From a virus: a DNA stretch of 32,992 nucleotides. The DNA lies in IMG/VR virus record IMGVR_UViG_3300017744_000071, positions 1 through 32,992 of that record. The stretch is one strand, 5' to 3'. A model generated the notes under the pieces. That model was not told the origin of the DNA, searched no databases, and was given only the letters and a program-made list of their open reading frames with translations. Made by a program: the position numbers and the translations under genes. Numbering within the stretch: the first letter of the stretch is position 1; each line of letters opens with the position of its first letter. This document shows positions 1-32,992 of this stretch, in pieces.

Positions 1-20
1 CCGTATCTTGGAGCCGCCAT
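1..20 (-). CDS. 5' end of a gene running off the left edge (likely start of the PVET-repeat protein)
   Basis: An ATG at 20-18 on the minus strand opens a frame with no stop to the window edge (M-A-A-P-R-Y then partial). The ATG follows the stop of the holin-like gene after a single T (TAATATG), the same junction seen before the portal gene (10560-10556) and before tail tube A (32331-32327). A GGAAG ribosome-binding sequence lies about seven bases upstream. If position 1 is joined to position 32992 the frame runs directly into the PVET repeat protein. The start is seen; the join is inferred. Confidence 0.55.
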
Positions 21-21
21 A

Positions 22-366
22 TTACTTCTTCCAGTTAGCTAAACCACGTAGCCCAAACGAAGCCGCAACAGCAGCACCCAAGAAACCTTTGTACCACTCA
101 GGCATAGAATCTAATGCTTCAAAGCCGGACATTACTACAGGAACCATACTAGGGAAAAACGCAAGAATGCAAGGTACTGAAAACAAGATCGTAAACCACT
201 CGTCTTTCCATGAGTTAGCCGCATTGTTTGCATGTATGTTTTCCCAGTTAGCGTCCTGCTGTATAGCTACCATCTTACGCTCATGAACAGCCTTCTTCTC
301 TTCTGACTTGCGCTGAAGATGCCCACCAACAAGGTTAACAATAGGTCCAATAAGCTGTTGTATCAT
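22..366 (-). CDS. Putative holin / three-TM lysis membrane protein
   Basis: A 114-residue protein. It has a short N-terminal helix (residues 1-16), a charged middle segment rich in K, E and H, then two hydrophobic segments: about residues 57-80 (beginning after WKDEW) and about 92-109 (FLGAAVAASFGLRGL). The WKDEW / PEWYKG / AASFGLRG arrangement resembles the small 3TM holin-like proteins of marine podoviruses and the GTA-holin family. A holin would form inner-membrane lesions that release the endolysin. Its ATG overlaps the preceding stop (ATGA) and an AGGA sequence precedes it, so it is coupled to the gene at 363-710. A single-purpose structural membrane protein cannot be excluded. Confidence 0.55.
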   Translation of the reverse strand: MIQQLIGPIVNLVGGHLQRKSEEKKAVHERKMVAIQQDANWENIHANNAANSWKDEWFTILFSVPCILAFFPSMVPVVMSGFEALDSMPEWYKGFLGAAVAASFGLRGLANWKK

Positions 367-710
367 TCTGTATCCTGATCCCAGAGAGCTTCGATAGTTC
401 CAATACGAATTGTTAACTCGTGAACCTCTTCTTCTATCTGACGTAAACCAACAACATCAATCTGAATACTTTCAATCATCATGTCTTGTCGAGCGTCGTC
501 AGGTAAAGACCCAAGCTCTCCACGAGGCCATAAGATACGAAACTCAGTGTTACGTTCTATTTCCAGTTGTGACTTGTCAAAAGAATGCTCAATAGTATTA
601 AGACGCTCTTGAATACCGAAGTAAGCCATAGTGGCAATAGACGTAGCCGCAACCATAGCAATCAAGTTACGAATAGGTATAGTCACATTTGTTGACTCAT
701 TGATATCCAT
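363..710 (-). CDS. Small single-TM protein with coiled coil, lysis cassette neighbour
   Basis: A 115-residue protein with a hydrophobic segment at about residues 14-31 (IRNLIAMVAATSIATMAYF), followed by a long charged, helix-prone region with heptad-like spacing. An ILWPRGELGSLPDD motif lies near residue 60, and I recall similar motifs in unnamed marine phage proteins. The topology (short cytoplasmic N terminus, one membrane anchor, periplasmic coiled coil) would suit a spanin-like or holin-accessory role, but no spanin partner or lipobox is visible. It sits between two other small membrane proteins and is translationally coupled to the downstream holin-like gene. The function is unassigned. 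Confidence 0.6.
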   Translation of the reverse strand: MDINESTNVTIPIRNLIAMVAATSIATMAYFGIQERLNTIEHSFDKSQLEIERNTEFRILWPRGELGSLPDDARQDMMIESIQIDVVGLRQIEEEVHELTIRIGTIEALWDQDTE

Positions 711-712
711 AG

Positions 713-910
713 CTACCTAGCAAACTCTAAGATAGCAACAGCAACAACTATGATTACAGAGATAGACGCAAACCCACCCTGCATCATCTTCTCCAGCCTA
801 TCAAAGCGTCTGTTATGTTCATCAAGCTGTAGCTGGATCATCTGATACCGTAAGGCACACTCAGCTTCATGTTTGTCTAAACGTGCTAATGCGTCATCTA
901 CAGAATTCAT
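713..910 (-). CDS. Small coiled-coil protein with C-terminal TM anchor
   Basis: A 65-residue protein. Residues 1-42 are charged and helical (DALARLDKHEAE, RFDRLEKMM), and residues 46-63 form one hydrophobic helix (FASISVIIVVAVAILEF). This tail-anchored layout resembles small XhlA/hemolysin-like phage proteins. An AAGGA ribosome-binding site lies eight bases before the ATG. Together with the two following genes it makes a three-gene membrane cassette after the tail fibres, consistent with lysis control. The family is not identified with certainty. Confidence 0.6.
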   Translation of the reverse strand: MNSVDDALARLDKHEAECALRYQMIQLQLDEHNRRFDRLEKMMQGGFASISVIIVVAVAILEFAR

Positions 911-930
911 ACCGACTTCCTTTTATTGGT

Positions 931-1260
931 TTACCAAGGTACGCCGTCAGCAGTAGTTGGGTTCTTGTCTGCTTCAATCTTAGCCGCTAGAGCCGCCTCA
1001 GTAGCGTCCTGATCGACAGTCTCCCATACCCAACCTAAGACATCAGCCTCAGTTAAGTCAGCATAGGCAATGTAGTCAGGTGCAGTAGGGTCTGGTGTAA
1101 AACCTACAGTACCATAAGAGGATGCAGAGTAAGTAACAGCGTCGTCACCCTCGCCTACAGTTTCTGAATCAGTAGCCCGCCAGTGTGCAACGACTACTGC
1201 GCCGTCCATGTCTGCTGGTTGAATGTCACGCTCAAGTGTTGCAATAGTCCATGTAGCCAT
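931..1260 (-). CDS. Small tail-fibre-associated protein, unknown function
   Basis: A 109-residue acidic protein with beta-rich character (WTIATLERDI, VVVAHWRATD, GTVGFTPDP) and a helical C-terminal part ending NPTTADGVPW. I recognise this pattern as common next to tail fibres in marine phages, but no activity is known to me. Its ATG overlaps the stop of the fibre gene by one base (TAATG), so it should be made in proportion to the fibre. It may be a fibre cap, a fibre assembly factor or a minor virion protein. Confidence 0.65.
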   Translation of the reverse strand: MATWTIATLERDIQPADMDGAVVVAHWRATDSETVGEGDDAVTYSASSYGTVGFTPDPTAPDYIAYADLTEADVLGWVWETVDQDATEAALAAKIEADKNPTTADGVPW

Positions 1261-3683
1261 TAGTTAGTCTCCAATTGTGCAACTCTGGCACGTAGTGATT
1301 GAATTTCTTTTACAAGCATAGGTACTAGCTTCGAGTAGTCTACGCCCATCATTTCTTCTTCGGTTGCGCCTTCAGACACAGCCTCTGGTGCAACGCTCTG
1401 TAGCTCCTGAGCAACCATGCCGTACTTCTGGTGTGAACCGTCAACCTTCCAGTCAAACGAACGTACTTGGATAGCGTCAATGTCGTCAGAAGCAGAAGGT
1501 GCATCTACGATGTTTTCTTTGAGGCGTTGGTCTGAGGACGTAAGGTAGTTAGTTGAAGTCCCAGCGGTATTAATTCTACCAACATTTCCGTTTGGGCTAT
1601 AAAACGCAATCACGTTGGCTGTGCTAGTCGTATCGTTTTCTATATTTATGCGACCTTCAGTTCCTGATACCTGTACACAGTCGTTTGAACCAGCAAAACT
1701 AAATGAAGAAGCACCAACCAGCAAGTTGCTTGATGCGTCTATGCGTGCGGCTTCGGCAGAAACATTGCCTTCAGGATAAAACGCAATGAAGTTAGAACTA
1801 GCGGCTATAGTAGGGTTGCCGCCACCATAAGTACCTCCCCAACTTATATTGCCTCCATCACCTAACTCAACACTGCCTGACAGGTGAAGGTCTTTGAAGC
1901 GGGCGTTTTCGTGACCTAAGTCAGTTGCGGCATCACTGATTGCTAATGAATTTACATCAAAAGGAACAATAGCGTTCAAGCCTGCATATTCAAAACGCAA
2001 TCCTGAGTCGTTTGTACCAATGTGCAAGTCACCGCCAAATGCACCAATACTACCGACCTTAGCACGGTCTTTATAAAATTCTGTAAACGCTCCGTCAGCA
2101 TTTTCACGATTAATATATTGCGCTACGGCACCGCTAGTTCCATCTATACTCTGATTGGATTGACCGTTAGCATAAAAGTTAAAGCCGTACCTGTCCGCAC
2201 CACCAAAAACATTTTCTGTCGTGCCTAAAAGCAACTGACCATTAGAATCGATGCGCATGCGTTCTGTGTTGTTAGTCTCAAACGTTATAGGATTAGCTAA
2301 AAAGTTTTGGATTCTTAAAGCATCGTTGCCGTCATCATAAGCAACAGTTGAAACTCTTGTGCTTGCGCTATTCTCAAAGTTCAACATAGCGCCTGCTGTG
2401 CCGCCTTTTAGCTCTAGCACTCGCCAGTTAGCAAACGCAGTTGGCGCTTGTCCAATACCAACATTCCCACTAGAGTCGATACGCATGCGTTCTGTGTTGT
2501 TAGTACCAAAAGTCAGGGCGTTGTTGCTTCGGTTAAACAAAGAAACATTAGTTCCGGCGTACAACTCCATCGTGTCGCCGCTGGTAGCTTCTAGCCAAAT
2601 ACGAGCGTCGGAAGTGTCTGCAACGTGTAAATCAGCAGAAGCATTTGGGCTAATGCCAATACCAACATTGCCTGCGCTAGATATGCGCATGCGTTCAGTA
2701 CCAGCTGTACGAAACTTCATTAAATTAGTATCAAAATCTATAGAAGTATCGGCATCACCGTTATGAATAATAGATTGTCCTACATATAAATCTGTTGAGA
2801 CAGTTACGTGAGAATTAAATATTGCACCGCCAAAATCTGACATATCAAGAGTGAGGGCTGTGATGGTTGAGCCGCCATCATTGCCTTTAAATAGAATGTC
2901 TCCGTCTGAAATTGCGCTTGAAACAACAAAATTATTAGATGACTTATAGAGGTTAGCAAACCTAGTGCCACCGTCATCAAATTTTACTTCTCCACCATCA
3001 ACATCGAGGATAATGTTACCTGCAACGTCTAGTGTTAGGTCGCCAGAACTTACATCTATTTCATTACCATCTATTGTGATGTTGTCTACAGTAATACCAC
3101 CGTCAGCATCTAAGACACCATTGTTTATTGAAACTCCACTAGAATTTGCAAGTAACTTTCGTGAACCACCAACTACTAAACCAATATTGTCATCAGCAGG
3201 AAAATAAATACCAGAGTTTGAATCACCTGCATTAGTTATACTTGGAGCAGAAGTAGACCCATCAGATACTGTGACGGTGCCAGTTACGTCGATGCCTGTG
3301 TTTGTTGTGTTTAATTTTTCAGCACCGTTGTAATAAAGCTGTACCTCACCATCATTCTGACCCAAGAACATTTTGTTCCCGTCACCATCAGTAATTCTGA
3401 CGTTAGCTTCGCCTTGAATATATAAATCGCCAGTACCAGCATCTTTAAGATAGCTATTAGAACCATCATGATAAATCTGTAGGTCAGAGCCAGCACCGAA
3501 GATAGCCTTACGGTTGTCAGCAAAGGTTACGTCTACGCCGGGGTTGGTACCTACTTCGATAACATTGCCGCCTGAGTCCTCTGTGTACAGACGCTTGTTA
3601 GTCAGATCTAATGCGGGTTCACCTTGAACAAGATCACCACCCGCAGGAGCGCCAGAGCCGTTCTTAAGTTTAATCGTGGTCAT
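1260..3683 (-). CDS. Tail fibre/spike with C-terminal intramolecular chaperone (Peptidase S74)
   Basis: An 807-residue protein. The N terminus (IKLKNGSGAPAGGDLVQGEPALD) is the usual start of fibre proteins in this group. The body is beta-rich, Asn/Gly/Ser/Asp-rich, with several related strand motifs of the form TERMRIDSSGNVGIG (coding about 2240-2270, 2470-2500 and 2670-2700), as expected for a trimeric beta-helix shaft. The last 90 or so residues contain SDQRLKENI, SFDWK, HQKYGMVAQEL and APEAV, the signature of the endosialidase chaperone domain that drives trimer folding and then cleaves itself off. A terminal coiled coil (LVKEIQSLRARVAQLE) follows. It is the likely host-recognition fibre. 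Its start overlaps the upstream fibre stop (TAATG). Confidence 0.9.
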   Translation of the reverse strand: MTTIKLKNGSGAPAGGDLVQGEPALDLTNKRLYTEDSGGNVIEVGTNPGVDVTFADNRKAIFGAGSDLQIYHDGSNSYLKDAGTGDLYIQGEANVRITDGDGNKMFLGQNDGEVQLYYNGAEKLNTTNTGIDVTGTVTVSDGSTSAPSITNAGDSNSGIYFPADDNIGLVVGGSRKLLANSSGVSINNGVLDADGGITVDNITIDGNEIDVSSGDLTLDVAGNIILDVDGGEVKFDDGGTRFANLYKSSNNFVVSSAISDGDILFKGNDGGSTITALTLDMSDFGGAIFNSHVTVSTDLYVGQSIIHNGDADTSIDFDTNLMKFRTAGTERMRISSAGNVGIGISPNASADLHVADTSDARIWLEATSGDTMELYAGTNVSLFNRSNNALTFGTNNTERMRIDSSGNVGIGQAPTAFANWRVLELKGGTAGAMLNFENSASTRVSTVAYDDGNDALRIQNFLANPITFETNNTERMRIDSNGQLLLGTTENVFGGADRYGFNFYANGQSNQSIDGTSGAVAQYINRENADGAFTEFYKDRAKVGSIGAFGGDLHIGTNDSGLRFEYAGLNAIVPFDVNSLAISDAATDLGHENARFKDLHLSGSVELGDGGNISWGGTYGGGNPTIAASSNFIAFYPEGNVSAEAARIDASSNLLVGASSFSFAGSNDCVQVSGTEGRINIENDTTSTANVIAFYSPNGNVGRINTAGTSTNYLTSSDQRLKENIVDAPSASDDIDAIQVRSFDWKVDGSHQKYGMVAQELQSVAPEAVSEGATEEEMMGVDYSKLVPMLVKEIQSLRARVAQLETN

Positions 3684-5209
3684 TAATAAGTTCCCCCGTC
3701 AATTGTTGACAGTGTAGTAGTAATAGAAGTTGTCCCTGAGCCTGTAACTGCTCCAGACAGCGTAATCGTTTGGTTGCCCGTAAGGTAGCTTTGCAAGTCA
3801 CTAATTTGTGACTCAGTAACCGACAGTGCCGCTTGGTGTTGTGTTACCGAAGACTGCGTAATGTTAGCGTTCGGTATGTTAGCCCATGTTACTGCTGTAG
3901 ACAGGTCATTAGTTTCAGTAAAGCTAGTTAAGTACCCTGCACTAGCATGATTACCCCAGCCGTGTGCTGTGTCAGCCTTAGCGCCCTGTGCCGCAGTAGC
4001 GTAGTCAGTAGAGTCAAAGGCCTTAACCTGTGCAAGGTTAGTAACCTCTGAGTCCATCAATGCACCAGCGGCTGTAACATTGGCTGTGTCGGTTACGTCT
4101 GCTGAGGCTTCAATTGCATTTAGTTTACTGTGATCTGCGTCCGTAAAAACATTGGAGTCTGTCGCCGCTTCTACTGCGGCTCTAATCTCTGCGTCAGTCT
4201 GGTCAGCAGTAGCACCGGCTTCTATAGCATTTAACTTGCTGTGGTCCGCATCAGTAAAAACATTAGAATCAGAGGCAGACTCTACAAGCGTACGTATCTC
4301 TGCGGCTGTTTGATCTGCCGTAGCACTAGCCTCAACACCATCAAGCTTAGTACCGTCAGCGGCTACGTCCCTACCGTCTACTGTTCCTGACAGAACTACA
4401 TTGCCAGTAATGTTGACGTTACCTGTACCTGTAATGTCTCTACTGTTTAAGTCTAAGTTGCCACCCAGTTGTGGGCTAGTGTCACCAACAAGATTAGGAT
4501 TAATTGAATCCCAAGCACTTCCTGTGTAAATTCTAGTGCTGTTGTCGCTTGTGTTAAAGTACCAGTCACCGGTAGTAACAGCATTGCCGTTTAGGTCTAC
4601 TGTAGGGTTACTTGACTGTGCACCAAGGTACAAACCGTCAATAGCGTCCTGAGCAGCCTCTGCAGCCGTCTTAGCGGCTTCTGCAGCCGTTTGTGCTGTT
4701 TGTGCTGCTGTAGCACTAGTGGCTGCGTTTGTGGCTGAGGTGGACGCTGAGGAGGCGCTAGAGGCAGCATTGGTTGCTGACGTAGCTGCTTCACTAGCCT
4801 TAGTAGTAGCTGTGGTAGCTGAAGCAGTAGCATTAGTCTCCGCAGTCTCTGCATTAGTCTCTGCTGTTTCTGCTGCTGTCTTAGCAACCTCTGCTGCGGA
4901 CTGTGCAGTGTCAGCGGCTGTCTTAGCTGTTTCTGCAGATACCTTAGCCGCTACTGCAGCATTCTCTGCTGTCTCTGCGTTAGTCTCTGCAGTTTCTGCA
5001 TTGGTTTCTGCAGTTTCTGCATTAGTTTCTGCTGTCTCTGCAGCAGCCTGTGCAACCTCTGCAGCAGCTTGTGCGTTAGCCGCAGACGTAGCAGACGCTG
5101 CAGCTTCATTTGCTTTTGTAGAGGCTCTGGTTGCTTCTAGGGCTACTTCAGACGCATAGGTGTCTGTACTAGCATCCCCGGAACCACCTGTGCCACGAAA
5201 TAAAGCCAT
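3683..5209 (-). CDS. Tail fibre protein with Ala-rich coiled-coil shaft
   Basis: A 508-residue protein starting at the ATG at 5209 (MALFRGTG). An AGGAG site six bases upstream favours this over the TTG one codon earlier. Residues 20-190 are almost all A, T, E, N and K in seven-residue periods (ETAETNA), predicted as a long coiled coil. Residues 195-260 contain PTVDLNGNAVTTGDWYFNTS, a typical fibre segment. Two repeats of about 40 residues follow, each with TDADHSKLNAIEA and ATADQT. The C terminus is STIDGGTY. The likely role is a virion-proximal or shaft fibre that the S74 fibre binds. It is separated from the capsid gene by a terminator, so expression is expected to be below that of the capsid. 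Confidence 0.85.
   Translation of the reverse strand: MALFRGTGGSGDASTDTYASEVALEATRASTKANEAAASATSAANAQAAAEVAQAAAETAETNAETAETNAETAETNAETAENAAVAAKVSAETAKTAADTAQSAAEVAKTAAETAETNAETAETNATASATTATTKASEAATSATNAASSASSASTSATNAATSATAAQTAQTAAEAAKTAAEAAQDAIDGLYLGAQSSNPTVDLNGNAVTTGDWYFNTSDNSTRIYTGSAWDSINPNLVGDTSPQLGGNLDLNSRDITGTGNVNITGNVVLSGTVDGRDVAADGTKLDGVEASATADQTAAEIRTLVESASDSNVFTDADHSKLNAIEAGATADQTDAEIRAAVEAATDSNVFTDADHSKLNAIEASADVTDTANVTAAGALMDSEVTNLAQVKAFDSTDYATAAQGAKADTAHGWGNHASAGYLTSFTETNDLSTAVTWANIPNANITQSSVTQHQAALSVTESQISDLQSYLTGNQTITLSGAVTGSGTTSITTTLSTIDGGTY
4961..5041 (-). repeat. Heptad-coding tandem repeat (ETAETNA) inside the tail-fibre gene
   Basis: About four direct 21-base units encode consecutive ETAETNA heptads. 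A second partial block with the same coding lies at about 4829-4873. Units differ mainly at third codon positions. The array explains the long antisense reading frame on the plus strand across 4719-5159, which is Ala/Val/Ser-rich and is a shadow. Confidence 0.8.
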
Positions 5210-5221
5210 CAAAAGCTCCTA

Positions 5222-5257
5222 CAAAAGAAAAGAAAAAGGGGCCATTGCTGACCCCCT
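5222..5257 (-). terminator. Rho-independent terminator after the capsid gene
   Basis: Read on the minus strand, AGGGGG-TCA-GCAA-TGG-CCCCT forms a GC-rich stem with one bulged G, a T-G wobble and a GCAA (GNRA) tetraloop. It is followed at once by a T-rich run (TTTTTCTTTTCTTTT). It lies eight bases after the capsid stop and just before the fibre ribosome-binding site. It probably terminates part of the transcription and lowers fibre and lysis expression relative to capsid. Confidence 0.85.
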
Positions 5258-5264
5258 AAGATCG

Positions 5265-6239
5265 TTACTCTGCGACTGCGAGAACGAAACCAGCTTCAGG
5301 GCGATATACCTGAACACCGTACAGGCAATCAGCCGTGTACAGAGTCGAGAGGTACTCTTGCTTGTACTGGGTTTGTGAACGTACGGCCTGTTGCTCTGCC
5401 ATGACAATAGCGTCTTTGTGGAAGAGAAGTGCAGCACGGGTATCAGCAGATCCTGCAGTGTTGTCACCAGCCGCTTCAATAGTTCGGCAGTTAGCTGAGA
5501 CGTAAACGTCCACACCGTAGAGGTTACCAATAAGACCACTGTTGACTACCTGACCGTTTACAAAATCAGAAGACACATAACGATCAATGCCCATGATAGT
5601 GTTACGAACCGAAGGAGGAATAATCAACGAGCGTCCGTCCATAGGTACGTTGTTGTCGTCCAGCTTCTGGATCATGTCACGGAAGAACGCATCAGTGAAT
5701 ACGTCTGCTGGGACAATAGTGTCGTCAGTGTACTGAGTAGTAGTACCGCCGTCGTTAAAGAAACAACCAGAGTGCTGGTAGTCAGTTTCTGCTGGGCTGA
5801 ATACTACAGCACCACCGTCACCAAAGCCAGTACCGGCTGCGTGGAGGTCGTTGTCAATCTGTACAGCAAGAGCATAACCAGCATCTTCTGTATAGAACTG
5901 ACGGAGGCTAGAAAGAGCCTGAACTTCCACGATGTCTTCAATCAAGCGTGAGTACTCGAAGTGACGATCGATGTCAACAGTCAATTCGCCTTCAGTGTTT
6001 GCAATGATAGTAACTGCAGTGTCAGCAGCCTTAACATTCGCATCACCACGTACGGGCTTAGGGATGTGAAGCTTGTCGCCCTTCTTACCTGTCATAGCCA
6101 GCTTCTTAACAAGCGGAGCCATCTTCAGGTTCTTTTGGTAAGCCGCAATGATTTCATCACTCCAGATTTCTGGGATGAAAGTTGCCGCTTCAGTTTTCGC
6201 AGTATTACCGCCTGCGCCGGGATATGTTGCAGTAGCCAT
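5265..6239 (-). CDS. Major capsid protein
   Basis: A 324-residue protein with the features of HK97-fold major capsid proteins of marine podoviruses: an N-terminal arm (FIPEIWSDEIIAAYQKNL), a K-rich segment (GKKGDKLHIPKP), a spine-helix region (YSRLIEDIVEVQALSSLRQFYTE), a D/N-rich middle with PPSVRNTIMGIDRY, and a C-terminal GVQVYRPEAG. The scaffold gene lies directly upstream and a strong terminator directly downstream, the usual capsid setting. An AGGAG site sits seven bases before the ATG. The exact consensus promoter at 7570-7598 lies about 1.3 kb upstream with no terminator seen in between, so this should be among the most highly expressed late genes. Confidence 0.92.
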   Translation of the reverse strand: MATATYPGAGGNTAKTEAATFIPEIWSDEIIAAYQKNLKMAPLVKKLAMTGKKGDKLHIPKPVRGDANVKAADTAVTIIANTEGELTVDIDRHFEYSRLIEDIVEVQALSSLRQFYTEDAGYALAVQIDNDLHAAGTGFGDGGAVVFSPAETDYQHSGCFFNDGGTTTQYTDDTIVPADVFTDAFFRDMIQKLDDNNVPMDGRSLIIPPSVRNTIMGIDRYVSSDFVNGQVVNSGLIGNLYGVDVYVSANCRTIEAAGDNTAGSADTRAALLFHKDAIVMAEQQAVRSQTQYKQEYLSTLYTADCLYGVQVYRPEAGFVLAVAE

Positions 6240-6253
6240 GTCAATCTCCTAGA

Positions 6254-7045
6254 TTATTTGACTCGACCCTCCGCATAAGCTGCCATGATTTCTTCAGACA
6301 ATGCTTGATAACGGTCTGGGTCATTCTTCATTAGTTTAATAATGTCGGCCCTACGATATACCTTCTTACGTGATCCCTCAGCACTGCCTCGTGCGTTACC
6401 TGTGTTAGCTGCCTTGAGTGTTTGCTTACGTGCCTGTTTTTCAACAGTGGCAGTCTGTTGTGCAACTGTTTTACGTTCTTTCCAGAGCGAAAACAATTCA
6501 TCAGCAGAATCAGCATCGTACCCTTGGTCAGCCGCTACAAACAACTGAGTCCTAATCTTAGACGCTTTAATCCACTCTGCAAACTTAGGATCATCAAGGA
6601 TCTGTTGCATGTCTGAATGTTTAGCTTGAAGCGTAGCAAGTGACGACTGTTTTTTGTACTGTTCAGTGTACTGTTGCGCTTCTCTAATTCTAGGGTGGTT
6701 CTCAATAGCGCGATTAACCGCACCTTGAGGATCTGTAAAATAGTCTATATCGTCTTCAGGCTCAACGTGTTGTTGAGGTGCTGGCGTTGATATACTATTA
6801 CTAATATAATCATCAACGACTTTACGAAGCTCTCCTACTTCGGAAGACTGACGACCTAAAAGCTTTTCAGCTTCTTGGTGCATCTGTACAACTTCTTCCA
6901 TCGACTTACCTTGGTACTTCTCTGGAACTGTAGGATCTTCTTGAGGTTGTTCAACTTCTTGTAGTTGAGTCTCTTCTACTTCGTTTTCAATGGTGTCCAC
7001 GTTGTCCTCTTCAGGCTGTGAATCAAGCATTGTTGCTCTTGACAT
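6254..7045 (-). CDS. Capsid scaffold protein
   Basis: A 263-residue protein, very acidic and glutamine-rich at the N terminus (DNVDTIENEVEETQLQEVEQ). The motif PEKYQGKSMEEVVQMHQEAE and EVGELRKVVDDYI follow, then a long helical, charged body and a basic C terminus (RKKVYRRADIIKLM). Composition, size and position just upstream of the capsid gene match podovirus scaffolds, which guide procapsid assembly through a basic C-terminal helix-turn-helix and then leave or are degraded. The ATG has a CGGAG site ten bases upstream. Confidence 0.85.
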   Translation of the reverse strand: MSRATMLDSQPEEDNVDTIENEVEETQLQEVEQPQEDPTVPEKYQGKSMEEVVQMHQEAEKLLGRQSSEVGELRKVVDDYISNSISTPAPQQHVEPEDDIDYFTDPQGAVNRAIENHPRIREAQQYTEQYKKQSSLATLQAKHSDMQQILDDPKFAEWIKASKIRTQLFVAADQGYDADSADELFSLWKERKTVAQQTATVEKQARKQTLKAANTGNARGSAEGSRKKVYRRADIIKLMKNDPDRYQALSEEIMAAYAEGRVK

Positions 7046-7081
7046 AATTAAACTCCGTGATTATAATCATTGTGGAGGTTT

Positions 7082-7291
7082 TCATTTTCTACCTGCTTTT
7101 TCGTGTTCTCGTACCCACTTCATGTGACTACCGGGGAAGTCCCCAGTAGAACCATCAAGGTGAAAAGACGGGGCAGATACCATTTTTGTAGCGTTAGCGC
7201 CACAACCGCACCTACTGGTCGTAGTACCACTCTTTACAAAATCTTCGAAGACGTGTCCGTTAGTGCAACGGAAGTCATATATTTTATACAT
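7082..7291 (-). CDS. Small FmdB-type zinc-ribbon protein
   Basis: A 69-residue protein. YKIYDFRCTNGHVFEDFV, then SRCGCG, matches the N-terminal zinc-ribbon layout of FmdB-family putative regulators, in which a C-x-x-H/C pair and a C-x-C/C-x-x-C pair bind zinc. The tail is short and charged and ends EHEKAGRK. The start overlaps the upstream stop by eight bases and is preceded by AAGAAGG. It lies between a consensus promoter and the scaffold gene. It could be a late regulator or a virion component; no DNA-binding domain beyond the ribbon is visible. Confidence 0.65.
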   Translation of the reverse strand: MYKIYDFRCTNGHVFEDFVKSGTTTSRCGCGANATKMVSAPSFHLDGSTGDFPGSHMKWVREHEKAGRK

Positions 7292-7538
7292 CTACAGGGC
7301 CTTCTTCTTCAGCCTCTGCTTGGTCCCTAGCGGCTTCTATAGTACCCTGTAGATTAATTATTGTTGCAAAAGCAGCTACTTGGCCTTTACGATAGAAGAG
7401 GTCTTCTACGTCTTTTACACTCTGTATGTCTGCTAGCTGTTGTGCATTAGTAGAAAGTTCTTGGATGAGTTGTTTGAAACCTTCGCTATTGAAGAGTTCG
7501 TTGTAGTTGCTAAAATAAGTTTCAAGCTCAGTTGTCAT
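7284..7538 (-). CDS. Small acidic helical protein, first gene behind the consensus promoter
   Basis: An 84-residue, mostly helical, acidic protein (MTTELETYFSNYNELFNSEGF; C terminus EAEEEGPVDV). I do not recognise the family beyond a general likeness to unnamed marine phage genes between portal and scaffold. The predicted transcription start lies about 25 bases upstream of its ATG, and a weak AGAG ribosome-binding site precedes it. Being first in the capsid transcript, it should be strongly transcribed. A head-assembly accessory role is possible but unproven. Confidence 0.6.
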   Translation of the reverse strand: MTTELETYFSNYNELFNSEGFKQLIQELSTNAQQLADIQSVKDVEDLFYRKGQVAAFATIINLQGTIEAARDQAEAEEEGPVDV

Positions 7539-7569
7539 TAGTTTCTCTAAAGTTGTTAACTATAGTTTT

Positions 7570-7598
7570 ATTATAGCATACTTTTTAAGGAATGTCAA
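7570..7598 (-). promoter_or_regulatory. Perfect-consensus sigma70 promoter for the capsid block
   Basis: On the minus strand: TTGACA (7598-7593), a 17-base spacer, TATAAT (7575-7570). Both hexamers match the bacterial consensus exactly, and TATGC just before the -10 adds an extended -10 element (TRTGN). The -35 overlaps the stop codon of the basic gene at 7595-7867. Transcription would start near 7563 and run through the 84-residue gene, zinc ribbon, scaffold and capsid to the terminator at 5222-5257. Confidence 0.9.
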
Positions 7599-7867
7599 GC
7601 GTTTCTAGTAGTTTTTCTACGTTTACCAGAAGCTGTGACTGCATGGGCTATGCGTTTAGGCCCTGTCTTACGTGCAGCAGAAGATTTCTTTTCAGCTTTA
7701 GTCATCTTAGCTGCTACTGCCTTAGGTCTACAAGAGGGGTATGGGCGCTCAGACTCACCTTTTTTTGCAGACTTACGTCCACAGGGTTTACCTGTCTTAA
7801 CGTCTACCCACTCTTCCTTAAACCATTTTTTAAGAGCAGCACCCTTTTTACTTTTTCTTACGGCCAC
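7595..7867 (-). CDS. Small very basic protein (GTG start), unknown function
   Basis: A 90-residue protein with about one third K/R. It begins VRKSKKGAALKKWFKEEWVDV and contains TGKPCGRKSAKKGESERPYPSCRP with two cysteines, then a K/A-rich tail (KMTKAEKKSSAARKTG). The apparent start is GTG with GGGG upstream, and it overlaps the end of the preceding tiny gene by 20 bases. I recall the pattern (KKW..EEWVDVKTGKPCGR, YPxCRP) from marine phages; no function is known to me. The strong charge suggests nucleic-acid binding or packaging with the DNA. Confidence 0.6.
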   Translation of the reverse strand: MAVRKSKKGAALKKWFKEEWVDVKTGKPCGRKSAKKGESERPYPSCRPKAVAAKMTKAEKKSSAARKTGPKRIAHAVTASGKRRKTTRNA

Positions 7868-8009
7868 TTTTGTTACCCCAGTTTTTAGCTCCTACCTTTC
7901 GGCATTTAGCTACGGCACCAGAAGCATACGCAGAAGGCCATACCTTGTATCTAGACTTGACCTTCTTTGCACAAGCGTCGTTAGCTTTTTTAGTTTTAGC
8001 TTTAGGCAT
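7848..8009 (-). CDS. Tiny basic protein of 53 residues
   Basis: The ATG at 8009 opens a 53-residue frame ending TAA at 7848: MPKAKTKKANDACAKKV, then KSRYKVWPSAYASGAVAKC, then KVGAKNWGNKSGRKKK. The C...KSRYKVWPSAYASG..KCRK pattern is one I recognise from many small phage proteins of unknown function. It is highly basic with two cysteines. It overlaps the start of the following gene by 20 bases and follows the 20-codon gene with a two-base gap, inside a run of similar tiny basic genes. Confidence 0.65.
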   Translation of the reverse strand: MPKAKTKKANDACAKKVKSRYKVWPSAYASGAVAKCRKVGAKNWGNKSGRKKK

Positions 8010-8011
8010 CC

Positions 8012-8074
8012 TTAGTACCCCTTGGGTTTGCTTTTGCCTTTCTTCTTTTTACGCTTACCTGAACAGTTTGGCAT
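8012..8074 (-). CDS. 20-residue lysine-rich microprotein
   Basis: The ATG at 8074 has an AAGGAG site six bases upstream, one of the strongest in the window. It opens a frame of only 20 codons ending TAA at 8012. The product starts MPNCSGK, has a run of lysines and ends KPKGY; half of its residues are K or R. The strong ribosome-binding site, tight spacing and similar neighbours argue that it is translated. It could instead serve to feed ribosomes into the next gene. Its role is unknown. Confidence 0.5.
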   Translation of the reverse strand: MPNCSGKRKKKKGKSKPKGY

Positions 8075-8084
8075 GGTAGTCTCC

Positions 8085-8231
8085 TTACTTTTTATGGACT
8101 TTTTGGACTTCAAAGTTAGCTGACTTAGAAGCTCCTTTGTGTGGTTTGTAGCCGTCTACTGGGTCCTTCATTAGCTTATAGCTACTACCTTTTTTCATCC
8201 AGTGATGGCCTTTGGGTGCACTAACTTTCAT
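8085..8231 (-). CDS. Small basic protein of 48 residues
   Basis: I place the start at the ATG at 8231 (MKVSAPKGHHWMKKG) rather than at the longer frame beginning at 8294. The short form starts four bases after the preceding stop with a GGTGA site, and its content (PKGxHWMKKG, KPHKGASKSANFEVQKVHKK) is a pattern I know from small marine phage proteins that begin about there. It is rich in K and H. The function is unknown. It belongs to the tiny basic gene cluster between portal and the capsid promoter. Confidence 0.6.
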   Translation of the reverse strand: MKVSAPKGHHWMKKGSSYKLMKDPVDGYKPHKGASKSANFEVQKVHKK

Positions 8232-8235
8232 ACAA

Positions 8236-8505
8236 TCACCATTTCTTACATGACCAGTATCTAGCTGTAAGCTTACTGGGTGGGCTTGTGTCACACTTGT
8301 GACGTGCTCTGAACGACTTACGACGTGCAGGTTGGTCTTTCTTAATGCTCATGTTTTGATCGCCAAAACGTATGGTTTTAACTGTGTCACCTTCCTTGGC
8401 AACAACTACAAACTTCTTAGTCTTGTGACTAGGCGTTCGCTTTGGCTTGTTGTACCCGCTTACTCCCGCTCGTGCTAGCCTTGGGTCTGCTTTCTTGTTT
8501 GACAT
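8236..8505 (-). CDS. Small basic phage protein with conserved RRKSFRARHKC motif
   Basis: An 89-residue protein. The N terminus is basic (NKPKRTPSHKTKK), followed by KFVVVAKEGDTVKTIRFGDQNM, then RRKSFRARHKCDTSPPSKL and a final ARYWSCKKW. This C-terminal block, with two Cys and several aromatic residues, is widespread in short phage proteins of unknown function; a small metal-binding fold is possible. The ATG overlaps the portal stop by one base (TAATG), and GGAGG inside the end of the portal gene serves as its ribosome-binding site, so it is coupled to portal translation. Confidence 0.75.
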   Translation of the reverse strand: MSNKKADPRLARAGVSGYNKPKRTPSHKTKKFVVVAKEGDTVKTIRFGDQNMSIKKDQPARRKSFRARHKCDTSPPSKLTARYWSCKKW

Positions 8506-8635
8506 TAAATAATTCCTCCACCTTGGTTTCCAGTTGGTTCAGTTGGTCCTCTAGGACTTTGAGGCGCTGGAATGTTCCTTGGAACTCCCGGTTGACTCGC
8601 TGGAGTAGGGCTTTTAGTTCGTGGTCTGTTAACAT
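8429..8635 (-). CDS. Overlapping coiled-coil gene nested across the portal end
   Basis: A 68-residue frame entirely inside two other genes: bases 8505-8635 overlap the portal C terminus and 8429-8505 overlap the next gene, each in a different frame. Evidence that it is real: an AGAAGG site eight bases before its ATG, and a well-formed heptad pattern (LKALLQRVNREF, FQRLKVLEDQLNQLETKVEELF) that an accidental frame would seldom give. The overlapped portal tail is Pro/Ser/Gly-rich and therefore tolerant. A small helical head-assembly factor is a guess. The alternative is a chance open frame. Confidence 0.5.
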   Translation of the reverse strand: MLTDHELKALLQRVNREFQGTFQRLKVLEDQLNQLETKVEELFNVKQESRPKASTSGSKRVQQAKANA

Positions 8636-10556
8636 CAGTTTTACCTTCTATTGCTTTTTCTTTAAGGAGAGTCTCAGCAACTTTCATTCGTCGCTCAAAC
8701 TCTTTATCTTCCGCATCACCTTCTTTAAGGTTTCTAGTGATAGCGTTAATTTTATCAATTTCTAATTCTTGAGGTACAACAGCAGCTTCAGCAGCCAACT
8801 TAGCAGCCCGTGCTTGTGACTCTTGAGCCTGTGCAGACAGTGCCTGAGTCTGTGACTGTTGGAACTGCATCTGCAACTGTTGTACCTGTTGTTGCATCTG
8901 TTGTGCTTGTGGATTAGGTTGTGAAGCTTTAGACAAGGCTGCAACCAGTTCTTCACGATTAGACAGGTTCATGTTGTCAACAACGGACTGTATCAATGTG
9001 TTATATAGAGGTGAGTCTTTGCCCATTGTTTGTAACAACTGCACAAGTTGGGTTACTTCATACTCTCTTGCAATAATACCCAAAGTACTACTAGCATTAA
9101 ATTTATAATCAGCAACGGGGTAATTTTCGGGGTCAAACTGCATGTACCTATAAGCTGCTTTCTTAACAAAAGGAATCAAGAAAGATTGTTGGAAGTTTAT
9201 TAGTGTGCGTTTATGGCGTTTAATAATAGCGCCAAGAGACATACTAATGCCAGCGGCAGTACTCTCGCCATTAACCTGACCTGCAATTCCTGCTGAGTCA
9301 ACGGCTCCTGTTGCTTGCTGTACCATTTGCTGCAAGGCTCCGGCCTGAGCAAAAGTAATTTGACCCACTTGACCAAAGTTGAAAGGCTGTAAAACTTCAC
9401 GAGGGTCTCCGTTAGTCAGTATCATCTTACCGGGGCGTACCTCTGGTTTAGCACCTCGTGGTAAACGTGTAGCGTCAATGGCAAGCATTGGGTGTATCGT
9501 AAGGCTTAACGCATCAATACGAGCACGTAGTTCGGTGTCGAGTGCTTTCTGACTGTTGTAACCTTTTTCACACACGCCACGACCCCAGAAACGTCCGGGT
9601 ACTACGTCCCAAGGGAATGCTACTACAGGTCGGTCCTGCATCATGTAGGGGTTAGCTTCAGCTTTAAGCAGTATACCACCGTTAGCAATCACTACAACGG
9701 CCTCTACGTACTTTGACTCAGACTCTTGCTCTAGTACCTCTTCTTCGTCTTCGTCCCGCATAGCGGAATCTAGAAGCTCTCGTGGCACTAAACCATAGTA
9801 CTTAGTCAACCTAACCTTGTCGTCGTTGTAGATTGTAATGTCTTGGTCAGGCTCAAGGTCCGTATCTGGTGCTGCAGAGCCTACGTACACGTCACGGTAA
9901 ACACCTTGTTCTTGTTGAAGCTCTACTTGGTGCTTACTAACAAACTCGTCTACAGCCACACCCATAGCGTCTTCTACAGACGTTGCTACAGGGTCAATTA
10001 GGAAGTTCTGAGGCAGTACAGGCTTAAGCTTTACTTTAACCCGGTCAGTAATATTTACACCAACAGCTTGTAAATCTCCACCCATAACAGGTTGAGTTGC
10101 AGGAGCCATCTCTTTCATTTCTTCGATGATTATTTCACCAATGCCTGTACCAAAGACTGCAGAGTTAATTAAACACTCTGCTACAGCCTTACGCACCATA
10201 CAGTCTTCAAAATCTTCCGTAAGCTTGTTACGTAGGAACTGTACGTCTTGGGGTTGTGTATCACCCATGTTGTCACTAACGTCAAACCACTTGCCACGGC
10301 CAAACGTAGCCTCTTCTAGTTCCGCTACATTGGATTCAACAGCTTGTTGTAATGCAGGAGAAATAATACGGGAGCGCTCAGACTTACGGTCACTGTCAGC
10401 AGGATCCCATATGCCACGCCATAATCTATAGTATTCTTCAAATCTCTGTTCATAATTGCTTTCGTAGTAATCCCTCCAGTCTTCACACTTAGTTATAACC
10501 CAGTCTTCAATTGTTTCTTCAATCATCAATGGGTCTTGTTCATATAAATCAGTCAT
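8505..10556 (-). CDS. Portal protein
   Basis: A 683-residue protein of the size usual for podovirus portals. It has an acidic N terminus with WRDYYESNYEQRFEEYYRLWRG, a SERSRIISPALQQAVESNVAELEEATFG segment, a central AFPWDVVPGRFWGRGVCEKGYNSQ and LRARIDALSLTIHPM, and a Gln-rich helical barrel near residues 540-600 (QQMQQQVQQLQMQFQQ). It forms the dodecameric vertex through which DNA is pumped and to which the tail attaches. It starts one base after the terminase stop (TAATATG). The last 45 residues are Pro-rich and overlap another frame. Assignment rests on size, domain pattern and position next to the large terminase. Confidence 0.9.
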   Translation of the reverse strand: MTDLYEQDPLMIEETIEDWVITKCEDWRDYYESNYEQRFEEYYRLWRGIWDPADSDRKSERSRIISPALQQAVESNVAELEEATFGRGKWFDVSDNMGDTQPQDVQFLRNKLTEDFEDCMVRKAVAECLINSAVFGTGIGEIIIEEMKEMAPATQPVMGGDLQAVGVNITDRVKVKLKPVLPQNFLIDPVATSVEDAMGVAVDEFVSKHQVELQQEQGVYRDVYVGSAAPDTDLEPDQDITIYNDDKVRLTKYYGLVPRELLDSAMRDEDEEEVLEQESESKYVEAVVVIANGGILLKAEANPYMMQDRPVVAFPWDVVPGRFWGRGVCEKGYNSQKALDTELRARIDALSLTIHPMLAIDATRLPRGAKPEVRPGKMILTNGDPREVLQPFNFGQVGQITFAQAGALQQMVQQATGAVDSAGIAGQVNGESTAAGISMSLGAIIKRHKRTLINFQQSFLIPFVKKAAYRYMQFDPENYPVADYKFNASSTLGIIAREYEVTQLVQLLQTMGKDSPLYNTLIQSVVDNMNLSNREELVAALSKASQPNPQAQQMQQQVQQLQMQFQQSQTQALSAQAQESQARAAKLAAEAAVVPQELEIDKINAITRNLKEGDAEDKEFERRMKVAETLLKEKAIEGKTDVNRPRTKSPTPASQPGVPRNIPAPQSPRGPTEPTGNQGGGII

Positions 10557-10557
10557 A

Positions 10558-11808
10558 TTAATATCCCGCTACTACGTCTAAGATTTCGTGGTCTTCGATT
10601 TCATAATCGTAGTCGTAAGCCACATTAGCTAACTGGTCGATGTACGCCAAGGCGTCAATCAAGTCGTCATGGGTTAATGGATCAGGAAACTGAAATAGTT
10701 GGTCTAGGAATCTACTGTTCCATTCACCTTTGTTTAGCGTAATGTAACCGTTTTCAAACCTGCCCTGTAACGCCCACATAACCCTGTCAGTTTTCTTTCT
10801 GTTGCCGTGTGTAAGCTCTTCTACTCTAAAGAACGTACCGTACTTCTTTTGTAGGTCCGTAAGAGGAGACATTACAGCCTGTTTAGCAATGCCTCTTTCG
10901 ATACCAACTGATACGGGACGATAGTCTCTAACGGCCTGAAATATTTTGGTTGCCGTTTCGTTAAGGCTCCAGCGTCCGTAGATAATATTATCAACAAACC
11001 AACCGTGCTCACTGACTTTAACGACAGCAATGGCTGTTTCGTCAAGCTTACTGTTTTTAGTCCGTTTCTTGTTGACTTCTTCAAAACCCGCCAAGTCAAC
11101 TGCAATGTAGTAATCTCCTACTTCTGGCTCGTCTTCGCTGAACTTAACCCAGTCTTCCTTAAACATTTCTGACCCACGAGCTTCAAACGACGCCATAAAT
11201 TCCTGACGGAACGCATAAGAAGACATAGACCTTTTTGCAATGTTGATTTCGTCCGGGTCCAAGATAGGGTTATCGTAAGACGTAAAGTGCCAAGCTTTGT
11301 ACGTAGGGTCATCATCTAACTCCGCATATTTGTACAATTCATAAAAGTGGTTGCGACCCATTGGTGTCCCAATGAACATCGCACAGCCCTTTTGGTCAGC
11401 CAAGGCAGGTCTCAGGATCTGCTCAAATACCTCTGGCTTCATGTCGGCGTACTCGTCCATCACCAAGAACTTAAGGCTAACACCTCGCATTGTTTCTGGT
11501 CTATCAGCGCCTTTGAGGCTAATGGTTGCTCCGTTGACAAGCTTAATTTGCAGATTATTAATGTGACTACCACTAATAACAGGATGTCCCAACTCCAGAA
11601 GCGTTTGCCACATGATGTCTCTGGCTTGTCCCTGAGTAGGTGCGACGTAAAATACATGGCCTCTGTCTGCCTGTAGTGCGTTTACTATTAACAACCAAGC
11701 AGCTAGTCTGGACTTACCAGTACGTCTACCCGCTGCAACTATTTTAAATCTAGTGTCGTCTGCCCAGACATCTTGCTGCCAAGGCAGTAGTTCAATATCA
11801 AGATCCAT
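10558..11808 (-). CDS. terL: Terminase large subunit
   Basis: A 416-residue DNA-packaging motor. The ATPase domain shows Walker A GRRTGKS (residues 27-33), Walker B LVMDE (D118-E119) and the coupling motif FIGTPMG (residues 145-151). The RNase H-like nuclease shows YIAVDLAG (D238), VGIERG (E304) and HDDLIDALAY (D381, D385), giving the expected acidic cluster. Length is near the low end for the family but all motifs are present. It overlaps the preceding gene by 11 bases and is followed by portal after one base. It cuts and translocates DNA at the portal vertex. Confidence 0.95.
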   Translation of the reverse strand: MDLDIELLPWQQDVWADDTRFKIVAAGRRTGKSRLAAWLLIVNALQADRGHVFYVAPTQGQARDIMWQTLLELGHPVISGSHINNLQIKLVNGATISLKGADRPETMRGVSLKFLVMDEYADMKPEVFEQILRPALADQKGCAMFIGTPMGRNHFYELYKYAELDDDPTYKAWHFTSYDNPILDPDEINIAKRSMSSYAFRQEFMASFEARGSEMFKEDWVKFSEDEPEVGDYYIAVDLAGFEEVNKKRTKNSKLDETAIAVVKVSEHGWFVDNIIYGRWSLNETATKIFQAVRDYRPVSVGIERGIAKQAVMSPLTDLQKKYGTFFRVEELTHGNRKKTDRVMWALQGRFENGYITLNKGEWNSRFLDQLFQFPDPLTHDDLIDALAYIDQLANVAYDYDYEIEDHEILDVVAGY

Positions 11809-12151
11809 TGAAGTTGTTAAACACTGCTGGTGCTTCTAACAAGTCAAAGGTTACTACTACTTCCATGTTTCCCGAACTACTTGTAGACGCCTTAATAATG
11901 TCTCCCGGTTGTAGTACAAACACCGCATTACCATCAATCAAAAGGTTTTCTTTAGACGATACATTAGTACCGTTGTAAATATAAACGTCCGCTGTTGGGC
12001 TAGGCTTGTCTACAAACAAAGTAATACTGTTGGTTGCGTTATGTAGGTTAGCAACAAAAGCCATGCTCCAGTGTGCTACGTACCCAGCAGGGATAGTAAC
12101 AATCGTTTGCGTACTGGTGTCCGTTAGGTTCTTGTTTTTTGTATACAGCAT
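11798..12151 (-). CDS. Beta-rich small protein, possible head decoration or tail component
   Basis: Start chosen at the ATG at 12151, which overlaps the endolysin stop (TGATG); an in-frame ATG at 12163 is less likely. The 117-residue product is nearly all predicted strand: TQTIVTIPAGYVAHWSMAFVA, SITLFVDKPS, VYIYNGTNV, VFVLQPGDIIKAS, MEVVVTFDLLE. A PAGY / LQPGDII pattern of this kind occurs in small jelly-roll or Ig-like virion proteins. A decoration, head-fibre or neck role fits the setting next to terminase, but I do not recognise a defined family. Confidence 0.55.
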   Translation of the reverse strand: MLYTKNKNLTDTSTQTIVTIPAGYVAHWSMAFVANLHNATNSITLFVDKPSPTADVYIYNGTNVSSKENLLIDGNAVFVLQPGDIIKASTSSSGNMEVVVTFDLLEAPAVFNNFNGS

Positions 12152-12501
12152 CAGTAGATCCACATCACAGGAGTAGTACCACGGGTGTCCACATGAACAA
12201 AGTCAGAAGCAACACCTACACCAGTAAACCCTAGTTTAAGAGCAAGGTTGACAAACTTAAGGCGATCAGCGGCATTTGTTATTTTTATGTCTGCCGCGAT
12301 CCCTTGGGCATGAGTTCCGGGAACCTCTTTCTTACGCTCTATTGAATGCAGTGTCGGGTGTCTGTATCCACTAGTAATGACGAAAGGAAATCCACAGTAT
12401 GCCCTTAACTCGTCTAACTTCTCTAGGAACTCTAGTTCCATGTTGTTGGTGCCTGATTCCTGACAATCGAATTCTTCTCTAGTGAAATGCTTAAGAGCCA
12501 T
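12151..12501 (-). CDS. Endolysin, peptidase M15 (D-Ala-D-Ala carboxypeptidase type)
   Basis: A 116-residue protein matching the compact M15 fold of phage endolysins: FTREEFDCQ at the start, SGYRHPTLH (R47), GTHAQGIAADI (zinc ligands H64 and D71) and SDFVHVD (D100 general base and H103 ligand). It would cleave stem-peptide links in peptidoglycan at lysis. There is no signal peptide, so release should need a holin, and the candidate at 22-366 is about 12 kb downstream in the same operon. An AAGGAG site lies nine bases before the ATG, which overlaps the preceding gene by 11 bases. Confidence 0.9.
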   Translation of the reverse strand: MALKHFTREEFDCQESGTNNMELEFLEKLDELRAYCGFPFVITSGYRHPTLHSIERKKEVPGTHAQGIAADIKITNAADRLKFVNLALKLGFTGVGVASDFVHVDTRGTTPVMWIY

Positions 12502-12874
12502 CTACTATTTCTCCTTCAATAATGTCAGGTGTTGATACTTCAGCAGTACCTACGCCACTAATGTTAATCTGAATAGCATTTCTACCACTGTCTTTTACTA
12601 CTTCTTTTTCAAAAGCACCTACAGGTAGTATACGGTCCATCACAAGTTTCCAAGCAGCAGCTTGATTCTTATGGTCATGGTCCAAAGCAGCATCAAAAAT
12701 AGTCTCTAGTACCTTACGTGACTTGGGACTAGCGAGCATTCTAGCTTTGTACTCGTTGATTATCGCTGCGTCACCCTTGGGTCGGCCTACTACACCCTTA
12801 TTTCCGGGCTTTACAGCGGCTACTTCTGACTTCCGGGGTCTGCCACGACCTCTTTTTTTAACAACGTCGGTCAT
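12491..12874 (-). CDS. Small DNA-binding protein, candidate small terminase subunit
   Basis: Start chosen at ATG 12874 (MTDVVKKRG); the longer frame begins with TTG inside the promoter leader. The 127-residue product begins with an AT-hook-like GRGRPRK and a second VGRPKGD. It then has a helical segment (INEYKARMLASPKSRKVLETIFDAAL, NQAAAWKLVMDRILP) and an acidic tail (TPDIIEGEIVDGS). It is the first gene of the late operon, three genes upstream of terL. Small size, DNA-binding N terminus, helical core and position suit a small terminase subunit that recognises the packaging site; a late transcription factor is an alternative. Confidence 0.55.
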   Translation of the reverse strand: MTDVVKKRGRGRPRKSEVAAVKPGNKGVVGRPKGDAAIINEYKARMLASPKSRKVLETIFDAALDHDHKNQAAAWKLVMDRILPVGAFEKEVVKDSGRNAIQINISGVGTAEVSTPDIIEGEIVDGS

Positions 12875-12902
12875 AACATAAATTGTCCCTAAATACAACA
12901 AT

Positions 12903-12931
12903 AGTATACCATAAGTTTACACGAAAGTCAA
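12903..12931 (-). promoter_or_regulatory. Leftward sigma70-type promoter of the late operon
   Basis: On the minus strand: TTGACT (12931-12926), a 17-base spacer, TATACT (12908-12903), each matching five of six consensus bases. TATGG directly before the -10 gives an extended -10. The start of transcription is expected near 12896, about 20 bases before the ATG at 12874. It would drive the candidate small terminase, endolysin, terminase, portal and beyond. Confidence 0.85.
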
Positions 12932-13315
12932 GCTATTTTAGGAGTAAAAGCAGTAATAGTACAAACACGAGTAAAAACAAAGGGTTACACGAGTTTAATT
13001 TAAGGGTAATTTTCCTAATTTTAACCTATTTTGTGCGTAAGTGGCTACTACAAAAGTTAAACATATGTCAACCCCTCCCCCGGCCCTAGTTTCTACGCGG
13101 GTTTCAACAAAGGTTGACACAAGACGCGGCCTATGGTAGCGACCAGAGTTGGCACGAGTCTTGCATGGGTAAACTTGGCATGGGTTTTGCATGGGTTGAC
13201 AAGTGTGTGGACTTATGTTGGACCCTATAGTTGGCACGATTGTTGCTACGCGAGCTATCTATTACACGCGCACATGCGAATATCATACGTCAACCAATGC
13301 GGTCAATAGTTTATT
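12932..13315. other. Divergent intergenic control region, candidate origin
   Basis: No convincing gene lies here; frames on both strands are short and lack ribosome-binding sites. The left part (12932-13065) is AT-rich (runs such as AAGGGTAATTTTCCTAATTTT). The right part (13066-13260) is more GC-rich and carries the TTGRCA-type motif array reported separately. An AT-rich stretch beside a motif array, between divergent operons, is a plausible replication origin and/or regulator-binding region. This is inference from layout. Confidence 0.45.
13114..13239 (+). repeat. Array of TTGRCA / TTGCATGGG motifs
   Basis: TTGACA at 13114 and 13196; TTGGCA at 13149, 13175 and 13231; TTGCATGGG at 13161 and 13187. 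The two blocks 13149-13169 and 13175-13195 are imperfect 21-base direct repeats (TTGGCAYGRGTYTTGCATGGG in degenerate form). The hexamers look like -35 elements, but I find no good -10 element 16-18 bases downstream of any of them. Repeated protein-binding sites or iterons are therefore more likely than a promoter cluster. Confidence 0.6.
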
Positions 13316-13326
13316 TGTGGTATTAT
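13316..13326 (+). promoter_or_regulatory. Rightward extended -10 promoter for the early genes
   Basis: TGTGG followed by TATTAT: the extended -10 TRTGN is matched exactly and the -10 hexamer five of six. The -35 position (13298-13303) is a poor match, which an extended -10 can tolerate. Transcription would start near 13333, 35 bases before the first small frame at 13368. Confidence 0.55.
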
Positions 13327-13367
13327 TTACTATGTACATCTTGGGTTAGATATAGGAATATACACAC

Positions 13368-13397
13368 ATGGCGACGGGGGACAGAGGCCACCCCTAA
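13368..13397 (+). CDS. Possible nine-residue leader peptide
   Basis: The ATG at 13368, with AGGAA about ten bases upstream, opens a nine-codon frame (MATGDRGHP) ending TAA at 13397, and the next gene's ATG starts on the very next base. The downstream gene has only a weak ribosome site of its own. The arrangement suggests a leader cistron that loads ribosomes onto the first early gene. The frame is very short and may be chance. Confidence 0.3.
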   Translation: MATGDRGHP

Positions 13398-13664
13398 ATG
13401 AGAATGATTCTTATGACTACACTAGACAGAAACACAGCTAAAAAGATCGCGGAGCACTTCACGACTATTCAGGTGTGGGAAGATATCGCGAACACCGACC
13501 TAGCAAAAGGCAACTACAAGGATGCACGTAAATGGTCTGACGTAGCGAACCGCGCAATTTGTGAACTTGCGGACGACTTCGGTATTGAGTTATCTACGCT
13601 GTCAATAGCGCGGCGGCAGTTACGCGACGGGTACAAATACGAATGGGTGAACGACGCGGTCTGA
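13398..13664 (+). CDS. Early protein of unknown function (88 residues)
   Basis: First sizeable rightward gene. The product is soluble and mainly helical (RNTAKKIAEHFTTIQVWEDIA, ARKWSDVANRAICELADDF) with a basic C-terminal part (RRQLRDGYKYEW). No domain is recognised. A start at the third Met (13413) is possible, but the first ATG abuts the leader stop. As an immediate-early gene it is a candidate host-takeover factor, by position only. Confidence 0.6.
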   Translation: MRMILMTTLDRNTAKKIAEHFTTIQVWEDIANTDLAKGNYKDARKWSDVANRAICELADDFGIELSTLSIARRQLRDGYKYEWVNDAV

Positions 13665-13665
13665 G

Positions 13666-13694
13666 TTGACTAATCGCTGGGCATTCGCTAGAGT
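13666..13694 (+). promoter_or_regulatory. Rightward sigma70-like promoter, second early promoter
   Basis: TTGACT (13666-13671), a 17-base spacer, TAGAGT (13689-13694): five of six and four of six consensus matches. It lies in the gap between two early genes, with transcription expected near 13701, just upstream of the gene at 13748. Confidence 0.55.
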
Positions 13695-13706
13695 GTCCAG
13701 CAGTGA

Positions 13707-13726
13707 GTCAACACACGTCAACACAC
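13707..13726 (+). repeat. Tandem GTCAACACAC repeat
   Basis: Two exact adjacent copies of a 10-base unit (13707-13716 and 13717-13726) lie at the expected start of transcription of the preceding promoter. The GTCAAC core is the complement of the GTTGAC seen in the 13114-13201 motif array. It could be an operator for a phage or host regulator. Confidence 0.6.
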
Positions 13727-13747
13727 GAGCCACAGGAGGGCTTTGAC

Positions 13748-13942
13748 ATGAAATACCTAGAGCTAGAACACGACACACACGGACACGTTCGCATCGAATG
13801 GAACGAGAACGCATCATTCAACTTTCAGACACCTATTGGTGGACAGTGGGTAGACTTCCACGCCTTCACTTGCTACGGTCTGGAGACTGAACATGAGGCA
13901 TTCACGGAAGCATGGGAAGCACTAGAGGAGCTTGAAGCATGA
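13748..13942 (+). CDS. Small acidic early protein (64 residues)
   Basis: Start chosen at ATG 13748 because AGGAGG lies eight bases upstream; the longer frame from 13703 lacks a site. The product is acidic with aromatic residues (MKYLELEHDTHGHVRIEW, FNFQTPIGGQWVDFHAF) and a C-terminal E-rich helix (HEAFTEAWEALEELEA). The fold looks small and alpha/beta. No family is recognised. Its stop overlaps the next ATG (ATGA). Confidence 0.65.
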   Translation: MKYLELEHDTHGHVRIEWNENASFNFQTPIGGQWVDFHAFTCYGLETEHEAFTEAWEALEELEA

Positions 13943-14178
13943 AACTGAAACAGCTAGGTAGCAACAAGACAGAGGTAGAATTCACCGACGGCACTACTGT
14001 ATTCTTCAGCTACGAGACACCGGTAGCACTTCAGGACACCCACGGAAACTACTTCAGGACAGAGGAATTTTGGTCCGTCACTACGTCCAAGCATATTAAC
14101 CAGTGGCTGAAGTCACGCGGTGCGGACTACTGCGACACACTGACACAGGACAGCATCAACGGGAGGGCTGTAGCATAA
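13939..14178 (+). CDS. Small early protein, type common in marine phages
   Basis: A 79-residue protein with MKLKQLGSNKTEVEFTDGT, VFFSYETPVA and a C-terminal TTSKHINQWLKSRGA. This pattern (xxVExxDGTxVxFSYxTPVA, then TTSKHINQWL) recurs in small phage proteins of unknown function, as I recall it. It is coupled to its neighbours by ATGA on the left and TAATG on the right. It may modify a host process early; there is no direct evidence. Confidence 0.7.
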   Translation: MKLKQLGSNKTEVEFTDGTTVFFSYETPVALQDTHGNYFRTEEFWSVTTSKHINQWLKSRGADYCDTLTQDSINGRAVA

Positions 14179-14288
14179 TGGAATTTTTACTACTGGCGAC
14201 ACTGGTTACAATTTTGTTCACATTCGGGGCTATCATTGGTCACGCTGTGGGCTATGAAAAGGGCAGAGACGAGGGCAGACGACGATGA
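14178..14288 (+). CDS. 36-residue single-TM protein
   Basis: The ATG overlaps the preceding stop (TAATG) with GGGAGGG about nine bases upstream. Residues 2-21 are a hydrophobic helix (EFLLLATLVTILFTFGAIIG), followed by a short basic tail (GYEKGRDEGRRR). The layout, with the N terminus probably outside and a positive C terminus inside, fits a small inner-membrane protein. The function is unknown; the early position suggests action on the host membrane. Confidence 0.65.
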   Translation: MEFLLLATLVTILFTFGAIIGHAVGYEKGRDEGRRR

Positions 14289-14503
14289 ACTTTGGACACT
14301 ACACAATCTGGTACAACCACGAGGACCACGTCTGGGACATCTACGACGGACGCAAGGGCTTCAAATACCCAGAGTACACCGTAAACAACTACTCGCGTCT
14401 ACTCTGCACGCTACGCGATAAGCTGTCTAGGTTTGACACAGACCGTAACCGTGGGTTATTCTATCGCTTCACTAGATTCATAAGGAGAATTAGAAATGTT
14501 TGA
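14285..14503 (+). CDS. Small early protein (72 residues)
   Basis: Begins in an ATGA overlap with the TM protein. The product is rich in aromatics and H (MNFGHYTIWYNHEDHVWDIYD, KYPEYTVNNYSRLL) with a strongly basic C terminus (RFTRFIRRIRNV). The N-terminal half looks like a small beta hairpin with a WDIYDGRKG turn. No family is recognised. Confidence 0.65.
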   Translation: MNFGHYTIWYNHEDHVWDIYDGRKGFKYPEYTVNNYSRLLCTLRDKLSRFDTDRNRGLFYRFTRFIRRIRNV

Positions 14504-14597
14504 ACAATGGCAACCGTGGTGGGACGTGGTGTTTTTACTGTCAACGGGTGGTTTACTGACGCTTTGGCTATATATCAAAGGGGAGCCGGACGAGTGA
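14496..14597 (+). CDS. 33-residue TM microprotein
   Basis: The ATG at 14496 has an exact AAGGAG site. It runs 33 codons to TGA at 14597 (MFEQWQPWWDVVFLLSTGG, then a Leu/Trp-rich end). It has a Trp-rich amphipathic start, a hydrophobic helix at about residues 10-26 and an acidic end (KGEPDE). This frame is preferred over the longer overlapping frame from 14507, which has no ribosome site. It overlaps its left neighbour by eight bases and its right neighbour by four. Confidence 0.6.
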   Translation: MFEQWQPWWDVVFLLSTGGLLTLWLYIKGEPDE

Positions 14598-14713
14598 TAA
14601 ACGATATCATTTTGTGGGGTGCAGTAGGGTTTGCTATGTTGTGGTTCGTTGGCATACCCTTGCTATCACTTTGGATAACGATTCACGTACTGGGAGATAC
14701 AGACGATGACTAG
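14594..14713 (+). CDS. 39-residue TM microprotein (GTG start)
   Basis: Starts at GTG 14594 in a GTGA overlap with the preceding stop. GGGGAG lies eight bases upstream. The product has a long hydrophobic stretch (ILWGAVGFAMLWFVGIPLL and on to IHVLG) and an acidic end (DTDDD). The hydrophobic length could span the membrane once or as a tight hairpin. Paired with the preceding TM microprotein and probably made in similar amounts, so the two may act together. Confidence 0.6.
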   Translation: MINDIILWGAVGFAMLWFVGIPLLSLWITIHVLGDTDDD

Positions 14714-14861
14714 AGAGACGTGGGAGATGTGGGCAGACGAGTATCAGGAGTACTACGAGGACGAGACTCCTGTGTATCCTGACGACATGGAAGAATTCAA
14801 GAAGGAGGAGCAGAAGGTGATCGACGAAGTCATACGAGCCATACAGGGGCTGTCATCATGA
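14706..14861 (+). CDS. Acidic 51-residue early protein
   Basis: The ATG at 14706 overlaps the previous gene by eight bases, with GGGAGA upstream. The product is very acidic with many tyrosines (TWEMWADEYQEYYEDETP) and a helical C-terminal half (EFKKEEQKVIDEVIRAI). Such acidic microproteins in early phage regions are often DNA mimics or enzyme inhibitors, but here that is only a suggestion. Its stop overlaps the next ATG (ATGA). Confidence 0.65.
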   Translation: MTRETWEMWADEYQEYYEDETPVYPDDMEEFKKEEQKVIDEVIRAIQGLSS

Positions 14862-15082
14862 CGTACGCAGAGTACGAGCTGGGTTACTACATGGGGGACT
14901 CTGAGGACTACTCAGGGCCTCCAGAGGACCCAGAGACACAGGCCATGCTTGAGCACCTCATAGAGTACGAAACAGAGATGTTCAAACTAGAATGCCGGAG
15001 ACGATACAGTGGCTGTACGTATAGACAACTGCGTTCACTACTCATTAACCTACACGGGGAGGACTGGAAAAATGCGCTGTAG
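14858..15082 (+). CDS. Acidic 74-residue early protein
   Basis: Begins in an ATGA overlap. The N-terminal part is acidic and Tyr-rich (TYAEYELGYYMGDSEDYSG), followed by a long helix (TQAMLEHLIEYETEMFKLE) and a basic segment with two Cys (CRRRYSGCTYRQL). No family is recognised. The N-terminal composition resembles that of the preceding protein, so the two might have arisen by duplication, though too little is shared to be sure. Confidence 0.6.
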   Translation: MTYAEYELGYYMGDSEDYSGPPEDPETQAMLEHLIEYETEMFKLECRRRYSGCTYRQLRSLLINLHGEDWKNAL

Positions 15083-15263
15083 AGCTTGTGATAAGATACT
15101 AGAGGACTCAGAATTAACACGGAAGGACACACATGGCAACTTTCTTGATCTCTGCGGCAGTTGTCTTTCTGCTTCTGCTAATGCGGGAGTAGACCCTGAT
15201 ACTATGCAATATTACCAATATGAGGTATTTACAGACGAGGACAAGTGTGATACCCTCTACTAA
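15072..15263 (+). CDS. Small zinc-ribbon-like early protein
   Basis: Start at ATG 15072 (GGAGG nine bases upstream, inside the preceding gene); the longer frame from 15009 has no such site. The 63-residue product has CRACDKILEDSE, then a spacer of about 25 residues, then DLCGSC: two C-x-x-C pairs that could bind one zinc. The C-terminal half is acidic (DPDTMQYYQYEVFTDEDK). Similar small treble-clef or ribbon proteins are common in phages; the partner is unknown. Confidence 0.65.
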   Translation: MRCRACDKILEDSELTRKDTHGNFLDLCGSCLSASANAGVDPDTMQYYQYEVFTDEDKCDTLY

Positions 15264-15326
15264 GGTATACATAAGTATATATACTAAAGAGTAAACAGTA
15301 GTAGTTACTACTAAGGTAAACCTAAG
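15257..15326 (+). repeat. Direct repeat flanking a gene gap
   Basis: CTACTAAGGTATACATAAG (15257-15275) recurs as CTACTAAGGTAAACCTAAG (15308-15326), 17 of 19 bases identical, 51 bases apart. Between them lie AT-rich palindromic stretches (AAGTATATATACTA; AGTAGTAGTTACTACT). The right copy contributes to the ribosome-binding site of the gene at 15340. No clear -35/-10 pair is seen. Confidence 0.55.
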
Positions 15327-15339
15327 GAGCAACTTAAGT

Positions 15340-15597
15340 ATGGCAATCGACGAAAAGAGCATATACGTAGTGGACGGAGGTGACTACTCCATCTACTGCC
15401 TAGGCTACACACAAGCCCGTGCAGTGACCAATGACATCATGAGGCTCGACCCTTGGGGTGGTATACCCTTCGTGCTACGTAAGGACCTAGAGTTGTCACT
15501 GGACGACCGTGGGAACGTAGTTATGTCTAAGTCCACACTGGACAAGATATTGTTTTTAGCCAGTGACGAACTACCAGAGAGCGAGGGTGACGCATGA
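15340..15597 (+). CDS. Early protein of unknown function (85 residues)
   Basis: Soluble alpha/beta protein (MAIDEKSIYVVDGGDYSIYCLG, ARAVTNDIMRLDPWGGIPF, SKSTLDKILFLASDELPESE). AAGGAG lies about ten bases upstream of the ATG. No domain is recognised. Its stop overlaps the next start (ATGA). Confidence 0.65.
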   Translation: MAIDEKSIYVVDGGDYSIYCLGYTQARAVTNDIMRLDPWGGIPFVLRKDLELSLDDRGNVVMSKSTLDKILFLASDELPESEGDA

Positions 15598-15872
15598 AAC
15601 AACCAGAGAACAGCCACACGAAGCACTTTGGTAACGACGGACCCATTGGTAACGACGCAGAGATTATTGTGTACTACGAGCAGCACGGTCCAGCAGAGCC
15701 TGTCTTGCGTATCCCTTTTTGGTACTACAAAGAGGAGCTGGGGATGTTTGAGCACTTTGAGGCATCAGTACACCGAACAGCCAAGGCACTCAAGGAGTCC
15801 TACACGTACTGGCCTGAGGGGTACGTTCATGTTCAAACCCTTATTAACGACGAGTACGTCAATATGATTTGA
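15594..15872 (+). CDS. Early protein of unknown function (92 residues)
   Basis: Begins in an ATGA overlap. The product contains a VYYEQHGPAEPVLRIPFWYY segment and a C-terminal YVHVQTLINDEYVNMI, suggesting a small mixed fold. No family is recognised. The -35 element of the replication promoter overlaps its last codons. Confidence 0.65.
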   Translation: MKQPENSHTKHFGNDGPIGNDAEIIVYYEQHGPAEPVLRIPFWYYKEELGMFEHFEASVHRTAKALKESYTYWPEGYVHVQTLINDEYVNMI

Positions 15873-15897
15873 TTGAGAGGCGTAAGTAGTGTATACT
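15869..15897 (+). promoter_or_regulatory. Sigma70-type promoter of the replication block
   Basis: TTGATT (15869-15874), a 17-base spacer, TATACT (15892-15897): four of six and five of six consensus matches. TATACTATT is shared with the leftward promoter at 12903. Transcription should start near 15904, about 50 bases before the SSB start, and would serve SSB, primase-helicase, polymerase, nucleases and RNR. Confidence 0.75.
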
Positions 15898-15903
15898 ATT
15901 AGT

Positions 15904-15927
15904 ATGTTCTGAGAAAAAGCAGAACGT
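15904..15927 (+). promoter_or_regulatory. Hairpin at the 5' end of the replication transcript
   Basis: ATGTTCTG and CAGAACGT form an eight-base-pair stem (one T-G pair) around an A-rich eight-base loop (AGAAAAAG). It sits at or just after the predicted transcription start. There is no following T run, so it is not a terminator. It may stabilise the transcript, or act as an operator or as a site for SSB autoregulation. Confidence 0.5.
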
Positions 15928-15956
15928 AACCCAAAGCAACCAACGGAGATTATTCC

Positions 15957-16334
15957 ATGACAGCAACGACAGTAGAAGGCATAGTTAACTTCAGCAAACT
16001 CACCGAACACGACGTGTACAACGGTCAGGACACTGGAGCCTATTCCATGACAATTACAATGTCAGAGGACGACGCGTCAACCCTTGCGGCCAACGGTGTC
16101 AAAATCAAGGACTACCAAGGCAACAAGCAACGCAAGTTCAAATCTAAGTACGACATCAAGACCTTTGACGCTGAAGGCAACCCGTACAACGGAGAAGTAC
16201 CCTACAACTCCCGTGTACGCCTGAAGTACAAGATGGGTCCAGCTCACCCAGTACACGGTGTGTCTACCTACCTTGAAGCAGTAAAAGTCCTTGAGGAAGC
16301 TGAGATGGCTGTGGGCGATGCCGCAGACTTCTAA
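15957..16334 (+). CDS. ssb: Single-stranded DNA-binding protein (T7 gp2.5-like in role)
   Basis: A 125-residue protein with predicted OB-fold strands (TVEGIVNFSKLTEHDVY, AYSMTITMSEDDAS, VRLKYKMGPAHP) and a short acidic tail ending in phenylalanine (VGDAADF). A terminal aromatic residue after acidic residues is the feature by which T7 gp2.5 contacts polymerase and helicase. It is about half the length of T7 gp2.5, so this is a compact version. It is first in the replication transcript, with GGAG eight bases before the ATG, and its end overlaps the primase-helicase start by 17 bases. The assignment rests on tail, size and context. Confidence 0.65.
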   Translation: MTATTVEGIVNFSKLTEHDVYNGQDTGAYSMTITMSEDDASTLAANGVKIKDYQGNKQRKFKSKYDIKTFDAEGNPYNGEVPYNSRVRLKYKMGPAHPVHGVSTYLEAVKVLEEAEMAVGDAADF

Positions 16335-17943
16335 GTTCCTACGTCACGAGAGTTGTCCGGAGTGTGGTTCTTCGGACGCTCTCGCTATTTACGACAACGG
16401 GGGCGAACACTGTTTCGCCTCTGGTTGTGACTATCATCTATTTGGGGACGGCGAGAAACCAATGACAACGCAACAACAGGAACTGCCAAAAGCTAAACCC
16501 CTGAGCATGGGCGGTACAGTAGCGGCAATACCACAGCGTAGGCTTTCACAGGAGACCTGCGCTCGCTTCGGTGTCACTGTGGAGTACTCAAAGACGGGCG
16601 AAATCATCAAGCACTACTACCCTTACTACAAGTTAGACACAGGGGAGGTCAGTGCTGCAAAGTCCCGTGACGTTAAAACCAAGGGCTTCTGTTCTTCTGG
16701 AGACGTGACAGGTGTTGGCTTCTTCGGTCAACAACAGTGCACCAACAACAAGTACATCACAATCACCGAAGGGGAGCTTGACGCCCTCGCTGTGTACGAG
16801 ATGTTCAATAAGCAGTACGACGTAGTGTCGTTACGCTCTGGTGCTAACAACGCATCCAAGGAGATCAAAGAGCAACTGGAGTGGCTCGAAGGGTACGAAA
16901 ACGTAGTCCTATGCTTTGATAATGACAAGGCGGGTGACGTAGCAGTGGACGCAGTGAAGGACCTCTTTAGTCCTAACAAGCTGAAGGTCTGCAAGCTACC
17001 ACTCAAGGACGCCAGTGACATGCTCATGGCGAACCGTGTCAAGGACTTCACCCAAGCATGGTGGAACGCTAAGGTGTACCGTCCTGACGGCATCATTGCA
17101 GGTACGGAGACGTGGGACAAGCTCGTTGAGAAACGACAGGTCAAGTCCATTCCGTACCCTTGGGAGGGCCTCAATCATATAACCAGAGGGCATAGGCCGT
17201 ATGAACTCGTTACGATCACCAGCGGTAGTGGTATGGGCAAGTCACAGTTCATCAGAGAAATTGAGTATGACCTTCTACAGCGATGTGAAGGAAATATTGG
17301 GGTGCTGGCCCTCGAAGAAGACGTGGCCCGAACAAGTCTTGGTATCATGTCGGTGGCGGCAAACAGGCCTCTACACTTGGAAGAGGACACGCCTGTGGAC
17401 CAGCTACGGCCCTACTGGGAAGCCACACTGGGAACAGGACGTTACTACCTATTCGACCATTGGGGGTCAACTTCAACAGATAACTTGCTCGCCCGTGTTC
17501 GCTACATGGCAAAAGCTCTGGACTGCCGGTATGTCGTACTGGACCACCTGTCCATCGTCGTGTCTTCCCAAGAGTCCGGAGACGAACGAAAAGCCATTGA
17601 TGAAATAATGACTAAGCTGCGTACGCTTGTGGCAGAGACAGGCATTAGTTTATTCCTAGTCTCACACCTCAAACGATCCCAAGGTAAGGCACACGAGGAC
17701 GGTGCTCAAATATCCTTGGGTGAACTACGAGGTTCACAGGCAATCGCACAACTGTCAGACATAGTAATAGGCATGGAACGTGACCAGCAGAACACCAACG
17801 AAGACATCAGGAACACGACTACTGTTCGAGTCCTGAAGAATCGTTACACTGGTGAGACAGGTCCAGCGTGTTACTTACAGTACGATAGAACCACCGGTAG
17901 AATGCAAGAAGTAGCAAACCCTCAAATTGGAGCAGACTTTTGA
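16318..17943 (+). CDS. Primase-helicase, T7 gp4-type
   Basis: A 541-residue protein from ATG 16318 (MPQTSKFLRHESCPEC), close to the 566 of T7 gp4; the longer frame from 16291 only extends into SSB. Order: zinc-binding domain (C13, C16, C32, C37), TOPRIM primase (ITITEGELDALAVYE; VVLCFDNDKAGD), then a DnaB-like helicase with Walker A (SGSGMGKS, about residues 300-310), Walker B (YVVLDHLSIVV, about 404), a VSHLKR sensor, and TVRVLKNRYTGETG with the likely arginine finger. It unwinds DNA and makes primers for the adjacent polymerase. Its stop overlaps the polymerase TTG start. Confidence 0.95.
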   Translation: MPQTSKFLRHESCPECGSSDALAIYDNGGEHCFASGCDYHLFGDGEKPMTTQQQELPKAKPLSMGGTVAAIPQRRLSQETCARFGVTVEYSKTGEIIKHYYPYYKLDTGEVSAAKSRDVKTKGFCSSGDVTGVGFFGQQQCTNNKYITITEGELDALAVYEMFNKQYDVVSLRSGANNASKEIKEQLEWLEGYENVVLCFDNDKAGDVAVDAVKDLFSPNKLKVCKLPLKDASDMLMANRVKDFTQAWWNAKVYRPDGIIAGTETWDKLVEKRQVKSIPYPWEGLNHITRGHRPYELVTITSGSGMGKSQFIREIEYDLLQRCEGNIGVLALEEDVARTSLGIMSVAANRPLHLEEDTPVDQLRPYWEATLGTGRYYLFDHWGSTSTDNLLARVRYMAKALDCRYVVLDHLSIVVSSQESGDERKAIDEIMTKLRTLVAETGISLFLVSHLKRSQGKAHEDGAQISLGELRGSQAIAQLSDIVIGMERDQQNTNEDIRNTTTVRVLKNRYTGETGPACYLQYDRTTGRMQEVANPQIGADF

Positions 17944-19571
17944 TCTACCTTGATTTAGAAGCCAACGGTTTAGACCCAGACACCATCTGGTGCGTTGTGA
18001 CACAGCAGAACGGCGAAACTGAGGTGCATCTGGACCAGAGATCGCTCAGAAAGGCTCTAGAAGGCTCTGTAAGCGTCTGTGGACATAATCTGATAGGTTA
18101 TGACCTTCCAGTGTTAAAACGTCTCTGGGGGCTTTCTGTGGCTCCTGAGCGCATAGTCGATACTCTGGTGTTGTCACGTTTGTTTGACCCAAGCAAGTCC
18201 GGTGGACACTCTTTGCGCAACTGGGGCAACGAATTAGGCTTTCCAAAAGGCGACCACAACGACTGGTCAAGACTGTCACAGGAAATGATTGACTACTGTA
18301 TACAAGACGTAGCAGTCACCGAAGCAGTACACCAGCGGTTGACCAAGGACATGGCAGACTTTGACCAGCAGTCCATCGACTTGGAACATAAGGTACAGTT
18401 TGCAGTACAGCAACAGGAAAAAAACGGGTGGCTCTTGGACCAGTACAAGTGCATGGACTTACTAGCAACATTTAAGGAGAGAATGAATGAAATTGAAGCG
18501 GAACTTCAGGAGGAGTTTCCTCCGATTATACACGAGCGCCATTCTGAGAAAACCGGTAAGCGTCTTAAGGATAGAGTTGAAGTATTTAATGTTGGCTCTA
18601 GGCAGCAAATTGCAAAGCGCTTATCGTCGCTTGGTGTGGTCTTCGATAAAGTTACGGAGAAAGGGAATCCCATCGTTGATGAGGCTGTACTAGCCACCAT
18701 TGACCTTCCAGAGGCTAGGTCCGTCAGTGAGTACTTGATGCTACAAAAGAGATACGCGCAGGTGCACTCATGGATGGAACATGTGCAGGACGACGGAAGA
18801 GTCCACGGTCGTGTCATTAGCAACGGCGCAGTAACTGGACGCATGACCCACCAAAGCCCCAACATGGCACAAGTACCAGCAGGACACAGCCTATACGGTA
18901 AAGAGTGTCGCTCATGCTGGACTGTACCAGAGGGTAAGAAGCTAGTAGGTTTTGACGCTAGTGGCCTTGAGCTACGTATGTTGGCTCACTACATGGACGA
19001 CAAGGAGTTTACCAATGTCCTTCTCACCGAAGACATTCACACAAGAAACCAAATGGCTGCTGGGCTTGAAACAAGACCTCAAGCTAAGACTTTCATCTAC
19101 GCTTTCCTTTACGGAGCCGGAGACGCAAAAATTGGATCTATCGTTGGAGGAAGCCCACGAGACGGCGCAAAACTTAAACAACGATTTCTACGAAATACAC
19201 CTGCTCTTGAAAGTCTACGAGAACGCGTTGGTCGAGCATCTGGGCGAGGCTATCTCACAGGACTTGACGGACGAAGACTTAGAGTTAGATCTGAACATGC
19301 TGCATTGAATACGTTGTTACAGGCGGCAGGAGCCATCGTGATGAAGAAGGCCCTAGTCATACTGGACGACTATGCACCGCAGTGGAAACTAGACTACAAG
19401 TTTATAGGGAACATACATGACGAAGTACAGTCGGAGGTGGCTACAGACCAAGCAGAGAAATTCGGTTGGCTTGCAGTCGAATGCCTCAAGGCGGCAGGGG
19501 TTCACTTTAACCTCAGATGCCCTCTTGATGGAGAGTACCAAGTTGGAACAACATGGGCAGAAACCCACTAA
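17940..19571 (+). CDS. DNA polymerase, family A, T7 gp5-type
   Basis: A 543-residue polymerase beginning with TTG in a TTGA overlap with the helicase stop. The 3'-5' exonuclease has YLDLEANG (D5, E7), GHNLIGYDLPVL and DYCIQDVAVTEA. The polymerase has motif A DASGLELRMLAH (about residue 338), motif B KTFIYAFLYGAG (about 382) and motif C IHDEVQ (about 492); the end TTWAETH resembles T7 GPNWAICH. Compared from memory with T7 gp5 (704 residues), the thumb insertion that binds thioredoxin is missing: LQEEFPPIIHERHSEKTGK runs almost directly to VFNVGSRQQIAKRL. It should therefore not use host thioredoxin in the T7 way. Confidence 0.95.
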   Translation: MIYLDLEANGLDPDTIWCVVTQQNGETEVHLDQRSLRKALEGSVSVCGHNLIGYDLPVLKRLWGLSVAPERIVDTLVLSRLFDPSKSGGHSLRNWGNELGFPKGDHNDWSRLSQEMIDYCIQDVAVTEAVHQRLTKDMADFDQQSIDLEHKVQFAVQQQEKNGWLLDQYKCMDLLATFKERMNEIEAELQEEFPPIIHERHSEKTGKRLKDRVEVFNVGSRQQIAKRLSSLGVVFDKVTEKGNPIVDEAVLATIDLPEARSVSEYLMLQKRYAQVHSWMEHVQDDGRVHGRVISNGAVTGRMTHQSPNMAQVPAGHSLYGKECRSCWTVPEGKKLVGFDASGLELRMLAHYMDDKEFTNVLLTEDIHTRNQMAAGLETRPQAKTFIYAFLYGAGDAKIGSIVGGSPRDGAKLKQRFLRNTPALESLRERVGRASGRGYLTGLDGRRLRVRSEHAALNTLLQAAGAIVMKKALVILDDYAPQWKLDYKFIGNIHDEVQSEVATDQAEKFGWLAVECLKAAGVHFNLRCPLDGEYQVGTTWAETH

Positions 19572-19582
19572 GGAAATCAACT

Positions 19583-20050
19583 ATGAACTATAAGAGAGGA
19601 GAAGGTAAGTACTACAAGGACAACCCAGAGTCTGTGTGGAAACGGGACCAGACTAAGATGTTCGTAAACGGTAAGTACATACCCAAGTCGCACCCTTTGC
19701 ACAAGCCCGGACGATACAAGAACTTTGAAGCCGCTGCATTCAGTAGCCTATCGAAGTACGAGTCCAGTGTAGAGGGCCAAGTGTACGTCATTGTCAACCC
19801 TAACTTCCCTGAGTGGGTCAAGGTAGGAATGGCTATTGACTCAGAGGACAGGTTAAATAACTACCAAACCTCTTCACCTTTTAGGGATTATGTGTTAAAC
19901 TATAAGTGGAACGTAAGCGACCGCAGGGCCGCAGAGTCAGAATCACACACTGAGCTACATAAGTTGTACGAAAGGCGTAGTGAGTGGTTTAAATGCACAC
20001 CGGAACAAGCTCAAGAGGTTGTCTCTGGTATAGTAGGAAACTACCAATGA
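19583..20050 (+). CDS. GIY-YIG-like / T5orf172-domain protein
   Basis: A 155-residue protein from ATG 19583 (AAGGA eight bases upstream). The N-terminal 60 residues are basic with many Tyr and Lys (NYKRGEGKYYKDNPESVW). Residues 70-150 carry VYVIVNPNFPEWVKVGMA, then DSEDRLNNYQTSSPF, RRAAESESHTELHKLY and SEWFKCTPEQAQEVV. This is the order of the T5orf172/MUG113 branch of GIY-YIG nucleases (strand, KVG, R-x-x-x-Y, E-x-x-x-H, EWF). It may be a DNA nuclease or a captured homing endonuclease domain. It is coupled by ATGA to the exonuclease gene, so it is probably a settled part of the module. Confidence 0.75.
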   Translation: MNYKRGEGKYYKDNPESVWKRDQTKMFVNGKYIPKSHPLHKPGRYKNFEAAAFSSLSKYESSVEGQVYVIVNPNFPEWVKVGMAIDSEDRLNNYQTSSPFRDYVLNYKWNVSDRRAAESESHTELHKLYERRSEWFKCTPEQAQEVVSGIVGNYQ

Positions 20051-20910
20051 AAAACGTATACAACTTAGTCTCTGACATTTACAAACTTATGGAGACAAAA
20101 GAAGTAGCTGAGGGTGTGGACTTTGACGCTTGTGTTGAGAAGTTCGGAGAGAATGTCAAGGAACTCATGCGTAACGAGTTTGGTGGCAAGAAGAGGGACG
20201 GACGTAAGCTACGCATGTCTAACATAGGACGTGACGACCGTTACCTCTGGAACGTCTACAACGACGTAGAGAAAGCTGATGAGATACAGGGTCACACCTA
20301 TGTCAAGTTCCTCTACGGCCACTTGATCGAAGAGATGCTATTGTTCCTAACCAAAGCAGCAGGACACGAGGTTACTGATGAACAAAAGAAGTGTGAAGTT
20401 AACGGCATTACAGGGTCTATGGACTGCAAAATCGACGGCATTGTCACTGATGTTAAGTCTGTGTCAACGTATGGGTTCAGGAAATTCAAAGACGGCACTC
20501 TGGCTTATGACGACCCGTTTGGATACATTGGTCAAATTAAGGGATATGCGTATGCGGAAGGTGCTACTAAATTCGGATGGTTAGCAATGGACAAACAGAA
20601 CGGGCATTTGACGTACCTCATGTACGACTCTGAGGATACCCAAGCGCCTGTCTACGACCTCATTGGTTATGACATCAAGGAGCGCATTGACCACGTAAAA
20701 AAGTTAGTGGAGCAACCAACCCCACCCGGCGTATGCTACGAGCCTGTCGCCGATGGAAAGAGTGGAAACCAGAAACTCGCCGTAGGTTGCTCATACTGTG
20801 CGTACAAAAAGGAATGCTGGCCGTCCGTTCGCGCCTTCGCTTATTCTACCGGTCCACGTTATTTAGTAGAGGTACACAATGAGCCGAAAGTCCAAGAAAT
20901 CACCATTTAG
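20047..20910 (+). CDS. PD-(D/E)XK nuclease, Cas4/RecB-like exonuclease
   Basis: A 287-residue protein starting in the ATGA overlap at 20047. GSMDCKIDGIVTDVKSVS (about residues 125-140) gives the D...D-x-K core of PD-(D/E)XK nucleases, with QIKGYAYAEG as the following QxxxY helix. Near the C terminus, GCSYCAYKKECWP has a C-x2-C-x5-C cluster like the iron-sulfur cysteines of Cas4/AddB-type nucleases; a candidate fourth Cys lies near residue 33. It takes the place held in T7 by the gp6 exonuclease and may degrade host DNA, process ends or remove primers. The last 32 bases overlap the endonuclease I gene. Confidence 0.8.
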   Translation: MKNVYNLVSDIYKLMETKEVAEGVDFDACVEKFGENVKELMRNEFGGKKRDGRKLRMSNIGRDDRYLWNVYNDVEKADEIQGHTYVKFLYGHLIEEMLLFLTKAAGHEVTDEQKKCEVNGITGSMDCKIDGIVTDVKSVSTYGFRKFKDGTLAYDDPFGYIGQIKGYAYAEGATKFGWLAMDKQNGHLTYLMYDSEDTQAPVYDLIGYDIKERIDHVKKLVEQPTPPGVCYEPVADGKSGNQKLAVGCSYCAYKKECWPSVRAFAYSTGPRYLVEVHNEPKVQEITI

Positions 20911-21268
20911 AAGCACGTTTGAAGAAGATGTCGCCAAAATACTACAGGAGTTTGACTATGAGCCTTTCACTATTCCTTACACTATCTCTAGGAGCTACCG
21001 TCCTGACTTCGTTGATGCTAGCGGTTTATATCTTATTGAGTGCAAAGGATATTTCAGAGATGGAGACACCAAGAAATACACCAGCATCAGGGACAGCCTC
21101 CCAGAAGGACAAGAGTTAATCTTTGTTTTGATGCAGCCTAACAAGAGAATACGTAAGGGTGCAAAAATGACTATGGCACAATGGTGTGACAAAGAGAAAA
21201 TACTATGGTATAATATAGAGACACTACAGGAGTTGATTAGTTATGTCGCTAACGCTAGAGGAAGTTAA
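20879..21268 (+). CDS. Endonuclease I, Holliday junction resolvase (T7 gp3-type)
   Basis: A 129-residue protein. The catalytic set of T7 endonuclease I is visible: an early acidic residue (TFEEDV, about residues 13-18), SYRPDF (D near 43) and LIECKGYF (E near 54, K near 56), followed by DTKKYTSIRDSLPEG. It cuts branched DNA during replication and before packaging. T7 gp3 is 149 residues; the shorter C terminus here is the main difference. It overlaps the preceding nuclease gene by 32 bases in another frame. Confidence 0.92.
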   Translation: MSRKSKKSPFRSTFEEDVAKILQEFDYEPFTIPYTISRSYRPDFVDASGLYLIECKGYFRDGDTKKYTSIRDSLPEGQELIFVLMQPNKRIRKGAKMTMAQWCDKEKILWYNIETLQELISYVANARGS

Positions 21269-21419
21269 GGAACGCCTCTTGAAAACCTTTGATCCAGATG
21301 ACCTACTGGAGGCCCTACAGATAACCTCAGAACAGATTCTGGACAGGTTTGAGGACAAACTAATCAACAGGCTGGATGTGTTTGAACAAGAGCTAGAGGA
21401 GGAAGTAAATGAGTATTAA
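21243..21419 (+). CDS. Acidic helical microprotein (58 residues)
   Basis: The ATG at 21243 has AGGAG about ten bases upstream. The product is almost all helix and acidic (MSLTLEEVKERLLKTFDPDD, LLEALQITSEQILDRFED, then EQELEEEVNEY). I recall closely similar short proteins in many marine podoviruses and siphoviruses near replication genes; no function is known. It overlaps endonuclease I by 26 bases and the DUF3310 gene by 11, so it is firmly built into the operon. Confidence 0.7.
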   Translation: MSLTLEEVKERLLKTFDPDDLLEALQITSEQILDRFEDKLINRLDVFEQELEEEVNEY

Positions 21420-21696
21420 CGAAGCGACTCCACAAGAGTGGGACTATGCGAGTGCATTGAGTAAGTTGTCTATCAGGAAAACACCAGACCCTGTAGAGCA
21501 ACCTGACCACTACAACAACGGAGCAATAGAAGCTATCGAAGCTATCAAAGCGTCCATGCCTGAGAACGAGTTTAGAGGCTATCTTAAGGGTAACGCACTG
21601 AAGTACCTCTGGCGATATGACTACAAAGGAAAACCAGTAGAGGACTTACGTAAGTGTCGCTGGTATATTGAACGACTAATCAAGGAAATGAATTAA
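21409..21696 (+). CDS. DUF3310-family protein (nucleotide-kinase-like small protein)
   Basis: A 95-residue protein with the DUF3310 signature: PDHYNNGAIEAIEAIKAS, then FRGYLKGNALKYLWRYDYKG and EDLRKCRWYIERLI. The family is common in phage replication regions, and T7 gp1.7, a nucleotide kinase, is usually mentioned in this connection. That activity is not shown by anything I can read here. It sits directly before the ribonucleotide reductase with a TAATG overlap, which supports a role in nucleotide supply. Confidence 0.85.
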   Translation: MSINEATPQEWDYASALSKLSIRKTPDPVEQPDHYNNGAIEAIEAIKASMPENEFRGYLKGNALKYLWRYDYKGKPVEDLRKCRWYIERLIKEMN

Positions 21697-23567
21697 TGGA
21701 CGCATATCAACAGTACATACACAAGTCACGCTACGCTCGTTACCTACCAGAGGAGCAGCGACGTGAGACTTGGGAAGAAACAATTGACCGTTACCTAAAC
21801 TTCTGGATTGAGAAGGGTAGGTTAACACTTGAAGAAGCTAATGGTATCTTTGCAGACATCCACGACATGAACGTAATGCCGTCTATGCGAGCATTGATGA
21901 CTGCGGGTGAGGCTCTTGACCGTGACAACGTAGCTGGCTTCAACTGTAGCTACCTACCTATTGACCACCCTAAAGCGTTTGACGAGATGATGTACGTACT
22001 TATGTGCGGCACTGGAGTAGGCTACTCTGTTGAACGACAATACGTTAGCAAGCTACCTGAAGTAGCAGAGGAATTCCATGATACCGATACAGTTATACAT
22101 GTCGCCGACAGCAAAATTGGATGGGCTAAAGCTTACAGGGAACTTATTAGCTTGCTGTATTCAGGCCAACTTCCAAAATGGGACGTGTCTGGAGTACGAC
22201 TTGCAGGGGCAACCCTTAAGACCTTCGGAGGTAGAGCATCTGGTCCAGAGCCTCTTGTCGATTTGTTCAACTTCACAGTCAGCGTCTTTCGGGAGGCTGC
22301 TGGACGTAAACTTAGCTCCATCGAATGTCATGATCTCTGCTGTAAGATTGCACAGATCGTCGTCGTCGGAGGTGTACGCAGGTCCGCTCTCATCAGTCTG
22401 TCTAACCTCACTGACGATAGACTCCGAAGATGCAAGTCAGGCCAGTGGTGGCAAGATAATCCTCAACGCGGACTAGCAAACAACAGCGCTTGCTATACAG
22501 AGAAGCCAGACTTCGAGGCATTTTTAAATGAGTGGAAAAGTTTATACGAGTCCCGTTCAGGAGAGCGAGGTATGTTCTCTAGAGTCGCAAGTCAAAAGCA
22601 AGCTGCAAAGAACGAGCGACGAGATGCTTCCTATGATTTTGGAACTAATCCATGTAGCGAAATCATCTTACGGCCTAACCAATTCTGCAATCTATCAGAA
22701 GTTGTTGTCAGGGCAGAGGATACACTCTCAGACCTCAAACGAAAAGTACGTACTGCGTCTATCCTTGGAACTCTACAGGCTACCCTAACTGACTTCCGCT
22801 ACCTACGTAAGGTATGGCAGAAGAACACAGAGGAAGAAGCACTACTGGGTGTGTCGTTAACAGGGATCATGGATCATCCAACCCTATCAGGAAGGAGAGA
22901 TAAAGGTGTACTCAAAACGTGGCTTACTGAGCTTAAAGAAGAGGCTATTAAAACTAACGCAGAATGGGCTAACCGTCTTGGCATTAACATTAGCACTGCC
23001 ATTACTGCTGTTAAGCCTTCCGGCACTGTTAGTCAGTTGGTGGATTCTGCGTCTGGCATCCACCCTAGATACTCAGATCAGTACATTAGACGAGTTAGAG
23101 CGGACGCCAGAGACCCACTCTGTTCCGTCTTAGAGGCAGCAGGAATCCCTGTAGAGGACGACGTCATGTCACCCACTACTAAGGTATTCAGCTTCCCTAT
23201 AAAATCCCCTGACGGGGCTGTGGTGGCCTCTGAGATGGGTGCAATGGAACAACTTGAGCTATGGGAGATTTATCAGGACTTTTGGTGTGAGCATAAGCCG
23301 TCCATGACATGCTACTACCGTGATGATGAATTCCTTGAGGTAGGCCAGTGGTTGTACAACAAGTTCGACAAGATTAGTGGAGTATCGTTCCTCCCTTATT
23401 CCGAACATACGTACCAACAGGCTCCTTACGAACCCATAGACTTAGAGACCTATAAGAAGCTTAAGGAGGAATTCCCAGAGACGATTGATTGGAACATCTC
23501 TGAGAACTCTGACATGACAGAAGGGTCTCAGCAGTTAGCTTGTACGGGCAATAACTGCGAGTTGTAA
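21696..23567 (+). CDS. nrdJ: Class II (adenosylcobalamin-dependent) ribonucleotide reductase
   Basis: A 623-residue monomeric-type RNR. Visible features are FNCSYLP (redox Cys near 84), MCGTGVGYS, GGVRRSALISL, NPCSEI (thiyl-radical Cys and Glu, about residues 318-322), QFCNLSEVV (partner Cys), VKPSGTVSQL and the C-terminal C-x4-C relay (ACTGNNCEL). No NrdB-like small subunit and no glycyl-radical motif occur nearby, as expected for class II. It reduces ribonucleotides for phage DNA synthesis and needs host B12 but no oxygen. It is last in the replication operon and is followed at once by a terminator. It is shorter than the 739-residue Lactobacillus enzyme but keeps the key residues. Confidence 0.95.
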   Translation: MDAYQQYIHKSRYARYLPEEQRRETWEETIDRYLNFWIEKGRLTLEEANGIFADIHDMNVMPSMRALMTAGEALDRDNVAGFNCSYLPIDHPKAFDEMMYVLMCGTGVGYSVERQYVSKLPEVAEEFHDTDTVIHVADSKIGWAKAYRELISLLYSGQLPKWDVSGVRLAGATLKTFGGRASGPEPLVDLFNFTVSVFREAAGRKLSSIECHDLCCKIAQIVVVGGVRRSALISLSNLTDDRLRRCKSGQWWQDNPQRGLANNSACYTEKPDFEAFLNEWKSLYESRSGERGMFSRVASQKQAAKNERRDASYDFGTNPCSEIILRPNQFCNLSEVVVRAEDTLSDLKRKVRTASILGTLQATLTDFRYLRKVWQKNTEEEALLGVSLTGIMDHPTLSGRRDKGVLKTWLTELKEEAIKTNAEWANRLGINISTAITAVKPSGTVSQLVDSASGIHPRYSDQYIRRVRADARDPLCSVLEAAGIPVEDDVMSPTTKVFSFPIKSPDGAVVASEMGAMEQLELWEIYQDFWCEHKPSMTCYYRDDEFLEVGQWLYNKFDKISGVSFLPYSEHTYQQAPYEPIDLETYKKLKEEFPETIDWNISENSDMTEGSQQLACTGNNCEL

Positions 23568-23572
23568 ACTAC

Positions 23573-23597
23573 AGGGGCCTTAGCGCCCCTTTTCTTT
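23573..23597 (+). terminator. Rho-independent terminator ending the rightward operon
   Basis: AGGGGC (23573-23578), loop CTTAGC, GCCCCT (23585-23590), then TTTTCTTT. It lies six bases after the RNR stop. In the leftward direction the same hairpin is not followed by a T run, so it should mainly stop rightward transcription. The stop codon of the leftward gene at 23580 lies inside the loop. Confidence 0.85.
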
Positions 23598-25214
23598 ATC
23601 CTCTTGTTGACCCCTAAGACCAACACCAGCGCCGGTAGTTAACATACCTGCGGACCTTATTCTTTCACCTTTAACAACTTTAGGATCAGCCTTTATTCCC
23701 GCTATTCTCTGTACAAGCTCTGTATAAGACTCTGTCATTTCATCTTTTGCAGGGACTTTAACTTTTCTAGCAAGCTTCATCGCGTCTTCACTAGCCGCGT
23801 TAAAGATCATAGGCGGTGTAGCGTTTACCATTCGATTAGGCAGTGCTTTTTCTACCGCTTTACCTACTCCCGGCACATTCTCAAGGAAATTGTTTTCGTC
23901 TGAGACAACCGTAGTTACTCTACCATTAGGCGCTAGCTTACCTACATAATTAACACCACCTTCAGTAATTGCAGTGCCTTGCAGTGAACCAGTAAAGTAG
24001 AAACCTCCGTTCTTTTTGGCATTCTCTAGTATCTCTTCATCCGTCTTACCCATCTTAGGGTGTAAGGTAAGTTTAGGCGAGTCTTTAAATTTAGCTAGTA
24101 TAGTCTCATTACTAGGATTTTTACTGTTCTTATAAAGAGTAGCAAAGGTTCTTACAGGTCCTTTGTGTGCAAAGTCAAAAGCGTGGTTTCCTGTTTGGTT
24201 TGTTGTAGGAGTCTTTATGTTTATCTTAGGTGCCGCAGCGTCTGCAAACTTTTCTGCTCCTTCTCCTTTACCTACTTTCCATACTTCTCCTATGTGCTCT
24301 TCAAAAAAGTCAAGGTCTCTTTGGGGTGTACTGTTTCTTGCCCCTACTTGTTTTACAAGATCAGAGTAAACACCGGGACGGAAGGTAGCAGTCTCAGACA
24401 TGTAGCTGATTCTATCGACAGTATCAAGAGCAGGATCAACAGGGCCTTCTCTGCCTAGTCGTGTGTTAGTGACAATATTCTGTTGCCCTTGAGAAACAGC
24501 CTTAGATAAGTCTCTTTGTGAACCCTGAGATAATTCTTGTGCTACATCTCTTGTTGTTGGGTTGACACCTGTACTGTAATATAAGGCACGACTGTCAGGG
24601 TCCATTAAGTTAAATAAACCTTTCTTTGTACCTTCTCCTGCCCATTTAGCAAAGTCCTGTACTTTCATCCTGCCTTGCATTACTTCTTCAGGAGTTTTTG
24701 CACCTTTGACTGCGTTCGCTACCGCAGGACCTACTTTAGGGACCTTTCTTGCTTTGTCTGCAAAAGCCTGTGGATCTCTAGCTACGTAGTTATCAAACCT
24801 ATTTGGCACAGCGTCCTTAGGAATGTCGGTAGGCCCATAGAAGTTAGGGATGTAGTTTTCAGGAGAACTCAAGAATAAACCAGCATTCTCTTTAGCCCTG
24901 TTTAGATTGGGAAGCGCCTCTTGTGTTATCTGAGCGCCTTTACGCATCATCCCAAGACCGCCCAAGGGAACGTAGTTAGCAGGGGTGAGTGCTTCTTCAG
25001 CAATAAAGTTAGCAGGAGCCATAGCGTCAACTGTGGTTCTTCGGGGGGCCGACATAGGTATCCCCTCTGATCCAGCGTACACAGGCAACTCTAGAGAACC
25101 AAAAGGGTTTTTAATAGCAGGATTAAGGAAAGCGCTTGTAGCCTGTTTGCTATACTCTCGTGCTTTAGGCCCTGCTCTTAGAGCCTTACGAAGCTCAAAG
25201 ATGTCATTGCTCAT
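23580..25214 (-). CDS. Large virion-associated protein, possible internal/ejection protein
   Basis: Start chosen at ATG 25214 (MSNDIFELRKALRAG), with GAGGAG seven bases upstream and a short overlap with the preceding gene. The 544-residue product is basic, with no membrane helix and no catalytic signature I can read. Segments such as NRFDNYVARDPQAFADKARKV, LFNLMDPDSRALYYSTGV and GVEKALPN-like stretches resemble the long, poorly conserved last genes of podovirus structural operons. The order after tail tube proteins suggests an ejectosome or internal virion protein. It is last in the late operon, converging on the RNR gene. Confidence 0.5.
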   Translation of the reverse strand: MSNDIFELRKALRAGPKAREYSKQATSAFLNPAIKNPFGSLELPVYAGSEGIPMSAPRRTTVDAMAPANFIAEEALTPANYVPLGGLGMMRKGAQITQEALPNLNRAKENAGLFLSSPENYIPNFYGPTDIPKDAVPNRFDNYVARDPQAFADKARKVPKVGPAVANAVKGAKTPEEVMQGRMKVQDFAKWAGEGTKKGLFNLMDPDSRALYYSTGVNPTTRDVAQELSQGSQRDLSKAVSQGQQNIVTNTRLGREGPVDPALDTVDRISYMSETATFRPGVYSDLVKQVGARNSTPQRDLDFFEEHIGEVWKVGKGEGAEKFADAAAPKINIKTPTTNQTGNHAFDFAHKGPVRTFATLYKNSKNPSNETILAKFKDSPKLTLHPKMGKTDEEILENAKKNGGFYFTGSLQGTAITEGGVNYVGKLAPNGRVTTVVSDENNFLENVPGVGKAVEKALPNRMVNATPPMIFNAASEDAMKLARKVKVPAKDEMTESYTELVQRIAGIKADPKVVKGERIRSAGMLTTGAGVGLRGQQEDKEKGR

Positions 25215-26811
25215 TCTCAGGCTCCTCGTTGATGTTCGCAAGCATTTGAGCCAGCATAACTTTATCAGCCCTTAGTGTAGCCATTGTTTCTGCTGTTACG
25301 TTAGCGCCCTGAATCATTTTGTCAGTAGCCCCTAATAACTCTCTGACAACTGCTTGTCTTCGTCTTTTACGAGTCATACGAGCCAAGCCCATTGCCGCTG
25401 CTCCTCCGCCAATAGCCGCACCTAATACCGGCATACCCCCCAATGCAGCACCGCCAGCAGCAGCAGTAGCACCAAGGGCTAAAGGAGTAGTTGGAAACCG
25501 GAGACCAGAGAAGTCCTCAATACCTTTTACTGTACGTCCTAACATAGTCTGATTAATGGCTTTACCTGCTTTAACGTCTAGTAAACCCTTAGCTCTAAAC
25601 AGCATAGACATGCCGTTAATAAGCCTGTAAGCTTCGTCGTCAGGCATCAACTTAAGAAATGCTTGGTTTAACTCGTCCCTTACGTACTTACCTGCTACTT
25701 CTTTTGCTCCTGCTAAATCAGGGTTCTCAAGACCTGCTGAGGGTTTCTTACGAAAAATCTTTTTGTCTAGCGCACGGCGAACCTCGAGGATGTCCCTAGC
25801 TGTAATTGTGCCGTTTTTAGCCGCCCTTTCTTCAAGCCTTTTAACAGCCGTGTCAATAAACTTATCTACCTGTTTTTGTGCTCCGTCCATTAACTCAACG
25901 TATTCATCAAGATCATGGAACCCAGCCTTGAGATCTTCTAGAGAAGTAGCTAAAGTTTGTACTTGTGTCTTAGGGTTCTTAGACCTTCTAATGTAAAGCT
26001 GAAGATCAGCCTCGTGTCTAGCCAACTGGCTGTCCACAACTTTTGCATTTACAGCAGGGTTACGATCACCTTTGTAGTCTGGTAGAGTGTCCAGATAATC
26101 AATCACTATTTCTTCAGAAGGAGAGTGCATGTACACGTTACGATTCATAGCCCCTACAGGCTCTATAGTACCCGGAGCTTTAACGTAGTCTTCCGGTAGT
26201 AGGCTGTCTGCTATGGCTTTACGCTCTTCTGATAAGCGAGATTCTGTAGCTCTTTTAGTAGCCTCAACTGTTGCTGATCTAGGAACTCCCGGAACTTTAG
26301 GTAGTGCCATCTTAGCACCAGCACCTGCAATATTCAAAGCAGCTTCAGCAGTAGTAGCCGCCTCTGGGTACTGTTGCGCTAATGCACCTACCTTTTCCAT
26401 GCCGCTTTGTAACATAGAGCCTTCGTACGCTTCAGATATACCACGTTGTACAGGCTCAGGAGTATACCTACGGTAGGCTTCTCCTGCTACTTCGCCTAAT
26501 GTTTCTCCAGCAGCGCCTACACCAGCAGCAATGCTAGTACCAACACGGAATTTACCGGGGAGTTGCTCCATGTCTCCAGCAAGACCTCTGTAACGCTCAC
26601 GAGTCTCTTTGAATCGCTCTGGTGTTTCTTCTACCATACCCCTCATGCTTTCAGGCTCACGAGGACGTGGGGGAGTTACAGTAAAAGTTTCTCCTCCGAC
26701 AACACCAATAACTTCTCCTGTTTGTGGATTAGTAGCTGTTTTGAGAGGCAACCATTGTTCACCGTCCCAATACACTTTTTTGCCTGTTTGTGGATTAGTT
26801 GCTGTCTGCAT
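25204..26811 (-). CDS. Probable internal virion/ejection protein with Gly/Ala membrane-like segment
   Basis: A 535-residue protein. The N terminus carries two copies of TATNPQTG (residues 3-10 and 25-32), spaced by KKVYWDGEQWLPLK, which looks like a small domain repeat. Long charged helices follow. Near residues 440-480 lies a Gly/Ala-rich hydrophobic stretch (LALGATAAAGGAALGG, VLGAAIGGGAAAMGLA) of the glycine-zipper kind, then RKRRRQ. Such segments are typical of proteins ejected to build a channel across the host envelope (as T7 gp14-16). This is inference; no enzyme motif is visible. Confidence 0.5.
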   Translation of the reverse strand: MQTATNPQTGKKVYWDGEQWLPLKTATNPQTGEVIGVVGGETFTVTPPRPREPESMRGMVEETPERFKETRERYRGLAGDMEQLPGKFRVGTSIAAGVGAAGETLGEVAGEAYRRYTPEPVQRGISEAYEGSMLQSGMEKVGALAQQYPEAATTAEAALNIAGAGAKMALPKVPGVPRSATVEATKRATESRLSEERKAIADSLLPEDYVKAPGTIEPVGAMNRNVYMHSPSEEIVIDYLDTLPDYKGDRNPAVNAKVVDSQLARHEADLQLYIRRSKNPKTQVQTLATSLEDLKAGFHDLDEYVELMDGAQKQVDKFIDTAVKRLEERAAKNGTITARDILEVRRALDKKIFRKKPSAGLENPDLAGAKEVAGKYVRDELNQAFLKLMPDDEAYRLINGMSMLFRAKGLLDVKAGKAINQTMLGRTVKGIEDFSGLRFPTTPLALGATAAAGGAALGGMPVLGAAIGGGAAAMGLARMTRKRRRQAVVRELLGATDKMIQGANVTAETMATLRADKVMLAQMLANINEEPENEQ

Positions 26812-26813
26812 GA

Positions 26814-28073
26814 TTATTGATCCAATTCAAAACCTTCGGGAAGTACTGCTTCTGCTTCTTCTCTTTTTTCTGGCATAGTTATGCTTGGGAAGCTCGTCAT
26901 GTTTTGTTCACCTACCCGTTTTGCGGTGGCGGTTCTAACATTGTTAAAGTTTTCTACAGTCTTAACCATAGCGTTTCGTCGAATGTTTAACAAACTAAAC
27001 AAAGCTTCCTGTTGTGTTGTAATGTCCGCAGCAGCAATCAACTTAGCGTACTCTCTATCCGCATCTGACAAACCCGTACCCGAACCGAAGTCTTTGATCT
27101 GGTCAGCAACGATTTTACCTGCTTCAGAAATAAAGGTTTCAGCGTTTGTAACTGCGGGATCGTAAGGCAGTCCAATAAGCTCACCAAAACGCCTTAAATT
27201 AAGCTCCATATTGGCCGCAAGACCCGTAGGCATACCGCCTTCTAAACGCCCTGTTTGTCTGTCAATTAACTCAATCATGTTACGAGCGTCTTGTGCTTTA
27301 GTATTAAGCTCAACAAAATTAGTAACATTGGCTTCTGCCATTGCCTTAGCGCCAACTTCTTGTCCTTTGTCAATAACTTCTTGAACTTGTGGAGCCTTGC
27401 GTACCAACTGAAGATCACTAGCTTTAACGTACGTGTTAGTCTGATCGTTATAGACTAAACCAAAGTCGTTTACGTTGACAGCTTTGATGTTGCCTTCTGC
27501 GTCCTGCCAAGCTTCTAGTTTACCTGTGCGTCCTTTAAGTAAATCGTCTGCTTCTTCTTTAGAAAGAGGGCCTAGAGCAGTAATTTGAGCAATAGTAAAC
27601 CCAGCCATTCTTAGTTTTGCTTTAATAACGGCAGGATTGTCTAAAGGAAGCTGTTCAATTTGAAACTCTCGAATGTCTTCACTAATACTTCTAAGCTCTT
27701 GCATGTCCGTAGTAGCTCGTGCTGTTGCTGCTTGTTCTACAAGACCAGCACTTTCTGCTGCAACTGCTACCTTTTCTCGAAAATCATTTATTTGCTTTTG
27801 TTCTGCTTGTTGTGCCCCTAATGTTCTAGCAGCAGAAGCGTACTTAACAGCATTGCCCATGTCGCCTTGAGTTTGGTAATAACTCGCTAGACCACCAAGG
27901 CCCTCAACAGTGTTAGGATCAAAAGCAGATAACTGCCTCTTTTTTTCTTTTTCTTGTTCTATAGCAACGGCTGTCGTAGGAGCTTGTCCAATGCGTTGCC
28001 CAACTTGAAAAAGATTTTGGGCGTATCCCGGTCTCATCATAGACTGTAGAAACCCTTGTGAATAAGTAGCCAT
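26814..28073 (-). CDS. Probable internal virion protein, helical
   Basis: A 419-residue protein, mostly helical and charged. It starts MATYSQGFLQSMMRPGYAQ, a start style common to internal virion proteins of this group. Residues 330-400 include IVADQIKDFGSGTGLSDADRE and YAKLIAAADIT, then helices to an acidic C terminus (VLPEGFELDQ). GSGTGLSDxDRxxA is a motif I associate with phage DNA-transfer proteins. An AAGGAG site, overlapping the preceding stop, lies six bases before the ATG. Confidence 0.55.
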   Translation of the reverse strand: MATYSQGFLQSMMRPGYAQNLFQVGQRIGQAPTTAVAIEQEKEKKRQLSAFDPNTVEGLGGLASYYQTQGDMGNAVKYASAARTLGAQQAEQKQINDFREKVAVAAESAGLVEQAATARATTDMQELRSISEDIREFQIEQLPLDNPAVIKAKLRMAGFTIAQITALGPLSKEEADDLLKGRTGKLEAWQDAEGNIKAVNVNDFGLVYNDQTNTYVKASDLQLVRKAPQVQEVIDKGQEVGAKAMAEANVTNFVELNTKAQDARNMIELIDRQTGRLEGGMPTGLAANMELNLRRFGELIGLPYDPAVTNAETFISEAGKIVADQIKDFGSGTGLSDADREYAKLIAAADITTQQEALFSLLNIRRNAMVKTVENFNNVRTATAKRVGEQNMTSFPSITMPEKREEAEAVLPEGFELDQ

Positions 28074-28083
28074 TAGTTACTCC

Positions 28084-29916
28084 TTAAGTAAAAATCTCGC
28101 CTAGTGCTTCATACAAAGGATTACTTTCGGAAGGCGCTAATACACCTCCTAATAATCCCGTACCAAGTTGACCAAACAACTCTGCTTGTCCAAGACCTGA
28201 ACCAAGCAACGCCTGTAGTCCACCCATTTCTGCTTGGCCGTACAAACCAGCGCCTTGTAGCTGACCGCGTTGAGCCAGTTCTGCTCCCGGCATAGCTGCT
28301 TGTAGTACGTTAAGAGCTTGTGCCTGTGGCAAGTAAGCCGTACCAAGAGCACCTGTGCCAAGCTGTTGTTGCAACTGTTGTAACCCAAGACCACCGCTTA
28401 ACAAACCTTGACCTGCGGTTAACGCCTGTAGTCCCTGCTGTTGTCTTGCCGCATCTAAAGCTTGCTGTTGTCCTGCTAAAGTTGCGCCTAAACCAGCAAA
28501 CTGAGAACCAAGTCCTGCCTGTTGAGCCTGAAGACCTCCTGCAGTCTGTGCCAATTGAGCAGCCTGACCAGCAGCAGTAGTAGCTCTTCCAAGACCTTCT
28601 GACTGTAACCTTGATTGTACTTGCTCTGCGGACAGCCCAAGCTGTGCAAGCTGTGTAGCTCGTTGTTGTGCTTGGGACTGTAAAGCAGACTGCGCTTGTT
28701 GCGCTTGTAAACCTGCGCCAGCCATTTGCATTTGACGTCCAAAGCCTTCGGACTCAAGCTGTGCTTGAACACGCTCCGCAGAAAGACCAAGTTGTGATAA
28801 CTGAGAAGCTCTTTGTTGTGCTTGAGATTGTAGTTGACTTGACAAACCAGCTTGCTGCGTAAACATACCACCAAGGGCTTGAGCTTCGCCCAAAGCTCTC
28901 TGACGTTCCGTACCTGCTTGTTGTATAGCAGATAAAGATGCTCTATTACGTGCTTCTTCTTGGGCTGTAGCCATAGCCAACTGCTCTGGTGTAGCACCAC
29001 CATAAGCTGCTGAACGTGTACCAAGTCGTCCTTGTGCGGCTAATCGTTGTTCTAGAGCTAAACGCTGACGTTCTTCTTCAGGACGTTGAGTAGCACGTAT
29101 ACGCTCAAATACTTCTGCTTCTCGTGCGCCTGTAGGTTGCATTACTTGTTGTGCCGCTTGACCTGCTAGACCGCCGTACTGTTGTCGTAAGGCTTCTACG
29201 TCTGTGGGGGCCGTAGTAGCAAGCCCTTCCATACCTAAACCCAAACCTCTTGAAGCTAAAGCACCGGCACCGGTACGAACACCGGGGTCTTGTATACCTG
29301 AGTAAGTTTGAGTTACGTCAGGAGCACCACCAGACAACCCTGCGCCGCCTAAGCCTAACGCTTGCTGACCCAAAGCACCTATGCCAGCACTAGGCTGTTG
29401 ACCCATGAGTCCACCAACTTGTCCTGCAAATTGTCCACGAAGTAAGTTAATGTCCGCAGGTTGCATTCCAGCAGCACCCATAAACTGACCACCTAGTCCA
29501 AAGGCTTGCTGTGCAGCAGCTTGGGTAGGAGCCATGCCAAACGTAGGCTGACCCATTAGTTGCTGTCCTGCACCAAGAGCACCAAGGCCAGCCTGAGTTA
29601 ACTGAGGTTGTCCTGCTACAGGTTGTCCAAACATTTGACCTGCTTGGCCCATAAGTTGTTGACTAATGGCTTGTTCTTGTGGAGACAAAGCTACGCCAAG
29701 TCCTCCTTCAGGAGTTGTTGTAAGCGCACCGCCAGTACCTGTTGTTACAGTAAAAGGTCTAAACTGTGTTTGCTCTAGTTGTTGTTGAGCTAAAGCACTT
29801 CCTCCTTCACGGGCTTGTTCACCAATTTGACCAAGGCGTTGATAAGCCTCTCCGGTAAGAAGACCACCAGCAGCAGCAACACCGCCTAGACCTAATAACT
29901 GAGCTAATTCACTCAT
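28084..29916 (-). CDS. Gln/Gly/Ala-rich repeat protein, probable virion structural protein
   Basis: A 610-residue protein dominated by Q, G, A and L. After a hydrophobic start (LAQLLGLGGVAAAGGLLTG), residues 100-250 repeat GLGG/AQQ/LMGQ motifs, and residues 370-460 hold two copies of a roughly 55-residue unit with QSQAQQRA, QLGLSAE, VQxxLxSEG and FGRQ/LGRA. The low complexity produces open frames on the other strand and in other frames (for example 28488-29024), which are shadows. It is probably a helical rod-like internal or tail component. Its ATG overlaps the preceding stop (TAATG). No enzymatic motif is visible. Confidence 0.55.
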   Translation of the reverse strand: MSELAQLLGLGGVAAAGGLLTGEAYQRLGQIGEQAREGGSALAQQQLEQTQFRPFTVTTGTGGALTTTPEGGLGVALSPQEQAISQQLMGQAGQMFGQPVAGQPQLTQAGLGALGAGQQLMGQPTFGMAPTQAAAQQAFGLGGQFMGAAGMQPADINLLRGQFAGQVGGLMGQQPSAGIGALGQQALGLGGAGLSGGAPDVTQTYSGIQDPGVRTGAGALASRGLGLGMEGLATTAPTDVEALRQQYGGLAGQAAQQVMQPTGAREAEVFERIRATQRPEEERQRLALEQRLAAQGRLGTRSAAYGGATPEQLAMATAQEEARNRASLSAIQQAGTERQRALGEAQALGGMFTQQAGLSSQLQSQAQQRASQLSQLGLSAERVQAQLESEGFGRQMQMAGAGLQAQQAQSALQSQAQQRATQLAQLGLSAEQVQSRLQSEGLGRATTAAGQAAQLAQTAGGLQAQQAGLGSQFAGLGATLAGQQQALDAARQQQGLQALTAGQGLLSGGLGLQQLQQQLGTGALGTAYLPQAQALNVLQAAMPGAELAQRGQLQGAGLYGQAEMGGLQALLGSGLGQAELFGQLGTGLLGGVLAPSESNPLYEALGEIFT

Positions 29917-30149
29917 TAGTACGTACCTCCATCAATTGTCCCTGTTGACAGCGTACCGTTAAACGTCAATGCAGGTATTGTTACTGTGCCTGTAAAGGTT
30001 GGTGAAGCAATGTCTGCTTTAGTAGCAACGGCTGTTGATATAGAATCAAATTCTGTTTCAAACTCTGCGCCTTTAATGATTTTACCGCTGTCACCGGAAG
30101 GTAGACTGTCTTTAGCGGCAAAGTCAGTAGTCTTTGTATAGTTACTCAT
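29916..30149 (-). CDS. Short fibre-like tail protein (77 residues)
   Basis: The product is MSNYTKTTDFAAKDSLPSGD, then KIIKGAEFETEFDSISTAVATK and ASPTFTGTVTIPALTF, ending GTIDGGTY. ASPTFTGTVT is the short beta repeat of tail-fibre shafts, and the N terminus is a common start of marine phage fibre proteins. It looks like a complete minimal fibre or an N-terminal attachment domain on its own. Its last six residues match those of the 508-residue fibre at 3683-5209. It is coupled on both sides (ATGA and TAATG). Confidence 0.7.
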   Translation of the reverse strand: MSNYTKTTDFAAKDSLPSGDSGKIIKGAEFETEFDSISTAVATKADIASPTFTGTVTIPALTFNGTLSTGTIDGGTY

Positions 30150-31672
30150 AGTACTTTACCCATTAGTGCTAACACGTTGATCTCTTGGAGAGACAAACCA
30201 GAACCGTCTATGTCTGCTTCCAACCCAATAGTTATAATCCCACCACCGCCTGTAGCGTTGATGCCTCTTCGTGACGTAAGGTCGCCACCTGTAAATTCTA
30301 CCGTAGTGTTATATTCACTCTCGTTGAAATAACCAGCTACTTGACTACCCACTGTAAACTCTGCTGTCTGAAAAAACGTGCCAAAGTCATAAGACCATTT
30401 AAGGAACACGACGGAACTATTAGCTCCGACAATTGTAGGTCTAAGTTTTTTAAGTATCTTAAGACGCGAAGGGTCTCCAAAAGTAAGGCCGGGGCTGTAG
30501 TATTTAAAACGATAGGGTTCTCCGTTATCGTCGTAACCAGAGTACGTACTGATTCCGTTACCGTTTCCAATAAGCACTGTACCGTCTTCTTTTCTGCCGT
30601 AAGACGTAAAACCAGTTCCGGGCCAACGCGTAACACGGTAAGACCCATTTTCTAAAGTTCCACGAACGTCGAAACAAAACGTAGAGTTTTGCGCTGTAAA
30701 AGTTATTAAGTAAAAACCTTCCTCTGGACTATATAAGGTTCTATAAAATTCTGTTTCGTTTTGTAGTAAACCAATTATATCTTTAGTTACGTTATTGGAC
30801 AAACTACCAAGAGGCATTGACTTTTCTTGTATTGTTCTACCAAAGCTCTTTAGGCCTGTGTGAGACAAAAATAATACATCAGTGCCGGTGTACTGTACAG
30901 TATCACGGTCAACACAACCAACTCCTGCTACAGTGTCTGCTAAAGCCATTGTTGCAGGAGCTTCAGCCCCAGAGTAAGCAACAATACTGTGTTTACCGAA
31001 TATAATTAATAAACCATTGTGTGCTGCTAACGCTACAATTTCGTCATGACCGTCAGGCCATACTTTAGAAATGTCAATAGAACCACTAGTACCACCGGAC
31101 CAGTCGTGGCCTATTAAAAGATCAGACCAATAGATGGTAGACTTGTTAGCACCAAAGTCAGCCGTCCAAAGCCTCCCATAGGCCGCTAAGACTTCGTTAC
31201 CGTACATAGTACTAGTAACACCAGCCGCACCAGAAACGCTACTGAGCGTGACTACAGAGCCTCCTGCGTTGTCATAGACTAAAGGCTGAAGGCTACGCTG
31301 AAAGAAATAGATCTTGTCGTTGAAATTAACCATCTTCCAGTTGTCAGCATTTATTGTGTAGCTACCGGGAGTTTCGTCAGCTAGTGTTGTCGTGCCGCTA
31401 AGAATCTTATTGTTACCCACAGAAAAAATCTTGGAGTTACCGGCATCATCCTGAAACTCTTTGATTGCTCTAATCTTTGCAGAGCCAAGTTCTGTTTTGT
31501 TCGTGGTAATTACGGTGTGACCTTTACGAGACGCAATACGTCCACGCTTGTCAATGACTGCGTTATCTGCAACATCAGCAAACGAAGGGTCTTGTGCTAA
31601 CGGAGAATCTTCCGTGTTAACCCCTTTAAAGGCCGGTGCAACAAGATTAATACTTTGTAACTGTTGAGCCAT
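30146..31672 (-). CDS. Tail tubular protein B-like (nozzle) protein
   Basis: A 508-residue beta-rich protein: FKGVNTEDSPLAQDPSFADVADN, then DKRGRIASRKGH near the start, DEIVALAAHNGLLIIFGKHSI, DVLFLSHTGLKSFGR and later NATGGGGIITIG. Repeated strand-turn units over residues 40-400 suggest a beta-propeller, as in T7 gp12 and P22 gp10. It directly follows the tail tube A gene, the T7 order. It would form the lower part of the short tail. A GAGGT site precedes the ATG. Confidence 0.7.
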   Translation of the reverse strand: MAQQLQSINLVAPAFKGVNTEDSPLAQDPSFADVADNAVIDKRGRIASRKGHTVITTNKTELGSAKIRAIKEFQDDAGNSKIFSVGNNKILSGTTTLADETPGSYTINADNWKMVNFNDKIYFFQRSLQPLVYDNAGGSVVTLSSVSGAAGVTSTMYGNEVLAAYGRLWTADFGANKSTIYWSDLLIGHDWSGGTSGSIDISKVWPDGHDEIVALAAHNGLLIIFGKHSIVAYSGAEAPATMALADTVAGVGCVDRDTVQYTGTDVLFLSHTGLKSFGRTIQEKSMPLGSLSNNVTKDIIGLLQNETEFYRTLYSPEEGFYLITFTAQNSTFCFDVRGTLENGSYRVTRWPGTGFTSYGRKEDGTVLIGNGNGISTYSGYDDNGEPYRFKYYSPGLTFGDPSRLKILKKLRPTIVGANSSVVFLKWSYDFGTFFQTAEFTVGSQVAGYFNESEYNTTVEFTGGDLTSRRGINATGGGGIITIGLEADIDGSGLSLQEINVLALMGKVL

Positions 31673-31679
31673 AACTACC

Positions 31680-32327
31680 TCACGGAGTATAGAAGATTAC
31701 TTCTTCTGGATGCTTTTGAGCGTCTAGTGCAATAGCGTCAGACAAATAACGATCAGCAATAGCAAAGTATTCAGGAGCAGAAGTACCGCCTGTTTCTCCA
31801 CGTTCACGGGCCAACAACGCAATAGCCAAATGAATTACAGGCATTGAAGGAACAGTTAATTGATCATCATTAGCAGACAAATCAGCCCCACGCTTTACAC
31901 AGTTAAACCGTATTGTGTACGCTTTGTCAGGAATTGGATAGATATCAATCTGAGTATCACCACTACTATCAATACCGTTATACGTGTAGTAAGTAGGCGC
32001 ACTTTTGCGAGCATCAGAAATCAAGTAAGCTTCGTCAAAAAATGTTGCCGTTTGGTACTCCATAAACAAATTAGCAGTATCGTTAATAACGTTTAAGGCT
32101 TTAATCCTGTTTTGACTACCAGTCAGTACGTAGTTAAAAACATCAGCAGTAGTTGTAATAGTCAGTGTAGTACGTAACGCTGACCAGTCCCAAGAATCTT
32201 CTACTGTTCTTTTTGCATCGTTAACAAAGTCACCTACCATTTTACTGTAGGTGCTTGAAGCAACAGAAGTTACTTCCTCTTCTCGCATCCTTCGCAGGAC
32301 ATTGTTTACTATGTTTAAATATGTCAT
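31680..32327 (-). CDS. Tail tubular protein A-like (adaptor) protein
   Basis: A 215-residue protein with FVNDAKRTVEDSWDWSALRTT (about residues 33-53), IDIYPIPDKAYTIRFNCVKR and VIHLAIALLARERGE, the pattern of T7 gp11-type tail tube A proteins. Its dodecamer links portal to the tail nozzle. It starts one base after the stop of the PVET-repeat gene (TAATATG) and ends eight bases before tail tube B. Confidence 0.85.
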   Translation of the reverse strand: MTYLNIVNNVLRRMREEEVTSVASSTYSKMVGDFVNDAKRTVEDSWDWSALRTTLTITTTADVFNYVLTGSQNRIKALNVINDTANLFMEYQTATFFDEAYLISDARKSAPTYYTYNGIDSSGDTQIDIYPIPDKAYTIRFNCVKRGADLSANDDQLTVPSMPVIHLAIALLARERGETGGTSAPEYFAIADRYLSDAIALDAQKHPEEVIFYTP

Positions 32328-32328
32328 A

Positions 32329-32992
32329 TTACTTTAATCCAAATAGGCTGCGTTGAATAAGAGCGTCTAATTCCGCTACATAGTCCTTTTTAGGTACAAC
32401 AACTTGTCTATATTGAGGTGTTTGGTACGGAATAGAAAATTGCCCAACACCGTCTAATTGAGGTGCTGAAGGTGCCATCATTCCTCCACCTAGTCCCTCT
32501 AAACCACCTCCATCTCCGTCTCCGTCACCATCTCCAGTACCGTCTCCACTACCTGCTCCATCGCCAGCCCCTGTTCCTTCTCCAGTTCCTTCTGTGCCAG
32601 TCTCGTCAACACCTGTTTCTGGTTCTTGTGCAGGTTGCTCTGCTCCTGTTTCTTCCGGAGTAGCTTCGGCTTCCGGGGCAGGTTCTGCAGGAGTCTCTAC
32701 TGGTGTTTCTACTGGTGTTTCTACTGGTGTTTCTACTGGAGTTTCTACTGGAGTTTCTACTGGAGTTTCTACTGGAGTTTCTACTGGAGTTTCTACTGGA
32801 GTCTCTACTGGAGTTTCTACTGGAGTCTCTACCGGAGTTTCTACTGGAGTTTCTACTGGTGTTTCTACTGGAGTTTCTACTGGAGTCTCTACCGGAGTTT
32901 CTACTGGTGTTTCTACCGGAGTTTCTACTGGTGTTTCTACCGGAGTTTCTACTGGTGTTTCTACCGGAGTTTCTACTGGTGTTTCTACCGGA
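32329..32992 (-). CDS. PVET-repeat protein, 3' part (start not in this stretch)
   Basis: An open frame of 221 complete codons running off the right edge and ending TAA at 32329. Order from the edge: about 25 copies of PVET, a mixed acidic/proline part ([18 protein letters not shown]), a Gly/Asp-rich stretch ([21 protein letters not shown]), then a folded-looking C terminus ([20 protein letters not shown], then [16 protein letters not shown]). It is strongly acidic, extended and probably unstructured except at its ends. It sits between lysis and tail tube genes if the ends are joined, so a virion-attached flexible stalk or a length-determining linker is possible. If joined, the whole gene would have 228 codons including the stop, with its ATG at position 20. 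Confidence 0.75.
32690..32992 (-). repeat. Tandem 12-base repeat coding PVET, about 25 copies, continues past the edge
   Basis: Units such as CCAGTAGAAACT are tandem for about 300 bases. All units encode PVET; differences are almost all at third codon positions (GGT/GGA/CCG-type changes on the plus strand). From about 32891 to the edge the units alternate in a 24-base higher-order repeat (at least four copies). Confidence 0.95.

Follow-up and report, generated by a model that had tools for sequence, protein, structure and literature searches.

The gene that directly precedes the head-tail adaptor gene in these phages is swapped at a fixed locus, both as a whole gene and module by module. This is the main phenomenon here, and it was invisible to the preliminary description, which had dwelt on a (PVET)n array within the gene. 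That description was right in spirit, in that it proposed an extended, variable and possibly exposed protein, and wrong in emphasis, since PVET is one of many interchangeable repeats. We named the product HVP, for hypervariable protein. The window, meaning the whole stretch of DNA that was analysed, is an entire IMG/VR contig of 32,992 bases, and both of its ends fall within the HVP gene. The following features are concerned:

1..20, minus strand: first HVP codons (MAAPRYG...), from the window sequence compared with L087:3913-3932 (blastn, 95.3% over window 1-1541)
22..366, minus strand: gene directly upstream of HVP in circular order, for a small, probably membrane, holin-like protein of 114 aa (PHROG 2524, function unassigned)
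30146..31672, minus strand: nozzle-like or tail structural protein downstream of the adaptor (PHROG 5107, 3287 and 578)
31680..32327, minus strand: head-tail adaptor of the SU10_adaptor family (Pfam PF24175, 2e-14; PHROG 10775, tail protein)
32329..32991, minus strand: C-terminal 220 codons of HVP with the stop codon (intact homologue at L087:3913-6750)
32332..32475, minus strand: conserved C-terminal tail ([35 protein letters not shown]), with a motif common to 51 distinct tails and adaptor-linked in 38/38
32476..32691, minus strand: acidic Gly/Asp-rich linker between the array and the C-tail (PAEP...GTGDGDGDG...GGGMM, from the translation)
32692..32991, minus strand: (PVET)25 array with a 12-bp unit, cut by the contig end
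32896..32991, minus strand: four copies of a 24-bp dimer (CCG GTA GAA ACA / CCA GTA GAA ACT) at the contig edge

The intact homologue was found in a contig of 14,222 bp, L087, which matches the window with 97.3% identity at 27837-32992 and 95.3% at 1-1541. A single intact gene of 945 codons (L087:3913-6750, 945 aa) separates these two matching stretches in L087. The best reading is that the window is a circularly permuted genome from which about 2.15 kb of the HVP interior is missing, assuming the length of the L087 gene. A second record, G009 (34,999 bp), likewise starts and stops inside the HVP gene. The 114-aa gene is 100% identical in L087, where it also lies directly before HVP, and its product may act as a holin. 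In the inferred circular order, HVP is flanked by small membrane-protein (holin-like) genes on one side and by the adaptor and nozzle genes on the other, which agrees with its earlier placement between lysis and tail genes. The adaptor gene starts one base past the HVP stop codon, and its product matches PF24175 with 54.9 bits against a cut-off of 27, over positions 1-181 of the 194 in the model. The nozzle-like protein is a distant match to HMO-2011-type tail structure proteins.

Elsewhere in the window, there are two ordinary tail-fibre genes (3683-5212 and 1260-3683), adjoined by the gene for a DUF7936 protein (934-1260, minus strand; PF25590, 7.6e-24). The middle of the Peptidase_S74 tail fibre (1541-2837, minus strand) is unlike that of L087, with the start and end conserved. 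A second variable stretch (23580-28073, minus strand) holds p419, p535 and p553, which diverge from L087 after 27837. These are likely ejection or internal virion proteins, and tblastn gave no match for them in G003.

The adaptor search of IMG/VR led to 592 relatives, 80 of which were kept. Where enough of it lies on the contig, the gene before the adaptor encodes an acidic, usually large protein of low complexity and changing sequence, with repeats such as (PVET)n, (EP)n, (PVEP)n, (TPAE)n, (DTT)n, (PQPE)n, GD, collagen and Cys-rich units. L003 and L021 are 95.4% identical over the 1206 bp upstream and 93.6% identical over the 2256 bp downstream; the breakpoints are the start and stop codons of HVP, and the two HVPs (608 and 779 aa) have no detectable similarity. 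The same whole-ORF swap was seen again in L028/L031, L026/L033 and L042/L046. Across 223 pairs whose adaptors are 90-95% identical, HVP has a median alignable fraction of 0, while adaptor and nozzle are fully alignable. The 330 bp upstream are unalignable in 66% of these pairs, and the island therefore often takes in the small gene before HVP. In pairs with 95-100% identical adaptors, the upstream DNA is conserved (median 96%) and HVP is mostly unalignable in half. Modules are exchanged as well: four contigs with 100% identical adaptors have HVPs of 386-481 aa that agree in their first 28 and last 40 residues but have different middles, collagen-like in one and made of GD repeats in others.

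Different HVP alleles are present within one metagenome, for example in L010 and L020, whose adaptors are 96% identical. A diversity-generating retroelement would bring a reverse transcriptase and a template repeat close by, with A-to-N mutagenesis of a C-terminal variable repeat. No reverse transcriptase was seen among the ORFs scanned, which were part of the set, and it is whole bodies that are swapped, with the HVP C-terminus conserved. Gene content that differs between near-identical flanks also defines the metaviromic islands, hypervariable host-recognition genes of marine phages (Mizuno 2014, PMC3909814). As in those islands, the gene varies between near-identical phages and its alleles co-occur in a single metagenome. 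Unlike them, the HVP locus consists of one defined ORF, whose product is extremely acidic, contains low-complexity repeats and keeps its C-terminal tail, and most of the alleles tested gave no lectin, C1q or tail-fibre match.

The array that had drawn attention to the gene is real. A single period-12 array was found by TRF at 32690-32992 (25.2 copies, score 480), and its lag-12 self-match score is 151, whereas none of 100 Markov shuffles exceeded 11. On the minus strand, the ORF at 32329-32991, open at the contig edge, contains 25 perfect PVET units followed by PAEP. The 24 or more units counted earlier are thus present, with 24 a mere lower bound, as the array runs past the record; because the assembly break cuts the array, the copy number in the window is itself a lower bound. 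Only three of the 12 unit positions vary, each of them a synonymous third codon base (A/G for P, A/G for E and A/T for T, with GTA for V throughout), and variation at the first and second codon positions is zero, confirming that the DNA varies at third codon positions while PVET is kept. The synonymous share of single changes in the unit is 10/36 and the probability of three out of three about 0.02, a figure that is only suggestive because the units share ancestry and are not independent. Within the window, this pattern would suggest selection on the PVET peptide. The earlier claim of a selected PVET peptide does not extend to the relatives, which swap in PVEP, PAET, PVDT, EP, DTT, TTG and others; judged from their sequences, it is composition that is kept among them and not the exact PVET. 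The 24-base pattern had been taken for a recent expansion. Its four copies are present at the edge; since the dimer is absent from L087 and the assembly ends at it, it is either recent or an artefact of the assembly stopping there.

The arrays turn over faster than their flanks. L083 and L085, with flanks 95% identical, have 33 units (23 PVET) and 31 units (17 PVET), respectively, by counts from metagenome assemblies of unstated read type that may be wrong, and their unit barcodes differ by whole-unit gain, loss and change. Most unit barcodes of the window are unlike those of L087, at 97% flank identity. Unit arrangement thus differs between close relatives, in support of the preliminary description. 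On the same kind of count, (TTG)n has 39 copies in L135, 40 in L136 and 26 in L130. For whole-unit changes, the likening to phase-variable proteins fails in the on/off sense: because the unit is 12 bp, whole-unit gain or loss never shifts the frame, and the frame is intact in the arrays read. Length tuning by copy-number change, also proposed earlier, would be a possible function.

Could such arrays be ordinary low-complexity repeat expansion compounded by assembly artefact, with no functional meaning? Tandem repeats are badly handled by metagenome assemblies, and in a collection-wide scan 8 of the 13 viral contigs with a four-unit PVET array carry it in unrelated proteins. We nevertheless consider this highly improbable, as in-frame repeats of the same acidic character occur in the same place across independent assemblies, between conserved flanks and with a conserved C-tail.

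Three properties do not change with the body, namely the C-tail, its linkage to the adaptor gene and the acidity. With the C-tail as sole query, 38 loci were retrieved from the viral collection, and in all of them the adaptor gene is next, mostly with a 4-bp overlap or a 1-bp gap between the HVP stop and the adaptor start. The 51 distinct versions of the C-tail share a common motif. The conserved tail consists of a Gly-rich linker, a Y/P/Q segment and a helix-like DYxxELDxLIxR segment. The pI is 4.05-4.25 in 49/49 intact HVPs, all of which have either Cys-rich modules or repeats of the kinds (PVET)n, (PVEP)n, (EP)n, (DTT)n, GD or collagen. Their length ranges from 230 to 1291 aa (median 881), with either 0-2 or 28-70 cysteines per protein; the acidic, Pro/Thr-rich extended segment described earlier was borne out. 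The linkage between C-tail and adaptor gene is the strongest hint that the C-tail may serve the virion neck or tail. C-tail class did not co-vary with adaptor residues, and tails of different classes pair with adaptors that differ at 2-3 residues; the partner of the C-tail may therefore not be the adaptor.

The conserved tail also bears on two alternatives. HVP could be an early or late protein outside the virion, for instance an exchangeable anti-defence or decoy factor, for which co-translation with the adaptor would reflect operon position only. Accessory cassettes are typically replaced as whole genes in a fixed slot, and the strong acidity recalls DNA-mimic proteins. We regard this as distinctly unlikely, because a conserved C-terminal tail is not usual in such cassettes, and here the tail motif persists in otherwise unrelated proteins with the adaptor gene always next. 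Tight coupling to the adaptor gene and C-tail conservation would also suit a factor in assembly, either a chaperone or a scaffold, that helps to attach the adaptor or tail; its C-tail would be the functional part, and its body, having no sequence constraint beyond acidity, would drift and be swapped neutrally. Such neutral drift fails to explain the large bodies (median 881 aa), the globular domains A and B, the collagen or the 28-70 cysteines, and this role is very unlikely.

After an N-terminus containing (KAPT)n, the HVP of L087 continues with domain A, which spans residues about 125-400 and includes a Gly/Ala-rich hydrophobic stretch. Next come a long acidic region and the array (27 PVET and one PVDT), and the GD linker leads into the C-tail. 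By comparison with L087, the protein of the window, where this part is missing, would also contain domain A. Identity of domain A to other relatives is 24-56%; no Pfam or PHROG match was obtained for it, its structure model is weak (pLDDT 60.7) and the fold search matched no known fold. The L087 HVP as a whole, a near-complete stand-in for the window protein, gave no Pfam domain, no named PHROG and no homology to known tail-fibre or receptor-binding domains. Collagen is found only in some relatives (L069, L122 and L130) and not in the L087 protein; the collagen repeats (PF01391, 8e-16 and 9e-13) also match phage tail-fibre families in some HVPs. Collagen modules are usual in exposed fibres. 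DUF4214 modules were likewise found in some HVPs.

Other modules were observed among the relatives. Domain B (L006:2476-3081 and relatives), of about 200 aa with the signature IPGLDIPLPPGxVDITW, precedes numerous EGF-like repeats rich in Cys, together with (EP)n. It had no Pfam, PHROG or usable fold match, and a pLDDT of 75 was reached in just one of five models. L135:177-3734 combines a DUF4214 N-terminus with a domain A-like region. A short motif, [KRG]GM[LFM], lies near the N-terminus of many HVPs (RRPITGMFT, KKGMMTG) and again at or before the C-tail (GGGMF, KKGMFDV, KPGMLV). The matches of the window ORF to TrAA12 (Pfam) and PHROG 10432/815 fall on the GD-rich linker, that to TrAA12 below the cut-off, and were set aside as low-complexity matches. 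A spanin-like role, considered for a Pro-rich protein beside holin-like genes, was dropped, with no signal or lipobox visible by eye at the start of the L087 protein and a size far too large.

The explanation we favour, with a little short of even confidence, is that HVP is a C-terminally anchored, extended and swappable appendage of the virion, probably facing the host or the environment. The C-tail would most likely serve as an anchor in the neck or tail region of the virion and the Pro/Glu/Thr-rich body would reach outward, carrying the variable modules (collagen, DUF4214, Cys-rich repeats, domain A or B) along its length or at the distal end. In this modular HVP, whose gene occupies a fixed position immediately ahead of that for the adaptor, the PVET array would then be an extended acidic spacer. 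Recombination within the conserved genes on either side would replace the whole ORF or internal modules, and the repeat arrays would grow and shrink in frame. The phage would probably gain a varied virion display, for adsorption or for surface glycan or decoy contacts, that leaves the tail machine untouched, with host recognition presumably the trait under selection. The adaptor of phage SU10 includes a domain at which long tail fibres dock (PMC9509320), and HVP may use such a dock. Against the appendage explanation, the upstream gene is unalignable in about two thirds of the 90-95% pairs, which means that swapping is not confined to HVP, and the window already has two ordinary tail-fibre genes. 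A further-reaching version, possible although doubtful, is an appendage class that keeps only a C-terminal docking tail and its physics (acidity and an extended Pro/Gly-rich chain), the body being an exchangeable cassette of repeats and modules; this would amount to a swappable, length-tunable acidic brush or stalk.

An internal virion protein that is ejected would vary with the host as well, its unfolded acidic chain threading through the tail to act in the envelope or cytoplasm of the host. An extended, Pro-rich chain is suited to threading, domain A has its Gly/Ala-rich hydrophobic stretch, and variation is also seen in the products of the downstream genes p419, p535 and p553, which are likely to be ejected. 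HVP is nonetheless encoded upstream of the adaptor, away from the presumed ejection genes; the HVPs of L003 and L078, with C-terminal parts near that of the window, lack a hydrophobic segment (KD19 maximum 0.68 and 0.59), and collagen and Cys-rich modules are unusual in ejected proteins. We consider this rival unlikely.

As an appendage, HVP can be compared with several known systems. Some HVPs share collagen repeats with collagen-like phage tail fibres. Phage fibres are usually anchored N-terminally and variable at the C-terminus, whereas HVP has the reverse polarity, with a conserved C-terminus. The T4 protein Hoc is a C-terminally anchored capsid decoration with an exposed N-terminal part and a dispensable surface function. 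HVP as proposed would resemble it in its C-terminal anchor and exposed N-terminal part; unlike Hoc, it gave no Ig or capsid-binding domain match, and its gene sits with the tail adaptor. The Pro-Glu rods of TonB-type proteins are extended acidic rods, to which (EP)n and (PVEP)n are alike as a physical analogy only, HVP having no TonB domain match. In Borg elements, fast-evolving in-frame repeats in the DNA yield perfect repeats at the amino-acid level; these are commonly disordered, and the proteins that contain them are often extracellular (PMC9879509). HVP arrays are similarly in-frame and fast-evolving, unlike Borg repeats in that the latter belong to archaeal extrachromosomal elements and to different proteins.

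HVP is absent from the cultured phages of the collections that were searched. The carrier would be an uncultivated lineage of short-tailed phages. Neither HVP (L087, L010 and L111) nor the adaptor had a tblastn match among 50,697 phage records. Distant cultured kin were found only for portal, capsid, nozzle and terminase, at <60% and mostly 24-36% identity, and include HMO-2011-type and filamentous-cyanobacterial phages; the tail-gene surroundings of CRP-207 and HTVC104P contain no obvious HVP counterpart by position and size. Against prokaryote genomes, the domain A alignment gave nothing, and the adaptor alignment matched one Sphingobacteriales MAG contig (56%, L111) and Methylophaga MAG contigs (36%). 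In L111, an acidic protein of 602 aa without phage matches precedes the distant adaptor. L111 could hint at a host or at a wider family, the adaptor matches in MAGs being too few for a host call. No published description of this phenomenon was found in the part of the literature that was searched.

If the appendage explanation is true, widespread uncultivated phages would alter much of their outward face through one gene while keeping a tail of 40 residues. The breaking of these genomes' assemblies at the HVP gene, seen in the ends of both the window and G009, would be given a reason. The C-tail and adaptor together would provide a sequence handle to find and type such variable parts in metagenomes, and selection on chemistry (acidic, extended) would be separable from selection on sequence.
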